NCBI RefSeq assembly: GCF_014696355.1
Contig: NZ_JACJQA010000003.1
Span: 124,001 to 188,000 of the forward strand
From: Pseudanabaena sp. FACHB-1998
Lineage (GTDB): Bacteria; Cyanobacteriota; Cyanobacteriia; Pseudanabaenales; Pseudanabaenaceae
DNA length: 64,000 nt
Direction: 5' to 3'
Part shown: positions 1 through 64,000 of the stretch, piece by piece
Layout of the letters: the number at the start of each line of letters is the position of its first letter
Position numbering within the stretch: position 1 is the first letter of the stretch
Translations under genes and position numbers: made by a program
Notes under the pieces: generated by a model
The model's database searches: none
Seen by the model: the letters and a program-made list of their open reading frames with translations, nothing else
What the model was told of the DNA's origin: nothing

Positions 1-2
1 TC

Positions 3-809
3 CAAATCGATCGCCGCACGGGCGGAGCAGTTACTTCCATATCTTTGCCAAATTCTACAGTTACGGCTCTATTAGAAGATCAACGGGGATATTTCTGGGT
101 TGGCACAACTTCGGGACTATATCAAATTGATCCCGACTCAGGCAAAATCGAAAATATTGCGATCCAGCTATCATCTAGCCGCATTTTAAGTCTCGCCATG
201 GATCGCGCAGGGTTTATCTGGGTAGGAACTGATTTGGGCATAACTCGCATCAGTCCCTACAACGCGGAAACCTATGCCAGATTACCAAATATTCCCGGAA
301 CTGCCGCTAATGTGATGCAGCTTGATAAGGATGGAAATATTTGGGTTGGCACTTTAGAGGGTTTATTTAAACTCAATCCGGGAACTGCCAAAATTATCAC
401 TCGGATAGCCTTTGTTTCAGGGCAGATCGTGCAAACGATCGCGATCGATCCATCGGGTACAGTCTGGGCGGGAACCCCTCGCAATGTTATTGAAATTAAT
501 CCTAAAACCAACAAAGCGATCGCTCGCATTAATCCCGTGACAGGTCGAGATATTGTGGCTTTAGCTAGTAATAAGAAGGGAGAACTATGGATTGGAATGC
601 GTGATGGACTGGTTTTAGCTAATACTTACAATGGCGAAATTACCTCACTGGTGAATAATTTGCCTAACAGTACGATTAGTAATCTCTTAATCCGCGATCG
701 GCAATTGTGGATTGGGACAGAGGGGGGATTGAGTAAGATTAATACCACCCTAAAAGAATCAGAAATACCCAACGCAACTGCTACCGTAGTTTATAAAGTA
801 CAGAAGTAG
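3..809 (+). CDS. Beta-propeller (Reg_prop) protein, 5' end outside the window
   Basis: The reading frame is open back to base 3, so this is the C-terminal part of a larger protein; an apparent TTG start at 45 is internal. The protein is a series of roughly 40-residue blades with the signature G-x-x-W-V/I-G-T followed by a GL-x-x-I/L-x-P turn, seen six times (for example DQRGYFWVGT, DRAGFIWVGT, DKDGNIWVGT, DPSGTVWAGT). This is the two-component-regulator propeller repeat, which usually forms a periplasmic sensor domain of hybrid kinases or a free-standing ligand-binding propeller. No kinase or membrane segment follows: the protein ends shortly after the last blade, so any signalling domain would have to lie upstream. 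Function beyond ligand sensing cannot be inferred. Confidence 0.75.
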   Translation, partial: QIDRRTGGAVTSISLPNSTVTALLEDQRGYFWVGTTSGLYQIDPDSGKIENIAIQLSSSRILSLAMDRAGFIWVGTDLGITRISPYNAETYARLPNIPGTAANVMQLDKDGNIWVGTLEGLFKLNPGTAKIITRIAFVSGQIVQTIAIDPSGTVWAGTPRNVIEINPKTNKAIARINPVTGRDIVALASNKKGELWIGMRDGLVLANTYNGEITSLVNNLPNSTISNLLIRDRQLWIGTEGGLSKINTTLKESEIPNATATVVYKVQK

Positions 810-821
810 ACTAATACCGAA

Positions 822-876
822 CCCGCCAAGAATTAAAGGTGAGGGGCTTTGCCCCTCACCTTTAATTCTTGGCGGG
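822..876. repeat. Perfect palindrome, 26-bp arms
   Basis: Arms 822-847 and 851-876 are perfectly complementary around a TTT loop; the tip reads GAGGGGC-TTT-GCCCCTC. It begins 12 bp after the propeller gene stop and could terminate that transcript, although no clear T tract follows. Confidence 0.9.
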
Positions 877-944
877 CATGGCGGGGTTGGAAAAGAGCTT
901 TTTTAGGCTTTCTGCATGATCAAGCTTTTTTCAGAAATTGGTAT

Positions 945-1057
945 TATAGCGGTGGTCACTTGCATTAGGACAAATCAAAATCCAAGAAGCAAGTTGTGGT
1001 ACTTCCCGTCCCAACTCGTCTTCTGGAGTTGTGTTCTAACAAAAATGGCAACAGCTA
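945..1057. repeat. Decayed copy of a TATAGC-ended MITE-like element
   Basis: Read on the minus strand, this segment (TAGCTGTTGCCAT... through TTAGAACACAA... to ...AATGCAAGTGA...CGCTATA) matches the flanks and arms of the element at 21750-21865. The central palindrome here has several mismatches, unlike the perfect palindrome in the other copy, so this looks like an older, eroded copy. Together with the palindromes at 822-876 and 1093-1137 it accounts for most of the 391-bp gap. Confidence 0.65.
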
Positions 1058-1092
1058 ATCCCTTCCGAGTCTAAAAAATGGACATTAAAACC

Positions 1093-1137
1093 CAAGAATT
1101 AGCTATGCGGCGCGAAGCACCGCATAGCTAATTCTTG
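1093..1137. repeat. Palindrome of the CAAGAATTAGCT family
   Basis: Arms 1093-1110 and 1120-1137 (18 bp) are perfectly complementary around CGCGAAGCA. The same arm family recurs at 2730-2770 and, interrupted by an insertion, at 57437-57595. A spurious upstream TTG reading of the next gene begins inside it. Confidence 0.9.
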
Positions 1138-1200
1138 AGTGGGAAAGGAGTAGCTACTTATTTAAAAGCGACATATTTGTGTTGGAGAAATAGACAAACA

Positions 1201-2685
1201 ATGGAAGTGGTAGCCACCAAACTGCACGAAATCTTCACAGCACAAATACTAGACATCGGGGGTACTAAATTCTCGATCGCCACCTTTGCTTCTTTGCTAT
1301 CGCTAATCGTCTTATCTCTTTTTATTTCCAGACTTATTAGCGAACTAATTCGGCGATCGCTGTTAACCCGCCTCCGAATCAATCGCGGTTTACAAGAAGC
1401 AATTACAGTATTTATTAAATATCTATTGATCGTATTGAGCAGTACGATTATTTTGCAAACCGCAGGATTTAATCTAAGTTCCTTAGCGGTGATTGCTGGG
1501 GTTATTGGTATTGGTATTGGTTTCGGTTTACAAAATATTGCTAGTAACTTTATCAGTGGATTAGTCCTACTTTTTGAGCAGACTCTTAAAGTAGGCGACT
1601 ATATCGAAATTGGCGAACTCAAAGGCACAATCGAAAAAATTTCTATTCGCTCCACGATTTTACGAACTGATGACGATGTATTTGTGATTGTGCCGAACCA
1701 ACGTTTTTTGGAAAATAACACGGTTAACTGGAGCTATGCAGGGCATACTTGCCGCATCCATATTCCCATTAGTGTGGCTCAAGATACCGATCTCCTCATC
1801 CTCACAGAAGCCTTGCTCACCGCCGCAAGACATGAACCCAGAGTCTTATCCAATCCCCCTCCCGAAGTTTGGTTCAAAAAATTTGGTGGTGATTCCTTAG
1901 ATTTTGAGTTACTAGTTTGGATTGATGAACCTGATGTCAATGAACCCATTCGCAGTTCACTAAACTTTCGGATTGCCTATGAAATTCGCGAAAGAGGTAT
2001 CATCGTTCCGTTCCCTACGCGAGAAATCATATTGCGTAATCCTCAAGCTTTGACTCCTACTCTCACAGCATTAACTTCGGGAAATTACAGTGACCAAATT
2101 CCACAGACCAAAATTAAGCCTCAACTAATAGAAACCTCTTCTTCGGTTCCCAAGGAAATTAACAGCAAAAATTTACGAGATTTATTACGAAAAATCTCTT
2201 ATTTTGAAAGATGTACAGAAGTAGAGCTTTTTGCGCTAATTGCAAGAGGCTATCGAAGACATTTTGATATTGCCCAAGTAATTTGCCAAGAAAACGACCC
2301 TAGTGACGAGTTTTATATTATTTTGTCGGGAGTTGTCGAAGTCTTTTCGGAGAAAAACAATCAGCCGATCGCGACTTTAGGCGAAGGAGAGTTTTTTGGA
2401 GAAATATCCTTATTAACTGGTACGCCGCGAACTGCTACCGTTCGCGCTCTCGCTCCCGATACAGTTTTATTTGTGGTGGAGCGACTCCAGTTGCAAAAGC
2501 TATTGAGTGAGCATAAGGAGTTAGGCGAACAAATTGCTTTAAAGCTGTCCGAGCGTCAACAGGTTCTCATTAGTCTAGGTTTACTTAACGAAGAAGAATT
2601 GCAGCGATCGCAACATGCGGCTTTGTCATGGGTGCGCGATCGCCTCAATGTCTTATTTGGCATTAACCTTGGCAAAAATGTCTAG
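1201..2685 (+). CDS. MscS-like channel with C-terminal cyclic-nucleotide-binding domain
   Basis: A 494-residue membrane protein. The N-terminus carries hydrophobic helices (roughly residues 25-45, 70-95 and 100-125). The last contains the pore-lining MscS pattern with alternating G and A (GVIGIGIGFGLQNIASNFISG), followed by the MscS beta domain (GDYIEIGELKGTIEKISIRSTILRT). After a linker, a cyclic-nucleotide-binding fold spans about residues 355-470, with the phosphate-binding-cassette pattern GEGEFFGEISLLTGTPRTATVRA. The layout matches the bacterial cyclic-nucleotide-gated MscS subfamily described in cyanobacteria, which is thought to be gated by cAMP/cGMP more than by tension. The ATG at 1201 is preferred over upstream TTG 1135 because the latter lies in a palindrome and would add 22 unconserved-looking residues; GGAGA precedes the ATG. 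Confidence 0.85.
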   Translation: MEVVATKLHEIFTAQILDIGGTKFSIATFASLLSLIVLSLFISRLISELIRRSLLTRLRINRGLQEAITVFIKYLLIVLSSTIILQTAGFNLSSLAVIAGVIGIGIGFGLQNIASNFISGLVLLFEQTLKVGDYIEIGELKGTIEKISIRSTILRTDDDVFVIVPNQRFLENNTVNWSYAGHTCRIHIPISVAQDTDLLILTEALLTAARHEPRVLSNPPPEVWFKKFGGDSLDFELLVWIDEPDVNEPIRSSLNFRIAYEIRERGIIVPFPTREIILRNPQALTPTLTALTSGNYSDQIPQTKIKPQLIETSSSVPKEINSKNLRDLLRKISYFERCTEVELFALIARGYRRHFDIAQVICQENDPSDEFYIILSGVVEVFSEKNNQPIATLGEGEFFGEISLLTGTPRTATVRALAPDTVLFVVERLQLQKLLSEHKELGEQIALKLSERQQVLISLGLLNEEELQRSQHAALSWVRDRLNVLFGINLGKNV

Positions 2686-2729
2686 CTTTCGCGCCGTCAC
2701 TTTTATCTGGGGTTTGTGTCTTACTCCCA

Positions 2730-2770
2730 AGAATTAGCTGTGCGGCGCTTCGCGCCGCACAGCTAATTCT
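2730..2770. repeat. Palindrome, 19-bp arms, between convergent genes
   Basis: Arms 2730-2748 and 2752-2770 are perfectly complementary around TTC; the tip is GCGGCGC-TTC-GCGCCGC. It sits between the convergent channel gene and the minus-strand gene ending at 2778, so it is placed to terminate both. Confidence 0.9.
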
Positions 2771-2777
2771 ATTAAAA

Positions 2778-3224
2778 TCAAAACTGCTGCTGAAAAGTTT
2801 GTGGGGCAACTACGCGAAAAGGTTCTGCACCAAGGGACTTAGGTTCTATATGCCAAGCCTCTGCTAGGGAGCTATATTCGGCTAACTTCTGCGATCGCCG
2901 ATTATGTAGAACTACATTAAAATTTTGCTTTTGGGCTTCAGTTCCTAACTTAAACAAAAAGCTGAACCGCTTTAAATAATCAGAAGCGCCCCATCTAGTT
3001 GTATTGACCGTGATGATCGCCTTTCTAGTTTCAGGCTCAATATTAATGCCCTCGACCCAGCCCTCCTCTAGTCTTTGCGATTTCCACCAGAGGCTTGGCT
3101 CGACTAACTGTTGCGGGATGTTAATAGTCTCTTCAGCGATCGCTGAATTGGTAAGGCTAAAGGGGGCGATCGCTGTGGTACAAGCGACCAATAGCAAAGG
3201 GGTTATTGCTAGTTTGTTAGTCAT
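2778..3224 (-). CDS. Secreted protein of unknown function
   Basis: 148 residues. The N-terminus (MTNKLAITPLLLVACTTAIA) is a signal peptide with likely cleavage near SAIA-EE at residues 27-31, so the mature protein of about 118 residues should be periplasmic or exported. The mature part is rich in W and charged residues (LWWKSQRLEEGWVEG, VNTTRWGASDYLKRF) and has no motif I recognise. It is a stand-alone gene bounded by palindromes on both sides. No function is assigned. Confidence 0.6.
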   Translation of the reverse strand: MTNKLAITPLLLVACTTAIAPFSLTNSAIAEETINIPQQLVEPSLWWKSQRLEEGWVEGINIEPETRKAIITVNTTRWGASDYLKRFSFLFKLGTEAQKQNFNVVLHNRRSQKLAEYSSLAEAWHIEPKSLGAEPFRVVAPQTFQQQF

Positions 3225-3265
3225 CCTAACCTCTGAATGTGTTTTTGCTAAACGCTTATATTATA

Positions 3266-3320
3266 TATAGCAAGATACAAAGTGGCGGCGCAAAGCGCCG
3301 CCACTTTGTATCTTGCTATA
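3266..3320. repeat. Perfect palindrome, 26-bp arms, TATAGC ends
   Basis: Arms 3266-3291 and 3295-3320 are complementary around AAA. It starts TATAGCAAGATAC and ends with the exact complement GTATCTTGCTATA, so it has the TA + TAGC ends seen on other elements in this window. Confidence 0.9.
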
Positions 3321-3331
3321 GCCAAATAAGA

Positions 3332-3378
3332 ACCCAGAAGAGAGTTGCGGCGCGAAGCGCCGCAACTCTCTTCTGGGT
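3332..3378. repeat. Perfect palindrome, 22-bp arms
   Basis: Arms 3332-3353 and 3357-3378 are complementary around GAA, with the common tip GCGGCGC-GAA-GCGCCGC. The outer arm ACCCAGAAGA resembles those at 21778-21832 and 45883-45933. Confidence 0.9.
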
Positions 3379-3455
3379 GGAGCACCCCTTTGATTGATAT
3401 AGCAAGGTAAATTACCTTGTGCTGTGACAGCTATAATTCTTTGTATAGAGAATTT

Positions 3456-3494
3456 TAAACCTGTGGAGAATACAAAGTATTCTCCACAGGTTTA
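3456..3494. repeat. Palindrome upstream of hisH
   Basis: Arms 3456-3473 and 3477-3494 (18 bp) around AAA. It ends 25 bp before the hisH ATG, so it must lie in or next to the hisH leader and could affect expression of that gene. Confidence 0.85.
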
Positions 3495-3519
3495 ATGATT
3501 AATACATAGGAGTAATATC

Positions 3520-4143
3520 ATGCCAGTTGTGGCAGTGATTGACTACGATATGGGCAATCTGCACTCAGCTTGTAAAGGCTTAGAGCTAGCAGGTGCTACC
3601 CCAATTGTCACCAACAACCCACAGGAATTAGCCGCCGCCGATGGCATTGTTTTACCCGGGGTCGGTTCCTTTGATCCTGCAATGCATAAACTACGAGCCA
3701 ATCAACTCGAACAGCCAATTCATGAGGCGATCGCTTCGGGTAAACCATTTCTAGGGATCTGTCTTGGAATGCAAATTTTGTTTGAAAGCAGTGAAGAAGG
3801 TCAAGAAAAAGGCTTAGGTCTTATCAAGGGTAAGGTCAAACGGTTCAGCCCTGAGCCAAATCTGACAATTCCGCACATGGGCTGGAACCAGCTAGAAATA
3901 ACCCAAGAGAAATGCCAACTATGGCAAGACTTAGGTGATCATCCTTGGATGTATTTTGTGCATTCCTATTACACTTCCCCCATTGATGACACTGTTTCAG
4001 CCGCAAAAACTACTCACGGAAGCCAAACTGTCACCGTCGCGATCGCCAAAGATAATGTGATGGCAGTCCAATTTCACCCCGAAAAATCCTCAACCCATGG
4101 GATACATTTACTAACCAATTTCGTCAGAATGATGAGTGCGTAG
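3520..4143 (+). CDS. hisH: Imidazole glycerol phosphate synthase, glutaminase subunit HisH
   Basis: 207 residues, the usual length for HisH. The class I glutamine amidotransferase triad is visible: Cys in PFLGICLGMQILFESSEEG near residue 82, and the His/Glu pair in VQFHPEKSSTHG near residues 184-186. HisH hydrolyses glutamine and channels ammonia to HisF, which makes IGP and AICAR in histidine biosynthesis. hisF is not adjacent, as is common in cyanobacteria where his genes are scattered. An AGGAG site ends 7-8 bp before the ATG. Confidence 0.95.
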   Translation: MPVVAVIDYDMGNLHSACKGLELAGATPIVTNNPQELAAADGIVLPGVGSFDPAMHKLRANQLEQPIHEAIASGKPFLGICLGMQILFESSEEGQEKGLGLIKGKVKRFSPEPNLTIPHMGWNQLEITQEKCQLWQDLGDHPWMYFVHSYYTSPIDDTVSAAKTTHGSQTVTVAIAKDNVMAVQFHPEKSSTHGIHLLTNFVRMMSA

Positions 4144-4169
4144 CATAATAATAAAGTCTCGTGAGATTT

Positions 4170-4697
4170 ATGAAGATCCAAATGATCAAAAAACTAGGTA
4201 TTGTTTCTTGTCTGGCTGTAGCTTGCGCGGTGATTTCTCCCTCGGTAGTTCGCGCCCAATCGAATGCGGGATTTATTTTATTTGGCGGGGTTAAAGATAG
4301 CGCACTCGATTACTGTCTTGATAATGGTGGCAGCAGTCGAACAGATCGCTACTATCTAGAAGTCAAACCGCAAAAATTTAAAGTTTCCGAAATTATCATT
4401 ACCTATCCAGATCATTTCACAGGCAGTTTTGATACGTCGGACATAAAGCTACGCATAACGGATCAATGTCGTGGTGGTAAGGATTTGGAAGTTGCCTCTG
4501 CTACTTGGGATAAAGAAACTCGCCGCGTTACCGTTATACCGAAGGAAGCGATTCCTTCCAAAACTGCTTTGAGAGTGGTGTTATCTAATGTGCGAAACCC
4601 TGACTATAGTGGTTTCTATCAATTTGATGGCAGGGTGTTGCGTGCGGATATACCTGTGCCCGTCTACATCGGTTCTTGGGTAATTACCCTTGATTAA
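4170..4697 (+). CDS. DUF2808 family secreted protein
   Basis: About 175 residues. A signal peptide (KKLGIVSCLAVACAVISPSVVRAQS) is followed by a mature domain with the DUF2808 pattern: an early D-x-C-L-D motif, FDTSDIKLRITDQCRGGKDL, and a C-terminal stretch ending in a Y-x-G-x-W-x-I-x-LD strand. DUF2808 proteins are small exported cyanobacterial proteins of unknown role. I prefer ATG 4170; GTG 4161 adds only MRF. It lies 26 bp after hisH, with no functional link evident. Its stop codon is embedded in the palindrome at 4690-4738. Confidence 0.8.
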   Translation: MKIQMIKKLGIVSCLAVACAVISPSVVRAQSNAGFILFGGVKDSALDYCLDNGGSSRTDRYYLEVKPQKFKVSEIIITYPDHFTGSFDTSDIKLRITDQCRGGKDLEVASATWDKETRRVTVIPKEAIPSKTALRVVLSNVRNPDYSGFYQFDGRVLRADIPVPVYIGSWVITLD

Positions 4698-4738
4698 AAA
4701 ATAAAGGGGGCGATTTGCCCCCTTTATTTTTTAATCAA
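4690..4738 (+). terminator. Terminator palindrome that includes the DUF2808 stop codon
   Basis: Arms 4690-4711 and 4717-4738 (22 bp, perfect) around GATTT. The stem has GGGGGC at its tip and a T-rich descending side, as expected of a rho-independent terminator. The left arm begins inside the last codons of the preceding gene. Confidence 0.85.
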
Positions 4739-4749
4739 ATTGAAATCAC

Positions 4750-4798
4750 AAGAAAACCTTTAAAAGCGTTGCTTTGCAACGCTTTTAAAGGTTTTCTT
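4750..4798. repeat. Perfect palindrome, AAGAAAA / AGCGTTGC family
   Basis: Arms 4750-4772 and 4776-4798 (23 bp) around TTT. Related palindromes with the same start and tip occur at 21595-21647 and 42256-42390. Confidence 0.9.
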
Positions 4799-4831
4799 TG
4801 AGTCGGTTTTGAGCGTAAAGCGTTGCAGGTA

Positions 4832-4974
4832 ACTGATGTTACGTGCAACCCTCACCCCCCAGCCCCCTCTCCCATCAAGGGCGAGGGGGAGTAAGACTAA
4901 TTTCTTGTTCCCCTCTCCCCCTTTGGGAGAGGGGCTAGGGGTGAGGGTCTTGGAAACTTCCACGTAACAACAGT
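4832..4974 (-). repeat. ACTGATGTT-ended element, copy 1
   Basis: About 143 bp, opposite in orientation to copies at 28237-28378 and 30018-30172. Terminal inverted repeats ACTGATGTTACGTG / CACGTAACAACAGT enclose two C/G-rich hairpins of the CCCTCACCCC...GGGTGAGGG type. The core also appears inside mnmE. A 67-residue open frame across it is an artefact of the repeat. Confidence 0.85.
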
Positions 4975-5004
4975 ATGTAAGTAGCTAGGCAAATTAAAAA
5001 AAGT

Positions 5005-5039
5005 CAAAACCTGTGGCGCTTACTGCGCCACAGGTTTTG
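5005..5039. repeat. Palindrome, 15-bp arms
   Basis: Arms 5005-5019 and 5025-5039 are perfectly complementary around TTACT, followed by GGTTTTAT. With 4750-4798 and 4832-4974 it fills the 416-bp gap before surE. Confidence 0.85.
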
Positions 5040-5113
5040 GGGTTTTATATTTAATAGCGCTCAGCTATTTTTTTAGCAACAAAATTCTGGAAATTATTTT
5101 TATATCTGTAAAT

Positions 5114-5881
5114 ATGAATATTCTGATTAGTAATGATGATGGCATTTATGCACCGGGGGTAAGAGCATTAGCCGAAGCTCTTAGCGAGACAGAACATCGA
5201 ATTACCGTGGTTTGTCCCGATCGCGAAAGATCGGCAACGGGTCACGCATTAACCCTGCAAGAGCCTTTGCGAGTAGATCAAATAACAGGAATTTATCCAG
5301 ACAGCATCGAAGCTTGGGCTTGTTCGGGTACACCATCGGATACAGTGAAATTAGCCCTTGATGCCTTGTTAGTGGAACCTCCCGATTTAGTATTGTCAGG
5401 AATTAATCGGGGCGCAAACTTAGGAACTGATGTTTTATACTCTGGCACTGTTTCCGCCGCAATGGAAGGTGTGATGGAAGGTTTACCAAGTATCGCTTTT
5501 AGCCTTGCTAGTTTTGCTCATCTAGATTTTAGTGCGGCGGCGAATTTTGCCAAGAAAATGGTGAAGGCGATCGCCGCTTATCCGTTAGAAGAAGCAATCT
5601 TACTAAATGTTAATGTCCCCGCGATCGCGGAAGAAGATATCTGCGGTACGGTGATTACCCGTTTGGGAATCCGCCGTTATAAAGATCTCTTTGAGAAGCG
5701 CATCGATCCCCGTGGCAAGACTTACTATTGGTTATCAGGCGTAGTGGTGGAAGAGGAAGCAGAAGCGGATACTGATATTCAAGCCATTAGAGATAACTAC
5801 ATTACAATTACGCCGCTTAAATACGACCTAACCCTAGCCCCAGCTATTCCTTTTCTCAAAACATGGACAGATAAAGTGTAA
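5114..5881 (+). CDS. surE: 5'/3'-nucleotidase SurE
   Basis: 255 residues, normal for SurE. The metal-binding N-terminus [14 protein letters not shown] (paired Asp at residues 8-9), the S-A-TG-x-ALT segment ([10 protein letters not shown]) and the [10 protein letters not shown][15 protein letters not shown] block are the hallmark motifs. SurE is a metal-dependent phosphatase acting on nucleoside monophosphates, linked to stress survival. The last codons (K-V-stop) lie in the 5878-5930 palindrome shared with the convergent kinase gene. Confidence 0.95.
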
Positions 5882-5930
5882 TTTAAGTTTTTGGTGAGTA
5901 GCAAAGCTACTCACCAAAAACTTAAATTAC
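5878..5930. terminator. Shared bidirectional palindrome covering two stop codons
   Basis: Arms 5878-5902 and 5906-5930 (25 bp, perfect) around AAA. The left arm contains the surE stop (5879-5881). The right arm contains the stop of the convergent kinase gene (5922-5924) and its last codons. Both strands carry a T-rich run beyond the stem tip, so it can serve both transcripts. Confidence 0.85.
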
Positions 5931-7802
5931 CAAGGTAACGGCAAGGCGAAACCCTGTACAGCGATCGCCTTGATTAACGGCATTTTTAAAGCGCTTGGCA
6001 GAGCGGCAGTAATGGGCAGGATCGCGCCACGAGCCACCACGAACTACCCGACAACTAGAGTCGCCCCCTTGAGTCCAAGCCGATCCATCCTTCGGCAATA
6101 GGTCATAATCATCATGCCAATTGTCCTGACACCATTCCCACACATTGCCATGCATATCATGTAGTCCAAAAGCATTCGCGGGATAGCTGCCCACCTCAGT
6201 CGTACCAGAATTACTAATTCCCTGCGGAGCATATTTATAAGGAACTGTGGCATTGTAACTGGCTAAATTAGCGGTGAGCGTTTCGCCAAAAGCAAAAGCA
6301 GTCATCCCCCCGCCCCGACAGGCATATTCCCATTCCGATTCACTGGGGAGGCGATAGGGTTTGCCAGTGCGCTCAATTAGCTTCTGACAAAAAATCTGAG
6401 TGTCATTCCAAGATACCGTTTCCACTGGGCGATCGCCATTGCCAATAAAAATAGCAGGGTTATTATCCATAATTACTTTCCATTGTCTTTGGGTAATGGG
6501 AAACCTTGAGATAAAAAATGTGGGAACATTCACCATGTGGCGAGGAGATTCATCTTCACTATGTTCCATTTCCGTATTTGGTGAGCCAATGTGGAACTTG
6601 CCAGAGGGAATATATACCATTTCTAAGTTGATAGATTTTCCTTGAATATGACCTAAAGTCTCAAAATAGGAACGTCCCGACTTGGTTTTAGTTTCGATTT
6701 GTAATTGAGTTTTGGTAAGTTTCCCAACTCCAATCCGTTTGATCTTGACTGTCGCTGTCTCAAAGGTAAATTGGGTGAGTTGCGGAGCGATCGCCTTAAT
6801 AGATGGATTTACTGGTGCGGCAATCGGCGTAATGTTAGTTTTGGCGCTTGCCTTATAACTACTGGGTCTGACAAAGCGAGGAACATAGGCTTGATGGGAT
6901 GGTGAACTCAGGTTTTGGAGATCATTAATGACAGCTTGAGCCGTCTGATAGCGCTGACTGGGAGCCACACAAATCAAGCGATCAAGAATTTGTCCAAGCA
7001 CAGAACTAATGGCATTATCCCTTAAAAAATTTCGCCAAATCCATGTTCCATCCATATCCATTAATTCAAAGGGAGAAACATCTGTTAATAAATGGATGCA
7101 GGTCACCCCCAAACTATAGAGATCGCTTGCAAATATCGCCTTACCGCGCATCTGTTCAGGAGCTACATAGACGGCACTACCAATCCTTGTACCTGTCTGC
7201 ATCATGGCTGCCGTAGATACAAATTTCGCTGCGCCAAAATCCACTAACACATGACTGCCCGCCGCCACTGAGCCTGAAACACTTGGCAAGCGTCGCCGAA
7301 TAATATTTTCGGGTTTAATATCTCGATGGATTACTTGGCGATCGTGAATGAATTGAAGGATAGGCAGTAAATCCACCAATAGTAGCCGAATTTTGGCTTC
7401 GCTAAAGGCTCCTTGCTCCTGCAATTCCTTTAATAAATCCTGTCCATCGATAAACTCTTGAATGAGATATTGTTTGCCGTCCAGTTCTAAATGAGCATAC
7501 AAAGTTGGTATTTGCGGATATTTACCCAAATCATCAAGTCTAATCGCCTCCTGTTGAAAAAGTTCGGCGGCTTTATCGGCACTCCCCAGATCCGCAGGAA
7601 AAAACTGCTTAATCACACATTTTGGTTGTGAAGGGAGAGCTTGGTCAATACCAATAAATGTTCTACCAAAACCTCCTTGTCCAAGAATTTGCAGCGCTCG
7701 ATAGCGATCGCCAATTTTGAGTTTCGCTCCACATTGCTGACAAAAACTAAGCGATGGTTCAAAATTGAGATGATTGCAGCTAGGGTTGAGGCATTGACTC
7801 AT
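5922..7802 (-). CDS. Ser/Thr protein kinase fused to a formylglycine-generating-enzyme (SUMF1) domain
   Basis: 626 residues. A zinc ribbon (C4, C9, C21, C24) precedes a complete Hanks-type kinase, about residues 33-300: glycine loop GQGGFGRTF, Lys in CVIKQFF, catalytic HRDIKPENII, and DFGAAK. After a linker, residues about 390-620 form an FGE-sulfatase/SUMF1 domain: IPSGKFHIGSPN, PITQRQWKVIMDNNPA, the E-SEWEYACRGG block, and DMHGNVWEWCQD with the C-terminal VRGGSW and GFRLA. Such fusions are known in cyanobacteria; the C-terminal domain is usually thought to bind ligands and need not be a true sulfatase activator. It is last in a minus-strand operon, 8 bp after the DUF2993 gene. Confidence 0.88.
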   Translation of the reverse strand: MSQCLNPSCNHLNFEPSLSFCQQCGAKLKIGDRYRALQILGQGGFGRTFIGIDQALPSQPKCVIKQFFPADLGSADKAAELFQQEAIRLDDLGKYPQIPTLYAHLELDGKQYLIQEFIDGQDLLKELQEQGAFSEAKIRLLLVDLLPILQFIHDRQVIHRDIKPENIIRRRLPSVSGSVAAGSHVLVDFGAAKFVSTAAMMQTGTRIGSAVYVAPEQMRGKAIFASDLYSLGVTCIHLLTDVSPFELMDMDGTWIWRNFLRDNAISSVLGQILDRLICVAPSQRYQTAQAVINDLQNLSSPSHQAYVPRFVRPSSYKASAKTNITPIAAPVNPSIKAIAPQLTQFTFETATVKIKRIGVGKLTKTQLQIETKTKSGRSYFETLGHIQGKSINLEMVYIPSGKFHIGSPNTEMEHSEDESPRHMVNVPTFFISRFPITQRQWKVIMDNNPAIFIGNGDRPVETVSWNDTQIFCQKLIERTGKPYRLPSESEWEYACRGGGMTAFAFGETLTANLASYNATVPYKYAPQGISNSGTTEVGSYPANAFGLHDMHGNVWEWCQDNWHDDYDLLPKDGSAWTQGGDSSCRVVRGGSWRDPAHYCRSAKRFKNAVNQGDRCTGFRLAVTLVI

Positions 7803-7810
7803 AATCGCAA

Positions 7811-8608
7811 CTACTGAGTGGGAATAGAATCCATTTTGGCAAAACCAATTACTTGCATTTTGCCTTCCGTTAATTCCAATTTGAGAACCCTCGCAAAAAT
7901 GCCCTTGCTTTCCAATTGTCGCAAATCTAAGACTTTATTCAATCCTTGAGCAAAAGCATTAGCAATCTTATCGGGAACAGGTGTTCCTTCTAGTTCAATT
8001 CTAGGATTAACTATTTGGAGCTTCGTACCGCCTATGGTTTTTAATTCTGCATTCACCGAGACGTTAAGTTTTGTAGGCTTGGGTTTAATAGCTGTGGGTT
8101 GAGACTGCAAGCTTGCGGATAAGCGCAGGCGATCGCCTTCTAAAAAAGTAACTTCGGGATTCACTAAATCTAATATTTCGGGATTCTTATTGGTTCCTGT
8201 AATGTCAATGCTGAGGCTTTTGAAGGAGGATTGAATAGTTGGCGATCGCAGAGCCATATTAACGTCTTCAGATTTTAAGACCACTCTTGCTGCGGCTTGA
8301 AGCGGACGACGCAGCACGATCTGACCCGATTGCAAGGCATTTGGGTCGATACTAATAGGATCGGTTTCTAAATCAATCTGATCGATTCGCAAAAAATCTA
8401 AAACGTAGACTCCTCGACCCGCTACCCGAATGCGATCGACATTTCCTAAAAGGATTTGATAGTTAGGTGCATTGTCCACACGTACTTCTAGGGAATCGGC
8501 TCTAACGATTTGCCCCCGCAAAAAATCCGTTGCAATCCGATCAATTGCAAGACCGGGAGCGCCTGCTAATCCTAAAACTGATGTGAGTAACCCAGCGAGT
8601 AATTCCAT
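7811..8608 (-). CDS. DUF2993 (LmeA-like) protein
   Basis: About 265 residues from the internal ATG at 8608 (MELLAGLLTSVLGLAGAPGL); the longer frame from 8668 adds a Cys- and Tyr-rich leader that does not look real. The sequence has the DUF2993 order: a short hydrophobic start, the LRGQIVRADSLEVRV strand, GNVDRIRVAGRGVYV, and a late KIANAFAQGLNKVLDLRQLE segment. The family includes mycobacterial LmeA and cyanobacterial proteins of unknown role, thought to bind lipid at the membrane. It sits between a kinase gene and a membrane-protein gene in the same direction with short gaps, so the three are probably co-transcribed. Confidence 0.75.
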   Translation of the reverse strand: MELLAGLLTSVLGLAGAPGLAIDRIATDFLRGQIVRADSLEVRVDNAPNYQILLGNVDRIRVAGRGVYVLDFLRIDQIDLETDPISIDPNALQSGQIVLRRPLQAAARVVLKSEDVNMALRSPTIQSSFKSLSIDITGTNKNPEILDLVNPEVTFLEGDRLRLSASLQSQPTAIKPKPTKLNVSVNAELKTIGGTKLQIVNPRIELEGTPVPDKIANAFAQGLNKVLDLRQLESKGIFARVLKLELTEGKMQVIGFAKMDSIPTQ

Positions 8609-8675
8609 AATCAGCAGATAAGTACTTCTGCAATCATATAGCAAAAAACACCAATATTGATTGAGCAATAAGTCA

Positions 8676-9470
8676 TTAAACAGGCAAGCCTAGAAAGGTT
8701 TTGATTAACTTGATATTTTCTTGGGCTTTTTGTTGCCAATTGCCGTTATTAGAGAACAAATCTAAAGCTAAATAAACGGATATCTTTTGACCTGAATTTA
8801 GAACTACATAAACTGGATTTACGGGAACACCGTTGGTTGCTAATGCTTCTGGACTGATAATAACATCTGAGATTTCCTCTAAAGAATATTCAGAGCTTTT
8901 TTGACTTATTAAGCCTTTACTTTCTATCTTAAATTTATAGAGATTCTTGTCAAAGGTGCAAATTCTAATCTGAGCAACTGCCAAGAAAAATAATGTACTA
9001 AGGGGCATCCATAGGCAAAACCAAATTAGTAAAATTGCACTGGGATACAGATTTACGGAAAATGATTTTTGCTGACTATTTCTCAAGAAATTATTGATTT
9101 GATAAGCCATTTCATCTTGCTTTAGAGTATTGCCTCCGCTTTCCCATACCTCACTTAATGGAATACTTCCTTGTTTCGTATTAATTTCGATGCGATGCAG
9201 TATTCCTTCCCGATCATATTTTCGCTTAACCTCAGCACTTAGCAACTGGTTGAGTGGAATTTGGGTCGTGCGAGTTCCTAGCACACTGACAGTTGATTTT
9301 TGGCATAGGTCATTTCCCGTGCCTTGTCTTTTACAGCTAAAGGATTTGATGTCTATGAAAAAAGCACCAATTAACAGACCAATCGTAGGAAATATTGCCA
9401 TAAATAGCCACAATCCCATCGGTCTGCTATAGAACACAAGTCTCTTGGGTGTCTGTTCTAATATCTTCAT
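8676..9470 (-). CDS. Membrane protein of unknown function
   Basis: 264 residues. Two hydrophobic segments are visible: about residues 17-37 (LWLFMAIFPTIGLLIGAFF) and about 143-168 (PSAILLIWFCLWMPLSTLFFLAV). Between them is a soluble stretch containing two cysteines (CKRQGTGNDLCQ), and after them a hydrophilic C-terminal domain. No family recognised. It is probably the first gene of the minus-strand operon leading to DUF2993 and the kinase. Confidence 0.6.
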   Translation of the reverse strand: MKILEQTPKRLVFYSRPMGLWLFMAIFPTIGLLIGAFFIDIKSFSCKRQGTGNDLCQKSTVSVLGTRTTQIPLNQLLSAEVKRKYDREGILHRIEINTKQGSIPLSEVWESGGNTLKQDEMAYQINNFLRNSQQKSFSVNLYPSAILLIWFCLWMPLSTLFFLAVAQIRICTFDKNLYKFKIESKGLISQKSSEYSLEEISDVIISPEALATNGVPVNPVYVVLNSGQKISVYLALDLFSNNGNWQQKAQENIKLIKTFLGLPV

Positions 9471-9519
9471 GGCATTAAAGGTTTAGCTTTTAACTATAGT
9501 AATAGTCCCGCAATTGAAT

Positions 9520-9572
9520 GAAGAACTAATTTTTGTGGCGCGGCAAAGCTGCACCACAAAAATTAGTTCTTT
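9520..9572. repeat. Imperfect palindrome
   Basis: 18-bp outer arms (9520-9537 and 9555-9572) are perfect; the GGCGCGGC-AAA-GCTGCACC tip has mismatches. It lies between the membrane-protein gene and the end of cobS. Confidence 0.8.
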
Positions 9573-9586
9573 TGAAATTATAGGTT

Positions 9587-10339
9587 TTATAAGAAAGCGA
9601 TCGCTACTAAACTCAAAGCCTCCGTCCACTCGACGATCGCCCCGTAAGTATCGCCTGTATGCCCACCAAGTTGGCGATGAAACCATGCACCCATCAACCA
9701 AGCCAACCCAAAACATATCGCTGTTAAATTAATTGCGAAAGCAAATGAATTGTAAACATAGCCGATCGCTAAATTAGAGATCGTTAACAAAATCGCCACT
9801 AGCCACACTTGCCAGTGATGCAAATCCTCTTGATGGAACTTGCCTTTACCTGTCGCTTTGAGATAGGGATAAGCCATGATTGCGCGTAACTGTCCCCACC
9901 TTGCCCAAGCCCAAATACTCGCTAAAATCCAAAGGCGATGATTGCTGATACTGGCAAGGGCGAAAACTTTTAATAACAAAATGGCGATCGCTGCCATTGC
10001 CCCGAAAGCTCCCGTATTGCTATCCGCCATCACCTCAAGGCGACGCTGAGGATCGGTGACTGCTAACCCATCGGCGGTATCCATAGCCCCGTCAAGATGT
10101 AAGCCACCTGTGATTAATAGCCCTAATAAAATCGTGAGTAGCGATCGCAGGTAGATAAAGTCAGGTGTGGGCTTGAGCAGTCCTAGCCCGAAGTCCAAAC
10201 AGGCGATCGCCCCCCCAATCAAAGCCCCAATCAGGGGAGCATAAAGGGCAATTCCCCGAAAATCTAGGGTTCCTTGGGGATTTAAGGGCAAACAAGTATA
10301 AAAAATCAAAGCTGCTTGAAATTTTCGCCAATATTGCAT
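9587..10339 (-). CDS. cobS: Adenosylcobinamide-GDP ribazoletransferase (cobalamin synthase)
   Basis: 250 residues. The diagnostic CobS block GGLHLDGAMDTADGLA (Asp-rich, metal binding) is at residues 77-92, followed by RRLEVMADSNTGAFGA. The rest is strongly hydrophobic with about six membrane segments, as expected for this integral membrane enzyme, which joins adenosylcobinamide-GDP and alpha-ribazole in the last steps of B12 synthesis. No other cob gene is adjacent, and I see no cobalamin riboswitch in the short upstream gap. Confidence 0.93.
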   Translation of the reverse strand: MQYWRKFQAALIFYTCLPLNPQGTLDFRGIALYAPLIGALIGGAIACLDFGLGLLKPTPDFIYLRSLLTILLGLLITGGLHLDGAMDTADGLAVTDPQRRLEVMADSNTGAFGAMAAIAILLLKVFALASISNHRLWILASIWAWARWGQLRAIMAYPYLKATGKGKFHQEDLHHWQVWLVAILLTISNLAIGYVYNSFAFAINLTAICFGLAWLMGAWFHRQLGGHTGDTYGAIVEWTEALSLVAIAFL

Positions 10340-10373
10340 TTTAAGTAAAGCTAAAGTAAAGCTAGATTATCTC

Positions 10374-10424
10374 CATTTGGCGCTATTTAGACAGCCCGCA
10401 GCGCCGCCTAAATAGCGCCAAATG
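10374..10424. repeat. Palindrome with eroded loop
   Basis: 17-bp arms 10374-10390 and 10408-10424 are perfect; the 17-nt loop looks like a decayed GCGGCGC tip. It lies between the divergent cobS and protease genes, so it is in a promoter region, not a terminator position. Confidence 0.8.
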
Positions 10425-10483
10425 AAGTTAGATTGGTTAGGATAGAGAGAATATTTTTTGCATCAAGAGTTTGCATAGAGAGC

Positions 10484-11758
10484 ATGATAAAGCAGCGTCG
10501 TATTTGGTCTTGGTTATTAATTGGTGTAATGGCGATCGCGATCCAGTTTTTGGCGATTAGTGGCGCAAATGCTGCGGTTACCGACTATTTACAAGAACAA
10601 AAATTTTTAACTAATGTTTGGCAAATCGTTAATCGTTCCTATTTCGATCCTGAATTTAATAATCAAAATTGGTATAAAGTTCGCCGCCAATTCATCAATC
10701 GCAAGTTTAATAGTCGAGAAGAAACCTATGCGGCGATTAAAGAAATGTTGGCAACTTTAGATGAACCATTTACAAGGTTTCTCGAGCCAGAAAAGTTTAA
10801 AAGTATGCAAACCAGTACGGCGGGAGAGTTAACTGGGGTGGGTTTGCAGATTGCGGTTGATGAATTTGATGAGCGAGTGACCGTAATTGCGCCGATTGAG
10901 GGTTCGCCTGCGGATCTAGCGGGGGTGCGATCGCGCGATCGCATTGTTGGCATTGATAATATCCCCACTAAGGGCTTAACGCTGGATGAATGCGCTAACA
11001 GAATGCGTGGAGCGATCGGCTCTGAGGTCAAGCTCACCCTAGAACGCCCTCTCGCTGATGGTAAAGGCGTTGAAAAATTAGACCTATTGATTAAACGCGA
11101 TCGCATTGCTGTAACACCAATTATCGCCAAACTCAATCAAGAGGGCGATCATAAAGTTGGCTATGTTCGTCTCAATCAATTTAATGGCAATGCCTCGGCG
11201 GACATGGAAAAAACCCTGAAGAAGTTTAAAGCGGAAGGAGCCGATCGCTATGTCTTAGATCTACGCGGAAATCCGGGGGGGCTGTTTGATGCGGGCTTAC
11301 AAATTGCGCGGATGCTCATTTCTGAAGGAACTGTTGTCTACACCGTAGATCGGCATGGAGTGCAAGAAAGCTTTGAAACTAAAGGGGACGCAATTATCAA
11401 TGAGCCTTTAGTTGTTCTGACCGATGGCGGCACGGCAAGCGCTAGTGAGATTCTCGCGGGTGCTTTACAGGAAAACCATCGCGCCCAATTAGTAGGTACA
11501 AAAACCTTTGGCAAGGGCTTAATTCAATCTCTCTATGAATTAGAAGATGGCGCAGGTTTAGCCGTGACGATCGCTAAATATGAAACTCCCTTACATCACA
11601 ATATCCATAAACGCGGCATTATTCCTGATGTGGAAGTTTCCCTCAGTGAGCCAATTACTCGTAAGCAATTAGGCACAAACGAAGATTCGCAATATATTGC
11701 GGCTCTATCAGTTCTAGATGGAACCTATAAAAATGTAATTGTGAAGTCTGCTAACTAA
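10484..11758 (+). CDS. ctpA: Carboxyl-terminal processing protease (S41 family)
   Basis: About 425 residues from ATG 10484; the 17 residues upstream in frame look spurious. An export signal (KQRRIWSWLLIGVMAIAIQFLAISGANA) directs it to the thylakoid lumen or periplasm. A PDZ domain spans about residues 95-180 (GELTGVGLQIAVDE, GVRSRDRIVGID). The S41 catalytic dyad is visible as Ser in GGTASASEILAGALQ and Lys in GTKTFGKGLIQS. In cyanobacteria CtpA processes the D1 precursor of photosystem II, and paralogues CtpB and CtpC exist; I cannot tell which paralogue this is from sequence alone. Confidence 0.88.
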   Translation: MIKQRRIWSWLLIGVMAIAIQFLAISGANAAVTDYLQEQKFLTNVWQIVNRSYFDPEFNNQNWYKVRRQFINRKFNSREETYAAIKEMLATLDEPFTRFLEPEKFKSMQTSTAGELTGVGLQIAVDEFDERVTVIAPIEGSPADLAGVRSRDRIVGIDNIPTKGLTLDECANRMRGAIGSEVKLTLERPLADGKGVEKLDLLIKRDRIAVTPIIAKLNQEGDHKVGYVRLNQFNGNASADMEKTLKKFKAEGADRYVLDLRGNPGGLFDAGLQIARMLISEGTVVYTVDRHGVQESFETKGDAIINEPLVVLTDGGTASASEILAGALQENHRAQLVGTKTFGKGLIQSLYELEDGAGLAVTIAKYETPLHHNIHKRGIIPDVEVSLSEPITRKQLGTNEDSQYIAALSVLDGTYKNVIVKSAN

Positions 11759-11843
11759 CCCCCTTTGGTTCCCCCTTGGAAAGGGGGAAGACCATAAATC
11801 TAGTTTCCTCCCCTTCCAAAGGGGAGGACTAAGGAGGGGTTCT
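11756..11843. repeat. C/G-rich hairpin repeat between convergent genes
   Basis: Two nested hairpins (CCCCCTTGGAAAGGGGG and CTCCCCTTCCAAAGGGGAG) within an outer ACCCC.../...GGGGT pair. It overlaps the protease stop and the cysK stop. Related sequence lies at 54272-54391. Probably serves as a bidirectional terminator. Confidence 0.75.
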
Positions 11844-12795
11844 AACTTAGTGCCATCAATTCAGGATCTTGGAATAGAGGCGTACTTAAGTAGCGCTCAC
11901 CAAAACTAGGCTGAATCATCACTACCATCTTGCCAGCATTCTCAGGACGTTTTGCAATTTGAACTGCGGCATAAAGCGCCGCACCACTAGAAATACCCGA
12001 TAGAAGTCCCTCTTCTCTGGCTAATCTGCGTCCAAAGGCGATCGCTTGATCATCCGATACAGGAATAATCTCATCAATCAGTTCGGTTTTCAAAACCTCT
12101 GGGATAAATCCTGCGCCGATGCCTTGAATCTTATGAGGGCCGGGGCGACTTCCTGCTAAAACTTGACTATTGGCTGGCTCAACGGCGATCGCTTTAAACG
12201 ATGGCTTACGGGACTTAATTACTTCCGCAATCCCTGTAATCGTTCCGCCAGTACCAACTCCAGAAATCAAGAAATCAATTCCGCCATCGGTATCTTCCCA
12301 AATCTCTTCCGCCGTAGTTTTGCGATGGATTGCAGGATTGGAAGGATTGCGGAACTGCTGCAACATATAAGCATCGGGAGTGGTTTCGCTGATTTCCTTA
12401 GCGCGACGGATTGCGCCGCCCATTCCTTCTGTTCCGGGGGTAAGTTCGAGAGTGGCTCCGTAAGCACGTAACATTGATCGCCTTTCCATACTCATAGTTT
12501 CAGGCATGGTCAAGATCAATTTATATCCCTTCGCCGCCGCTACCATGGCTAGGGCAATGCCTGTATTGCCCGAAGTTGGCTCTACTAAAACGGTCTTATT
12601 GGGTGAAATTAAGCCCTGTTCCTCGGCTTCTTGAATCATATTCACCCCAATCCGATCCTTGACTGAGGCGGCGGGATTCATGCCCTCTAGTTTGACGATA
12701 ATTCTTGCTACACAGCCTTCAGCCTTGGGAATACGCTGCAATTCGACAAGGGGAGTACGACCGACTAATTCAGTTATGTTATTGGCGATTTTCAT
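11842..12795 (-). CDS. cysK: Cysteine synthase A (O-acetylserine sulfhydrylase)
   Basis: 317 residues from ATG 12795 ([20 protein letters not shown]); the upstream 37 in-frame residues do not resemble the family. The PLP lysine lies in [11 protein letters not shown], the substrate loop in [13 protein letters not shown], and the PLP-phosphate loop in [15 protein letters not shown]. The enzyme makes cysteine from O-acetylserine and sulfide. It is transcribed divergently from the gene at 13012. Confidence 0.95.
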
Positions 12796-13011
12796 AGATA
12801 AAAGCTTAGATGATTGCGGGTAAATGAGCTTGTAGTCAACTTTAGAGCATTTTTGAGGGCTTGGAGCTTTTAGACAAATCCCGCGATCGCTACTTTTCTC
12901 CCCCAAAAGCTACACACACTAACCTTTTTCGGCTTTAATGGGGATGTGGCGATCGCAAAAAAATTTCACAACATCATCACAAACTTATTAATTAATATTA
13001 AATAAACTCCT

Positions 13012-13419
13012 ATGGCTGCTACTTTAAAAGATTTTTTAGAAGAATGTCACACTCTCGGCTTAGTCCGTCTGATCGTTACCAGTGATGCGGGTGTGTTGGA
13101 AGCTAGGGTAAATATCGAGAAGCTTTTTTATGCGGAACTCCCCAAGGGCAAGTATGCGAATATGCATTCTGAGCATATCGAGTTTCATCTAAACATGGAC
13201 AAAATCACCGATGTCCGTTTTGAAACCGCCGAAGCCAAACGCGGCAATTTCACCACCTACGCCATCCGCTTCCTCGATGCTGATGACAAGGCGCAAATGA
13301 GTGCTTTCTTGCAATGGGGTAAACCGGGGGAATATGCTGAAGGTCAGGTCGAAGCATGGACTGCTCTCAAGGTCAAGTACGGCGAAACTTGGAAGCCTGA
13401 ACCTGTTGAGAGTGTATAG
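13012..13419 (+). CDS. ChuX/HutX-like protein
   Basis: 135 residues, no signal peptide or membrane segment. The pattern F-x-x-LPKGKYAN...IEFHLNMDKITDVRFE...TYAIRFLDADDKAQMSAFL...WGKPGEY resembles the ChuX/HutX haem-utilisation fold found as single-domain proteins in cyanobacteria. That assignment comes from recalled family patterns and is moderate only. It is a stand-alone gene at the left edge of the toxin-antitoxin island. Confidence 0.5.
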   Translation: MAATLKDFLEECHTLGLVRLIVTSDAGVLEARVNIEKLFYAELPKGKYANMHSEHIEFHLNMDKITDVRFETAEAKRGNFTTYAIRFLDADDKAQMSAFLQWGKPGEYAEGQVEAWTALKVKYGETWKPEPVESV

Positions 13420-13468
13420 GTCATAATTGTTAATATTTCTATCTGCAACTACGCCAGAGTGAAAGTCA

Positions 13469-13753
13469 ATGCAACAAACTATTACTAAAGATCAAGAACT
13501 TAGCACCAATATTTCCTTAGATGATGAGGTGCTAAAAATCTTTGCGAAAATGCCAGACGCTCTCAAGATCGAGGTTCTGCACTATGCGGAATATCTATTG
13601 AATAAGGGAATTGAAAAATCATCGGGTTCGGCGATCGCAAGTGATGGCATACCCAAGAAAAAGTACAGGCAAGCAGGAACGATGACAGGGCTGATTGTGA
13701 TGGCAGAGGATTTTGATGAGCCATTGGCAGAAATGCAAGAGTATATGTATTAA
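13469..13753 (+). CDS. Antitoxin of a PIN-type pair (DUF2281/VapB-like)
   Basis: 94 residues. The central motif LKIEVLHYAEYLLNK is the DUF2281-type helix, and the C-terminus (MAEDFDEPLAEMQEYM) is the acidic tail that in such antitoxins occupies the PIN toxin active site. It is followed after 5 bp by a PIN-domain gene, the usual antitoxin-first order, so the pair is probably self-regulated. Confidence 0.8.
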   Translation: MQQTITKDQELSTNISLDDEVLKIFAKMPDALKIEVLHYAEYLLNKGIEKSSGSAIASDGIPKKKYRQAGTMTGLIVMAEDFDEPLAEMQEYMY

Positions 13754-13758
13754 GTCCT

Positions 13759-14142
13759 ATGCTTTTAGATACGCATACTCTACTTTGGTTTCTCAATAAT
13801 GATTTACGCTTGCCAGTAAATGTCAGACAAAAAATTGAAGAAACTGAGCTTATATTTGTTAGTGCTGTTTCTCTTTGGGAGATTGCAATCAAAATCAATA
13901 TTGGCAAACTAAACATCCTGACTTCTTTTGAAGCAATCAAAGAGAATATGAATGCTCTGAACATTCAAGAGTTGCCGATTGAATTTGATGATAGCCTTGC
14001 CTATATTGGTTTGCCAATCCTAAAAGAACATAAAGATCCCTTTGATCGGATGATTGTCTCCCAAGCTATGAGGCGATCGTTGACTCTAGTTAGCGCAGAT
14101 AAAAAACTTGATGCTTATCCAGTTAACAGACTCTGGGAATAA
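13759..14142 (+). CDS. PIN-domain toxin (VapC-like)
   Basis: 127 residues. The acidic PIN residues are visible: D4 in LLDTHTLLWFL, Glu in SLWEIAIK, and Asp in DPFDRMIVSQA and LVSADKKLDAY. VapC toxins are Mg-dependent RNases that cut tRNA or rRNA. The subfamily (LLDTHxxLW...SxWEIxIK) is the one usually paired with DUF2281 antitoxins, consistent with the upstream gene. Confidence 0.88.
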   Translation: MLLDTHTLLWFLNNDLRLPVNVRQKIEETELIFVSAVSLWEIAIKINIGKLNILTSFEAIKENMNALNIQELPIEFDDSLAYIGLPILKEHKDPFDRMIVSQAMRRSLTLVSADKKLDAYPVNRLWE

Positions 14143-14366
14143 GTGAAGTTATAATCAGATTTCAAAGACAAGTACTGTAAAACTTGAAAACCTCAACCAG
14201 TTGATAGTGCATAAGTTTTGTAAAAATATTTTGATATATCCAAATTCGATATTTCAAGAGATTATCAAAAAGCACTTATTTTGTTCAGATTGCCTATAAA
14301 AATGCAATAGATTTCAATTATTGCTACTTTGTCTCCAAGTAAATGTTTCTGAAATCTATGATAAAT

Positions 14367-14657
14367 ATGTCGAGAAACAATCAAAATGATAATACGATCA
14401 ATCTTATTAAAGATAAAATTCAACGGCGTTATTATGATATTTCACGTTTTGCAATGGAGTCTGCGGCTCAATGCGGTCTAACAATCTTGGATATTGAAGT
14501 AGCTATTTTAAATGGTGAGATCATCAATATTGAAGAAGACTCTAAAGGAGAAAAATATGAAATCGTGGGTGAAGATGGTCTAATTATTGTTGAGGGTAGA
14601 TTTTCATTCGCTGGCAAATATATGATTTTTTCAGTTTACACAATAAATGTATGGTAG
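14367..14657 (+). CDS. DUF4258 protein, probable toxin of a YgiT-type pair
   Basis: About 96 residues. The pattern RRYYDISRFAMESAAQCGLTILDIEVAILNGEIINIEED...YEIVGEDGLIIVEGRF resembles DUF4258, whose members are predicted RNase toxins paired with YgiT zinc fingers. The start is uncertain (14343 or 14367). The next gene overlaps or adjoins it, as in co-translated toxin-antitoxin pairs. The order is toxin first, as in mqsRA-like systems. Confidence 0.7.
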   Translation: MSRNNQNDNTINLIKDKIQRRYYDISRFAMESAAQCGLTILDIEVAILNGEIINIEEDSKGEKYEIVGEDGLIIVEGRFSFAGKYMIFSVYTINVW

Positions 14658-14673
14658 CGAAATATTAATATTT

Positions 14674-14916
14674 ATGAAAATGGATAATAATTGTGAATAT
14701 TGCCAAGGAACTATTTATCAGCACTATGTCAAACAAGAAGTATTTAAGCATAAAGTGAGAATTGTAATTATTGAAAATACCTATGTTGGAGTCTGCGGTA
14801 GCTGCGGAAGTAGATATTATTCAGCACAGCTTCTTCATTTGGTTCATGACGTTGCTACAGGAACTAAATTGCCACAAAGAATTGAACAAATTCCAGTCAT
14901 AGACTTATTAAATTAG
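14674..14916 (+). CDS. YgiT-type zinc-finger protein, probable antitoxin
   Basis: About 80 residues. Two CxxC pairs (CEYC and CGSCG) with a spacing typical of the YgiT/MqsA N-terminal zinc finger are present, but no downstream helix-turn-helix, so it corresponds to the short YgiT-only form. ATG 14674 gives a standard start; ATG 14647 would overlap the upstream gene by 11 bp. Confidence 0.75.
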   Translation: MKMDNNCEYCQGTIYQHYVKQEVFKHKVRIVIIENTYVGVCGSCGSRYYSAQLLHLVHDVATGTKLPQRIEQIPVIDLLN

Positions 14917-14944
14917 CCCTAGTTGCCCAAACAGCTTAAACAAT

Positions 14945-15007
14945 GCGTGATCGATTTTTGATTTTTGAAGTGGCGATTGCGATTTTGGGTGTTGGGGGGG
15001 CGATCTC
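14945..15007. repeat. Toxin-antitoxin island spacer repeat A
   Basis: Follows the YgiT gene. It shares the order T-rich block (TTTTTGATTTTTGAAGTGG), degenerate HIP1 (GCGATTGCGATTTTGGGTGTT) and G-run (GGGGGGGCGATC) with spacers B and C. Confidence 0.7.
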
Positions 15008-15067
15008 TTGACCTCATGTTAGGATTTGTCAATGTAAATATACTGATACTCACAAATTAATTCTCTT

Positions 15068-15289
15068 ATGAACACCCTAGTAGAGATTAAAACAGCGATC
15101 ACTAGATTATCTGATGACGAAGCATCAACATTATTGTCGTGGCTACAAGAACGCTCAGAAGATGACTGGGACAAGCAAATAAAGAAAGACTCAGAGCAAG
15201 GTAAATTAAACAAAGTCCTTCAACGAACAAAAGCTCATATCGCCGCCAATCGCGTAAAGAAACTGGATGAAGTCCTTAACAACTCCTGA
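15068..15289 (+). CDS. Antitoxin of a RelE-like pair
   Basis: 73 residues, mostly helical and charged. The N-terminus VEIKTAITRLSDDEASTLLSWLQER resembles small cyanobacterial antitoxins. It overlaps the downstream RelE-like gene by 23 bp in another frame, a strong sign of translational coupling. No DNA-binding motif is obvious. Confidence 0.72.
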   Translation: MNTLVEIKTAITRLSDDEASTLLSWLQERSEDDWDKQIKKDSEQGKLNKVLQRTKAHIAANRVKKLDEVLNNS

Positions 15290-15530
15290 TTTTTGGGAAT
15301 CTTGCGCAGCCTTGCCACCAGCCATCAAAGCCCAAGCCCAAAAAACTTATCAAATCTGGATAAGCGATCGCTTCTATCCATCCTTACACTTTAAAAAAGT
15401 CAATCAAAATCTATGGTCTATTCGCATCAATAGAGAATATCGAGCTTTAGCCTTAAAAGAAGGAGATGATTACTATTGGTTCTGGATCGGTTTACATGAC
15501 AAATACGAGAGATTAATTGATGAAAGTTGA
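15267..15530 (+). CDS. RelE/ParE-superfamily toxin
   Basis: 87 residues. The pattern FWESCAALPPAIKAQAQKTYQIWISDRFYPSLHFKKVNQNLWSIRINREYRALALKEGDDYYWFWIGLHDKYERLI has the RelE features: an N-terminal helical pair, then the beta strands W-S-I-R-I-x-x-E-Y-R-A-L and a terminal F-W-I-G-x-H-D-x-Y motif. RelE-family toxins are ribosome-dependent or free mRNases. Confidence 0.82.
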   Translation: MKSLTTPDFWESCAALPPAIKAQAQKTYQIWISDRFYPSLHFKKVNQNLWSIRINREYRALALKEGDDYYWFWIGLHDKYERLIDES

Positions 15531-15539
15531 TTTTGAACA

Positions 15540-15608
15540 GGCGATCGCTGGTTGATTTTTTTGAAGTAGCGATCGCGATTTTGAGTTTTGAGGAGGCGAT
15601 CGCTGTTT
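15540..15608. repeat. Toxin-antitoxin island spacer repeat B
   Basis: Follows the RelE-like gene. HIP1, then a T-rich block and TTGAAGTA, HIP1, ATTTTGAGTTTTGAGGAG and HIP1. Nearly identical over about 60 bp to spacer C at 16214. Confidence 0.8.
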
Positions 15609-15665
15609 AAATTTTTTGTTGTGAGGGTCATGTTAACCTGTAGATAGAAATTAGGGAATAAAGCG

Positions 15666-15857
15666 ATGACTGCTGTAGTACAAGAGCTTCTAAATACCTT
15701 TGACAATCTGACATACTCAGAAAGACTAGATTTGTTGTCAGAAATTTTGAGGCGTACAGTTGATCTAGAATTTGAACCATTATCTGACGAAGAACTAACA
15801 CTAAATGCCGAAGATATTTTTCTAGCATTAGACGAAGAAGAGTTAACCTATGATTAG
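15666..15857 (+). CDS. Antitoxin of a MazF-like pair
   Basis: 63 residues with an acidic second half (EFEPLSDEELTLNAEDIFLALDEEE), a profile common in antitoxins that wrap round MazF. It overlaps the MazF-like gene by 8 bp, so the two are probably coupled. No ribbon-helix-helix or AbrB signature is seen. Confidence 0.78.
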   Translation: MTAVVQELLNTFDNLTYSERLDLLSEILRRTVDLEFEPLSDEELTLNAEDIFLALDEEELTYD

Positions 15858-16185
15858 TCCCGAACGTGGAGAAGTTTGGTTAGTTGATCTTGGCTATGTC
15901 GCGAAAGTCAGACCATGCTTAGTTATCAGCATTCCAGCCCTAGAAAGCGATCGCGCCTTAGTAACCCTAGTTCCACATACAACAAGTTTGCGCGATTCCA
16001 GATTTGAAGTACAACTTAAAGCTAAATTTCTTAGAGAAGGCGCATTTGACGTACAAAATCTCATCACAATTCCTCACGCCAAACTTTTACGTAAATTGGG
16101 AGAGCTAACATTAGAGCAAATGCAAGACTTAGAAGATGTATTGCTAGTATGGTTGGGACTTGAATCCGAAGAAGATGAAGACTAA
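15850..16185 (+). CDS. MazF/PemK-family toxin
   Basis: 111 residues. The conserved start RGEVWLVDLGYVAKVRPCLVIS, the T-x-V-P-H-T-T strand and the C-terminal LGELTLEQMQDLEDVLLVWLGL are characteristic of MazF/PemK endoribonucleases, which cut mRNA at short motifs. Confidence 0.9.
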   Translation: MISPERGEVWLVDLGYVAKVRPCLVISIPALESDRALVTLVPHTTSLRDSRFEVQLKAKFLREGAFDVQNLITIPHAKLLRKLGELTLEQMQDLEDVLLVWLGLESEEDED

Positions 16186-16213
16186 GTATGGAAAAATTTG
16201 AGGCTTTAAGAAA

Positions 16214-16276
16214 GGCGATCGCTGGGTGATTTTTTTGAAGTAGCGATCGCAATTTTGGGTGTTGAGGGGGCGATCA
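16214..16276. repeat. Toxin-antitoxin island spacer repeat C
   Basis: Follows the MazF-like gene. Same order as spacer B: HIP1, T-rich block with TTGAAGTA, HIP1, ATTTTGGGTGTTGAGGGGGCGATC. Confidence 0.8.
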
Positions 16277-16342
16277 GTCTGTATTAACAAAGCGACTCAA
16301 TTGTTATAATCATTTTTACAACATGAATGAGTTCTAACCCTA

Positions 16343-16558
16343 ATGTCAATAACCCTAGAAGAAAGAGTAGCAATCCTAGAAGCTGAAATCAACTTGATTA
16401 AGAATAAAGTGGAAAGTTCCACAACTACAGTAAAACCTTGGTGGGAGCAAATCACAGGAACATTTGCTGATAGCCCAGACTATGACAAAGCCATGCAACT
16501 AGGCAAAAAATACCGTGAGTCATTGCGTAAGACATCAACAAAGTCCCGCAAAAAATAG
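16343..16558 (+). CDS. Antitoxin of a second PIN-type pair
   Basis: 71 residues. An N-terminal coiled-coil-like helix (LEERVAILEAEINLIKNKVE) is followed by PWWEQITGTFADSPDYDKAMQLGKKYRESLR, a form often found upstream of cyanobacterial VapC genes. Its stop codon directly abuts the toxin start at 16559. Confidence 0.8.
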   Translation: MSITLEERVAILEAEINLIKNKVESSTTTVKPWWEQITGTFADSPDYDKAMQLGKKYRESLRKTSTKSRKK

Positions 16559-16981
16559 ATGTACATCCTCGATACAGACCATCTCAGCGTATTGGATCGT
16601 GGGGGGATTAACGCTCAGCGTCTTCTTACTCACTTAGCAAAAGTCAATCCTAATCAAGTCTCAGCAACCATCATCAGCTATGAAGAACAGACAAGAGGGT
16701 GGTTAAGCCACATTTCCAAAGCACGCAATCTTGAAGCACAAGTTGAAATTTACAAACAACTTAAAAGGCAAATCAACAATTACTGCGCTATCCCAATTAT
16801 TGATTTTGATATAGAAGCCGCGAATGAATTCCAACGCCTCAGAAAGTTATATCCTCGCCTCGGCACAATGGACTTAAAAATTGCAGCGATCGCGATCATT
16901 AACAATGCGATCGTATTGACTCGTAATACTTCTGATTTTGGGCAAATTGCTAACTTACAAATAGAAGATTGGACACAGTAA
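16559..16981 (+). CDS. PIN-domain toxin (VapC-like)
   Basis: 140 residues. YILDTDHLSVLDRGG supplies the first PIN Asp, SYEEQTRGWL the Glu, and LGTMDLKIAAIAIINNAIVLTRNTSDF the later Asp cluster. This is the LDTDHxS subfamily, distinct from the PIN toxin at 13759, so the two are not recent duplicates. Confidence 0.88.
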   Translation: MYILDTDHLSVLDRGGINAQRLLTHLAKVNPNQVSATIISYEEQTRGWLSHISKARNLEAQVEIYKQLKRQINNYCAIPIIDFDIEAANEFQRLRKLYPRLGTMDLKIAAIAIINNAIVLTRNTSDFGQIANLQIEDWTQ

Positions 16982-17022
16982 ATAATATTGTGAAAATTGT
17001 TGATTATCATTGAGGAATCAAA

Positions 17023-17319
17023 ATGAACGAAGATAAACTTAATCCAATTCATCCTGGGGAAGTTCTTTTAGAAGAATTTCTTAAGCCAATGAACTTGAGT
17101 CAAAACCAACTAGCGTTAGCTCTTCGAGTTCCCGCCCGACGTATTAACGAAATCATTCACGGTAAGCGACGAATCACCACAGATACGGCAATTCGCTTAG
17201 CATTCTATTTCAATATGTCCCCCAGATTTTGGCTTGGATTACAAATGGATTACGATTTAGATATAGCTGAAGATGAAGTTGGAGAAAAACTAAAAATGGA
17301 AGTAGCAGTTTTTAGCTAA
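17023..17319 (+). CDS. higA: HigA-type antitoxin without a partner
   Basis: 98 residues. IHPGEVLLEEFLKPMNLSQNQLALALRVPARRINEIIHGKRRITTDTAIRLAFYF is the classic HigA XRE-type helix-turn-helix. HigA normally follows a higB toxin gene. Here the gene 41 bp upstream is a PIN toxin and no HigB-like frame is present, so this copy looks orphaned. It may act as a repressor or as an anti-addiction gene. Confidence 0.85.
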   Translation: MNEDKLNPIHPGEVLLEEFLKPMNLSQNQLALALRVPARRINEIIHGKRRITTDTAIRLAFYFNMSPRFWLGLQMDYDLDIAEDEVGEKLKMEVAVFS

Positions 17320-17351
17320 AGCGATCGCTGTTTGATTTTTGGTTGAGACGC
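17320..17351. repeat. Toxin-antitoxin island spacer repeat D (short)
   Basis: HIP1 followed by TGTTTGATTTTTGGTTGAG directly after higA. It matches only the first part of spacers B and C. Confidence 0.55.
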
Positions 17352-17418
17352 TATTACACCCATTAAATTTGTTTTTTGCTAGACTACATACCAAATACTC
17401 ATTACTTTGAGGTTATTT

Positions 17419-17646
17419 ATGAGATCAATAGAGCTACTAACGAAAGAATTATTATCTCTCCCTAGCATTTCTAGAGCGCTATTAGCAGAAAAACTAGTCG
17501 AAAGCCTAGAATTTGATACCGATCCAAATGTTCAGGCAACATGGATAGCCGAAGCAAAAAAAAGACGTGATGCAGTCCGTGATGGTTCTGTTCAAACAAT
17601 CGAGGGAGAAGATGCTCTAGCTCAGGTAAGACGGTTACTTGCATAA
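17419..17646 (+). CDS. Addiction-module component (RelE-partner antitoxin)
   Basis: 75 residues from ATG 17419; a TTG at 17407 is less likely. The pattern LSLPSISRALLAEKLVESLE...WIAEAKKRRDAVRDGSVQTIEGEDALAQVRRLL matches the short addiction-module family (TIGR02574-like) that precedes ParE/RelE toxins. It shares one base with the toxin start. Confidence 0.88.
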   Translation: MRSIELLTKELLSLPSISRALLAEKLVESLEFDTDPNVQATWIAEAKKRRDAVRDGSVQTIEGEDALAQVRRLLA

Positions 17647-17936
17647 TGAAGTATGTATTTCATTCTGAAGCACTTGCCGAATATTCTGAGGCAGTTCAAT
17701 ATTATGCTGAACAGAGAACGGAAATCGCCCAAGCTTTTATCAATACAATTGAAGATGCAATTTTTCGGATTAAAGAATCTCCTAATCGTTACGCCACAAT
17801 TGATGAAGATATTCGACGATGCATGACAGGGAAGTTCCCTTACGGAATCCTCTATACGATTGAGGAAGATTATATTCTGATCTTAGCCGTGATGCATTGC
17901 AGTCGAGAAGTTGGATATTGGAAAAATAGGAAGTAG
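17646..17936 (+). CDS. ParE/RelE-family toxin
   Basis: 96 residues. VFHSEALAEYSEAVQYYAEQRTEIAQAFINTIEDAIFRIKESPNRYATIDEDIRRCMTGKFPYGILYTIEEDYILILAVMHCSREVGYW has all the ParE-type landmarks: the E-A-x-x-Y-Y helix, the R-x-x-x-x-x-FPYGI-x-Y strand and the A-V-x-H-x-x-R terminus. It is the last gene of the island. Confidence 0.9.
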   Translation: MKYVFHSEALAEYSEAVQYYAEQRTEIAQAFINTIEDAIFRIKESPNRYATIDEDIRRCMTGKFPYGILYTIEEDYILILAVMHCSREVGYWKNRK

Positions 17937-17980
17937 GGCGATCGCTATTTGATTTTAGGTGGAGGTGATCGCGATTCTCT
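17937..17980. repeat. Toxin-antitoxin island spacer repeat E (diverged)
   Basis: HIP1, ATTTGATTTTAGGTGGAGG, then TGATCGCGATT. It starts 1 bp after the ParE-type stop and is the most diverged of the five. Confidence 0.5.
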
Positions 17981-18007
17981 GTCAGTCAAGTGATTGGAAG
18001 GAGAACA

Positions 18008-20062
18008 TTATTTTATTTTCCAGACTTTTATTTTGCCATCTAGACTGCCACTGACCAGTAACTTTTGATCGTTGCTGAAATCGACAGACGAGACTCCACG
18101 TTCATGTTCGGATATGATTTGAACTGTTCGTTTGTCTTTCAAACTCCAAATTCTGATGGTTTTATCAGCACTGCCCGTAGCTAGCAAGCGATCGTCATTG
18201 GTAAAAGCTAAGGTATGAACTTCGCCACTATGCCCCGTCAGAACTTCCTTAAGTTGCCCCGATTTACTATCCCATAGACGCACCGTATTATCTTCCATTG
18301 CAGTAGCAATAATCTTGCCATCATTACTATAGGCAAGCGATCGCACAGAGCTACCACTAGCAATCAAAGTTTTGATGACTTTACCTGTGGCGACATCCCA
18401 TAGACGGATCGCTCCATCCTTACTGCCACTGGCTAAAATTTTGCCATCGGGCGTAAAAGATACGTCATAAATCCATGATTTATCTTGAAGAATGTGGATT
18501 GATTTTCCTGTATCTGCGTTCCATAGTCGAATTGTGCGATCGGAACTAGAACTAGCGACAATCTTGGCATCGGGACTAAAAATCGCTGTATATACTCGTT
18601 CCTGATGACCTTCTAAGGTATTTAAAATCTTGCCTGTTTTGACATCCCAAATTATCACTTTGCGATCGTCACCGCCACTTACTAGCCGCTTACCGTCGGG
18701 ACTAAAGTAAATATCGTAAACCCTTCCGATATGTCCTTTGAGGGTTTGAATTTTTTGACCAGTTTGGAGATTCCATAGTTCAATATTGCGATCGGATGTC
18801 CCCCCCGCCACAATGGACATATCTGGACTAATACTGGCTCCATAAAATGCATCGTTACTATCGACAGAGAATTCCTTAAATAAGGCGGGATTAGCATTAG
18901 TCGAAATTGTAGAATTATTGGGTAATGGGTTACTTGAATCAGAGGGAAGAGATGGATTTTCGGTGGTTAATGGTTCGGAAATACTACGAGTCGTTTTAGA
19001 AGAATTACCAAATAGAACGACAATTGTGGTAATGGCGATCGCCCCGAAAGTGATGATAAATAAGCCAATATGCCAAGGCTGAATATATTGCCAAATCCCA
19101 ATTTGGGACGATCGCGATGATGCGAATTTTTGATCAACTGGGCGATCACTGGTATTACTAATTAGGCTGGTTTCAAAGGTAATTGGGATAGTTGGGAGAC
19201 TGTGATTAATGCTGGAGATAGGGTAGCGATCGGCAAATTCTCTAATCGCATCATAGGCAGCTTCCGCAGATTGATAACGTTGGCGAAAATCAAATTTCAC
19301 CATTTTTGATAGGATTTCCGCCAACTCTGGATAGACCTTAGGCGCATATTCTCGCCATATTATTTCTAGTTGATCGTCCTTGTTGAGATGATTTGGCGGC
19401 ATCCCTGTTAAAGCTTGGATACCAATCATGCCGATCGCATAGAGATCGCTTGCAAACTTGGGTTCCCCATGAGCCTGCTCGCTAGGCATATAACCGGGGG
19501 TTCCAATTCCCACCGTATAATTTTCCGAGGTATTGCCAGAAGCAATCATCGTGGGGGAGGCGATTTGTTTAACCACGCCAAAATCAATTAAAAAAAGCTG
19601 TCCATCACGACGACGAATAATATTTTCAGGTTTAATATCCCGATGGATGACATTATTTTTGTGGACAAAGCTAAGAACAGTTAAGAGATTTTGTAATAAA
19701 CTAACAACGATAAACTGCTCCCATATTTTGCCCCGTAAAAGTTCATGACTAAGATCATTTCCATCTATATATTCTTGAACCAGATAAAATTCAGATAATT
19801 CTTCAAAGTGAGCAAATAGCTGAGGGATTTGGGGATGTGTGCCTAATCGATAGAGAACTTGAGCCTCAGTTTCAAAAAGTCGTCGGGAAAGCTGTAATAC
19901 ATTTTCTTCTTGAATACGCGGACTGAGTCTTTTAATTACTCGTAATGGATGATCGGGCAAGTGTAAGTCTTCTGAGAGATAGGTTTCTCCAAATCCACCA
20001 CCCCCCAAACGAGCCATAACTTTGTAATGCCCGCCGACTAATTGCCCTTCTGTAAGACTCAT
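18008..20062 (-). CDS. Ser/Thr protein kinase with C-terminal WD40 propeller
   Basis: 684 residues. A Hanks-type kinase occupies about residues 12-275 (LGGGGFGETYLSED, HRDIKPENIIRRRDG, LIDFGVVKQ, with an APE-like YMPSEQAHGEP). A single membrane segment at about 330-352 (HIGLFIITFGAIAITTIVVLF) is followed by a Ser/Asn-rich linker and seven WD40 blades from about residue 395 to the end (for example LKGHIGRVYDIYFSPDGKRL). The propeller is predicted to be on the other side of the membrane from the kinase. The domain order is common in filamentous cyanobacteria; substrates are unknown. Confidence 0.9.
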   Translation of the reverse strand: MSLTEGQLVGGHYKVMARLGGGGFGETYLSEDLHLPDHPLRVIKRLSPRIQEENVLQLSRRLFETEAQVLYRLGTHPQIPQLFAHFEELSEFYLVQEYIDGNDLSHELLRGKIWEQFIVVSLLQNLLTVLSFVHKNNVIHRDIKPENIIRRRDGQLFLIDFGVVKQIASPTMIASGNTSENYTVGIGTPGYMPSEQAHGEPKFASDLYAIGMIGIQALTGMPPNHLNKDDQLEIIWREYAPKVYPELAEILSKMVKFDFRQRYQSAEAAYDAIREFADRYPISSINHSLPTIPITFETSLISNTSDRPVDQKFASSRSSQIGIWQYIQPWHIGLFIITFGAIAITTIVVLFGNSSKTTRSISEPLTTENPSLPSDSSNPLPNNSTISTNANPALFKEFSVDSNDAFYGASISPDMSIVAGGTSDRNIELWNLQTGQKIQTLKGHIGRVYDIYFSPDGKRLVSGGDDRKVIIWDVKTGKILNTLEGHQERVYTAIFSPDAKIVASSSSDRTIRLWNADTGKSIHILQDKSWIYDVSFTPDGKILASGSKDGAIRLWDVATGKVIKTLIASGSSVRSLAYSNDGKIIATAMEDNTVRLWDSKSGQLKEVLTGHSGEVHTLAFTNDDRLLATGSADKTIRIWSLKDKRTVQIISEHERGVSSVDFSNDQKLLVSGSLDGKIKVWKIK

Positions 20063-20131
20063 AAGTTATTTTTTTGGACAGTAGATTTAATTATGAATCC
20101 AATTTTGTTTTTTTCAGCATAGAATACTTAA

Positions 20132-20188
20132 AAAAAACAAGAAGAGAAAAGTATCCTTTATCTTCTTGTTTTTCTCTTCTTGTTTTTT
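20132..20188. repeat. Inverted repeat in divergent promoter region
   Basis: 18-bp arms (20132-20149 and 20171-20188) of A/G-rich sequence AAAAAACAAGAAGAGAAA separated by 21 nt. It lies between the divergent kinase and blaI-like genes, so it could be a regulatory site or one of the window's palindromes with an enlarged loop. Confidence 0.65.
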
Positions 20189-20245
20189 GTGGAACAACAT
20201 AAAGCGCGGTATTATTGATATCTAAATAATCCAGTCTCCGCCGCT

Positions 20246-20674
20246 ATGACTCAGTTGCCGAAATATCGACCTAAACAATTATCTCTAGGTCCCTTAGAAT
20301 CGGAACTCCTAAATGTGATTTGGGATTGTCCTCGACTAAGTGCCACAGAGATTCACGATCGCATTTTGGCTGATCCCGATCGCGAACTTGCCTACGGTTC
20401 GGTAATGACCGTCTTGCGCCGCTTAGAGCAGAAGGGGTGGATTGATTATGAAAAAGAGGGGCGGACTCTCTGTTGGCAAGCCCGCATTTCCCGTGAAGAG
20501 GCTCAAGCCCTGAAAGCCTATCACCAACTTAACCGCTTTTTAGAGGTGGGTGATGCGGATATTGTGGCAGCCTTTGCTGATGACTTAGACTGCGCCAGCA
20601 TGGACAAACTTGCCGCGATCGCCGATCGCCTCAAAAATATGCGTCAATCCCGCACCCAATCACAGGAAGGTTAA
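20246..20674 (+). CDS. BlaI/MecI/CopY-family repressor
   Basis: 142 residues. The winged helix is visible in LGPLESELLNVIWDCPRLSATEIHDRI...YGSVMTVLRRLEQKGWIDYEKEGRTLCWQARISREEA. BlaI-type repressors are inactivated by a membrane metalloprotease of the BlaR1/M56 class; exactly such a gene follows after 4 bp. No beta-lactamase gene is nearby, so this is more likely a general stress or envelope circuit. Confidence 0.9.
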   Translation: MTQLPKYRPKQLSLGPLESELLNVIWDCPRLSATEIHDRILADPDRELAYGSVMTVLRRLEQKGWIDYEKEGRTLCWQARISREEAQALKAYHQLNRFLEVGDADIVAAFADDLDCASMDKLAAIADRLKNMRQSRTQSQEG

Positions 20675-20678
20675 TGCC

Positions 20679-21572
20679 ATGCATTTTGTGATGATAATTG
20701 GTTCCCTAGGACTTGCTTGGGGATTGCGTTATGGTTGGCAAAATCTACGCGGAGATTGGGCTTCCCGTTGGCAGAAAGCTCTCATTTGCTATGTCCTGCC
20801 ACCGCTACTGGTCATCATGACGGCAATCGCGGTGTTATGTATGGGAGCCGATGGACAAATGATCGGCTTACAGGCTGGGCGCATGAGCTATGCGATCGCT
20901 TGCCTATTTTTAGTTTATAGCGGTGTGCGGATTGGACAACTTGCCTTGCAGGGTTGGCAATCTCTGCGAAGGTTAGAAAATCTAGTTATAGATCAAGATG
21001 CCGAGTCGGTAGGGATAGGGCTTCCCATTTCGGAGCCTGTAAAGCTGTTAAATCTACCAATGTTTTTTGCGGCGCAAATTGGCTTTTGGCGATCGCATTT
21101 ATTCGTGAGCCAAAGTTTGCTCGAACATCTGGATGCGCCCCATCTAGAAGCCGTATTACTGCATGAACGCGCCCACGCCCATTATCGAGATACCTTCTGG
21201 TTTTTCTGGCTAGGTTGCCTCAGACAAATTATGCCTTGGCTACCCCATACCCAAGCCCTTTGGGAAGAGTTGCTATTACTGCGCGAACTTCGCGCCGATC
21301 GCTGGGCGGCTCAGCACTTAGATGGGCTTTTACTGGCGGAATCATTGCTAGCTCTAGTCAGTAGCAATATGCAACCGACAGAAGTTTTTACGGCTGCTTT
21401 TGGCTCTAGCAATAATAGCGATCGCCTTGAGGAACGGATTAACTTTTTGCTAGCTGAACCAGAACCACTGCCCCAATTGTCGTTGCTTTCCTTCTTTTGG
21501 CTCAGTTTGTCACTTTTGCCTTTAACCCTCTTACCCTTTCACGAAAATATACAGCTTTTTTCCCTTTCTTAA
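20679..21572 (+). CDS. M56-family membrane metallopeptidase (BlaR1-like)
   Basis: 297 residues from ATG 20679. The zinc motif HERAH (in LLHERAHAHYRD) and a downstream E-L-R-A-D-R-W helix define the M56 family. Hydrophobic segments occur near the N-terminus (FVMIIGSLGLAWGL), at about 30-55, 60-85, around FWFFWLGCLRQIMPWL, and at the very end (SLLSFFWLSLSLLPLTLLPF). There is no penicillin-binding sensor domain, so the signal differs from BlaR1. Probably cleaves or unlocks the BlaI-like repressor encoded just upstream. Confidence 0.88.
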   Translation: MHFVMIIGSLGLAWGLRYGWQNLRGDWASRWQKALICYVLPPLLVIMTAIAVLCMGADGQMIGLQAGRMSYAIACLFLVYSGVRIGQLALQGWQSLRRLENLVIDQDAESVGIGLPISEPVKLLNLPMFFAAQIGFWRSHLFVSQSLLEHLDAPHLEAVLLHERAHAHYRDTFWFFWLGCLRQIMPWLPHTQALWEELLLLRELRADRWAAQHLDGLLLAESLLALVSSNMQPTEVFTAAFGSSNNSDRLEERINFLLAEPEPLPQLSLLSFFWLSLSLLPLTLLPFHENIQLFSLS

Positions 21573-21594
21573 ATCTCATTTCCAGCAAACAAAT

Positions 21595-21647
21595 CAAGAA
21601 AATTTTTTAAAAGTGTTGCAAAGCAACACTTTTAAAAAATTTTCTTG
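21595..21647. repeat. Perfect palindrome, 25-bp arms
   Basis: Arms 21595-21619 and 21623-21647 around AAA. Same family as 4750-4798 (CAAGAAAA start, AGTGTTGC tip). Placed 23 bp after the protease stop. Confidence 0.9.
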
Positions 21648-21663
21648 GTTCAGAAATTACTTG

Positions 21664-21747
21664 TATAGCAATATAAGTTTTGATTAGGGCATAAAATCCA
21701 AAAAGCGAGTTGCGGCGCTTCGCGCCGCAACTCGCTTTTTGGGTTTT
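21664..21747. repeat. TATAGCAAT element with GCGAGTTGCGGCGC palindrome
   Basis: A perfect palindrome (arms 21698-21718 and 21722-21742, loop TTC) preceded by TATAGCAATATAAGTTTTG. The same flank plus palindrome occurs, on the other strand, at 57476-57559, matching over roughly 55 bp outside and inside the stem. Confidence 0.85.
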
Positions 21748-21749
21748 AG

Positions 21750-21865
21750 ATAGCTGTTGCCATTCTGGTTAGAACACAAACCCCAGAAGACTAGGTGCGG
21801 CGCTTCGCGCCGCACCTAGTCTTCTGGGGTTTTGATTTTTCCCAATGCAAGTGATCACAGCTATA
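21750..21865. repeat. ATAGCTGT / ACAGCTAT MITE-like element with perfect palindrome
   Basis: About 116 bp. Ends ATAGCTGTTGCCATTCTGG and GCAAGTGATCACAGCTAT enclose a palindrome with arms 21778-21803 and 21807-21832 around TTC. Homologous along its whole length to 945-1057 (minus strand), and its left flank to 45933-45962. The palindromes here and just before it fill the 440-bp gap between the protease and the J-domain gene. Confidence 0.85.
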
Positions 21866-22012
21866 TTTCTCTTTATTTTAAGATATAGCGTTACAATCTA
21901 AGGATTTGGCACAATTTATAGCTTTTAGCAAAACTTTAGTTTTATAATTGTAGCAATACGACTTTTGTCGTAAACGATCGCCACCATTGCATATTCATGG
22001 TCAAAGCGAAAT

Positions 22013-23224
22013 ATGAATCAACCGCCATCGGAGCAAAAACTCCAATATATCCGCATTGATCGCGGCATTAGTCAGTTTAACAATGATTATTATGCGGCTT
22101 TGGGATTGCCGATTATTACCAGTCCCAATTATATTCGCTATGTCTATTTGAGCATTGTGCGGATTTTGCACCCGGATGTGTATGGGTTTTCTCCTGAGCA
22201 AAAGGAAATGGCTACCCAGTATTTAGCCAAGCTAGTTAATCCTGCCTATAACGTCTTGATGAAGGATCAAGAGAGGCATACCTATCAAGCAATTTTTAAG
22301 CTGCTCGCGAAGCGGCTCATGCAAAAATCGCGCAATATTCCTATTTATTCCGCCGCAGCTTGTGAGTTATTGATGAATCCTAATGATGGCACTTACGAGC
22401 GCTCAGTCTCCGCGATCGCTAAGTTGCAATACTCATCCCTCGACAATATTCTGGAATATACTGCTCAGATTAGCGAACTCAATCTCGTTTATATTTTGTG
22501 CAAAGAAGGATATAACTACGCTTCAGATACTATTTCTCCAGTCCTCGATCCCAAAATCAAGGTTAGCTCTAACCGTACTAATTACAATCTCAATCAAAAC
22601 ATCGTCATCCCCCAGCCCTCCGTGACGAGAGCTAATACTACTAGCTATCCGACCACTCCTAAAACCAGTCATAATTACCAAAATTATCAAAATCCTCAAC
22701 CTAATACCTATCAACCTTCTCAATCTCGTCAGTCATCGTCAAAACCAGATGCTGATGAAACTGTAATTCAGTCCAAAATTGATGTAGGGAATGTGAGTGG
22801 AGTTAGCGATCGCCTCAGAGTTTGCGAAATCTATATGAGTCAGGGTGATTGGAAATCGGCACTTAAGGAACTGCGCGATATTCTATTAATTGATAAAGAC
22901 AATAGTAAAGCTCATGCCATGCTAGGCGTGGTTTACAAAAATATCAATCAGCCTCAAATGGCAAAGGTTAGTTTGAAGCGATCGCTTCAACTTAATCCTC
23001 AAGAACCATTAGCCCTTAAGCATATTCAAGATCTTAATAATTCCAGTTCCTCTCAGCCTATTTCTACAACCAAAATCCAAAAGTCCAGCGCTCAGACTAA
23101 GAAAGTTGATGCTAAGGAAAATACTGAGAAAAGTGCTAAAAAAGCCAACATTCCTGAGCCAGAAAAACGAGGTTGGTTATCTAATCTGTTGGGATGGGTT
23201 TCTCCTAACGATCCCAAAAATTAG
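22013..23224 (+). CDS. J-domain-like protein with TPR repeats
   Basis: 403 residues. The N-terminus (about 25-95) resembles a J domain with HPD at residues 53-55 (RILHPDVYGF) between a Y-Y-A-A-L-G-L-P start and a long second helix. A low-complexity Asn/Gln/Ser/Pro linker (about 190-250) is followed by two or three TPR-like helices (SDRLRVCEIYMSQGDWKSALKELRDILLIDKDNSKAHAMLGVVYKNI...) and a Lys-rich tail. It is probably a co-chaperone that recruits DnaK to a specific client; the client is unknown. The enlarged spacing from Y-Y-A-A-L-G to HPD is slightly unusual. Confidence 0.75.
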   Translation: MNQPPSEQKLQYIRIDRGISQFNNDYYAALGLPIITSPNYIRYVYLSIVRILHPDVYGFSPEQKEMATQYLAKLVNPAYNVLMKDQERHTYQAIFKLLAKRLMQKSRNIPIYSAAACELLMNPNDGTYERSVSAIAKLQYSSLDNILEYTAQISELNLVYILCKEGYNYASDTISPVLDPKIKVSSNRTNYNLNQNIVIPQPSVTRANTTSYPTTPKTSHNYQNYQNPQPNTYQPSQSRQSSSKPDADETVIQSKIDVGNVSGVSDRLRVCEIYMSQGDWKSALKELRDILLIDKDNSKAHAMLGVVYKNINQPQMAKVSLKRSLQLNPQEPLALKHIQDLNNSSSSQPISTTKIQKSSAQTKKVDAKENTEKSAKKANIPEPEKRGWLSNLLGWVSPNDPKN

Positions 23225-23310
23225 TTGTCTTTAGATAAACTTGCCTAAGCGATCGCTTATATTTTGTAAGAAAGCAAGGGGCTTAAGCCCAATTATAACG
23301 AGGAGATTAC

Positions 23311-26300
23311 ATGGGTATTTTTAAGCAATGTTTAAGGCTTTTTCTTTTATCTTTAGTAATATATCCAGCTAACAGCATTTACGCCCAAAGTATCATCCCC
23401 GCAAATGATGGATTGAATACAAATGTCAATCAAATAGACAGACAATATAACATCACGGGCGGCACACAGGCAGGAGCAAATCTATTTTATAGCTTACAAA
23501 AGCTTGGCTTAACGACAGGAGAAATCGCCAATTTTATTAGCAATCCCAATGTGCAGAACATTCTCACTCGCGTCACAGGTGGAGAATCTTCCTTAATCAA
23601 TGGATTGATACAAGTTACAGGCGGAAATTCCAATCTATTTATTCTCAATCCCGCAGGAATCGTATTTGGCGCAAATGCGAGTTTGAATTTACCTGCTAAT
23701 TTCTCCGCGACTACGGCGACAGGGATTCAAGTTGGGAATGGCTGGTTTGGGGTTAATAGCAGCGTAGATGAGGTTCGCCAACTCACTGGCAATATTACGG
23801 GCTATGGGTTTACTACGCCTTCACCAAGTTTAGATAACAATAATTCGGGAGTAATCCTCAATCAAGGTAACCTTAGTACTAATGCTGGTCAAAGTGTCAC
23901 TTTAGTGGGTGGAAAAGTTGTTAATACTGGCACGATCGCCACACCTTCGGGAAACATTACGATCGCTACGACTTCTGACAATAAATTCATCAAAATCACC
24001 AATGAGGGCAATGTCCTTAGTTATGAATTACCAATTAGCGATCGGCAAGCCTTAGGGAATGCAACCGTATTGCGAGGTGTGGATTTGCCAAGCTTGTTGA
24101 CTGGTAAAAATGCAGGAACTACGGTTATTTCTGGCAATTTGGATGTGTCAGGAGATAAGGGCGGTAATGTCCAAGTTTTAGGAAATGATGTTAGCTTGGT
24201 TAGCGCGAATATCAATGCATCGGGCATCAATGGCGGCGGTAAGGTCTTAATTGGTGGAGATTTGCAGGGTGTTGGTACTACGCCTAAATCTTTGTTTACG
24301 AGTGTTGATGCAAATAGCAAGATTAATGCTGATGCTTTGGTGAGTGGGAATGGTGGTCAGGTAATTGTTTGGTCAGATGGGTCTACGGTCTTTGATGGCA
24401 ATATTTCAGCCAAGGCTGGGGCTTTAAGTGGCGATGGTGGATTGGTTGAGACTTCTGGGAAGGTAAATCTCTCGATTGGCAGTAATGCTCAAGTTGACAC
24501 TTCGGCTTTGAATGGTTTAACGGGAACTTGGTTGCTCGATCCCGTTAATTTAGTGGTGGTGAATTTTGGTGGAACTAGCCCAATTGTGGATGGAACTAAT
24601 AGTGTTGCGGATAGCACGATCAATAACTCTACAATTGTGGCAGCGTTGAATATTACAAATGTTAATCTGACAGCAACTAATTCAATTTCTGTTAATGCGG
24701 TGATCGATGCTCGGGGGAATGCTAATGCGCGTAATTTGACACTGAATGCTCCGATCGCAAATTTGAATGCACCGATCGCTCTGAGAACAGGAGGTGTGTT
24801 ATCTGGAACGGCAACTACGGTCAATCTTGGAGCTAATGCTGTGATCCAGAATGGGCTGGATGTGGCGGCTAGGAATGGCATAATTAACTCGGCTATCCCG
24901 AATTTGCCGAATTCAAGGGTGAGTATCAGTAAAGAATTCGCTTCAACGATTCTGAATATTTTTTATTCCAATAAAGACATTAATCAAAACCAAAAACAAA
25001 TAATTGCGACTATATCACCGTCACAAATACTGCCAAGCCTGATTAGTGGGAAATTTTCAACTCAAAATCTCAATCAAGCATTTTCTATCGCAAAAGTAGC
25101 TTTATCTACATCTCAACGTGACCAAGCTACTCAATTTATTAGAGGTGGCAAATTGCAAGAAGCGATCGCCAATCTGGAATTAAGTCGCATCTCTGAAATA
25201 GAGGCTTTTATAGGCAGACCCATACTCACTTCATTGTTGAACGTTAGACCAGATCCATCACTCACTCGCGAAGAGCTAAGTCGAGTTTCAGAAATTACAG
25301 GTAGTTCCACAGCTTTATTTTATCCACTTATTCTTAGCGATCGCCTAGAGATTTTGGTATTCTTCCCCAGTGGAAATATATTACAAAAAACTGTAAATGA
25401 TGTTCCTAGAGAAGCTATTCAAGCCTTAATTTCAGACTTTCGCGCCAACCTGCTGGATGCGGGATCTAACGATTATCTCAATGAGGCCCAAAAACTTCAT
25501 AGCTGGCTCATTAAGCCAGTGGAAGCAGGGCTAGATGCAGAAAAAATTGGTACGATTGTTTTTGTAATGGACGGAGTGCTGAGATCAATACCACCTGCGG
25601 CGCTCCATGATGGCAAAAAATTTCTCATTGAGAAATATGCCGTAGCTAGTGTACCGAGTCTCCGCTTAGCCAAATTAGAAGAACGCGATCGCCGCAATAG
25701 CCAAGTATTAGCGATGGGCTTAACCGAATCAGTTCAAGGATTTTCCGCCTTGCCATCGGTAGATGTCGAAATCAATAACATCGTGGGTAGGAATAACGCA
25801 CCTTCATTGCTAAACGGAGATTCTTTTCTTAACAAACAGTTTACTGTCGATAATTTGCAGACACAAAGACAAAAGAAAAACTACGGCATCATTCACCTTG
25901 CGACTCACGCTCAGTTTTTGAGCAATAGCGCCGATGGTGCTTTTATCCAATTCTATAATGATCGCCTTAATCTCAGACAGATTCCGCAACTCAGTCTGGA
26001 TAACCCTCAAGTAGAAATGTTGACCTTGAGTGCTTGCCAAACCGCAGTGGGTAACAATCTGGGACTTGGCGGACTGGCAGTAACCTCAGGAGTTCGCAGC
26101 GTCTTAGCCTCCCTTTGGACAGTGAGTGATGCTGGCACTGTTCCTTTAATGCTGGGCTTTTACAGCCGCTTTTCTGATGCACCCAGCAAAGCGATCGCCT
26201 TACAAAAGGCGCAGTTAGCCATCATCAAAGGTGAAGTGAAAATAGATAAAGATAAGATAATTGGCATTCCCTCTTTGCCATCAGTTTCATTACCTGAAAA

Positions 26301-26367
26301 CAGTCCAACTAACATTATCCATCCCTATTTTTGGTCTTCTTTTATGCTCGTTGGTAGTTGGCTATGA
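23311..26367 (+). CDS. Two-partner-secretion exoprotein: haemagglutinin N-terminal domain fused to a CHAT domain
   Basis: 1018 residues. A signal peptide (LFLLSLVIYPANSIYAQ) precedes the filamentous-haemagglutinin secretion domain, about residues 28-165, with the NPAGIVFG motif (NLFILNPAGIVFGANASLNLP). A repetitive beta-helix continues to about residue 540. From about 690 a CHAT (caspase-like) domain follows, with the catalytic pair intact: His866 in IHLATHAQF and Cys909 in LTLSACQTAVG, and the terminal SVLASLWTVSD...HPYFWSSFMLVGSW. It should be exported by the TpsB protein encoded next. The final W-L-stop lies in a palindrome. Confidence 0.88.
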   Translation: MGIFKQCLRLFLLSLVIYPANSIYAQSIIPANDGLNTNVNQIDRQYNITGGTQAGANLFYSLQKLGLTTGEIANFISNPNVQNILTRVTGGESSLINGLIQVTGGNSNLFILNPAGIVFGANASLNLPANFSATTATGIQVGNGWFGVNSSVDEVRQLTGNITGYGFTTPSPSLDNNNSGVILNQGNLSTNAGQSVTLVGGKVVNTGTIATPSGNITIATTSDNKFIKITNEGNVLSYELPISDRQALGNATVLRGVDLPSLLTGKNAGTTVISGNLDVSGDKGGNVQVLGNDVSLVSANINASGINGGGKVLIGGDLQGVGTTPKSLFTSVDANSKINADALVSGNGGQVIVWSDGSTVFDGNISAKAGALSGDGGLVETSGKVNLSIGSNAQVDTSALNGLTGTWLLDPVNLVVVNFGGTSPIVDGTNSVADSTINNSTIVAALNITNVNLTATNSISVNAVIDARGNANARNLTLNAPIANLNAPIALRTGGVLSGTATTVNLGANAVIQNGLDVAARNGIINSAIPNLPNSRVSISKEFASTILNIFYSNKDINQNQKQIIATISPSQILPSLISGKFSTQNLNQAFSIAKVALSTSQRDQATQFIRGGKLQEAIANLELSRISEIEAFIGRPILTSLLNVRPDPSLTREELSRVSEITGSSTALFYPLILSDRLEILVFFPSGNILQKTVNDVPREAIQALISDFRANLLDAGSNDYLNEAQKLHSWLIKPVEAGLDAEKIGTIVFVMDGVLRSIPPAALHDGKKFLIEKYAVASVPSLRLAKLEERDRRNSQVLAMGLTESVQGFSALPSVDVEINNIVGRNNAPSLLNGDSFLNKQFTVDNLQTQRQKKNYGIIHLATHAQFLSNSADGAFIQFYNDRLNLRQIPQLSLDNPQVEMLTLSACQTAVGNNLGLGGLAVTSGVRSVLASLWTVSDAGTVPLMLGFYSRFSDAPSKAIALQKAQLAIIKGEVKIDKDKIIGIPSLPSVSLPENSPTNIIHPYFWSSFMLVGSWL

Positions 26368-26410
26368 CAAGTAAGGGCAATTCATGAATAGCCCTTACTT
26401 GTCATAGCCA
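26359..26410 (+). terminator. Palindrome covering the exoprotein stop codon
   Basis: 20-bp perfect arms 26359-26378 and 26391-26410 with a 12-nt loop. The left arm encodes the last two residues and stop of the CHAT protein. A second palindrome (26409-26422 / 26446-26459) follows at once. Both lie between the tpsA-like and tpsB-like genes and may reduce downstream transcription. Confidence 0.8.
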
Positions 26411-26500
26411 GAGAAATTTGGGGAGGCGGCGCTCCGCGACGCTTTCCCAAATTTCTCTGATATATATACAGAAAATCAATCAAATGGTGTGAGAAACCCA

Positions 26501-28174
26501 ATGAATAGAACAACAAGATATGCTTTTGACAATTTCAATTTACTGCTTGGATTGGCGATCGCTTTAGGTTATTTCGTAATGCCTCAACCTAGCGATGCAG
26601 AACTGAACAAGCAAAAGAATTTGCCAGAGGTAAAATTAGTATCTGAAAAAACTAGAGATTCCAAAATCGCGCAAGCCAAGACTATCCAAAAAGTTCAGCT
26701 AATTGGAAATACTATTCTCACAACAGCAGAAGTAAATCCCATCCTCCAATCTCTAAGCAATCAAACCATCACTCCTGAAACAGTTGAAGCGATCGCTGAA
26801 GCACTCACCCAAATTTATATCAGTAAAGGCTACGTTACTTCTCTCGTCAAATTTGACCCACAAGATCCCAATAGCATTATTAATGGAGTTGCTCAAATTA
26901 GAGCGATCGAAGGACAAATTGAACGAATTGATATTGTAGGGCTATCCCATACTAATCCTGATTATGTGCGATCGCGCCTAAATTTAGGGATCACAAATCC
27001 ATTTAATGCCAACCAAATTGAAGATCAATTAAGACTGTTAAGGAGCGATCCACTATTTCGGAGTGTTACCTCTAGTCTCAAGCCTAGCAATACCGAAGGG
27101 AAAAGTTTGCTAGTTGTCCAAATAGAAGAGGTAAATCAGTTAACTGGTTCCGTCAGCTTTGACAATTACTCTCCAGTTTCCGTTGGTTCCGAGCGCATTG
27201 GTGGGACGCTAAACTATCGGAACCTCACAAGGTTTGGTGATTTACTCACTACCTCTTACTATCGCAGCACTACAGGCGGTTCCAATCTTTACGACTTGAG
27301 CTATAGCATACCCGTTAATCCCATGAATGGTACTGTAGCAATCCGCTACGCTCCAAATAACTATCGCATTACCATTTCTCCCTTCTCAGATTTAAACATC
27401 CGTGGTTCCAATAGTGTCTATGACATCGTTTATCGGCAACCCCTCATTCGTTCGCCTAGAGAAGAATTTGCGCTCTCCTTAGGATTTAATTATCAAACTG
27501 GTCAAACCTTCCTATTTGAGAACCTTGCCGTTCCTTTTGGCATTGGTCCCGATGCTAATGGAGTCAGTACCACCAGTGTTTTTCGCTTTGGACAAGACTA
27601 CACTCTTCGCGATACCGAGGGTACTTGGGCTTTGCGATCGCAATTCAATCTGGGTACAGGATTATTTAACGCCACCTTTGTCACTACCCCTAATGCTGGG
27701 TTCTTCAGTTGGATCGGACAAGCGCAACGGGTGCAAGTATTAGGCAGTGATGCCCTTTTGATTGCGTCCCTTGATTCCCAATTATCTGCCAATGCTCTAT
27801 TACCATCTCAACAATTTGTGATTGGTGGTGGTCAGTCATTGCGAGGCTTTCGCCAAAATGCGCGATCAGGCGACAATGGCATCAGGTTGAGTCTGGAAAC
27901 TCGCATCACTGCGATGCGTGAAGAAAAGAGCAGGCGATCGCTTGTCCAAATTGCGCCATTTATCGATCTCGGTGCGGTTTGGAATAATGGCAATAATCCC
28001 ACACCTTCTCAATCTCAAAGTTTTTTAGCCGCAAGTGGGCTAGGCTTAATTATCGAACCCATCGAGCGACTTATTTTACGCCTTGATGCAGCCATTCCCT
28101 TTGTAAATCTGCAACAGCGCGGTAACAATCTCCAAGATGCTGCTGTTTATTTCAGCACTAGCTATCAGTTCTAA
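26501..28174 (+). CDS. TpsB/ShlB/FhaC-family outer-membrane secretion protein
   Basis: About 557 residues from ATG 26501 (GTG 26489 adds four). A signal sequence precedes two POTRA domains (about 65-225), the second recognisable in RIDIVGLSHTNPDYVRSRLNL and NPFNANQIEDQLRLLRSDPLF. The C-terminal 16-strand barrel includes the conserved VIGGGQSLRGFRQNARSGDNG loop (VRGF-type motif 3) and ends in Phe (STSYQF), typical of outer-membrane barrels. Partner of the upstream haemagglutinin-CHAT protein in two-partner (type Vb) secretion. Confidence 0.92.
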   Translation: MNRTTRYAFDNFNLLLGLAIALGYFVMPQPSDAELNKQKNLPEVKLVSEKTRDSKIAQAKTIQKVQLIGNTILTTAEVNPILQSLSNQTITPETVEAIAEALTQIYISKGYVTSLVKFDPQDPNSIINGVAQIRAIEGQIERIDIVGLSHTNPDYVRSRLNLGITNPFNANQIEDQLRLLRSDPLFRSVTSSLKPSNTEGKSLLVVQIEEVNQLTGSVSFDNYSPVSVGSERIGGTLNYRNLTRFGDLLTTSYYRSTTGGSNLYDLSYSIPVNPMNGTVAIRYAPNNYRITISPFSDLNIRGSNSVYDIVYRQPLIRSPREEFALSLGFNYQTGQTFLFENLAVPFGIGPDANGVSTTSVFRFGQDYTLRDTEGTWALRSQFNLGTGLFNATFVTTPNAGFFSWIGQAQRVQVLGSDALLIASLDSQLSANALLPSQQFVIGGGQSLRGFRQNARSGDNGIRLSLETRITAMREEKSRRSLVQIAPFIDLGAVWNNGNNPTPSQSQSFLAASGLGLIIEPIERLILRLDAAIPFVNLQQRGNNLQDAAVYFSTSYQF

Positions 28175-28197
28175 GTACCTCGTAGAGACCAGATAAG

Positions 28198-28226
28198 CTG
28201 ATTCGTCCGCTTCGCGGACGAATCAG
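28198..28226. repeat. Perfect palindrome, 13-bp arms
   Basis: Arms 28198-28210 and 28214-28226 around TTC, 23 bp after the tpsB-like stop; likely terminator position. Confidence 0.85.
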
Positions 28227-28236
28227 ACAATTATTT

Positions 28237-28378
28237 ACTGATGTTGCGTGGAAGTTTCCAAGACCCTCACCCCTAGCCCCTCTCCCAAAAGGGGAGAGGG
28301 GAACAAGAAATTGTCTTACTCCCCTTCTCCCTTGATGGGAGAGGGGACTGGGGGGTGAGGGTTCCACGTAACATCAGT
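28237..28378 (+). repeat. ACTGATGTT-ended element, copy 2
   Basis: 142 bp. Ends ACTGATGTTGCGTGGAA and TTCCACGTAACATCAGT are inverted copies; the inside has the two C/G-rich hairpins also seen at 4832-4974 and 30018-30172. Confidence 0.88.
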
Positions 28379-28393
28379 TAATCATGTCTACCC

Positions 28394-28426
28394 ACTTAAA
28401 GGCGGCGCTTTGCGCCGCCTTTAAGT
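28394..28426 (-). terminator. Palindrome at the 3' end of gltX
   Basis: 15-bp arms 28394-28408 and 28412-28426 around TTT; directly abuts the gltX stop (28427-28429). Likely terminates gltX. Confidence 0.8.
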
Positions 28427-29863
28427 CTATTGGTTTAACGCTCTTTGGAGACGGCTTAAAGCTAAGCCTTTGCGGTGAAGTAATACCAAAGTAGGTAAGA
28501 TCTCTGGCCCATGCAGATCGCCTGTGAGGGCGGCGCGTAGGGGTTTCATCACTGCACCTTTTTTCACCCCTTGGGACTTTGTGACGGTCTTAATGATTTC
28601 ACCAGCACTCTCAGCATCAAGGTCAGCAACTTCCTTAAGAGCCTCAATCAGGGCGGTGATAATGCCAAAAACAGGTTCACCTTGCAGCGTAGTCTTTGCT
28701 TCTTCGGTGTAGTCCTCAAACTCAGTGAAGAAAAACTTGCTAATCGTCGCCGCATCGGTCAAGAGCGTTAAGCTAGGCGCAATGAGCTTAGTCAGATCGA
28801 GCAACCACTGCCGATCTACTGTTTCTAAATCATAGCCAGCATCTTTGAGAAAGGGAATTAGGCGATCGCATACATCCTCGGTGGGTAAAGAATGTAAATA
28901 TTGGCTATTAATCCAATTCAACTTATCCCAATCAAATTTTGCGCCTGCCTTATTTACGCGATCAAAGCTAAAAATTTGAGAGGCTTCTTGGAGGGTGAAA
29001 AGTTCCTTGCCATCGCTTGGAGACCAACCCAACAAAGCCATGTAGTTATTAAAGGCTTCGGGAATATAACCCATATTCCGAAATTCCCAAACCGAAGTTG
29101 CGCCATCACGTTTGGAGATTTTTGCGCCTTGCTGATTGAGAATTAGCGGCGTATGTCCAAACTGAGGTGGAGTTGCACCAAGAGCTTCATAAATCAAAAT
29201 TTGTTTAGCGGTATTCGCAATATGATCTTCTCCACGAATTACTTGGGTAATTTGCATATCAATATCGTCTACGACTACCGCAAAGTTATATAGAGGTAAG
29301 CCAATATTGCCTTGCTCATCGACACGGGCAATCACCATATCGCCGCCAAGGTCGCTGCTGCTCCATGACACATTACCGCGTACTAGGTCATTCCATGCAA
29401 CGGTGCGGGGTTCCTCAATGATAAAGCGGACAACGGGACGACGACCTTCGGCTTCAAAGGCTTGACGTTGCTCATCGGTGAGGTTGCGATGGCGATTGTC
29501 ATAACGGGGGGCTTGTTTATTAGCTTTTTGGGCTTCGCGCATTGCGTCTAGCTCCGCCTCAGTGCTGTAGCAAAAGTAAGCTTTTTTGTCAGCTAGCAAC
29601 TTTTGAACAGTGGCGATATAGCGATCGCTGCGTTGGGTTTGGAAAAAGGGACCCTCATCAAAATTAATTCCCAGCCAAGCCAAGCCTTCTAAAATATTCT
29701 GAGTATATTCATCCTTAGATCTTTCGCGATCGGTGTCTTCGACTCTCAGGATAAATGTCCCTTGTTGGTTACGGGCATATAGCCAGTTAAATACGGCTGT
29801 ACGGGCCGTGCCTATATGTAGGTTACCCGTTGGGCTTGGTGCAATACGAACTCGAACAGACAT
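28427..29863 (-). CDS. gltX: Glutamyl-tRNA synthetase
   Basis: 478 residues, the usual bacterial length. Class I signatures are visible: the HIGH-like motif in PSPTGNLHIGTARTAVFNWL, and KISKRDG (KMSKS-like) at about residue 250. It charges tRNA-Glu, and in cyanobacteria this also supplies Glu-tRNA for tetrapyrrole synthesis by the C5 pathway and for Gln-tRNA transamidation. Single gene bounded by repeats on both sides. Confidence 0.97.
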   Translation of the reverse strand: MSVRVRIAPSPTGNLHIGTARTAVFNWLYARNQQGTFILRVEDTDRERSKDEYTQNILEGLAWLGINFDEGPFFQTQRSDRYIATVQKLLADKKAYFCYSTEAELDAMREAQKANKQAPRYDNRHRNLTDEQRQAFEAEGRRPVVRFIIEEPRTVAWNDLVRGNVSWSSSDLGGDMVIARVDEQGNIGLPLYNFAVVVDDIDMQITQVIRGEDHIANTAKQILIYEALGATPPQFGHTPLILNQQGAKISKRDGATSVWEFRNMGYIPEAFNNYMALLGWSPSDGKELFTLQEASQIFSFDRVNKAGAKFDWDKLNWINSQYLHSLPTEDVCDRLIPFLKDAGYDLETVDRQWLLDLTKLIAPSLTLLTDAATISKFFFTEFEDYTEEAKTTLQGEPVFGIITALIEALKEVADLDAESAGEIIKTVTKSQGVKKGAVMKPLRAALTGDLHGPEILPTLVLLHRKGLALSRLQRALNQ

Positions 29864-29927
29864 GAATTTGTAAACGTTATAAAATCCGATTATCCTTCAT
29901 ATAGCACTTTTCAAGCAAGGTAGGGAG

Positions 29928-29957
29928 TTTGTTTATCCGCCTTCGGCGAATAAACAA
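29928..29957. repeat. Short palindrome with TTC loop
   Basis: GTTTATCCGCC-TTC-GGCGAATAAAC core with one mismatch in the arms; upstream of gltX in its promoter-side gap. Confidence 0.7.
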
Positions 29958-30017
29958 CGCCGACATTGACCATAATCTCCCATTAATGTTTGTGGTTTAT
30001 GCTTAAAGCTTTAACTA

Positions 30018-30172
30018 ACTGATGTTCCGTGGAAGCTTACAAGACCCTCACCCCTAGCCCCTCTCCCAAAAGGGGAGAGGGGAACAAGAAACTACTAGTC
30101 TTGCTCCCCCTCTCCCTTAATGGGAGAGGGGGCTGGGGGGTGAGGGCGATATTCATTCCACGTAGCATCAGT
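30018..30172 (+). repeat. ACTGATGTT-ended element, copy 3
   Basis: 155 bp, same orientation as copy 2, with ends ACTGATGTTCCGTGGAA and TTCCACGTAGCATCAGT. It is slightly longer because of extra bases between and beside the two hairpins. Together with 29928-29957 and 30232-30270 it fills the 489-bp gap upstream of the channel gene. Confidence 0.88.
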
Positions 30173-30231
30173 AACTATTTGATTATGTCCAACTACTTAC
30201 AGTAATTGCCGAGCAAACGAGCTACAAAAAG

Positions 30232-30270
30232 ATTTTTTGAAAGTGTTGCTTCGCCACACTTTCAAAAAAT
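30232..30270. repeat. Palindrome, 15-bp arms
   Basis: Arms 30232-30246 and 30256-30270 (ATTTTTTGAAAGTGT) around a 9-nt loop; related to the AGTGTTGC-tip family at 21595. Confidence 0.8.
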
Positions 30271-30352
30271 TTCTGGGTTCGGGTTTAAGCACAAAGCACT
30301 GTAGGCTATTAATTTTGTCACGATCGGATCGATGAATATCGATCAATAAAGA

Positions 30353-32821
30353 ATGAGATCACTTGCCCTACTCATTAAAAATTGTTTACTTGATTTAGAG
30401 ATCAAAGTAAATGTCACCATTCGACAAAAGCGCAAAGAACTGCATATTTTGTTAGAGTCTACCTTTTTTGGCGATCGCCAAAGGCTGCTCGAGACAATTG
30501 ACAAGTGTTTGCAAGATGTTGATGATCATTTAAAAATAGCCAGAATTTATGCTTTTCAGTTTGGACAACCTTTACCACAATGGATCGAAATAATCGATCT
30601 CGATCAACCTCCCGAAAGTACTGGCAAAGCTAAAGAAGAATTTATTGCCAGAATTTTTGAGAAAGAACCTGAAAAAGAATCGGAGAAGGTGGCTGTATGC
30701 GATCGCTTTATTATTTGCGGCTTAGGGAGTTTAGGGCAACATTCGGTATTTAATTTAAAGAAGTTTGCCTATGGGGAATATGAAGTCAAAATCTGCGCGA
30801 TCGATAAGATGCAGCCAGAGATAATGGAATTTGATAACTTTAATGAATTGCTAGATGAGCCTTTAATCATTGGCGATTGTCGGCGCTCAGAGGCTTTAAT
30901 TAAGGCGGGAATCTATGACTGTCGAGCAGTTTTGTTGGTAACGAGTAATGAGAATATCAACATTGAGACTGCCATCTCAGCAAGGCGACTTAATCCGAAT
31001 GTCCATCTTGTGGTTCGCTCTTCGCGGCAAAATCTCAATCAATTACTGAAGGATCAGTTAGGGAACTTTGTAGCCCTTGATCCTGTAGATTTACCTGCGG
31101 CGGCTTTTGCCGTAGCAGGTTTGGGTGAGGGGACTTTGGGCTTATTTCAAATAGGCGATCGCAAATTGCGGATTGTGGAACGTAATTTAGAAGCAGACGA
31201 TTATCAATTTATAAATACGCCTGCCTATTTGCTCCATAAAAAATATTTGCGCCTGTTAAGTATTGATGATACTCAGAGCGATCGCCTGTTTTTTCAATGG
31301 CAACCTGATCAATTCCTGCAAATTAACAACACAATCGCCTTCATAGAATGTTTGGATAACGATACATCTCTAATTAATAATAAGAATAATTATAGGAATA
31401 GTTACGGACGTAAGAAAAGTGAATTAGTAGGAAATCAAGAACATTCTCAATTATCTAACTGGGGAGATTTACAGAGCCTTGACACCATCAAGCAACAAAT
31501 CTCCCATCAAAGCTTAGGGGGCTATTTGGGCAGCTATTTGGGCAACTATTTGGGCAACTATAAATGGAAACAAATAGTTACTTGGTTTAAAGCAGAGCGA
31601 TCGCGCAGTTTAGTACTTTTTGGCGTAATTACAGCGATCGGACTTTTGTCGATCAGTTCCGTAGTTTTGTACTACAACGTGCCGAATATGTCGTGGCAAA
31701 GTGCCATCTCTACGAGTACGATTTTGCTTTTGGGAGGCTATGGCGATGTTTTTGGCGGCTTAGGTGGAGAGGATCGCGTTCCCTTTTGGCTAATGATTTT
31801 TTGCATAGCCATTACCCTCATTAGTTTGCTATTTGTCTTAGGAGTAGTCGGGTTAATTGCAGATAAAATCCTCAGCGCTAAATTTGAATTTTTTAAGCGA
31901 TCGCTCCCTTTACCAGAACGCGATCACATTATCCTGATTGGATTTGGCAGATTAGGACAAAGGATCGCTGATCTTCTCTTTAAGTTACAGATTCCATTTA
32001 TTATCGTCAGCGAAAATCCCCATGATTGTGACCTTGCTGCTAAGGTTCCTTGGCTAACAGGCAGCACTATTGAGGAACTCTCTAAAACCAATCTTGCAAT
32101 GGCAAGGAGCATTCTCACGGTCACCGACGATCAAATGCTCAATCTCGAAGCGGCTTTATTGGCTCGTGATGCGGCAAAAAAAGCTAACAGAGAGATGAAT
32201 CTCGCCATTCGTACCTACGATCGCTACTTCAGCGAAAATCTCGCGGAATTATTACCGAAATCTCAATCCTTTTGCGCCTATGCTCTATCGGCAGAAGCGT
32301 TTGCAGGAGCAGCTTTTGGCGAAAATATGCTCAGCTTATTTCGATTAAATCAGCGCACAGTGCTAGTGGCGGAATATCTAATTACGGAGAACGATACTCT
32401 CATTGGGAAGAATCTATCGCAAATTGCCTACGGCTATACCGTTGTGCCAGTCTATTTAAAAACCCGTGAGCCTAAAGCGGGTGGTCATCGCGACTTCTTT
32501 ATGCCATCCGATGATGAGGTGATGAAGATAGGCGATCGCTTGACGGTTTTAGCTTCTATTTCTGGGTTGCGTCGCATTGAGCTAGGCAATCTCCGTGCGC
32601 CCAAGCAATGGCAACTGCGGGCTAAGCCGCCCCTTAATTCGAGTGTGTTACTTGATGCGGGAAATAAGCTCAAAAACATCTCTGGTTGCGACTTGGAGCT
32701 TGCCCGTAGGTTTATGCAAAGTCTCCCTGCGGCGATCGAGTTACCGATGTATGACACTCAAGCCCATCGCTTAGGACAAGCACTCATGCGTCTTTTACCA
32801 ATTAAAATTTATCCACTTTAA
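30353..32821 (+). CDS. Potassium-channel-like protein with two TrkA-N (RCK) domains
   Basis: 822 residues. An N-terminal region of about 110 residues is followed by a first Rossmann RCK domain (about 118-260; FIICGLGSLGQHSVFNLKKF). Two hydrophobic helices (about 418-442 and 483-510) flank a pore loop with a GGYGD filter-like motif at 461-465. A second RCK follows (about 521-640; HIILIGFGRLGQRIADLL) with a TrkA-C-like end. K+ channels usually have TVGYGD and their RCKs after the pore; here one RCK precedes the pore and the filter reads LLGGYGD. Three 12-bp units encoding YLG(S/N) sit just before the first pore helix. A gated ion channel is the best reading; ion selectivity is uncertain. Confidence 0.8.
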   Translation: MRSLALLIKNCLLDLEIKVNVTIRQKRKELHILLESTFFGDRQRLLETIDKCLQDVDDHLKIARIYAFQFGQPLPQWIEIIDLDQPPESTGKAKEEFIARIFEKEPEKESEKVAVCDRFIICGLGSLGQHSVFNLKKFAYGEYEVKICAIDKMQPEIMEFDNFNELLDEPLIIGDCRRSEALIKAGIYDCRAVLLVTSNENINIETAISARRLNPNVHLVVRSSRQNLNQLLKDQLGNFVALDPVDLPAAAFAVAGLGEGTLGLFQIGDRKLRIVERNLEADDYQFINTPAYLLHKKYLRLLSIDDTQSDRLFFQWQPDQFLQINNTIAFIECLDNDTSLINNKNNYRNSYGRKKSELVGNQEHSQLSNWGDLQSLDTIKQQISHQSLGGYLGSYLGNYLGNYKWKQIVTWFKAERSRSLVLFGVITAIGLLSISSVVLYYNVPNMSWQSAISTSTILLLGGYGDVFGGLGGEDRVPFWLMIFCIAITLISLLFVLGVVGLIADKILSAKFEFFKRSLPLPERDHIILIGFGRLGQRIADLLFKLQIPFIIVSENPHDCDLAAKVPWLTGSTIEELSKTNLAMARSILTVTDDQMLNLEAALLARDAAKKANREMNLAIRTYDRYFSENLAELLPKSQSFCAYALSAEAFAGAAFGENMLSLFRLNQRTVLVAEYLITENDTLIGKNLSQIAYGYTVVPVYLKTREPKAGGHRDFFMPSDDEVMKIGDRLTVLASISGLRRIELGNLRAPKQWQLRAKPPLNSSVLLDAGNKLKNISGCDLELARRFMQSLPAAIELPMYDTQAHRLGQALMRLLPIKIYPL
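31521..31556 (+). repeat. Three tandem 12-bp units inside the channel gene
   Basis: CTATTTGGGCAR repeated three times, encoding YLGS-YLGN-YLGN in the linker between the first RCK and the pore. In-frame copy-number change would lengthen or shorten this linker. Confidence 0.85.
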
Positions 32822-32846
32822 ACAAGCGCAAAGCTTTCATTAACCC

Positions 32847-32882
32847 AAAGATAAGTGACGGTACTTCGCGCCACTTATCTTT
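32847..32882 (+). terminator. Hairpin after the channel gene
   Basis: 11-bp arms 32847-32857 and 32872-32882 (AAAGATAAGTG) followed by TTTTTGG; a plausible rho-independent terminator 25 bp after the stop. Confidence 0.7.
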
Positions 32883-33040
32883 TTTGGTTTTGAGTAGCTA
32901 CAGCTTTTCTTTATATTTTGTAATTTTTAATACAGAAAAATACGCATCAACTATTTTTGTAGCAAAATATACTAAGTAATATAATCAACGCAAAAAATAT
33001 AGTGGCGCGAGATCGAGCCATTAAGACTAGGAGTAATGTT

Positions 33041-33436
33041 ATGAACCAAGTTACCAATTCTGCCTTTCTTTACGGCGGCTCGACAGTTTCTGATAGTTAC
33101 AAGAAACATCTGGCAAGTATGTGGGATACCCTAGAGCGTCGGATTGAGATTGCTCGTACTAACCACAACGCCGAGCTTTTAGCGCTATTAGAACTAGAAA
33201 AAAGTGCGATCGCTCCTTATCAAGTAAAGACAATCGCGACTCCTGTTAACAATTTCGCATCGGCATGGCAATCGCTAAGGAATGTTCTATTACCCAAAGC
33301 CGAAATTAAGGTTAAGCAAGTTTGCGATCGGGCTGGCAATCAGTGGTGGTATGCCTACAATCCTTTAACAGGTCAGTCTGTCTATGCCGAAACTGATAAT
33401 GAAATGCGTCTATGGATCGAGCAACAAGCGCTATAA
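33041..33436 (+). CDS. Conserved-looking cyanobacterial protein of unknown function
   Basis: 131 residues from ATG 33041, which has AGGAGTA just upstream; earlier in-frame GTG at 33002 is less likely. No signal peptide or membrane segment. The C-terminal part (CDRAGNQWWYAYNPLTGQSVYAETDNEMRLWIE) looks like a small folded domain, while the N-terminal half is helical (MWDTLERRIEIARTNHNAELLALLELEKS). No family recognised. The sequence after the stop is a scrambled copy of the 33847-34310 region. Confidence 0.6.
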   Translation: MNQVTNSAFLYGGSTVSDSYKKHLASMWDTLERRIEIARTNHNAELLALLELEKSAIAPYQVKTIATPVNNFASAWQSLRNVLLPKAEIKVKQVCDRAGNQWWYAYNPLTGQSVYAETDNEMRLWIEQQAL

Positions 33437-33571
33437 AGTTGAACGATGAGAGGATTATTAAATACGCTTAGTTTTTGTAGTTCAGCGATCGCTTGGCGAT
33501 CGTTTTTTAAATTTGTTTATTCCTCGTTAGTTCAATAGGTGACTATTTTTCTATGCCATTTTTACTTGTCA
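33437..33571 (-). pseudogene. Scrambled partial copy of the two small genes at 33847-34609
   Basis: Read on the minus strand, it starts with the last codons of the 114-residue gene (matching 34262-34310, with a frameshift), then jumps across about 220 bp and continues with codons for KNDRQAIVELQKLSVFNN and HLIVQLYS of the 145-residue gene (matching 33966-34045). It is a decayed duplicate with an internal deletion. With the intact operon it brackets the DUF433 gene. Confidence 0.75.
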
Positions 33572-33643
33572 AAATCTTGATAACTATAGGAAAATTAATT
33601 GCTACAATGACTGTAAGCAAATGTTTATGGTAAATGTTGCCAT

Positions 33644-33850
33644 ATGGACTATCACAACATCATCACGATTGAATCTGGAAAGCGCAGTGGTAAGCCTTAC
33701 ATAAGAGGAATGCGAATTACTGTTTACGATATTTTAGAATATCTAGCTGGGGGCATGACAGAGACTGAAATTCTGGAAGATTTTTCTGAGCTTACTTTGC
33801 AGGACATTAAGGCTTGTCTGAGTTTTGCGGCTGAACGCGAGAAAAGCTAA
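33644..33850 (+). CDS. DUF433 protein, orphan antitoxin-like
   Basis: 68 residues: ITIESGKRSGKPYIRGMRITVYDILEYLAGGMTETEILEDFSELTLQDIKACLSFAAERE is a complete DUF433 domain, a winged-helix antitoxin. The usual partner, a DUF5615 PIN-like toxin, would start within a few bases after it, but instead the stop codon overlaps, tail to tail, the stop of the minus-strand gene at 33847. It is therefore an orphan, probably stranded by rearrangement. Confidence 0.88.
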   Translation: MDYHNIITIESGKRSGKPYIRGMRITVYDILEYLAGGMTETEILEDFSELTLQDIKACLSFAAEREKS

Positions 33851-34260
33851 GCTGAAATCAGTTGAAGGGTTTGTTGATTTTGTAGATACTCTAAGACCAA
33901 GAGTCTAAGATAGTCTAGCATACAGATATATGACTGCATCTGGGGATAATGCGATCGCGCTTCGCTGTAAAGTTGAACGATTAGGTGGTTGTTAAATACG
34001 CTTAGTTTTTGTAGTTCGACGATCGCTTGGCGATCGTTTTTTAAACTTCCTGACGCAGCGATTTGGCTGGCGTAACCTCGAATACTTACTGTCAGCAATT
34101 CAATTTCTTCTAATGGGGTAAATTCTGCTTCGGAGTGGGGGAAGTTTTGGGCAATTTGTTTTCTTTCTGGCTTGGTGTTTTGATAGTTCACGTTTAACTG
34201 TTCTAGGAGTTGAGCAATATAGTTTCGCTGAGATGTTAATTGATTTTGAGTTTGTGTCAT
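33847..34260 (-). CDS. Unknown 137-residue helical protein, third gene of the 2H/DSP operon
   Basis: From ATG 34260 (MTQTQNQLTSQRNYIAQLLEQL); the longer frame from 34284 would overlap the upstream gene by 20 bp. Almost entirely helical by composition, with a Gln- and Asn-rich start and a Leu-rich end (YICMLDYLRLLVLEYLQNQQTLQLI). No family recognised. It follows the 114-residue gene with a 4-bp gap, so the two are probably co-translated. Confidence 0.6.
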   Translation of the reverse strand: MTQTQNQLTSQRNYIAQLLEQLNVNYQNTKPERKQIAQNFPHSEAEFTPLEEIELLTVSIRGYASQIAASGSLKNDRQAIVELQKLSVFNNHLIVQLYSEARSHYPQMQSYICMLDYLRLLVLEYLQNQQTLQLISA

Positions 34261-34264
34261 TTGT

Positions 34265-34609
34265 TTATTCCTCGTTAGTTCCATAGGTGACTATTTTCTC
34301 AATGCCATATTGATCTGGTGGCACGATTAGAAATTCTGTACCTTTGCGGTAAACGGCTGAATCATCTTGTCGATAACCTGAGCGTGGAACTCTTATTGAG
34401 CCTTTTTTGTTAAAGTTATGTGCTTTGCGTAGATATCGAAGTATGGTAAATCCTTTTCTTTGAGCATGATCTAAGACACTTTGCGCGATGCTGCTGTAGG
34501 TTCCTGCTTCCCATTCCTTGAGATAGTTGAGTAATTCAGCTACTTCGGTATCGGTATGTCCTTCAATGATTTGGGCTAGGTATGGGTCTATGGGCGACTC
34601 ATCTTGCAT
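34265..34609 (-). CDS. Unknown 114-residue protein, second gene of the 2H/DSP operon
   Basis: Begins with a helical acidic segment (MQDESPIDPYLAQIIEGHTDTEVAELLNYLKEWEAGTYSSIAQSVLDHAQRKG) and ends with a compact basic-to-beta stretch (GSIRVPRSGYRQDDSAVYRKGTEFLIVPPDQYGIEKIVTYG). The C-terminal part has the size and feel of a small RNase-toxin-like domain, but I cannot name it, so no function is given. It overlaps the 2H/DSP gene by 11 bp, which points to coupled expression. Confidence 0.6.
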   Translation of the reverse strand: MQDESPIDPYLAQIIEGHTDTEVAELLNYLKEWEAGTYSSIAQSVLDHAQRKGFTILRYLRKAHNFNKKGSIRVPRSGYRQDDSAVYRKGTEFLIVPPDQYGIEKIVTYGTNEE

Positions 34610-35732
34610 CTATTTTGACGTATTCACATAATGCTTGTAGTTGATATGCGTTAGGTTTTGCATCTTGATGTTTTATGCTGACCTCCGCGATCGCCGTATT
34701 AATTTTCATTCTTTTAATGGCAACCAGATAAAGCATACATATTAATGGTGAACGATTCGCTCCCGCCCGACAATGGATATAGATAGCCTTACGATCTTGA
34801 TACCACTGAGACAATATTTTATAAATATCGTAAAGCTGATTCTGGCTCAGTGGATATCCTTTGCCTACTAACGGAGAGAATTTATAAACATCAACAAGAG
34901 AATAGTTAACATAGGCAAAAGATTTATCTATGCCTTTTACAGGATTGTAGTTATCGGTGTCTTCCGTCAAATCTAAAATTGCATTTATGCCAATTCTTTT
35001 TAAATGCTCTAATTTTTCACCTGAAGGAGCACAACCAACATATAGTTCGGAAGGCAAGATACAACTAACAAAGCTAGGTATAATTCCCCCTAGTGGCAGC
35101 CGAAAATGTTCTATCCATTTCTCACAAATTTGACTCCATATCTTGGTAGAAGAGTAAGCTACAACTTGATTTTTTACTTCTTCAGTAGGTGGTTCGTATA
35201 ATCGAATCTCCCATTTAGATGCCTGCCATAGTTTTTTAGAATCTTCAGAAATTAGATTTGAATTTTGAAATGATGATAGGTTTTCATAGACAAGATTCAT
35301 CAATTCTTCAAAATGATTGTCGCTATAGCCATAGGCTAGACTAAGATGATAAGAATTAGAAGATTTAACATTAATAGATACAATATTCTTAACTTTCTTC
35401 TTGAACTTCGTTAAACAACTTTCTAAATAATCACAATTCATCGCAATTTTGATGGTATTACCTAGAGAACCTCTGAGTCTAACGTTATTCATTAATTCAG
35501 AAGGTGGATTAGACTGAGAGGAGATTGAATGTAACTCCTCTATTAAAATGGGAATATCTCGTCGTGATCGCAAATCAAAAAAACTTGTAAGCGTCACATG
35601 GGGAATATATTCATGGACTTTATTAAGTCCAAATTTAGCTTCTGACGATTCAAAAAAAATATTTAACTCATTCTCCAGAATTCCCACAGGACAAGCATAG
35701 ATAATTAACCTAACAGAATTAGTTGTCGCCAT
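34599..35732 (-). CDS. 2H-phosphoesterase-like domain fused to a dual-specificity phosphatase
   Basis: 377 residues, no membrane segment. The N-terminal half has the two H-x-T/S motifs of the 2H (LigT/cyclic-phosphodiesterase) superfamily: H45 in HVTLTSFF and H129 in YHLSLAYGY. The C-terminal half (about 222-377) is a cysteine phosphatase: YVGCAPSGEKLEHLKRIGINAILDLTED, then the signature HCRAGANRSP with Cys321 and Arg327. 2H enzymes open 2',3'-cyclic phosphates on RNA or nucleotides; HCx5R enzymes remove phosphates from proteins or RNA 5' ends. The pairing suggests processing of nucleic-acid ends or a signalling nucleotide, but this is inference. First gene of a three-gene operon. Confidence 0.75.
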   Translation of the reverse strand: MATTNSVRLIIYACPVGILENELNIFFESSEAKFGLNKVHEYIPHVTLTSFFDLRSRRDIPILIEELHSISSQSNPPSELMNNVRLRGSLGNTIKIAMNCDYLESCLTKFKKKVKNIVSINVKSSNSYHLSLAYGYSDNHFEELMNLVYENLSSFQNSNLISEDSKKLWQASKWEIRLYEPPTEEVKNQVVAYSSTKIWSQICEKWIEHFRLPLGGIIPSFVSCILPSELYVGCAPSGEKLEHLKRIGINAILDLTEDTDNYNPVKGIDKSFAYVNYSLVDVYKFSPLVGKGYPLSQNQLYDIYKILSQWYQDRKAIYIHCRAGANRSPLICMLYLVAIKRMKINTAIAEVSIKHQDAKPNAYQLQALCEYVKIDAR

Positions 35733-35770
35733 AGAATTAATTCATTACTTTACATTTGCCTAAATATTAA

Positions 35771-35883
35771 CTTGTTTTCAAGATTAAGGCTTTACCGATG
35801 AGGCGATCGCGCAGCAATTTAATCTTGTCGCAAAAAGCAGAAAATCACTCAACCTCTTGCTTCTTTAATGCATCTTTCATTTG
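35771..35883 (-). pseudogene. Decayed copy of the uvrB 3' end
   Basis: On the minus strand it reads MKDALKKQEVE[23 protein letters not shown], against the true UvrB end [31 protein letters not shown]; similarity continues past the stop into CTTGTTTT. It corresponds to 36913-37026. The two copies are direct repeats about 1.14 kb apart and bracket the PIN toxin pair. Confidence 0.85.
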
Positions 35884-35946
35884 TATCAGCGATCGCATTG
35901 ACATGAATTTGCCTCGCCGTCTCAACCTTGTGTTCGACATCTTCCA

Positions 35947-36387
35947 TCATATTTCTTTTCCACTAGATGTACTTAGACAAAAAACATCCAAAAAATCAGC
36001 AGGGGTAAGGATCGGAATACCAGCAAATTCTTCAAGTACTAGCAAATCAAGATCGCCTGAAACAACCAATAAAGCTTTAGCAGCGATCGCTGTTCTTAAA
36101 ATCACTGCATCATCAGGGTCTCGCAAATTGGGAACATCAACCAAGATGGGTACACAGACTTCACAAAGATGACGCACGAGATAGATTAAGTCTTGAGAAG
36201 TTATGCCAAGCGATCGCATTTTTGATTTAAATTTTGTACGCGCAAGTACCTCTTCTAATTCGCTCAAAATTGGCTCTGAAGTAATTATATTTACCGCTCC
36301 AGATCTAGCTAAATCAATAATTTGTCTGGGAACACCTTGCCATAACAAACCAGAGATCCAGACATTAACATCTAAAACTAGCCTCAT
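35947..36387 (-). CDS. PIN-family toxin (COG1569-type)
   Basis: 146 residues. RLVLDVNVWISGLLW gives the first PIN Asp, SEPILSELEEVLAR the Glu, and LRDPDDAVILRTAIAAKALLVVSGDLDLL the later Asp cluster. This LDxNVWISGLLW subfamily is annotated as a toxin of type II modules. It overlaps the upstream antitoxin gene by 4 bp (ATGA type). Probable RNase; lies between the two uvrB 3' end copies. Confidence 0.88.
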   Translation of the reverse strand: MRLVLDVNVWISGLLWQGVPRQIIDLARSGAVNIITSEPILSELEEVLARTKFKSKMRSLGITSQDLIYLVRHLCEVCVPILVDVPNLRDPDDAVILRTAIAAKALLVVSGDLDLLVLEEFAGIPILTPADFLDVFCLSTSSGKEI

Positions 36388-36791
36388 GCAATTTTAGCCC
36401 TACGAGACTGTCTCACCTCTTTAACAATTTCACTAATTTCTTGCAACGAAGGTTGTTCTGGATCTTCCCCTGCTACCTCAATCTTTTGAGACAATTCTTC
36501 CCAAGTCAAGATGTTTGAACCAATTCTTTTGAAGATGATCTCATTGGTTGTTATCGAAACTTCATACCGATCAGAAGACTCTAATTCAGCTTGCAATTTT
36601 TGGATCTCTTCAATATCAGTAGTAAATGTGAGGTTGCCACTTTTTTCCTCAGCCACACTAGCCAGATAATTTTGATAAATCTCATCACGCCGCCGCTCAA
36701 TTTGACGATTACGAATAATTTGTAACAAGATATCTTGTTGTTCTGTAGATAACTGTTCAACAACCTCAATTGCTGATGCAAGTGTAACCAT
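36384..36791 (-). CDS. Antitoxin of the PIN pair (two-part)
   Basis: About 135 residues from ATG 36791. The N-terminal part (LASAIEVVEQLSTEQQDILLQIIRNRQIERRRDEIYQN) is a helical antitoxin-like DNA-binding region. The C-terminal part (YEVSITTNEIIFKRIGSNILTWEELSQKIEVAGEDPEQPSLQEISEIVKEVRQSRRAKIA) is acidic then basic and would contact the PIN toxin. It is longer than usual for this role and may be a fusion of two short antitoxin segments. Confidence 0.75.
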   Translation of the reverse strand: MVTLASAIEVVEQLSTEQQDILLQIIRNRQIERRRDEIYQNYLASVAEEKSGNLTFTTDIEEIQKLQAELESSDRYEVSITTNEIIFKRIGSNILTWEELSQKIEVAGEDPEQPSLQEISEIVKEVRQSRRAKIA

Positions 36792-36927
36792 TTTAAAACA
36801 CTCCACCTGATACTTTTATTGATTTAAATTAATTGTGCCAGAATTTTCTACATTAGCGATCGCCTTTACTGTTGCATTGTCTCTAGTCTCATTTACTTTT
36901 CCTAAAATATATCTTGTTTTCCAAAAT

Positions 36928-38931
36928 TTACGCCTTACCAAGTAACCGATCGCGTAGTAATTTAATCTTGTCGCGAAAGGCAGCAGCTTGCTCAAACTCT
37001 TGTTTCTTAGCAGCATCTTTCATTTGGGATTCCAACTCTCCAATTAAAGCGGGAATATCATCAAGGGGAATCTCTTTGGCATTGTTCACAACATACTCAA
37101 GTTGACGTTCGTTGAGGCGGCGCGAAACTGAGAGAAAATCAAGAATCGCATTACCTTCAATCGACTTCACAATTGACCTTGGCGTAATCTTATTATCCTC
37201 ATTATATTTGATCTGAATGTGGCGGCGGCGTTCCGTTTCCGAAATTGCTTTTTCCATGCTATTGGTCATGCGATCAGCATACATAATCACCTGTCCCGCA
37301 ATATTTCGGGCGGCTCTACCGATGGTTTGAATAAGCGATCGCTCGGCTCTTAAAAATCCTTCCTTATCAGCATCTAAAATCGCCACAAGTGACACTTCAG
37401 GCAAATCTAAACCTTCTCTCAATAAATTTACACCAATCAATACATCAAACGTACCCCGCCGCAAATCTTGGAGGATTTCAATCCGTTCAATCGATTTAAT
37501 GTCGGAATGGAGATAACGCACTAAGAGATTCCGTTCTTGAAAATAAGTAGTCAAATCCTCCGCCATTTTTTTAGTCAGGGTTGTAATTAAGACCCGTTCT
37601 TTGCGCTTAATCCGCAATTGAATTTCATGGTAGAGATCATCAACTTGCCCTTCAGTCGGGCGCACAAAGATCTCTGGATCAACTACGCCTGTAGGTCTGA
37701 TGATTTGCTCTACTACTTGCTCAGAGACTTCCATTTCCCAATCTCCGGGGGTCGCCGAAACAAAAATACATTGCTTGACCATTCCCCAAAATTCGTCAGC
37801 CTTGAGAGGTCGATTGTCGGCTGCGCTGGGCAAACGGAATCCGTGATCAATTAACGTCATTTTTCGGGCGCGATCGCCGTTATACATACCCCTGATTTGC
37901 GGTATCGAAACGTGAGATTCATCAACAATCAATAACCAATCGTCTTTAGGGAAATAATCCACTAAACAGGCTGGGGATTCTCCTGCTTGCCGTCCTGCTA
38001 AATGCCGTGAATAGTTTTCGACACCATTACAGAAACCTACTTCCTGCAATAGCTCCAAATCATATTTAGTGCGCTGTTCTAGACGCTGAGCTTCTAGTAA
38101 TTTCCCTGCATTGGTTAACTCTTCCAGCCGTGCTTCCATTTCTTCTCTAATTTCCGCACAGGCAATTTCAAGGCGATCAGCAGGGGTGACAAAGTGCCTT
38201 GCAGGATAGATATTCAAAGCTTCCATACTTTGCAAAATCTCACCCGTCACGGGATCGACATAGCGAATTGCTTCGATTTCATCGCCAAAAAATTCTACGC
38301 GAATGGTGCGATCTTCGTAGGCGGGACCAATTTCTAAAATGTCGCCTTTGACTCGAAATTTCCCGCGTCCCATTTCGATATCATTGCGCTCGTACTGGAC
38401 ATTGGTTAAGGCTTTTAATAGTTCTCTTTGGTCATATTCCACACCGACCGCTAAGGGAATCGAAGCCTTGAGATATTCCTCTGGAATCCCCAAACCATAG
38501 ATGCAGCTTACGGAGGCAACCACAATTACATCTTTACGCTCGAAAAGCGATCGCGTGGCGGAGTGGCGTAACATATCGATTTCATCATTAATCGAAGCGG
38601 TCTTCTCGATATAGGTATCGGTAACGGGAATATAGGCTTCTGGCTGATAGTAATCGTAATAGCTAATGAAATATTCAACGGCGTTATTGGGAAAGAATTC
38701 GCGCAATTCATTGCATAGCTGCGCCGCTAAGGTTTTGTTATGGGCTAAGACTAAGGTGGGCTTTTGATATTGGGCGATCGCATTAGCCACAGTCATCGTT
38801 TTACCTGTACCTGTCGCACCCAAGAGAGTTTGATAATGCAGTCCTTTTTGTAAACCATCAACTAATTGGGCGATCGCTTTAGGTTGATCGGCGGTGGGTT
38901 GCCAAGGAGTACGGATATCAAATATTGCCAT
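36928..38931 (-). CDS. uvrB: Excinuclease ABC subunit B
   Basis: 667 residues from ATG 38931 ([17 protein letters not shown]), typical for UvrB. Walker A is in [17 protein letters not shown], the beta-hairpin region in [12 protein letters not shown], the DEAD-like box in [16 protein letters not shown], and late helicase motifs in [41 protein letters not shown]. The C-terminal UVR domain ([28 protein letters not shown]) binds UvrC. UvrB verifies damage and loads the incision nuclease in nucleotide excision repair. Its 3' end has a decayed second copy at 35771-35883. Confidence 0.97.
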
Positions 38932-39028
38932 GAGGTTAGGACTGAAGGAGAAGGTGACAAAAATTATCAATTCTGATCATACCAAACCTGCCAAACCTAA
39001 ATTTTGACGAACTAAGCAACGTTATCCC

Positions 39029-39062
39029 AATTCACTAAAGTGTTGGCACACTTTAGTGAATT
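39029..39062. repeat. AATTCACTAAAGTGT palindrome
   Basis: 15-bp arms 39029-39043 and 39048-39062 around TGGC. Related to 48373-48406 and 62297-62330, which share the GTGTTG tip. Confidence 0.85.
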
Positions 39063-39086
39063 AAAGAAAACCCAGTAAGGGTTTTT

Positions 39087-39119
39087 AAAACTAAAAATGG
39101 CTACGCCATTTTTAGTTTT
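39087..39119. repeat. AAATGGC-TAC-GCCATTT palindrome
   Basis: 15-bp perfect arms 39087-39101 and 39105-39119 around TAC. Same tip class as palindromes at 46128-46172, 48159-48199 and 62233-62267, with different outer arms. Confidence 0.88.
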
Positions 39120-39165
39120 GATATCACTATGGTTGGAGCGAGATCACTTTATATTCGCGTCTTAG

Positions 39166-39200
39166 CAAATATACCCGACTAAAATAGTCTGGTATATTTG
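39166..39200 (+). promoter_or_regulatory. Hairpin in the uvrB-thrC divergent gap
   Basis: 15-bp arms (39166-39180 and 39186-39200) with a single mismatch around AAAAT. A smaller stem, CTTTTAG-CGA-CTAAAAG, lies at about 39256-39272 just before the thrC ATG. Both are in the upstream region of thrC and of divergent uvrB, where either operator or leader-RNA roles are possible. Confidence 0.45.
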
Positions 39201-39284
39201 ACGACCATTGAACCCTATGTTAAGGTGCATATCAATTAAGAAATCAAACAAAAACTTTTAGCGACTAAAAGGGCGACCAAGAAC

Positions 39285-40592
39285 ATGACTGCAACCATTG
39301 CTTCTCCTTACACCAGCGAGCGTGTAGACACCTTCAGTAATCTCAAATGTAAAGAGTGCGGTGCTGAGTACGAAGCCAAGGCAATGCACGTTTGTGAACT
39401 GTGCTTTGGTCCTCTAGAAGTTGCCTACAACTACGATGTGATCGCCGCTAGAGTCAGCCGTGAAACCATTCAAGCTGGTCCACTCTCCATTTGGCGCTAT
39501 CGCGATTTTCTCCCTGTCAAGACTGACGACTACATTGACGTATCCACTGGCATGACTCCCTTGATTAAGGCTAATCGCCTTGCCAAGCGTCTCGGCATCA
39601 AAAATCTCTACATCAAAAACGATGCTGTAAATATGCCTACCTTGAGCTTCAAGGATCGTGTAGTTTCGGTAGCTCTCAGCCGCGCCCGTGAACTTGGCTT
39701 TACCACCGTAGCCTGTGCCAGTACTGGTAACCTTGCCAACTCCACCGCCGCGATCGCCGCCCATGCAGGTCTAGAGTGTTGTGTCTTCATTCCCTCTGAC
39801 CTCGAATCAGGAAAAGTCCTCGGCACGACCATTTACAATCCCAAAGTATTTGCGGTACATGGCAACTACGACCAAGTAAACCGTCTCTGCTCGGAAGTAG
39901 CGAATACCCACGGTTGGGGCTTTGTGAATATTAACCTTCGTCCCTACTATTCCGAAGGTTCTAAGACCCTCGGCTATGAAGTCATCGAGCAACTGGGCTG
40001 GAAACTTCCCGATCACATCGTTGCCCCTCTTGCCTCTGGTTCTTTATTTACCAAGATCTACAAGGGTTTCAATGAGTTTGTGAAGGTGGGCTTAGTTGAA
40101 GATAAGCCTGTTCGCTTCAGTGGCGCACAAGCGGAAGGTTGTTCGCCGATCGCTGCTGCTTTTAAGGAAGGTCGTGATTTCATTACGCCTGTTAAGCCGA
40201 AGACTATTGCTAAGAGCATTGCGATCGGTAATCCTGCGGATGGCATCTATGCGATCGATATCGCTCACAAAACCAATGGCAATATCGAATCGGTTAATGA
40301 TGATGAAATCATCCAAGCGATGAAGTTACTTGCGGAAACCGAAGGTATCTTTACGGAAACTGCGGGCGGAACCACGATCGCAGTTCTGAAGAAGCTCGTT
40401 GAAGCTGGCAAGATCGATCCTGAAGAAACCACCGTTGTCTACATCACTGGTAATGGCTTGAAGACTCAAGAAGCAATTCAAGGCTATGTGGGCGAACCTT
40501 TCCTAATTGAGCCTAAGCTAGACAGCTTTGAGCGTGCGTTAGAGCGTTCACACACCCTAGAGCGCCTAGAATGGCAAACTGTCTCTGTATAA
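39285..40592 (+). CDS. thrC: Threonine synthase
   Basis: 435 residues. An N-terminal zinc-ribbon-like segment (CKECGAEYEAKAMHVCELCFGPLEVAY) precedes the fold-type II PLP core: PLP Lys in MPTLSFKDRVVSVALSRA, and substrate loops CASTGNLANSTAAIAAHAG and PLASGSLFTKIY. It converts O-phosphohomoserine to threonine. The Cys-rich start is typical of the long plant/cyanobacterial form. It is followed by a shared terminator. Confidence 0.94.
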   Translation: MTATIASPYTSERVDTFSNLKCKECGAEYEAKAMHVCELCFGPLEVAYNYDVIAARVSRETIQAGPLSIWRYRDFLPVKTDDYIDVSTGMTPLIKANRLAKRLGIKNLYIKNDAVNMPTLSFKDRVVSVALSRARELGFTTVACASTGNLANSTAAIAAHAGLECCVFIPSDLESGKVLGTTIYNPKVFAVHGNYDQVNRLCSEVANTHGWGFVNINLRPYYSEGSKTLGYEVIEQLGWKLPDHIVAPLASGSLFTKIYKGFNEFVKVGLVEDKPVRFSGAQAEGCSPIAAAFKEGRDFITPVKPKTIAKSIAIGNPADGIYAIDIAHKTNGNIESVNDDEIIQAMKLLAETEGIFTETAGGTTIAVLKKLVEAGKIDPEETTVVYITGNGLKTQEAIQGYVGEPFLIEPKLDSFERALERSHTLERLEWQTVSV

Positions 40593-40594
40593 AC

Positions 40595-40631
40595 AAATAA
40601 AAAAGCAGCGTGTTACGCTGCTTTTTTATTT
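40595..40631. terminator. Bidirectional terminator between thrC and the GH57 gene
   Basis: 16-bp perfect arms 40595-40610 and 40616-40631 (AAATAAAAAAGCAGCG) around TGTTA, with T runs on both strands; it reaches into the stop codon of the convergent gene at 40630. Confidence 0.92.
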
Positions 40632-42123
40632 ATAAAAGGCTAGCTCCGCGACGATATAACTCGCGGGCGTAGTCTGTCCATGTGCCTTGTCCCCAATATC
40701 TAAAGCAACTAGTTTGCACGAGGAGATTATAAAGCAACGCTTCCTGATAATCCGATCGCTTAGTTATCGCAGGATCACCCGCAACAAGCGCATCATACTT
40801 CTCATGGAACTTAGCACTTAGTTGATTCATAGGCTCTAATACATTTTCGTACCCATTGACCCAACTCATACTATTTGTCCAAGACGCACCATCCATGTGA
40901 AATTGATGATCGCTTGTCTTAAGTTCTTTAATTGCTAATTCCACAATCTCGCTATTGAGATTTAGCTTTTGGCGATCGCCGATCTGTTCGACCTTTTGCC
41001 AGACCTTATGCTGTTGCACCGCTTGGATTTGGAGATAATCAAGGGGACTTACACCCGCAGCCTCAATCATTTCTAGATATTCAGTTCCATTCAAACCAAC
41101 TACCCCAGAACTCCCACGACCATTAGTTTTAAGCTGATCCCATACCAAAGGATAATCACGAGGAAATTCATTCATCATCACGCCGCCATTCTCACCATCG
41201 GCAATTTGGGAAACGAGCGAAGGAATAGCTACATTCCCTAAATGCTGTCTGCCCCGACCTTTTGCCTCATGGTAGGGCTGCATTTGCGCGACTAGCTTTG
41301 TATCCGAGCCTTGAGTCTTAATTAGAGCCGTGATGCTAATTGAATCGCCTTGAGAATTTTGGGCGACTAGACGATTAGGCAAATATTTCTGATCTTGGCT
41401 TAAGCCTGAACCATCAAGAGATTCGACGGAATGTTCTTGTACCAGTAGCCAACGATAGCCACATTCTTTCAGGGCTTTAATATATTCATAGAGCGTATCA
41501 GGATGGTTGGGAAGATGCATCTCTGGCGGCGAAAAACCTTTAACGCGCTTGAGAGCTTCAATTCCAAAAATAGAAGCAAAATGACTTTGCCATGCTTGAA
41601 TATGGAGCTTAATATCAGGAATCGGTGTGGAAGGAATGACGGCATGACTCCACATTGTGCCGAGCCATTCGACATAGGGCTGATATTGGCGATCGCAGGT
41701 AATACGCTTCAGATTATCCAAAATGTCATGGCGTTGCATCTGCTGCAAACCCCAAAGTAGATTTCCTGAATAATCCAACATAATCCGAGGATTGCTGCCC
41801 TGTGCCACTAGTTGAGGGATAAAATCACCCATGCGACTGTAGCACCACGCAAATACCGACGCATTGTGATTATCGCCTTCGCCTTGATGCTCAAACATGT
41901 TCTGAAGGTTGCAAATCAAAGCTCCATTTGCCCCTGCGGGAATCGTCGGTTGATGCATATGTAAGGCACAGGCAAAGGCAGAAGTAATCTCTTCTAATTT
42001 GAGATTGTTGTGATGGAGAAATACGGGAGCATCTTCTTGAATGGCATAATAAATGGCTTCTTCATTGCCACAAATAGCAGGAAAATCAGAGGCGACAAAG
42101 CTTGATGATGTAGTTGAAATCAA
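40630..42123 (-). CDS. Glycoside hydrolase family 57 protein
   Basis: 497 residues, cytoplasmic. The GH57 start is visible in FACALHMHQPTIPAG, followed by YSRMGDFIPQLVAQG, LDYSGNLLWGLQQM and the conserved LGTMWSHAVIPSTPIPDIKLHIQAW and GFSPPEMHLPNH segments, the last probably holding a catalytic acid. GH57 enzymes are alpha-glucan hydrolases, transferases or branching enzymes; this cyanobacterial branch is not well characterised, so the exact activity is open. It probably acts in glycogen metabolism. Confidence 0.82.
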   Translation of the reverse strand: MISTTSSSFVASDFPAICGNEEAIYYAIQEDAPVFLHHNNLKLEEITSAFACALHMHQPTIPAGANGALICNLQNMFEHQGEGDNHNASVFAWCYSRMGDFIPQLVAQGSNPRIMLDYSGNLLWGLQQMQRHDILDNLKRITCDRQYQPYVEWLGTMWSHAVIPSTPIPDIKLHIQAWQSHFASIFGIEALKRVKGFSPPEMHLPNHPDTLYEYIKALKECGYRWLLVQEHSVESLDGSGLSQDQKYLPNRLVAQNSQGDSISITALIKTQGSDTKLVAQMQPYHEAKGRGRQHLGNVAIPSLVSQIADGENGGVMMNEFPRDYPLVWDQLKTNGRGSSGVVGLNGTEYLEMIEAAGVSPLDYLQIQAVQQHKVWQKVEQIGDRQKLNLNSEIVELAIKELKTSDHQFHMDGASWTNSMSWVNGYENVLEPMNQLSAKFHEKYDALVAGDPAITKRSDYQEALLYNLLVQTSCFRYWGQGTWTDYARELYRRGASLL

Positions 42124-42209
42124 AACTCGTAAAACCTTGATAAATTTATATTGATAGTCAGCCTAACACAGCACATCAAGGCTTTTCCCTAGCTCAACAA
42201 GAAGAAACA

Positions 42210-42252
42210 AATCCAGAGAAAGGGGGCGCAATGCGCCGCCTTTCTCTGGATC
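42210..42252. repeat. Palindrome ATCCAGAGAAAGG / CCTTTCTCTGGAT
   Basis: Near-perfect arms around GGGGCGC-AAT-GCGCCGC, with one mismatch near the tip. Confidence 0.85.
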
Positions 42253-42255
42253 ACA

Positions 42256-42390
42256 GAAAAGTTTCTAAAAGTTCTGACTTACGCAAAGCTAACGAATTTA
42301 TAGAGTTTTGGGTAGATGTGGCGCGACCACATCTACCCGATGCGTAAATTCTAAAAGTATTGCTTTGCAACACTTTTAGAAACTTTTCTA
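42256..42390. repeat. Palindrome split by a 76-bp insertion
   Basis: Outer palindrome AGAAAAGTTTCTAAAAGT ... ACTTTTAGAAACTTTTCT. Its left arm is interrupted: TTCTAAAAGT occurs at 42263-42272 and again at 42349-42358, with 76 bp between. Deleting one copy plus the insert gives a palindrome with one mismatch around TTT, like those at 4750 and 21595. The insert has its own hairpin (GGTAGATGTGG-cgcga-CCACATCTACC) and imperfect ends ACTTACGCA / TGCGTAAAT. Confidence 0.88.
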
Positions 42391-42408
42391 TGAAAGAAGT
42401 AGAAATGG

Positions 42409-42437
42409 AAAAAAGCTGGGAATATCCCAGCTTTTTT
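42409..42437 (-). terminator. Terminator of the hsp20 gene
   Basis: 12-bp arms 42409-42420 and 42426-42437 (AAAAAAGCTGGG) around AATAT. On the minus strand the stem ends in a T6 run, 6 bp beyond the hsp20 stop. Confidence 0.9.
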
Positions 42438-42442
42438 ACTAA

Positions 42443-42892
42443 TTATGAAGCAGGTAACTCGGTAGCAACATTAACCTTAAAAGCTTTGACTTCATTAGCT
42501 TTGGGCAAGGTTAGAGTAAGAATGCCATTGGTATAGTCGGCTTTGACCTGTTCATTTTCGATCGCTACAGGCAAGGCAAACACACGACGGAATTGACCAT
42601 AGCTGATTTCACTCCAGTAATAGCCCTTTTCATTCTCTTCTTTGCGTTCAAGACGACGTTCGCCAGATACAGCAAGAGAATCTTTAGTTACTTGGATATC
42701 GAGATCCTTAGCATCGACATCAGGAATAGCGAGTCTGAGGGTGAGATGATCGCCATCGTCTCGCAATTCACTCGCAGGAACCCATGCGCCTTTAGCAGTC
42801 TCTTGATCAATGGTGGAAATATCGCGGAACAAGCGATCGAACTGACGACGAACTTCTTCGATTTCTTGAAAAGGTTGCCAACGTACTAACAT
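42443..42892 (-). CDS. hspA: Hsp20/alpha-crystallin small heat-shock protein
   Basis: 149 residues from ATG 42892, which has AGGTGAT 7 bp upstream; ATG 42901 would add MIF. The alpha-crystallin domain runs from about residue 45 (WVPASELRDDGDHLTLRLAIPDVDAKDLDIQVTKDSLAVSGER) to YTNGILTLTLPKANEVK near the end, which is the conserved A-x-x-x-x-GVL-like motif. The N-terminus LVRWQPFQEIEEVRRQFDRLFRD is the usual oligomerisation arm. Small Hsps hold unfolding proteins and associate with thylakoid membranes in cyanobacteria. Confidence 0.93.
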   Translation of the reverse strand: MLVRWQPFQEIEEVRRQFDRLFRDISTIDQETAKGAWVPASELRDDGDHLTLRLAIPDVDAKDLDIQVTKDSLAVSGERRLERKEENEKGYYWSEISYGQFRRVFALPVAIENEQVKADYTNGILTLTLPKANEVKAFKVNVATELPAS

Positions 42893-42935
42893 AAATATCA
42901 CCTTTAATCTATTTCAAAACAACAACTAAAGTTTG

Positions 42936-42967
42936 AGCTTTTATTGTGCTGTAGGCAAATAAAAGCT
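42936..42967 (-). promoter_or_regulatory. Inverted repeat upstream of hsp20
   Basis: 10-bp perfect arms AGCTTTTATT / AATAAAAGCT separated by 12 nt, 44-75 bp upstream of the hsp20 ATG. It could be an operator or part of a structured 5' leader; it is not a CIRCE element (no TTAGCACTC / GAGTGCTAA). Confidence 0.5.
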
Positions 42968-43143
42968 GCTAACACAATGAACATTAAGAAGTAGATGCAA
43001 GATGGAGCTGATATTTTGGACTTCTCCTATAGATTGCTCTTGTGGACTTCTCTTTTGTTCACAGAATTATTATGGGATAACCTCAAAGGTATGACGAGCA
43101 GGAGAACCGAACTTTTGTTATTAGGGTTCACCGCACCATTTCC

Positions 43144-43184
43144 ATAGAAATAAAGGCGGCGCTCTAAGCCGCCTTTATTTCTAT
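43144..43184 (-). terminator. Palindrome reaching into the MFS gene stop
   Basis: 17-bp perfect arms 43144-43160 and 43168-43184 around GCTCTAA. Its right end is the last base of the MFS stop codon, which occupies 43184-43186. Confidence 0.85.
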
Positions 43185-44395
43185 CAGGTTTTACTTACTT
43201 TAATTGCGTAATCTTTCCGTTTGACAAAGGCTAAGCCTAAGACAAGGAATGTACAAATTCCCGCTAAATAGAGGGGATAGCCATAGGAAGTTGGATATTC
43301 TTGATTGACCATTAATCCTGCAATGACGGGACCAAAGGCATTGGAAACACTGAGATAGGAGGAATTTATACCTAATATGGTTCCCTGTTCTTCGGGTTTG
43401 GCGTTGAGGGAAATCAAGGCGCTAATCATCGGCTGTACCACCGAATTTAGCAAGGAGAAGAGAACACAAACCACAATAAAGTAATAGATGTTTTCCCAAA
43501 TGGGCATTAATACAAAGGAAAGACTGCGGATAAATAATCCCATAAAGAGAATCTGGACTAACTGCAAACGTTTCGTCATTTGAGCAATGCCGATGGTTTG
43601 CATGATTACGGCTAGCACACCGAATAATAAAAACATCAGCGCTAGTCCATCGCTATTTTGATGGAGAACTTTGAGGAAGTAAGGCTGAAAAGCAAAGGTA
43701 AAGAGGGTAAAGGTTACACCTGTAAGGAAGTTAATAATTAAGAGAATGCCAATTTTGGGCATGAATAAGCCCTTAATTAGATTTTCTAAGCCGATATCAA
43801 AAATATTTTGGGCTTTCTGAGCTTTAGTTTGCAGTGTCTCGGGTAAAAAGAAGATAGTCAAGAATAAGGCGATCGTGGCAATCACTCCTGAAACTAAAAA
43901 GGAAGCCCCGAAGGAAGTTCCGAGCGGTGTATTGAGGGCGGCTTTTTGCGCTACTAAACTGATGGCGGGGCCCAGCACAAAACCCAGTCCAAAGGCAGCT
44001 CCATTAATACCAAAGGCTTTAGCACGGTGTTCGGGAGCAGTGACATCGGAAATAACTGCTTGGGCGACGGAAGCATTGCCGCCTGTAATCCCATCTAAAA
44101 ATCTTGCAAAAAACAGAACGGCAGCAGTGGTGGCAGCTCCCGCCATGAGGTTCGCGACGACGGTTCCCGCTAAGCTGATAATTAGTAGAGGCTTGCGTCC
44201 AAAGCGATCGCTAAGTTTGCCAATAACTGGGGTTGAGAAAAATTGCGAAATCGCAAAGATGGCAAATAATAAACTGGTCTGAAAATCATCTAAATTAAAT
44301 TGTCTACCATATTGATATAAAACAGGGATAAGAATCGTAAAACTCAGGGAGTTGATGAAAGAAATGAGAGCAATAATCCAAAATTTACGATTCAT
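43184..44395 (-). CDS. Major facilitator superfamily transporter (TetA-like)
   Basis: 403 residues with twelve hydrophobic segments. Motif A (GKLSDRFGRKPLLIISL) between helices 2 and 3 and the FLDGITGGNASVAQAVISD block resemble the drug:H+ antiporter-1 group that includes TetA. The substrate cannot be read from sequence. It is stand-alone, with palindromes at the 3' end. Confidence 0.85.
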   Translation of the reverse strand: MNRKFWIIALISFINSLSFTILIPVLYQYGRQFNLDDFQTSLLFAIFAISQFFSTPVIGKLSDRFGRKPLLIISLAGTVVANLMAGAATTAAVLFFARFLDGITGGNASVAQAVISDVTAPEHRAKAFGINGAAFGLGFVLGPAISLVAQKAALNTPLGTSFGASFLVSGVIATIALFLTIFFLPETLQTKAQKAQNIFDIGLENLIKGLFMPKIGILLIINFLTGVTFTLFTFAFQPYFLKVLHQNSDGLALMFLLFGVLAVIMQTIGIAQMTKRLQLVQILFMGLFIRSLSFVLMPIWENIYYFIVVCVLFSLLNSVVQPMISALISLNAKPEEQGTILGINSSYLSVSNAFGPVIAGLMVNQEYPTSYGYPLYLAGICTFLVLGLAFVKRKDYAIKVSKT

Positions 44396-44471
44396 GCGCT
44401 TAAGCGATCGGCAAGTACTTTCTGTCTATACTACAGTCCCACAGATATAGCTGCCGCTATTCCCCATAAAT

Positions 44472-44504
44472 TAAGAGATGCGTGGCTTTGCCACGCATCT
44501 CTTA
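44472..44504. repeat. Perfect palindrome, 15-bp arms
   Basis: Arms 44472-44486 and 44490-44504 around TTT (TAAGAGATGCGTGGC arms). Followed by a degenerate ATGGC-AAA-GCCAT palindrome at about 44508-44543. Confidence 0.85.
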
Positions 44505-44566
44505 CACCAAAACCCAAAATGGCAAAGCCATTTTTTAATTGGGTATTATTTATTGGAAATTACAAA

Positions 44567-44617
44567 CCAAAACCCATAAAGTAGCGCCCATTAGAGGCGC
44601 TACTTTATGGGTTTTGG
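44567..44617 (-). terminator. Palindrome after the small MscS gene
   Basis: 22-bp perfect arms 44567-44588 and 44596-44617 around CATTAGA, 22 bp beyond the stop of the minus-strand channel gene. Confidence 0.82.
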
Positions 44618-44638
44618 TAATTTATTTTGCACAACCAC

Positions 44639-45454
44639 TTAAGATTGATGAATTTGAACATGCTGTTGGGGAACAGGGAATCCTGACTCACTGAAACATT
44701 CACGAATTACGCGATTGGTATCAAAGTAAACTTGCCAGTAGTGAGCAGTATTTGTAAAGGGTCGTACTACTAATTCAGTTCCCATAGGAGTGAATTGCAG
44801 AATTTCAATCACGGGAGCAGGGTTACTGACAACATTAGGAATATTAGCAATGCGATCCTGTAGAACTCGCACTGCTTCATTGGGATTGACGGAGTGATTT
44901 AAGACCACTTGAATGTCAACACGGCGGTAGGCATTAGCAGAAAAATTCTGGATATTTTCGGAAAACAGTTTATTGTTACCGATAATGGTACGCACGTTAT
45001 CGGGGGTGTTAACTGTAGTAACAAATAAGCCAATTTCTACGACAGTGCCTGTAATACCTGCGGCAGAGATAAAATCTCCAACTTGGAAGGGGCGCAGAAT
45101 AATTAAAAATGCACCTGCGGCAAAGTTGGCTAGTAAACCACTCCATGCAGCCCCGATCGCTATACCAGCCGCCGCTAAGAGTGCGGCAAAGGAGGTGGTC
45201 TCAACACCAAAGTAGCCCAGAATAGCAACTACAAGGATGATATTTAATAAAACAGCAAGGCTAGAAATCAGGTAGCTAATTAAAGTAGGGTCAATACGCT
45301 GATTTTTGAGAGCGCGTGAGGTGATATTAATCGAAATATCAATGAGTTTACGTCCAATAAACCAAAGGATAATTGCAGCAATAATCTTAAATGCTGCACC
45401 TGTAAGCAGGTTTAAGTTAGCCGAAAGAACATTTTGAATTGTTGTAGCATCCAT
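44639..45454 (-). CDS. mscS: Small-conductance mechanosensitive channel (MscS family)
   Basis: 271 residues, the size of E. coli MscS. Three hydrophobic helices come first. The third is the Gly/Ala-rich pore helix AALLAAAGIAIGAAWSGLLANFAAGAFLIILRPFQVGDFI, followed by the beta domain (GITGTVVEIGLFVTTVNTPDNVRTIIGNNKLFSENIQNFSAN) and an alpha/beta cytoplasmic end. It acts as a tension-gated release valve under hypo-osmotic shock. Unlike the gene at 1201 it has no nucleotide-binding domain. Confidence 0.92.
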   Translation of the reverse strand: MDATTIQNVLSANLNLLTGAAFKIIAAIILWFIGRKLIDISINITSRALKNQRIDPTLISYLISSLAVLLNIILVVAILGYFGVETTSFAALLAAAGIAIGAAWSGLLANFAAGAFLIILRPFQVGDFISAAGITGTVVEIGLFVTTVNTPDNVRTIIGNNKLFSENIQNFSANAYRRVDIQVVLNHSVNPNEAVRVLQDRIANIPNVVSNPAPVIEILQFTPMGTELVVRPFTNTAHYWQVYFDTNRVIRECFSESGFPVPQQHVQIHQS

Positions 45455-45662
45455 TGTGGTAAAGTTTTCCTCCTTAATTAAGGTATTGGCAGAATGAAGA
45501 ATTACATATTACATCCGTTGAAGGTGTAATTATGAAATCATAAAGACAGTTTACAATGACATTTATAGATTTTGATTTATGCTTGCAAAAACCCTAAGGA
45601 GTTTTTTAGTTTATTAATATTTTCTTTTGTAAGGGGCTAGGGGCAGTTAAAAGTAAAACTCT

Positions 45663-45701
45663 AGAGCCTGTAGCGCACGCTGCGCGTGCGCTACAGGCTC
45701 T
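45663..45701. repeat. Palindrome, 18-bp arms with longer imperfect extension
   Basis: Perfect arms 45663-45680 and 45684-45701 around TGC. Pairing continues outward as AAAAGTAAAAC / GTTTTACTTTT after a small bulge. Confidence 0.85.
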
Positions 45702-45838
45702 GGTTTTACTTTTTAATAATTTCCAGATATCTAGCAATCCTCTTGCATTTATGAGAACGGCAAGGGGCTTAAGCTCCTTTTTATAAGCTTCAGTTTCTCA
45801 TGACTCATTTGGGGTTTAGCTAAGGCAAAACAAAGCCC

Positions 45839-45879
45839 CAAAGATAATTGGCGGTGCGAAGCGCCGCCAATTATCTTTG
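45839..45879. repeat. Palindrome, 16-bp arms
   Basis: Arms 45839-45854 and 45864-45879 (CAAAGATAATTGGCGG) around TGCGAAGCG. Confidence 0.85.
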
Positions 45880-45882
45880 ACC

Positions 45883-45965
45883 AAAACCAGAAGCTAGTTG
45901 CGGCGAGAAGCGCCGCAACTAGCTTCTGGTTTTGTGGGCTAACAAGAATGGCAACAGCTATATCT
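45883..45965. repeat. Palindrome with an ACAGCTATA right end
   Basis: 23-bp perfect arms 45883-45905 and 45911-45933 around AGAAG. The right flank (GGGCTAACAAGAATGGCAACAGCTATA) is the inverted counterpart of the left end of the element at 21750-21865. Its left flank is missing or replaced by the palindrome at 45839. The remaining parts of the 739-bp gap (45455-45640 and 45966-46120) hold nothing I can identify. Confidence 0.75.
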
Positions 45966-46127
45966 TTGATGGGGAGGGAGTAAGATGTGGATAATACCTT
46001 TTGAGTGAATATTTAGTGGTGCTTACCTCAGCTACTTACATCACGCCATATTTCCTCAAAAAGTAGTAATACCAATTCGCCAACGTATGAAGATACTTGT
46101 GTGAAGGAAAAACTAAACTCAGTAAGG

Positions 46128-46172
46128 GTTGTAAAGCCCAAAAATGGCTATGTCATTTTTGGGCTTTACAAC
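46128..46172. repeat. AAATG palindrome before the 46194 gene
   Basis: 19-bp perfect arms 46128-46146 and 46154-46172 around GCTATGT; ends 21 bp before the next ATG, so it lies in or near that gene's leader. Confidence 0.85.
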
Positions 46173-46193
46173 TCGGTATAACAAGGTAAATCT

Positions 46194-46625
46194 ATGAGCC
46201 GTTATCCTAAGCCCGATCGCCAAGTTAAGCCGCCAGAAAATATCTCCCGTGATTCGACAAAGGAGCGAATTGAGATGTTTTTTTGCTTGATGCCTGTATT
46301 TGGACTGATCCCATCGGCGATCGCCTTGGTGCGGCAAAGAAGCAGTCGGAAAGTACGCGATGTTAGCCAAGTAGCGATCGCTTTAATGGTTACTTGGGCG
46401 ATCGTCTATAGTGCGATGGGTGGCGTACCCATTGAGGGGCAATCAATTCAAGTAACAACGGAATTATTCAAAGCAACTGTAAGCTCAGGATATTTTGCTG
46501 CTTGTATGTATTTGATGTATCGGTTATATCGCCATCAAGCGATCGCCTTGCCTTGGCTAAAAGGTATCTCCGACCATAAAGAGCCAAAAGTTATGTCAGA
46601 CAAGATGTCCGACTCACAAAGATAA
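46194..46625 (+). CDS. Small membrane protein of unknown function
   Basis: 143 residues. A charged N-terminus (SRYPKPDRQVKPPENISRDSTKERIE) is followed by three hydrophobic segments (about 29-46, 60-80 and 96-112: MFFCLMPVFGLIPSAIAL, ALMVTWAIVYSAMGGVP, SSGYFAACMYLMYRLY) and a hydrophilic tail. No family recognised. It lies 23 bp upstream of mscL in the same direction and may be co-transcribed with it. Confidence 0.6.
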   Translation: MSRYPKPDRQVKPPENISRDSTKERIEMFFCLMPVFGLIPSAIALVRQRSSRKVRDVSQVAIALMVTWAIVYSAMGGVPIEGQSIQVTTELFKATVSSGYFAACMYLMYRLYRHQAIALPWLKGISDHKEPKVMSDKMSDSQR

Positions 46626-46648
46626 AAACAATTTAGGAGAAATATTCT

Positions 46649-47071
46649 ATGGCTTTACAAAATGGTAAACGCCTTGCTGGGGGCTTTTTGAAAGACTTTC
46701 ATGCATTTATCATGAAAGGTAATGTAATTGATTTAGCGGTGGCGGTGATCATTGGCGGTGCATTCGGCAAAATTGTGACATCTTTGATCGAAGACATCAT
46801 TACTCCCATCTTGCTAAATCCTGCACTTAAGGCGGCGAATGTTGAGGATTTGGCTAAACTCCAAATTAGTGGTGTGAAATATGGGGTATTTTTAGCATCG
46901 GTTATTAACTTTATGGTGATTGCCTTTGTCATCTTTTTGATCATTCGCTTCTTTGAGTCCATGAAGCGGAAAGAAAAACGAACTGAAGCGACTGTTGAGG
47001 TCAAACCAGATCCCCAAGAACGTTTAACTTTAGCGGTGGAACGTTTAGCAGAAGTGATGGATTCCAAATAG
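46649..47071 (+). CDS. mscL: Large-conductance mechanosensitive channel
   Basis: 140 residues. The N-terminal helix and first transmembrane helix are clear: FLKDFHAFIMKGNVIDLAVAVIIGGAFGKIVTSLIEDIITPI, the signature of MscL. TM2 is KYGVFLASVINFMVIAFVIFLIIRF, followed by a charged tail and an amphipathic C-terminal helix. It forms a pentameric non-selective pore that opens at near-lytic membrane tension. With the two MscS-type channels at 1201 and 44639, the window holds three mechanosensitive-channel genes. Confidence 0.96.
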   Translation: MALQNGKRLAGGFLKDFHAFIMKGNVIDLAVAVIIGGAFGKIVTSLIEDIITPILLNPALKAANVEDLAKLQISGVKYGVFLASVINFMVIAFVIFLIIRFFESMKRKEKRTEATVEVKPDPQERLTLAVERLAEVMDSK

Positions 47072-47141
47072 AATGTTAGGTGCGTATTCAGAAACCACGC
47101 AATTATTCCTCGAAACGTCATTTCTAGACTGCTTGCATATC

Positions 47142-48158
47142 ATGCCCTTTAGAGAATTCAGAAAAAAAACTTTCTACGCTACGTTTTTACTTTTTGTAAC
47201 TTTAGGAATTGCTCTTGGTATCAATGCTTGCGTTAGTCCCAGTAATGATAAAAGCCTTGAAGCAACGAAATCGCCTGTTCCGATTTTTCTATTTATTCAA
47301 GCGTCACCCGACGGTAAGACCATTGAGGGGATCGTCCCCTCGGACTTAGTGGAGCAATTGGGGAGCTTAGATCGGGTGATTCAATCTATCCCCGTCGGCA
47401 GTCAGTTTGCGGTAATGCAGTTTGGTAAACCCTTAGGCATGTTTCAAGTTAGTGCAGTCCGAGGTTCCGAAGCCTTTGGCGCGATCGCTAGTTTTAAAGT
47501 CCAAGCTCCGAGCGATGGCTCAAAAAGTCCATCGGCAAAAGCCTTCGATCCGACCATTCTCAAACAACCAAATTTAACGATTGTGGCAAGCGATCGCCTT
47601 AATACCAGCAGCGATCGCACCTACTTTTTTAACTGTCCCAACAAAATCCAGCCTCTCGTACTAGAAAAATCCCGCAATTTATTTTTAAAACTGGGTGCAA
47701 ATCAAGGTGCAATTTCACAGGTAGCGATCGCTTCCTTATCCTGCATCGATATTGACGGAGACAATCAGCCTGAAATCATTGCAGGTTTACGCCTTGATAA
47801 CCCGATTCGTCCTGTGGGCTTTGACCCGCAACTATGGAAAGAGTTTTTATCGCGCCCCGCCCTAGAGCGTCAAGAGTACAGCCTATTAGTGATGTTGCGA
47901 AAATCGGGTAATGATTGGACTGCGGAGCCAATTTTGACCCATACCAGAGCGCTTTCTTACATTAATGATAGTGTTAGCAGCTATGCCCTCTTTGGCATTC
48001 AAGAGATTAATGGCGATCGCTACCCTGAAATAGTAGTTAAAGAAATTGGCTTAAACTCCGTGGATGTGCGGGTATTTACTCCGAACGTAGATCCAACTGG
48101 CAACTGGCAATGGCGCAGTTATTATCAAAATCAAAAATCCCTAAATATTGTCCAGTAA
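47142..48158 (+). CDS. Putative lipoprotein of unknown function
   Basis: 338 residues from ATG 47142; the 23 residues upstream in frame look unrelated. The start RKKTFYATFLLFVTLGIALGINAC resembles a lipoprotein signal with Cys in a weak lipobox (INAC). The mature part has two unremarkable alpha/beta regions and DIDGDNQPEIIAGL and EINGDRYPEIVVKEIG, resembling FG-GAP/VCBS-like Asp-rich turns. No family assigned. It lies just after mscL, but no link is evident. Confidence 0.6.
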   Translation: MPFREFRKKTFYATFLLFVTLGIALGINACVSPSNDKSLEATKSPVPIFLFIQASPDGKTIEGIVPSDLVEQLGSLDRVIQSIPVGSQFAVMQFGKPLGMFQVSAVRGSEAFGAIASFKVQAPSDGSKSPSAKAFDPTILKQPNLTIVASDRLNTSSDRTYFFNCPNKIQPLVLEKSRNLFLKLGANQGAISQVAIASLSCIDIDGDNQPEIIAGLRLDNPIRPVGFDPQLWKEFLSRPALERQEYSLLVMLRKSGNDWTAEPILTHTRALSYINDSVSSYALFGIQEINGDRYPEIVVKEIGLNSVDVRVFTPNVDPTGNWQWRSYYQNQKSLNIVQ

Positions 48159-48199
48159 TACCAAAGCACTAAATGGCATAGCCATTTAGTGCTTTGGTA
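48159..48199 (+). terminator. AAATGGC-ATA-GCCATTT palindrome after the lipoprotein gene
   Basis: 19-bp perfect arms 48159-48177 and 48181-48199 starting right after the stop codon. Confidence 0.82.
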
Positions 48200-48372
48200 G
48201 GGTGCGACCTCGACCTGATGACGTTAGCTCCTGTAAGGCTTAGCCACCGTAATTACCGATATGATTTCATGAGATTAGACATACAAAAACTTGGTCAGCA
48301 TACACTTTCAGATTCTCCCCAATGAAATCAGATGGAGGTCGCACCCCTTTGGTATTACTGGGTTTGGTTTTT

Positions 48373-48406
48373 AATTCACAAAAGTGTTGTCACATTTTTG
48401 TGAATT
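48373..48406. repeat. AATTCACAAAAGTG palindrome
   Basis: Imperfect by two bases; with its left flank GGGTTTGGTTTTTAATTCA it matches 62281-62330 closely. Confidence 0.8.
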
Positions 48407-48411
48407 GGTAT

Positions 48412-48450
48412 AAAAAAGTGTGGTGATGCTTCGCATCACCACACTTTTTT
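48412..48450 (+). terminator. Palindrome with T run
   Basis: 18-bp perfect arms 48412-48429 and 48433-48450 (AAAAAAGTGTGGTGATGC) around TTC; the right arm ends in a T run. The 341-bp gap 48159-48499 is otherwise an unremarkable stretch, 48200-48360. Confidence 0.85.
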
Positions 48451-48499
48451 TGGCTTTGAGTCCCATCGCGCTATACAGTAAAGAAAAAATCGTTTTGTT

Positions 48500-49747
48500 A
48501 TGCCTTTAGAAAATTCCCTTGCGTATCCCCTCCTTCTCAAACAGGTATGCATTCTTGATGCGGCTTCAATCTCAACTAATTCCCCCCTATTAAGCGATGT
48601 ATTGATTGATCGCGATCGCCAAATTCATCTACATGTGGATGTTAACCAGATTCCTGAAGATATCAATATAGATGAGCGATCGGGATTAATTTTAGGAACT
48701 GGGGCGATCGATCTCTACAGTACTAGCGGTGAACCGGGGCATGAATCGCGAGAAACCATTACCGAATTAGTCCAAGCCGCAAAAAATGGTGGTTTTAGCA
48801 CCGTGGGAATTTTGCCCAATACCCAACCTGCGATCGATGACATTGCGGCGCTAGAATTTTGGCGGAATGTTCAGCAAAAATATGGCGATCGCCTGCAACC
48901 TTGGGGCGCAATTACTAAAGGCTTAGAGGGAAAACAATTCACAGACATGGCGGAACTTGCCGAATCCGTCATTGGCTTTACCGATAGCAAACCTGTCGCC
49001 AATCTCTTGTTAGTACGCCGAGCGATGGAATATATCAAACCACTAGGCAAGCTAATCGCTTTATTTCCGCAAAATCCTGACCTCGCTGGCAGTGGTGTCA
49101 TCCGCGAGGGGAGATGGTCTTTGCAATATGGCATGACAGGCTATCCCGCCGCCGCCGAAACCTCAGCCCTTGCGGCTCTCATTGAATTAGTCCGCCTCAC
49201 CAAAGCCCCCACCCATTTCATGCGAATTTCCACAGTCCAAAGTGTGGAACTAATCGCCCAAGCCAAAAACGATGGCTTGCCCATAACCGCCAGTACAACT
49301 TGGCTACATCTCTGTCATTGCGATCGCGATTTAGAAAGTTACGATCCCAATTTACGCTTGATGCCTCCTCTGGGTAGCGAAGGCGATCGCCTCGCGCTAA
49401 TAGCTGGTATTAAGTCAGGCGCAATCGACGCGATCGCGATCGACCATACGCCCTGCGCCTATGAGGAAAAAGTAGTTCCCTTTGAGGTAGCTCCCGTCGG
49501 GGCGATCGGTTTGGAATTTGCGATACCTGTACTTTGGCAAAGTCTAGTTACCACGGGCTTATTAACTGCTAGCGAATTATGGAAAGCTCTAAGCATTAAT
49601 CCTGCCAAAATTCTTGGAGTCGCTCAACCTCAACTCGCAACTCTCTTCGATGCAAACTTAGAATGGCTAGTTGATGCAAAAGCGATCGCCTCCCAATCAA
49701 AAAATAGTAGTTACATCGGGCGATCGTTAATCGGGAAAGTAATTTAA
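48500..49747 (+). CDS. Dihydroorotase-like amidohydrolase lacking the HxH metal motif
   Basis: 415 residues. The scaffold matches type I dihydroorotase: an N-terminal beta region, then GLILGTGAIDLYSTSGEPGHESRETITEL, PNTQPAIDD, a middle TIM-barrel part, and the late AIAIDHTPC segment. In active enzymes the first segment reads D-x-H-V-H-x-R-E-P-G; here the two histidines and the Arg are Tyr, Thr and Ser-Gly. The late D-H-T-P-C part is kept. The protein is therefore probably not an active metal-dependent dihydroorotase; it may be a structural partner of aspartate transcarbamoylase or have another role. Confidence 0.78.
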   Translation: MPLENSLAYPLLLKQVCILDAASISTNSPLLSDVLIDRDRQIHLHVDVNQIPEDINIDERSGLILGTGAIDLYSTSGEPGHESRETITELVQAAKNGGFSTVGILPNTQPAIDDIAALEFWRNVQQKYGDRLQPWGAITKGLEGKQFTDMAELAESVIGFTDSKPVANLLLVRRAMEYIKPLGKLIALFPQNPDLAGSGVIREGRWSLQYGMTGYPAAAETSALAALIELVRLTKAPTHFMRISTVQSVELIAQAKNDGLPITASTTWLHLCHCDRDLESYDPNLRLMPPLGSEGDRLALIAGIKSGAIDAIAIDHTPCAYEEKVVPFEVAPVGAIGLEFAIPVLWQSLVTTGLLTASELWKALSINPAKILGVAQPQLATLFDANLEWLVDAKAIASQSKNSSYIGRSLIGKVI

Positions 49748-49813
49748 TCCCCAACAATAAGAGATTTAACGTCGAATTTTGTGATGTAGCCATTTAAGCG
49801 GTGCTTAAGACAT

Positions 49814-49870
49814 AAAACCCAAAAGAATAAGTTGCGACGCTTCGCGTCGCAACTTATTCTTTTGGGTTTT
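49814..49870 (+). terminator. Palindrome, 27-bp perfect arms
   Basis: Arms 49814-49840 and 49844-49870 around TTC, with the tip GCGACGC-TTC-GCGTCGC in which a paired change from GCGGCGC is present on both sides. The left flank GCTTAAGACAT also occurs at 57533-57543 on the other strand. Confidence 0.88.
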
Positions 49871-50225
49871 AATTTGTCCTAGATATCTATTTCATTCCCT
49901 CTGCTGGAAGTCCTAATTAATGGAGAAATCGAATTTTTATCTCTGGATTTATAGGAGAAAATCAATCAAAAGATAGATTAGATTTATTTATCTAATTGAT
50001 TTATGGGCTTTATTTCTAAAATCCAGACCTAGCAAGCATAGAGACATCGGAATGTCTGAATTAGCGTGAAAAGCAGATAGATCAACTTTGAGAGGAGCTT
50101 AGCAAAAACTACATAGATTAAAACCTATGTTTATTATAAGAATAATAGACTTTACTCTATTAGCGCTTCACTCTAAGATATCAATAGAGATAAATCAATC
50201 GTTTTTACAAAACACCTAAAAAGTC
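49871..50225 (+). promoter_or_regulatory. Upstream region of the cmp-like operon
   Basis: About 355 bp, A/T-rich, with no gene or palindrome of the common families. It contains ATTAGAT-ttattt-ATCTAAT at 49977-49996 and TTATTATAAGAATAA at 50131-50145. The second fits the loose TTA-N7/8-TAA form recognised by LysR-type CmpR/NtcB-class regulators. Many A/T-rich sites would fit too, so this is a weak candidate only. Confidence 0.35.
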
Positions 50226-51572
50226 ATGTCCAGTCTTAAAAACAACATTTCACGGCGGCGCTTTATTGCGACAGCAGGAGCAACAGCTCTTAGCTCAGTC
50301 CTTCTCAAAGGATGTCTTGGCAATCCTCCTGAAGACACCCCAACCATAAGTTCTGCTAATGCCACTAAAATAAATATTCCCCCTGAACAAGTCCCTGAAA
50401 CTACCAAAGTCAGACTCGGTTACTTGCCCATTATCGAAGCAGCACCTCTGATTATTGCCAAAGAGAAAGGATTCTTTGCAAAATATGGCATGACTGGTGT
50501 AGAGATTTCCAAGCAAGCCAACTGGGGTGCAGCCAGAGATAACGTCAAAATCGGTTCCTCCGCAGGTGGCATTGATGGCGGTCAGTGGCAAATGCCGATG
50601 CCCTATTTAATTTCCGAAGGCATCATTACTGACAATCAAAAAATTCCGATGTATGTGCTGTTGCAACTAAATACCCATGGCAATGGCATTGCGATCGCAG
50701 GCAAGCACAAAGATAAGGGTTTAACCCTCAAAATCGATAAAGCCAAGGATTTCTTTGAGAAGACTAAATCTGAAGGCGCAAAATTCAAGGCTGCTTACAC
50801 TTTCCCTAAAGCCAATCAAGAATTTTGGATTCGTTATTGGTTAGCAGCCAATGGAGTCGATCCTGATGCTGATATCGAATTATTGACCGTACCTGCGGCG
50901 CAAACTGTCGCCAATATGAAAACTGGCTCAATGGATGCTTTTAGCACAGGCGACCCTTGGCCCTATCGCATCGTCAAAGAGAAGATCGGTTTCATTCCTG
51001 CGCTGACTGCGGAAATTTGGAAAGGACATCCTGAAGAATATCTAGCGCTACGTGCGGATTGGGTCGATAAATATCCTAAAGCAACTAAGTCCTTGCTGAA
51101 GGCAATCATGGAAGCGCAGCAATGGTGCGACAACTTCGACAATCGCAAAGAATTAGTGCAGATCCTAGCCACTCAAAACTATTTTGGCGTTGCTCCTGAA
51201 ATTCTTGCAGACCCAATGATGGGCAAGTATGACATGGGTGATGGGCGCATCATTGATGACAAGAGTATGGCTCCTCTTTATTGGAAGGATGCTAAGGGCA
51301 ATGTTTCCTATCCTTACCAAAGCCATGACCTCTGGTTCTTAACTGAAAGCGTGCGTTGGGGCTTTTTACCCAAATCATCACTAGCCACAGCCAAGGATTG
51401 GATTAAGAAGGTCAATCGTGAAGATCTTTGGCGGGAAGCTGCTAAGGAAGCAGGTTTCCCTGATATTCCCTCTAGCACCTCTCGCGGCATTGAAGAGTTC
51501 TTTGACGGCACAAAGTTTGATCCTGAAAATCCACAGGCTTATCTGGATAGCCTAAAAATCAAGAAGGCATAG
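50226..51572 (+). CDS. cmpA: Substrate-binding lipoprotein of a CmpABCD/NrtABCD transporter (probably bicarbonate)
   Basis: 448 residues. A Tat-like RRRF start with a lipoprotein Cys ([10 protein letters not shown]) precedes the binding fold [27 protein letters not shown], with [31 protein letters not shown] and [21 protein letters not shown]. From recalled structures, NrtA has a Lys near 269 where CmpA has Glu 270; here the segment is [15 protein letters not shown] with Glu at 270 and 271, favouring bicarbonate. The porin in the operon also matches the Synechocystis cmp cluster. Nitrate cannot be ruled out without a tree; nir or nar genes are absent here. Confidence 0.78.
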
Positions 51573-51646
51573 TCTTCCAAGGCTTCCTTCCGAAGCTTCA
51601 ATAGATCTACAAATAAATTAAAAATCTTGTGTGTGTGTGAATCATC

Positions 51647-53377
51647 TTGAAAATTAATACTAGTAAACTCGGATTACTTCTACTCAGCTTTCCTTTATCT
51701 TTGGGAGCAATATCTGTATCGGCGGAGGCTAATCCTACTAATTCTTCAGCCGTTCCATTCACTGAAAACCCAGCTTCTATAACAGAAATTTCTAGTGAAA
51801 ATCAACTTAAGGCGATCGCTACAGATCCAATTGCACAGAATGTAACTTCTGTTTCCCAGTTATCAGATGTGCGTCCTACGGATTGGGCTTTTACCGCCTT
51901 ACAATCATTAGTTGAGCGCTACGGCTGCATTGCGGGTTATCCCGATCGCACATTTCGCGGCAAACAAGCGACCTCGCGCTATGAATTTGCGGCTGGCTTA
52001 AATGCTTGTCTCGACAAAATCAATGAGATTATTTCGGCGGGATTAGCGGACAAGGTTAGCAAAGAAGACCTCGCAACTTTGCAAAAGCTTCAAGAAGAAT
52101 TTGCCTCCGAACTCGCAACCCTGCGCGGTCGAGTTGATGCTCTTGATGCGAAAACTGCCAAACTGGAAGCGCAACAGTTCTCTACTACCACCAAACTGAG
52201 TGGCGAAGCAATTTTCAGCGTTTCAGGAGCAACAGGAGCAAATCCTAACAACGGTGGCACAAACACTAACATTGTTTTCAATAACCGTGTACGCCTGAAT
52301 TTACTGACCAGTTTTTCTGGTAAGGACTTATTGATTACAGGATTGCAAGCCACAAATATCAGCAGTCTAGCCGCACCTTTAGGCTATACCGATCCCCTTG
52401 GTAGTTCCAGTAATGTCCGATTGGGATTTGAGAATCAATTCCTCAATTTCAATCCATCTAACTCTAATACAACAGCCGCAAACTCAGTTAATCTTTATAA
52501 GTTACTCTACATTTTTCCAGTTGCTGACAAGCTGACACTGTTTGCAGGTTCTAGTGCAGAAGTTTCCGATGCCTTCCCCGCGATCAGCCCATTTGCGAGT
52601 GAAGGTCAAGGCTCTATCTCCCGTTTTGGTCAAGGTTTAAATGCTGCGACCCGTGTATCGGGAGGTACATCGGGGACTGGGCTAGCGGCGGCGGTGGGTT
52701 TCATTTGGAATCCTTCCGATCAGGTTGATTTTCGTGCTTTATACGGAAGTGTTAACCCTGCGATCGCTACTAGTAGCTCCACTACTTTGCTTGGTGCAGG
52801 CTTCTTTGGTGGCAGTACAATTGCGGCGGCTCAATTAACTCTCAAACCCACTTCCAATCTTGATATCGGACTCAACTATGCTAATAGCTATCACCAGATC
52901 AATATCTTGGGAACTGGCTTAGCTTCCGCAGACATTAATGCAATTAGTGGCGCAGGGACAGCACTAACCGACCCAATTAAATTGAATTCTATTGGTTCAA
53001 CTTTGACATGGCGGATTACTCCAAAGATTGCTTTCAATCTATCTGGTGCTTGGATCTTTGCCAATCTTACTAATAAGGATGCTTCCACAACCTTTACTAG
53101 TTGGATGACAGGCTTCCAATTCAGCGATGTCTTCAAAGAAGGTAACACCGTTGGGCTTATCTTTGGACAACCTCTAGCGCGTAATGCTGTGGGTGGAATT
53201 GCCTCAATTCCTAATGGGTTTACGGCTACGCCCTATCAGTTGGAAGGATATTTCAATTTTAAGCTTTCTAAAAATATCAGCGTTACCCCCGGGGTGTTCT
53301 TTGTATTTAATCCCGAAGGCATCAATAATGCGCCTACCGCAACCGTTGGGGTACTACGCACAACATTCACCTTCTAA
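51647..53377 (+). CDS. SLH-domain OprB-type porin within the cmp-like operon
   Basis: 576 residues, starting at TTG 51647 immediately before a signal peptide (KINTSKLGLLLLSFPLSLGAISVSAEA). An SLH domain (LSDVRPTDWAFTALQSLVERYGCIAGYPDRTFRGKQATSRYEFAAGLNACLDKI) binds peptidoglycan or its polymers. Then a coiled-coil (LQKLQEEFASELATLRGRVDALDAKTAKLEAQQ) leads to an OprB-like barrel ending in Phe (VGVLRTTFTF). Cyanobacterial porins of this class pass small solutes or iron. Its place between the binding-protein and permease genes suggests it admits the transported anion through the outer membrane. Confidence 0.9.
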   Translation: MKINTSKLGLLLLSFPLSLGAISVSAEANPTNSSAVPFTENPASITEISSENQLKAIATDPIAQNVTSVSQLSDVRPTDWAFTALQSLVERYGCIAGYPDRTFRGKQATSRYEFAAGLNACLDKINEIISAGLADKVSKEDLATLQKLQEEFASELATLRGRVDALDAKTAKLEAQQFSTTTKLSGEAIFSVSGATGANPNNGGTNTNIVFNNRVRLNLLTSFSGKDLLITGLQATNISSLAAPLGYTDPLGSSSNVRLGFENQFLNFNPSNSNTTAANSVNLYKLLYIFPVADKLTLFAGSSAEVSDAFPAISPFASEGQGSISRFGQGLNAATRVSGGTSGTGLAAAVGFIWNPSDQVDFRALYGSVNPAIATSSSTTLLGAGFFGGSTIAAAQLTLKPTSNLDIGLNYANSYHQINILGTGLASADINAISGAGTALTDPIKLNSIGSTLTWRITPKIAFNLSGAWIFANLTNKDASTTFTSWMTGFQFSDVFKEGNTVGLIFGQPLARNAVGGIASIPNGFTATPYQLEGYFNFKLSKNISVTPGVFFVFNPEGINNAPTATVGVLRTTFTF

Positions 53378-53427
53378 AAACTAAGACAAATTAAATTTTA
53401 ATTGAATTTCGCAGGAGTAAAAAGTTT

Positions 53428-54270
53428 ATGGCAGCAAGTGTTGGTAATCGTAATGGCAGTTTAGGGCATTCGCTAAATAAGTTTTGGCAAAAAAATGCTC
53501 AAAACTGGGCTTTGCCAATCATCGGACTTTTTGGCTTTTTGCTAATTTGGCAAATTCTCTCTGGTACAGGCTTACTGAAGTTGCCAAGTCCGATCAATAT
53601 TCTTTCAGAAAAGTCCACTCGCAACCTACTGCTCTATCCATTCTTTGATCGCGGTGGTACAGACAAAGGGCTATTCTGGCAGACTCTCGCTAGTTTCGAG
53701 CGTGTGGCTAAGGGTTACTCACTAGCGGCGATCGTCGGTATCGGTATGGGTATTTTGATTGGAACTACACCCGTCGTTGACAAAGCCCTCGATCCTCTCT
53801 TTCAGTTTTTGCGAACAGTGCCGCCCCTTGCATGGGTTCCGATCGCTCTCGCCGCTCTCCGACAAAATGAACCAGCAGCTCTATTCGTTATCTTCATCAC
53901 TTCTGTATGGCCGATCTTGTTAAATACTGCGGTTGGTGTGAAGCAAATTCCTCAAGACTATCGCAACGTTTCGCGAGTGCTGCAACTTTCTCGCCAAAAG
54001 TATTTCTTCAAGATTTTGATTCCCTCAGCACTGCCCTATATCTTTACTGGTTTACGCATTTCCATCGGTCTAGCATGGCTAGCGATTATCGCTGCTGAAA
54101 TCATCATGTCAGGTATTGTCGGTATCGGTTTCTTTATCTGGAACTCCTACACCAATGACAAAGTGGGTGAAGTAATTTTGGCTCTAGTTTACATCGGTGC
54201 TGTCGGCTTGATTCTCGATCGCGCTGTGGCATGGCTCCAGAATGTGATCTTGCCTGAAGAACAGAAGTAA
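53428..54270 (+). CDS. cmpB: ABC transporter permease CmpB/NrtB-like
   Basis: 280 residues with about six membrane helices (LPIIGLFGFLLIWQILSG onward). The EAA-type loop GLRISIGLAWLAIIAAEI contacts the ATPases. The DRGGTDKGLFWQTLASFERVAKGY insertion and PLAWVPIALAALRQNEPAALFVIFITS block are typical of the nitrate/bicarbonate/taurine-class permeases. Transports with CmpC and CmpD; naming follows the operon reading. Confidence 0.85.
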   Translation: MAASVGNRNGSLGHSLNKFWQKNAQNWALPIIGLFGFLLIWQILSGTGLLKLPSPINILSEKSTRNLLLYPFFDRGGTDKGLFWQTLASFERVAKGYSLAAIVGIGMGILIGTTPVVDKALDPLFQFLRTVPPLAWVPIALAALRQNEPAALFVIFITSVWPILLNTAVGVKQIPQDYRNVSRVLQLSRQKYFFKILIPSALPYIFTGLRISIGLAWLAIIAAEIIMSGIVGIGFFIWNSYTNDKVGEVILALVYIGAVGLILDRAVAWLQNVILPEEQK

Positions 54271-54271
54271 T

Positions 54272-54391
54272 ACCCCCCTTAGTCCCCCCTTTCAAGGGGG
54301 GAGATAAGAAGTTGAATTCCCTTCCCTTGAAAGAGGAATAAACAAGAAATCTTGTTCCCTCCCCTTTCAAGGGGAGGGTTAGGGAGGGGTT
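54272..54391. repeat. C/G-rich hairpin repeat between cmpB and cmpC
   Basis: Two hairpins (CCCCCCTTTCAAGGGGGG and CTCCCCTTTCAAGGGGAG) separated by about 50 bp, with outer CCCCCC.../...GGGGTT pairing. Related to 11756-11843. It lies inside the operon, so it may act as a partial terminator or an mRNA-processing or stabilising element. Confidence 0.75.
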
Positions 54392-54424
54392 AAAAAGTTT
54401 TATAAAACGAAGGAGAATTTTAAA

Positions 54425-56422
54425 ATGCAGGATTTTGTTTTAGTTGATCAGGTAGAAAGGACATTTCCCTTGGGCGGCGGCAAAGAATATATAGCCCTTA
54501 AAGGAATTGACCTCCAAATAAAAAAAGGCGAATTTATTTCTCTCATCGGTCACTCTGGTTGTGGCAAATCCACCTTGCTCAATATGATCGCAGGTTTGGA
54601 CTTACCCAGTGGCGGCGTGGTCATGCTCGAAGATGAGCGCGTCACTCGCCCCGGACCCGATCGCATGGTGGTATTTCAAAACTATTCGCTGTTGCCTTGG
54701 CTATCGGTACGCGAGAATGTGGCTCTTGCTGTTGATGAAGTGCTTTCTCATTTGCCCAAGGGTGAGCGTCATGAATTAGTAGAACGCTATGTAAAAATGG
54801 TCGGGCTTGCCCATGCGATCGACAAACCACCTACTCAGTTATCAGGTGGGATGCGTCAACGGGTTGCGATCGCCCGTGCTTTAGCAGTACGTCCCAAACT
54901 TTTGTTACTCGATGAACCCTTTGGTGCTTTGGATGCGTTGACTCGCGGTAATTTGCAAGAGAAGTTAATGCAGATCTGTAATGAAGACCAAATTACTGCT
55001 GTCATGGTTACCCATGATGTCGATGAAGCGGTATTGCTAAGCGATCGCATTGTGATGTTGACCAATGGTCCCGCCTCGAAAATCGGTAACATTTTGGAAG
55101 TGGATATTCCCCGTCCCCGTCAACGGATGGAAGCGGTAAATCATCCCAGTTACTACAGCCTTCGCAGTGAAATTATTTACTTCTTGAATCAGCAAAAGCG
55201 CGTCAAGAAATTAAACGCTCGCAAGGTGACAACTGTTGCCCGTCACGGATTAGAAAAAGTCAATTTAGAGATTGGCTTCGTTCCCTTAACCGCTTGTGCG
55301 CCGATCGCAGTTGCTAAAGAGAAAGGCTTCTTTGAGAAGCACGGTCTTGATGAAGTATCTCTCGTTCGTGAAACCAGTTGGCGCGGTATTGTCGATGGTA
55401 TTGCAGGCGGCTATCTTGATGCGGCGCAAATGCCTTCGGGTTTACCGATGTGGATGACATTGGGCGGTAATGGTGCTTGTAAGCCCATTGTTACGGCTTT
55501 AACCATGACCCGTAATGGGAACGCGATTACCCTCGATAAGCATTTTTACGATCGCGGCGTTCATAGCCTCGCCGACTTCAAAGCGATGCTGCAAAATACT
55601 CGCGATCGCACTCACCGCATGGGTGTAGTTCATCCGTCCTCAATGCATAATCTGCTGCTCCGTTACTGGTTAGCGGCTGGTGGTATCGACCCCGATCTCG
55701 ATGTAGAACTCAAAACCATTCCTCCCGCCCAAATGGTAGTTGACCTCAAAGCAGGAAGTATCGATGGTTTCTGCGTCGGTGAACCTTGGAACTTCCGCGC
55801 CGCCATGGAAAACATCGGCTTCACGGTTGCCACGGATTTAGAGATCTGGCAAGGACACCCGGGCAAAGTTCTCGGCGTTCGCGAAGATTGGGCTAATGCC
55901 TATCCTAATACTCACATTGCCCTCGTCAAGGCATTGCTAGAAGCTTGTATCTATTGCGCCGATCCCAATAATGCCGAAGAGATTCGCCAGATTCTGTCGC
56001 GTCGCGCCTACGTCAGCACCAATGTTAACTATATCCACTTGGGTAATCCCGATGATGTTACCTGTGCGATCGACTCTCCCATGCGCGAACCTGCTCACCA
56101 CCAGTTCTACGGTGCTGGTGTCAATCGTCCTAGCCGTTCTGAGCATCTCTGGCACATTACCCAGATGGCGCGTTGGGGCGATGTTCCCTTCCCACGTAAC
56201 TGGGTGGAAGTATTAGAGAAAACCTGTCGCGTTGGTGTATTCAGCACGGCAGCCCGTGAACTCGGTCTAACGGATATCACCTATAGCCGCAATGCGATTC
56301 AACTCTTTGATGACATTCCCTTTAATGCCGAAGATCCGATCGCCTATCTTAACCAGCTAGACATTAAGCGCAATATCACGATGGCTGAGATTGGCATGGA
56401 CTCTATGCGAATGGTTGCTTAA
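54425..56422 (+). CDS. cmpC: ABC transporter ATPase fused to a substrate-binding domain (CmpC/NrtC-like)
   Basis: 665 residues. An N-terminal ATPase (about 1-265) has Walker A GHSGCGKST, signature LSGGMRQRVAIARAL, and Walker B LLLLDEPFGALD. The C-terminal 380 residues (from about LEKVNLEIGFVPLTACAPIAVAKEKGFFEKHG) are a second copy of the CmpA/NrtA-type binding fold, thought to be a cytoplasmic regulatory domain that senses the substrate or an effector. This fusion is diagnostic of the Cmp/Nrt class. Its binding segment reads EIWQGHPGKVLGVRED. Confidence 0.9.
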   Translation: MQDFVLVDQVERTFPLGGGKEYIALKGIDLQIKKGEFISLIGHSGCGKSTLLNMIAGLDLPSGGVVMLEDERVTRPGPDRMVVFQNYSLLPWLSVRENVALAVDEVLSHLPKGERHELVERYVKMVGLAHAIDKPPTQLSGGMRQRVAIARALAVRPKLLLLDEPFGALDALTRGNLQEKLMQICNEDQITAVMVTHDVDEAVLLSDRIVMLTNGPASKIGNILEVDIPRPRQRMEAVNHPSYYSLRSEIIYFLNQQKRVKKLNARKVTTVARHGLEKVNLEIGFVPLTACAPIAVAKEKGFFEKHGLDEVSLVRETSWRGIVDGIAGGYLDAAQMPSGLPMWMTLGGNGACKPIVTALTMTRNGNAITLDKHFYDRGVHSLADFKAMLQNTRDRTHRMGVVHPSSMHNLLLRYWLAAGGIDPDLDVELKTIPPAQMVVDLKAGSIDGFCVGEPWNFRAAMENIGFTVATDLEIWQGHPGKVLGVREDWANAYPNTHIALVKALLEACIYCADPNNAEEIRQILSRRAYVSTNVNYIHLGNPDDVTCAIDSPMREPAHHQFYGAGVNRPSRSEHLWHITQMARWGDVPFPRNWVEVLEKTCRVGVFSTAARELGLTDITYSRNAIQLFDDIPFNAEDPIAYLNQLDIKRNITMAEIGMDSMRMVA

Positions 56423-56426
56423 ATAC

Positions 56427-56507
56427 GATCCCCCTCAATCTCCCTTTTTAAGGGGGAAGAAGAAAAGATTAATTCTCCCCCCTTAAAAAGGGAGATTGAG
56501 GGGGATC
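56427..56507. repeat. Long hairpin between cmpC and cmpD
   Basis: About 30-bp arms (from GATCCCCCTCAATCTCCC to its complement GGGAGATTGAGGGGGATC) enclosing an A-rich loop. It is 5 bp after the cmpC stop and 37 bp before the cmpD ATG, placed to alter the ratio of the two ATPases. The C/G-rich style is shared with 54272-54391. Confidence 0.8.
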
Positions 56508-56543
56508 TAGATATCAAACTTTAAGAACAAAATTAAAAAGAAA

Positions 56544-57377
56544 ATGACACAAACCACCCTTAATCACAAGCCTGTTGCCACCATCCCCCCTCAAGAATCT
56601 TTCCTTCGCATTGAAAACGTCTCTAAAATTTATCCCACACCAAAAGGTGAATATGTCGTTCTTAAAGATGTTAATCTGCATATTCAAGAAGGTGAGTTTA
56701 TTTGCTTAATCGGTCATTCAGGCTGTGGTAAATCAACACTTTTAAACATGGTAGGTGGCTTCTCCAAGCCCTCCATCGGTGAAGTTACGGTTAATGGCAA
56801 ACTAATTACCAAACCAGGACCCGATCGCATGGTGGTATTTCAAGGCTATGCGCTCTTACCTTGGCTAACTGTCTATGAAAACGTGATGCTTGCTGTTGAT
56901 TCCGTTAACCCTAATATGTCGAAAGGCGAAAAAAATGATATCGTCCGCCATCACCTCGCGATGGTGGGACTAAGTGAGGCTGCAGAGAAAAAGCCAACCC
57001 AAATTTCAGGGGGGATGAAACAGCGTGTCTCGATCGCTCGTGCCTTAGCAATCCGTCCCGAAGTATTGATCCTTGATGAACCCTTTGGCGCATTGGATGC
57101 AATTACCAAAGAGGAACTCCAAGAGGAACTATTACAAATTTGGACAGAGCATCGCTGTACGGTGTTGATGATTACTCACGATATCGATGAAGCTTTATTT
57201 TTAGCCGATCGCCTTGTAATGATGACTAATGGGCCTGCCGCGAATATTGGCGAAATCATGAAAATTCCTTTTCCCCGTCCCCGCGATCGCGCTCAAATTA
57301 TGGAAGATCCTTTATATTATGATCTTCGTAATACTGCTCTAGACTTTCTATATAACCGCTTTGCCCATGACGAGTAA
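56544..57377 (+). CDS. cmpD: ABC transporter ATPase CmpD/NrtD-like
   Basis: 277 residues. Walker A GHSGCGKST, signature ISGGMKQRVSIARAL, Walker B LILDEPFGALD and H-loop ITHDIDEAL are intact. It is the single-domain partner of CmpC; the two form the ATPase pair of one transporter. End of the operon; no nir or nar gene follows, the next gene being recQ on the other strand. Confidence 0.88.
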   Translation: MTQTTLNHKPVATIPPQESFLRIENVSKIYPTPKGEYVVLKDVNLHIQEGEFICLIGHSGCGKSTLLNMVGGFSKPSIGEVTVNGKLITKPGPDRMVVFQGYALLPWLTVYENVMLAVDSVNPNMSKGEKNDIVRHHLAMVGLSEAAEKKPTQISGGMKQRVSIARALAIRPEVLILDEPFGALDAITKEELQEELLQIWTEHRCTVLMITHDIDEALFLADRLVMMTNGPAANIGEIMKIPFPRPRDRAQIMEDPLYYDLRNTALDFLYNRFAHDE

Positions 57378-57436
57378 TCATCGTGGTTCCTTTCTCTAAG
57401 GAAAGGAGCCATTATCTAGAAATAGACATTAAGACC

Positions 57437-57595
57437 CAAGAATTATAGCGAAGCAAGAGTTAGCCAGTACAAACCAAAACCAAAAAAGCGAGTTGCGGCG
57501 CGAAGCGCCGCAACTCGCTTTTTTGGTTTTATGTCTTAAGCAAAACTTACATTGCTATAGCTGTGCGGGGCTTCGCGCCGCACAGCTAATTCTTA
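57437..57595. repeat. CAAGAATTAGCTGTGCGG palindrome split by a TATAGC element
   Basis: Left arm ...CCAAGAATTA ends at 57445 and resumes as GCTGTGCGG at 57560; together they pair with CCGCACAGCTAATTCTT at 57578-57594. Between lies 57446-57559, which starts TAGCGAAG and ends CATTGCTATA and contains a 26-bp-arm palindrome (57476-57501 / 57505-57530, loop GAA). The junctions are consistent with a duplicated TA. Confidence 0.88.
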
Positions 57596-57638
57596 GGTGA
57601 GAAGGAAGTATATCCAACTACTTATAATTTCTCAAAGT

Positions 57639-59861
57639 TTATAAAGGTTCTTTTTCATTTTGCCAGATGGCGCGAACGATTTTGATTTCATCGTAAGTAT
57701 ATTCTTCGCGCAGATGATCAAAGAGATTGCGGAGAGAGTCGCCACCGATCGCTTCGAGGGCTGCATAAATTACATTTTGGCGTTCTGGACTAACAAGGCG
57801 ATCGCAATTAATCGCATAGCCCGCTTCAATTAGTTGCACCAGATGCGTCCAAACTGTCGCAGGTTTAAGCCCGCGATCGCGAGCAATCTCATCAATATCT
57901 AAACCATTCTCATACATCGCTAAGGTTTCGCGCTGTGTGCTTGCTTTAGATAATTTCGATTTGGACGTGACGGATTCTTGCTTAACCCTCGAAGTTGTTG
58001 ATTCTTCAGGTTCCGCAGGCGGGTATTTGAGATGATGTTCGAGAATAATTGCGATAAAATCATCGGCATACTGCTCTAATTTTTTTGCGCCAACACCCGA
58101 TAATTTGGCAAACTCTTTGCGGCTTGTGGGTTGCTGTTCGGCCATTTGATTAAGCGTAGCATTGCTAAAAATCACGTAGGGCGGAACTTCCTGCTCATCC
58201 GCGAGATTTTTACGCAGTAGACGCAATCTCTCAAAGAGAATTTCCACATCAACTGATCTTTCGCTCGTTTCGCGTTCTGCAACTATTGTAGGTTCCGTAT
58301 CGCGTTCTATTGGTAATAACACATTACGCTGATTACGCATCACTTCCCAACTGCGATCATTCAGCTTGAGAATGGCATAACCATCGGCAGTTTGGGTTAA
58401 ATAGCCTTGATGAATTAGCGATCGCGAAAGTTGTCGCCATTCATCCAAACTACGATCTTTACCAATGCCGTGAGTAGAAAGATTTTCATGCCCATGCTGC
58501 AAGATCTTTTTATTCAGAGAACCCCGCAAAATATCAATAATATGCCCTGCCCCAAATCGCTCCTTTGCCCTTGCCACACAGGACAAGAATTTTTGCGCCT
58601 CCACTGTCCAATCTTCCATTGGCTTTGGTGTGAGGCAGTTATCACAATTGGCGCAATCACCTTGAAAATGTTCGCCAAAATAGCGTAAGAGAATCGTGCG
58701 GCGACAGGCTAAACCTTCGGCATAGTCAACGACTTGGCGCAATTGCTGTTGAGCAATTCTCTGTTCCGCTTCCAACGGCTCATTGGTATGCGGATCGACC
58801 TTTTGAGCAATGAGATATTTGATCGTTTCTAAATCCCCATAGCCTAAAAACAAAGTACAGTGAGAATCTTCGCCATCTCGCCCCGCCCGACCTGACTCTT
58901 GATAATAACCTTCAATATTTTTGGGTAAATCATAATGCATTACAAACCGCACATCAGGCTTATTGATCCCCATCCCGAAAGCGATCGTCGCTACCATCAC
59001 CTGCACATCATCACGAATCCATCGGGTCTGATTTTCCTCCCGTTCCTTAGCACTTAAACCCGCATGATAGGGAATTGCATCGACACCATCCTCTCGCAAG
59101 CGTTCGGCGATTTCATTGACGCGCTTTCGACTCAGGCAATAGACAATGCCTGAGCCTTGCATTCTCTTGATTTGCCTTAATAAATCCACATAGGATTGCT
59201 CAGTTCCTTGTTTAGGAACAACTTCATAATAGAGATTATTACGATTGAAGCTAGCAACATGCACATAAGGCTGTTGCAACTGCAATTGTTGAATGATATC
59301 TTCGCGTACTCGCTCTGTCGCTGTAGCCGTCAAGCCAATGACAGGCACATCGGGATAGAACTGGCGCAAGCGGCTAAGTTGGCGATATTCAGGACGAAAA
59401 TCATGACCCCATTCTGAGACGCAATGGGCTTCATCGATCGCAAATCCTGCAATGCCAATCTTATTTTTAACAATATTTAGAAATTCAATAAACTGCTCTG
59501 CAAATAAGCGTTCGGGCGCGACATAGATTAATTTAATCGCTCCATTTAAAATTGCTTGCGATCGCTGATTAGTTTCGCGACCTGATAAAGTGCTATTTAA
59601 AAAAGTTGCGCCAATCCCATTCTCTTTAAGCGCCGTAACTTGATCCTGCATTAGGGCGATTAAAGGCGATACAACGATGGTTACGCCTGTTTTTAATAAG
59701 GCTGGCAATTGAAAACAAATAGATTTTCCGCCCCCCGTGGGCATAATTGCCAAGGTATCGCGCCCCGCAAGATGTGCTTCGATAATCTCGCGCTGTCCAG
59801 CCCGAAAGGAGTCATAGCCAAAGTATTGTTTCAGTGCTTGCGGTAAAGAATTGCTTGTCAT
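57639..59861 (-). CDS. recQ: ATP-dependent DNA helicase RecQ
   Basis: 740 residues. Walker A IMPTGGGKSICFQLPALL and the DEAH box FAIDEAHCVSEWGHDFRPEY are intact. Helicase C motifs include VATIAFGMGINKPDVRFVMH and QESGRAGRDGE. The RecQ zinc cysteines (CRRTILLRYFGEHFQGDCANCDNCL) are followed by a winged helix, an HRDC domain (about 535-605) and an extra C-terminal helix-turn-helix (MYENGLDIDEIARDRGLKPATVWTHLVQLIEAG), the helicase-C-terminal module of long RecQ forms. Acts in recombination and fork repair. Its start lies 3 bp after the Uma2 gene stop. Confidence 0.96.
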   Translation of the reverse strand: MTSNSLPQALKQYFGYDSFRAGQREIIEAHLAGRDTLAIMPTGGGKSICFQLPALLKTGVTIVVSPLIALMQDQVTALKENGIGATFLNSTLSGRETNQRSQAILNGAIKLIYVAPERLFAEQFIEFLNIVKNKIGIAGFAIDEAHCVSEWGHDFRPEYRQLSRLRQFYPDVPVIGLTATATERVREDIIQQLQLQQPYVHVASFNRNNLYYEVVPKQGTEQSYVDLLRQIKRMQGSGIVYCLSRKRVNEIAERLREDGVDAIPYHAGLSAKEREENQTRWIRDDVQVMVATIAFGMGINKPDVRFVMHYDLPKNIEGYYQESGRAGRDGEDSHCTLFLGYGDLETIKYLIAQKVDPHTNEPLEAEQRIAQQQLRQVVDYAEGLACRRTILLRYFGEHFQGDCANCDNCLTPKPMEDWTVEAQKFLSCVARAKERFGAGHIIDILRGSLNKKILQHGHENLSTHGIGKDRSLDEWRQLSRSLIHQGYLTQTADGYAILKLNDRSWEVMRNQRNVLLPIERDTEPTIVAERETSERSVDVEILFERLRLLRKNLADEQEVPPYVIFSNATLNQMAEQQPTSRKEFAKLSGVGAKKLEQYADDFIAIILEHHLKYPPAEPEESTTSRVKQESVTSKSKLSKASTQRETLAMYENGLDIDEIARDRGLKPATVWTHLVQLIEAGYAINCDRLVSPERQNVIYAALEAIGGDSLRNLFDHLREEYTYDEIKIVRAIWQNEKEPL

Positions 59862-59864
59862 AAA

Positions 59865-60563
59865 TTAGGATTCTGTCGGAGATTTCGCGAAAGTCTGAAA
59901 TATCCATTTGGTGATTTCACCGTCATTTTGAGCATAACTTAAATGTAATGCTTCTTCGACTTTAGATATATCTAAACCTTTCAGAACGTGTGATTGTGTA
60001 ATCCTTCCACTGTGACCATTAGCGATCGCAAAGGCAAATATCTCTAAACTACTAGCATTAACAGCCCAATATTCTTGAATTCCTAAACGCTCGTAGAGCA
60101 ATCTTTTATAACCTAGATCCTCTTGAATTGTCGTTGCGGAAATTTCTACAACCAAAGTTGGTAAATCAAACTCATTTAAATCGACTGGCGCATTATTTCT
60201 AGGAGGAATTTTTAAGTCAGCCCCTACATAAAACACCATATCAGGTTGAAATTCTGCATTACCTGTTTTTCTGAAACTACAATTAAGGTATTCATAAATG
60301 CAAATATCAGCAAAAGCGGCAAATACGCTAATTACTTTGTAAACAACTCCATTTTCGTGAGCGTGAATTGGTCCAACGGGTGACATCTCAATCCTCATTA
60401 AATGCTGGTCATAATAAAATTTAGCCTTGTCTAAGCTTGGTTCTTCCGCAAGAGCTAGAAACTCCTCCCAAGAGGCTCTTACCCAAACATCAGAGATGAT
60501 TTCTGGCTTGACTTCTACAATTTCTTTGGGATCGTTTACCTGTGCGCTAACCGTAATAGTCAT
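59865..60563 (-). CDS. Uma2-family protein (DUF820), putative endonuclease fold
   Basis: 232 residues. The PD-(D/E)xK-like core is visible: FQPDMVFYVG, then LPTLVVEISATTIQEDLGYKRLLYERLGIQEYWAVN with the V-x-E-I-S and K residues. Uma2 proteins are very numerous in cyanobacteria and share a restriction-endonuclease fold, but their role is unproven. The gene is followed at once by recQ, so they may be co-transcribed. Confidence 0.88.
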   Translation of the reverse strand: MTITVSAQVNDPKEIVEVKPEIISDVWVRASWEEFLALAEEPSLDKAKFYYDQHLMRIEMSPVGPIHAHENGVVYKVISVFAAFADICIYEYLNCSFRKTGNAEFQPDMVFYVGADLKIPPRNNAPVDLNEFDLPTLVVEISATTIQEDLGYKRLLYERLGIQEYWAVNASSLEIFAFAIANGHSGRITQSHVLKGLDISKVEEALHLSYAQNDGEITKWIFQTFAKSPTES

Positions 60564-60620
60564 AGTTAATCCAGTTAGTTGTGATTCTTAATGATTTTAA
60601 CATAGCGGTTTTCAGACAAG

Positions 60621-60687
60621 GCTATTTAAAGCCCAAAATAGAGTTGCGACGCGAAGCGTCGCAACTCTATTTTGGGCTTTAAATAGC
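60621..60687. repeat. Longest perfect palindrome, 32-bp arms
   Basis: Arms 60621-60652 and 60656-60687 around GAA, with tip GCGACGC-GAA-GCGTCGC. It lies between the start of the Uma2 gene and the end of mnmE. Confidence 0.92.
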
Positions 60688-60711
60688 ATAATCGTCTAAT
60701 GTCATAAGCAA

Positions 60712-62136
60712 TTACTTCCCAATACAGAAGCGACTGAAGATTTGATCAAGAACTGATTCTGTCACTTCTTCGCCTGTGATTTCACCGATCGCACTGATGG
60801 CAGCCCGTAAATCAATTGTCCAAAAATCAAGGGGCAATTGATCGGTAATTGCGATTTTGACATTATCTAAAGATTGCACAACCCTTAATAGACAAGCCTT
60901 TTGGCGCTGATTAATCGCCACATCCAGATTGGCGGCAGCGATCGCATCTTGCTGGATACATTTAAGTATTGCGGCTTCTAAATCCTCAATACCCTGATTT
61001 TGAGAAGCTGCGGTTTTTACAATGGGAATTCCCTCACCCCCCAGCCCCCTCTCCCGCAGGAGAGGGGGAGTCAGAATTTGTTCCCCTTGCCCTTTGGGAG
61101 AGGGGCTGGGGGTGAGGGCAAGATCGATCTTATTCATCACCAAAATCACAGGGCGATCGTTAACAATCTCATAAATCTCCGTATCCTTCTCAATCCAGCC
61201 AATACTGGCATCAATCACCATCAGGACTAAATCCGCCGACTGAGCCGCTTGGCGCGATCGCTCTACACCGATTTTCTCCACGACATCTTCCGTTTCACGA
61301 ATACCAGCCGTATCGAGAACTTGAATGGGAATCCCACCAACTACTAATTGGGAATCGACCACATCGCGAGTTGTCCCCGGCAAATCCGTAACGATCGCGC
61401 GATCACTTCGGCTCCAAGCATTTAACAAGCTTGATTTCCCCACATTAGGACGACCAACAATCGCCACTTTTAAGCCTGTCCGCAATAGCTCACCCCGATC
61501 AGCTGTTGCTAAAATTTGCTGCGATTCCTGCGCGACAAAACTAATTTCTGATTTTACCCATTCCACATCAAGGGGTGGCAAATCATCTTCAAAATCAATC
61601 CTTGCTTCGATTTCCGTGAGCAGATTTAAGCATTTGCCGCGTAGATACTTGAGGGAATGGGCAAGCTTACCACGCAAAGAAGCGATCGCCAATTGCACCG
61701 CCTGTGCTGACTTTGCTCCTACTAAATCATTAATACTTTCCGCCTGTGTGAGGTCAATACGACCATTGAGAAAAGCGCGTAAACTAAATTCGCCAGCCTC
61801 CGCTAGCCTTGCGCCATTTTCTAAACATAGATTTAGTACCTGTTGGACTGCCATAATCCCCCCGTGACAGTGAAATTCCACCACATCCTCACGGGTAAAA
61901 GACCGTGGCGCTTTCATTAATAGCAATAGGCTTTCATCTACTATTTCCCTACTTGAGGGATTTCGCACAAAACCATAGAGAATGCGGTGGCTTGCCCATT
62001 CCTGTTTGCCCCCTGCATGGAAGATTTGCTTAGCGATCGCCTCTGCGCGATCGCCTGATAATCGCACAATGCCCACACTGCCCTGTTGTGGGGAAATCGC
62101 CGTAGCGATCGCCGCGATCGTGTCAGATAGACTCAT
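60712..62136 (-). CDS. mnmE: tRNA modification GTPase MnmE with an in-frame repeat insertion
   Basis: 474 residues. The N-terminal domain starts [24 protein letters not shown]. The G domain has G1 [13 protein letters not shown]2 PGTTRDVV, G3 [10 protein letters not shown] and G4 MNKID, and the protein ends with the FCIGK motif (C-x-GK). With MnmG it installs the cmnm5 group on U34 of tRNAs. Directly after NKID, about 30 residues ([13 protein letters not shown] and the following [14 protein letters not shown]) are encoded by the core of the ACTGATGTT-element repeat (61031-61118). They sit in the G4-G5 loop; the reading frame is kept, so the protein is probably still active. Confidence 0.93.
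61031..61118. repeat. Repeat core translated within mnmE
   Basis: Two C/G-rich hairpins (CCCTCACCCC...GGGTGAGGG layout) matching the inside of the elements at 4832-4974, 28237-28378 and 30018-30172, but without their ACTGATGTT ends. Confidence 0.85.
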
Positions 62137-62232
62137 TCGTAATATTTATAAAATTGGAATGGATTAAGATTGAGAAAACATTATAGCAGTCCTAAATGAT
62201 TAGGACTTAAGCAATGGCAACGAAATTTATAG

Positions 62233-62267
62233 CAAATCAAGAAATGGCTACGCCATTTCTTGATTTG
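62233..62267. repeat. ATGGC-TAC-GCCAT palindrome with TATAGC left end
   Basis: 16-bp perfect arms 62233-62248 and 62252-62267 around TAC; preceded by TTTATAG, and followed by CCTTGCTA, so the TAGCAA / TTGCTA ends are visible. Confidence 0.82.
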
Positions 62268-62280
62268 AAAACCTTGCTAG

Positions 62281-62330
62281 GTTTGGTTTTTAATTCAAGA
62301 AAGTGTTGTCACATTTTCGTGAATTACCAG
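62281..62330. repeat. GTTTGGTTTTTAATTCA repeat with GTGTTGTCAC palindrome
   Basis: Nearly the same as 48361-48406. The rest of the 543-bp gap before the sensor gene (62331-62679) is A/T-rich with no clear element. Confidence 0.8.
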
Positions 62331-62679
62331 TACTGGGTTTCGATTAGAGGTGTAAGTCTTAATCATTTATAAATTTTGGGGTTTGTGGAAACTTACCCTC
62401 ATCGGGCTGTGACTCTACAAACCATAGAGGATTACTCTCTACACAAGGCTAACTTTGGTAAATTTTTTGCTAAAGCTTAGCTAATAAGATTTACAATAGA
62501 ATCAAAGTATAATGAAGTTTGATATAGCTAATTAATAGACTAAAAGTTTAAAAAAATCAGTATTCCTTGCGTAATGATTTTATCTGTTTGGGGGATTCTT
62601 TCAGTTTTTAGACTCACTTTTAATTTATTAGTTCTTTGTCAATTTTTTAGAACAGTTTTGAAATTGGGTCTTTCACGCT

Positions 62680-64000
62680 ATGCGAACATTTAATAATGGT
62701 GATTTGCCCACTTACCCAGATCAGGGTACAAAGAACTCTCGCATCCACTCCTCTTTGACTCCTAGCAAAAAGAAAAGAGTTAATCAAAAAGCATCGGCAA
62801 ATACCAACAAGGCATCTTTAAGGCTACATCAAGCTATTTTAGATAGTGCTAATTGTTCAATTATTGCCACTACAGTTGATGGCGTAATCTGTGCTTTTAA
62901 TGCAACTGCGGAGCGCTGGTTAGGCTATTCTGCCTCCGAAATGATTGATAAACAGACCCCCGCTTGTTTTCACGATCCCCTAGAAATACAGCAAAAGGCG
63001 ATCGCTTTGACTGAAGAGCTAGGAATACCCATAGATGTTGGTTTTGAAGTATTTGTAGCAAAAGCCAAAAGAGGAGATTTAGAAGAGCAGGAGTGGAATT
63101 ATATTCGGAAAGATGGATCGAGATTTCCTGTCATGCTTTCTATTTCGGCACTGCGAGATACGGACAATCGGATCTCAGGTTTTTTAGGCATCGCTAATGA
63201 TATTACTAAGCGTAAACAATCTGAAGCCGAATTACATAACACCTTACGGGAGTTAGCTTTTCAGAAATTTGCTCTCGATCAAGCCGCGATCGTAGCGGTG
63301 ACTGATTTAAATGGCTATATTACCTATGCCAATAGTAAGTTTTGTGAAATATCTGGATACAGCCAAGAGGAAATATTAGGCAAAGATCATCGAATGCTTA
63401 ATTCTGCATTTCATGCTCCAGAATTTTTTGATAATCTTTGGGAAACTATTTCTAGTGGAAAGGTCTGGCGAGGAGAAATTCGGAATAAGACTAAGGATGG
63501 CAAGTTTTATTGGACTGATAGCACTATTATTCCCCTTGTCGGCGAGGATGGCTTGCCAACTAAGTATTTAGCAATTCGCTTTGATATTAGCGATCGCAAA
63601 AAGGTTGAAGAGACTCTACTTTTACAAGAAAGAGCGATCGCCGCCAGTCACAATGGAATTGTGATTACCGATCATCGTCTTCTCAATAATCCCATTGTGT
63701 TTGTTAATCCCGCCTTTGAAAAAATCACTGGCTATTCCGAGATTGATGTCGTCGGAAAAAATTGCCGATTCTTGCAAGGAAACGATATTTTTCAACCCGA
63801 AAAAGAAATCATCCGTACGGCCATTCAGTCAGGAACATCTTGCACTGTAGTTATGCGTAACTATCGCAAAGATGGCACTTTGTTTTGGAATGAATTGAAT
63901 ATCTCGCCCATATTTTCCGATGATGGTTTAGTAAGCCATTTTATTGGGATTCAAACGGATATTACCGAACGAAAAGAAGCGGAAAAAGACTTAAAAAGAC
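62680..64000 (+). CDS. Multi-PAS sensor protein with a LOV-type third domain, 3' end outside the window
   Basis: At least 440 residues, open to the window end from ATG 62680. After a basic N-terminus come PAS1 (about 50-175, with NYIRKDGSRFPVMLSISAL and a PAC end), PAS2 (about 190-305, FALDQAAIVAVTDLNGYITYANSKFCEISGYSQEEILGKDHRML) and PAS3 (about 315-435). PAS3 reads NNPIVFVNPAFEKITGYSEIDVVGKNCRFLQGND, the LOV signature with the flavin-adduct Cys at residue 362, followed by RKDGTLFWNELNISPIF and FIGIQTDITERK. The output domain is not in view; histidine kinase or diguanylate cyclase are the common ones. Confidence 0.85.
   Translation, partial: MRTFNNGDLPTYPDQGTKNSRIHSSLTPSKKKRVNQKASANTNKASLRLHQAILDSANCSIIATTVDGVICAFNATAERWLGYSASEMIDKQTPACFHDPLEIQQKAIALTEELGIPIDVGFEVFVAKAKRGDLEEQEWNYIRKDGSRFPVMLSISALRDTDNRISGFLGIANDITKRKQSEAELHNTLRELAFQKFALDQAAIVAVTDLNGYITYANSKFCEISGYSQEEILGKDHRMLNSAFHAPEFFDNLWETISSGKVWRGEIRNKTKDGKFYWTDSTIIPLVGEDGLPTKYLAIRFDISDRKKVEETLLLQERAIAASHNGIVITDHRLLNNPIVFVNPAFEKITGYSEIDVVGKNCRFLQGNDIFQPEKEIIRTAIQSGTSCTVVMRNYRKDGTLFWNELNISPIFSDDGLVSHFIGIQTDITERKEAEKDLKR

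Follow-up and report, generated by a model that had tools for sequence, protein, structure and literature searches.

Known miniature elements and related repeats

RUP, which goes together with IS630-Spn1, is described as an element of ~107 bp with more than 100 intergenic copies and IS630-like ends, which uses a TA target and also occurs as an insertion within other mobile elements (PMC3049150, PMC2229807). The element described here, designated family A, resembles RUP, as far as the published description goes, in being short, intergenic and multicopy and in having IS630-like ends and a TA target. Two differences can be named. First, the two RUP descriptions, in the parts drawn upon, do not mention a perfect hairpin at the centre whose arms covary and whose loop inverts, as in family A; second, the host of RUP belongs to a different phylum from Pseudanabaena. 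The small dispersed repeats of Nostoc, reportedly described by Elhai et al. in 2008, are said to be tiny (21-27 nt), to sit inside one another and inside minitransposons and to show compensatory changes, and an RNA route is said to have been proposed for them. Family A differs from these repeats in being a 112-bp unit with a TA duplication and IS630 ends. Nezha and other cyanobacterial MITEs, which are named in PMC10969869 and PMC3733652, have inverted terminal repeats, as family A does. The REP tag GTAG/CGTC, found at one end of a 20-40 bp palindrome, is absent from family A, whose hairpin arms start with AAAACC.

Template switching between short inverted repeats, or quasipalindrome correction, has been reported to lead to homogenization of the arms and inversion of the spacer, including GAA to TTC (PMC8604942; see also PMC8794818). 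Those studies concern yeast genes and RNA genes, whereas here the process is deduced from comparing the many copies of a MITE family.

Structure of the nested insertion

The window, that is the whole stretch of 64,000 nucleotides that was analysed, covers positions 124001-188000 of contig C23 in a 4.78-Mb draft assembly of Pseudanabaena, and the site lies between an nrtD-like gene and recQ, which are convergent. The mobile unit is 112 bp long (57446-57557, TAGC...GCTA) and is accompanied by one duplicated TA; a direct read of the window places TATAGC at 57444-57449 and GCTATA at 57554-57559, and a TA copy stands on either side of the insert, which interrupts one arm of a host hairpin belonging to a second family (family B). 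The features are as follows.

57412-57437, plus strand: side module of family B (ATCTAGAAATAGACATTAAGACCC region), with a left terminal repeat that has decayed
57438-57445, plus strand: outer portion of the host hairpin's left arm, cut off by the insert (AAGAATTA)
57444-57445, no strand: left TA target copy, from direct reading and from empty sites with a single TA
57446-57557, plus strand: family A MITE, 112 bp, TAGC...GCTA, with ~59 intact copies sharing its end points
57446-57475, plus strand: left terminal region, similar to the IS630 element's outer (3') end
57476-57501, plus strand: left arm (26 bp) of the central perfect hairpin
57502-57504, plus strand: loop GAA; of the genome's other copies, read in the same orientation, about half have TTC
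57505-57530, plus strand: right arm of the central hairpin
57531-57557, minus strand: right terminal region, reading inward TAGCAATGTAAGTTTTGCTTAAGACAT and resembling the IS630 left end TAGGACATAA
57558-57559, no strand: right TA target copy, from direct reading
57560-57594, plus strand: remainder of the host hairpin (inner left arm, loop, right arm)
57595-57610, plus strand: family B right end (AGGTGAGAAGGAAGTA; consensus GGGTGGGAAGGGAGTA)
about 1056-1152, plus strand: family B copy without an insert, also in this window, which represents a paralogous empty site

A preliminary description of this DNA had reported a nested insertion, and this observation is real and exact. It removed 114 bp (57446-57559), the element plus one TA, which is the correct route to the empty site: the excision joins AAGAATTA (57438-57445) to GCTGTGCGG (57560-57568), and the product is the exact complement of CCGCACAGCTAATTCTT (57578-57594). 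The palindrome of the insert itself, also reported there, can be read directly as perfect 26-bp arms (57476-57501 and 57505-57530) around the loop GAA.

We consider it highly probable that 57446-57557 is a non-autonomous IS630-type MITE that inserted into an older family B MITE and whose core is maintained by template switching. The assignment to IS630-derived MITEs is made because the ends are precise and shared, the copies are many, TA is duplicated, empty sites exist, and an IS630 element with matching ends is present in the same genome and genus. An IS630 transposase would act in trans on the TATAGC ends and move the element by cut-and-paste into a TA, here the TA in one hairpin arm of the family B copy between nrtD and recQ, with the central 55-nt hairpin travelling as cargo. 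Between moves, as the variation among copies suggests, template switching at replication would copy one arm onto the other and invert the loop, and this would keep the palindrome perfect while the hairpin sequence drifts. As a nested insertion the case is ordinary for mobile DNA; of more interest is the hairpin core, which would correct itself and flip.

The host hairpin as a second miniature element

Once restored, the host hairpin has perfect 17-bp arms and matches more than 10 uninterrupted relatives in the genome (81-89% over ~80 bp). Intact family B copies, 72 to 97 bp long and situated at unrelated sites, have the form TA-CTCCCTTCCC...hairpin...GGGAAGGGAG-TA, and in the copy hit here the right end (57595-57610) is recognisable and the left end has decayed. 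The host hairpin, being the core of this TA-flanked family, identifies the host as a decayed copy of a second family of miniature elements, and one class did land in another, as the first account had it. The reverse nesting also occurs: a family B copy (L395) occupies the TA within a right end resembling that of family A (GTCC-TA...TA-ACAAGAATGG). Another family B copy (L422) is found at the centre of a further palindrome (CACGAAAGTGTGA-TA-TCACTTTCGTG).

Intergenic palindromes are very common in this genome, with 7.5% of intergenic TAs lying inside one, which could be taken to mean that the arrangement arose by chance, or that an unrelated insertion or deletion restored a palindrome. The probability of this is negligible, and the explanation is already refuted by the ~59 copies with identical ends and by the paralogous hosts that are uninterrupted. 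A preference of the element for palindromic targets was considered separately and is not claimed: the excess is ~8-fold relative to random TAs and mispaired flanks, but relative to intergenic TAs it is 9 of 59 (15%) against 7.5% (p = 0.03).

Distribution of family A and empty sites

When up to 3 mismatches are allowed, the left 21 bp of the element are found in 89 places of the genome and a reversed-pattern control in 0, so that chance is far from explaining the repeat. Distinct intact copies with both ends number ~59, all at different sites and nearly all with unrelated flanks; 51 of them measure exactly 116 bp including both TAs, and TA stands on both sides at this site and in most of the other copies. 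This search, proposed in the preliminary description, thus recovered many copies with the same TAGC...GCTA end points, and neither of the two outcomes that were to count against that description arose for this element. No open reading frame of at least 80 amino acids is interrupted by any of the family A copies with long flanks. Family A occurs across the genus as sampled, with identities that are mostly 82-90%, and in public genomes its left end is found almost only under the name Pseudanabaena, the other records being 'Phormidium tenue' and one uncultured cyanobacterium. Short, without a transposase gene, and present in many copies with shared end points, family A is best read as an IS630-derived MITE of Pseudanabaena that is comparable to RUP. 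A genus-wide MITE family is hereby identified together with its likely transposase, and it explains some of the abundance of palindromes in these genomes.

An orthologous empty site is available for one copy (L026): in three sister species (G001, G009, G017) the same genes meet there and the insert is absent. At the 57446-57557 locus no orthologous empty site was found, nrtD and recQ not being neighbours in the relatives, and in a second such comparison (copy L049) the flanking genes were not syntenic. Insertion at a single TA follows from the orthologous empty site of L026 and from the uninterrupted relatives of the host hairpin, both of which have one TA, and the TA target use postulated earlier is thereby upheld.

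It had also been claimed that palindrome-bearing elements themselves move. For family A this stands, with the palindrome as cargo; it cannot be carried over to palindromes generally, since most of those in the genome lack TAGC ends. A related explanation is that the hairpin is itself the mobile unit, in the manner of REP or SDR sequences, and that the TATAGC flanks are bystanders. Two families whose ends differ do have similar cores, and a chimera (L409) joins both; against this, the copies share ends that lie outside the hairpin, their limits fall exactly at TATAGC...GCTATA, and these ends are conserved while the hairpin sequence varies. For family A the explanation is largely refuted, and we regard it as very improbable. 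An ancestral MITE devoid of the hairpin was also sought among the copies and rejected: the sole short copy seen, a 50-bp family A derivative without hairpin (L162, ~1500-1550), is probably a product of deletion between two CAAAAC repeats.

Candidate transposase

The genome has 11 DDE_3 matches, and its IS630-family transposase genes end in TATAGCAAAGAAAGAGATAGTTAGGACAAA, which matches the family A ends. One IS630 type is represented in the draft genome of the window only by pieces at contig ends (C15, C8, C40 and C4 with the 3' end; C6 and C29 with the 5' end), no intact copy of this type being assembled there. Its two termini are TATAGCAAAGAAAGAGATAGTTAGGACAAATGACAG and TATAGCAAAAGAAGGGAAAGATAGGACATAATA, and its proteins match NF033545 with 124 bits (cut-off 100) and Pfam DDE_3 (PF13358). 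A full-length relative of 954 bp with both ends is assembled in a sister species, where the reading frame is split. In this genome the MITE left end agrees with the IS 3' end at 25 of 32 bp and the second end match amounts to 21 of 32, neither being near-identity, and in many sister genomes the 31-bp end of the IS is 90-94% identical to MITE ends (29 of 31 in sister species). Because the left end resembles the IS 3' end and TAGGACATAA is common to the right end and the IS 5' end, family A has the look of an internally deleted IS630 derivative. The initial comparison with IS630-like elements therefore agrees with the finding, in the same genome and genus, of an IS630 element (above the NF033545 cut-off, with DDE_3) that has the same TATAGCAA... 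ends, and from these sequence matches we infer that an IS630 transposase moves the family A MITE.

Several IS630 types with TATAGCAA ends coexist in the genome, and the same MITE might be moved by a different one, such as the L061 type with its TATAGCAAATTTCAATCTAGTG ends. This appears improbable, as the L061 ends diverge past ~9 bp whereas the type at the contig ends (C15/C8/C40) matches over ~30 bp. Two IS630 transposase genes (L142, 874-1742; L061, 1381-2335) are split over two frames, for which programmed frameshift or decay are both possible.

Evolution of the hairpin core

In 99 distinct copies from the genus whose orientation is defined, 2524 of 2574 arm pairs are Watson-Crick, and hairpin positions 8 and 12-16 show three or more pair types. 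It could be supposed that the hairpin is kept by selection as RNA, for example as a two-way transcription terminator, and that the compensatory changes reflect RNA structure; the terminator-like score on both strands and the convergent genes flanking this site would be in keeping with it. However, G.T pairs are not in excess over A.C pairs (19 vs 16 in the 99 copies), and many arm changes are transversions without a wobble intermediate. Furthermore, convergent sites are not enriched in a hand tally (~6 convergent, 5 divergent and 25 same-direction); as copy sites lie mostly between same-direction genes, selection for termination is not supported. No Rfam family matched near its gathering score. 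Retention as RNA is accordingly judged unlikely.

Maintenance by template switching is the reading to which the loop also points. The GAA and TTC types are about equally frequent in this genome (22:22, or 24:23 in another tally), and the state of the loop shows no linkage to the rest of the copy in a nearest-neighbour test within this genome (p = 0.34). In other species the ratio is skewed (38:14), so flipping is not at equilibrium everywhere. Strain SR411 contains a 397-bp duplication in which two MITE copies differ only in the loop (GAA vs TTT) and at one other base, and in the L216 copy of family A the right side has been rewritten as the complement of the left, which extends the arms from 26 to 37 bp. 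To judge from this variation, the covarying arms and the flipping loop would be traces of template switching at replication, a process known to leave such marks. GCGAAGC, a DNA mini-hairpin motif of unusual stability, is present on the GAA strand. Such mini-hairpins are discussed in PMC10527192. A folding program gives equal energy for both strands, and no strand asymmetry is therefore claimed.

Similar hairpin cores are present in two families that have different ends, and in the chimera L409 (~1500-1596) the left half belongs to family B, the right half to family A, and the two meet at the hairpin; this single case suggests that families may exchange sequence at the core. A broader proposal can be made, to which we give even weight for and against: several Pseudanabaena MITE families with different ends would share an interchangeable core rewritten by template switching, in which the arms are copied mutually, the GAA/TTC loop flips in place, the arms extend outward and chimeras form at the core. 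If this is true, the multicopy families amount to a natural record of template switching in a bacterium. Template switching is usually observed one locus at a time, and the ~100 comparable cores, whose arms and loops change together, provide a data set for its study at short inverted repeats in bacteria.

Further TATAGC-ended units

Other units in the window have related ends. A 55-bp perfect hairpin at 3266-3320, which starts with TATAGCAAG, ends with CTTGCTATA and has the loop AAA, is a TATAGC-ended unit composed of the hairpin only. At 21664-21866 there are two tandem MITE-like hairpin units whose right ends differ, being of the GATAGCTGTTGCCATTCT and the CACAGCTATA type; they suggest further subfamilies of TATAGC-ended elements. 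Finally, a second IS630 type with the end TATAGCAATCCTAAATGAGTTGTGG appears to have a hairpin MITE of its own with the same end (L069, L152, L156), and in sister species this TATAGCAATCCTAAATGAGTTGTGG-ended hairpin MITE adjoins family A copies.
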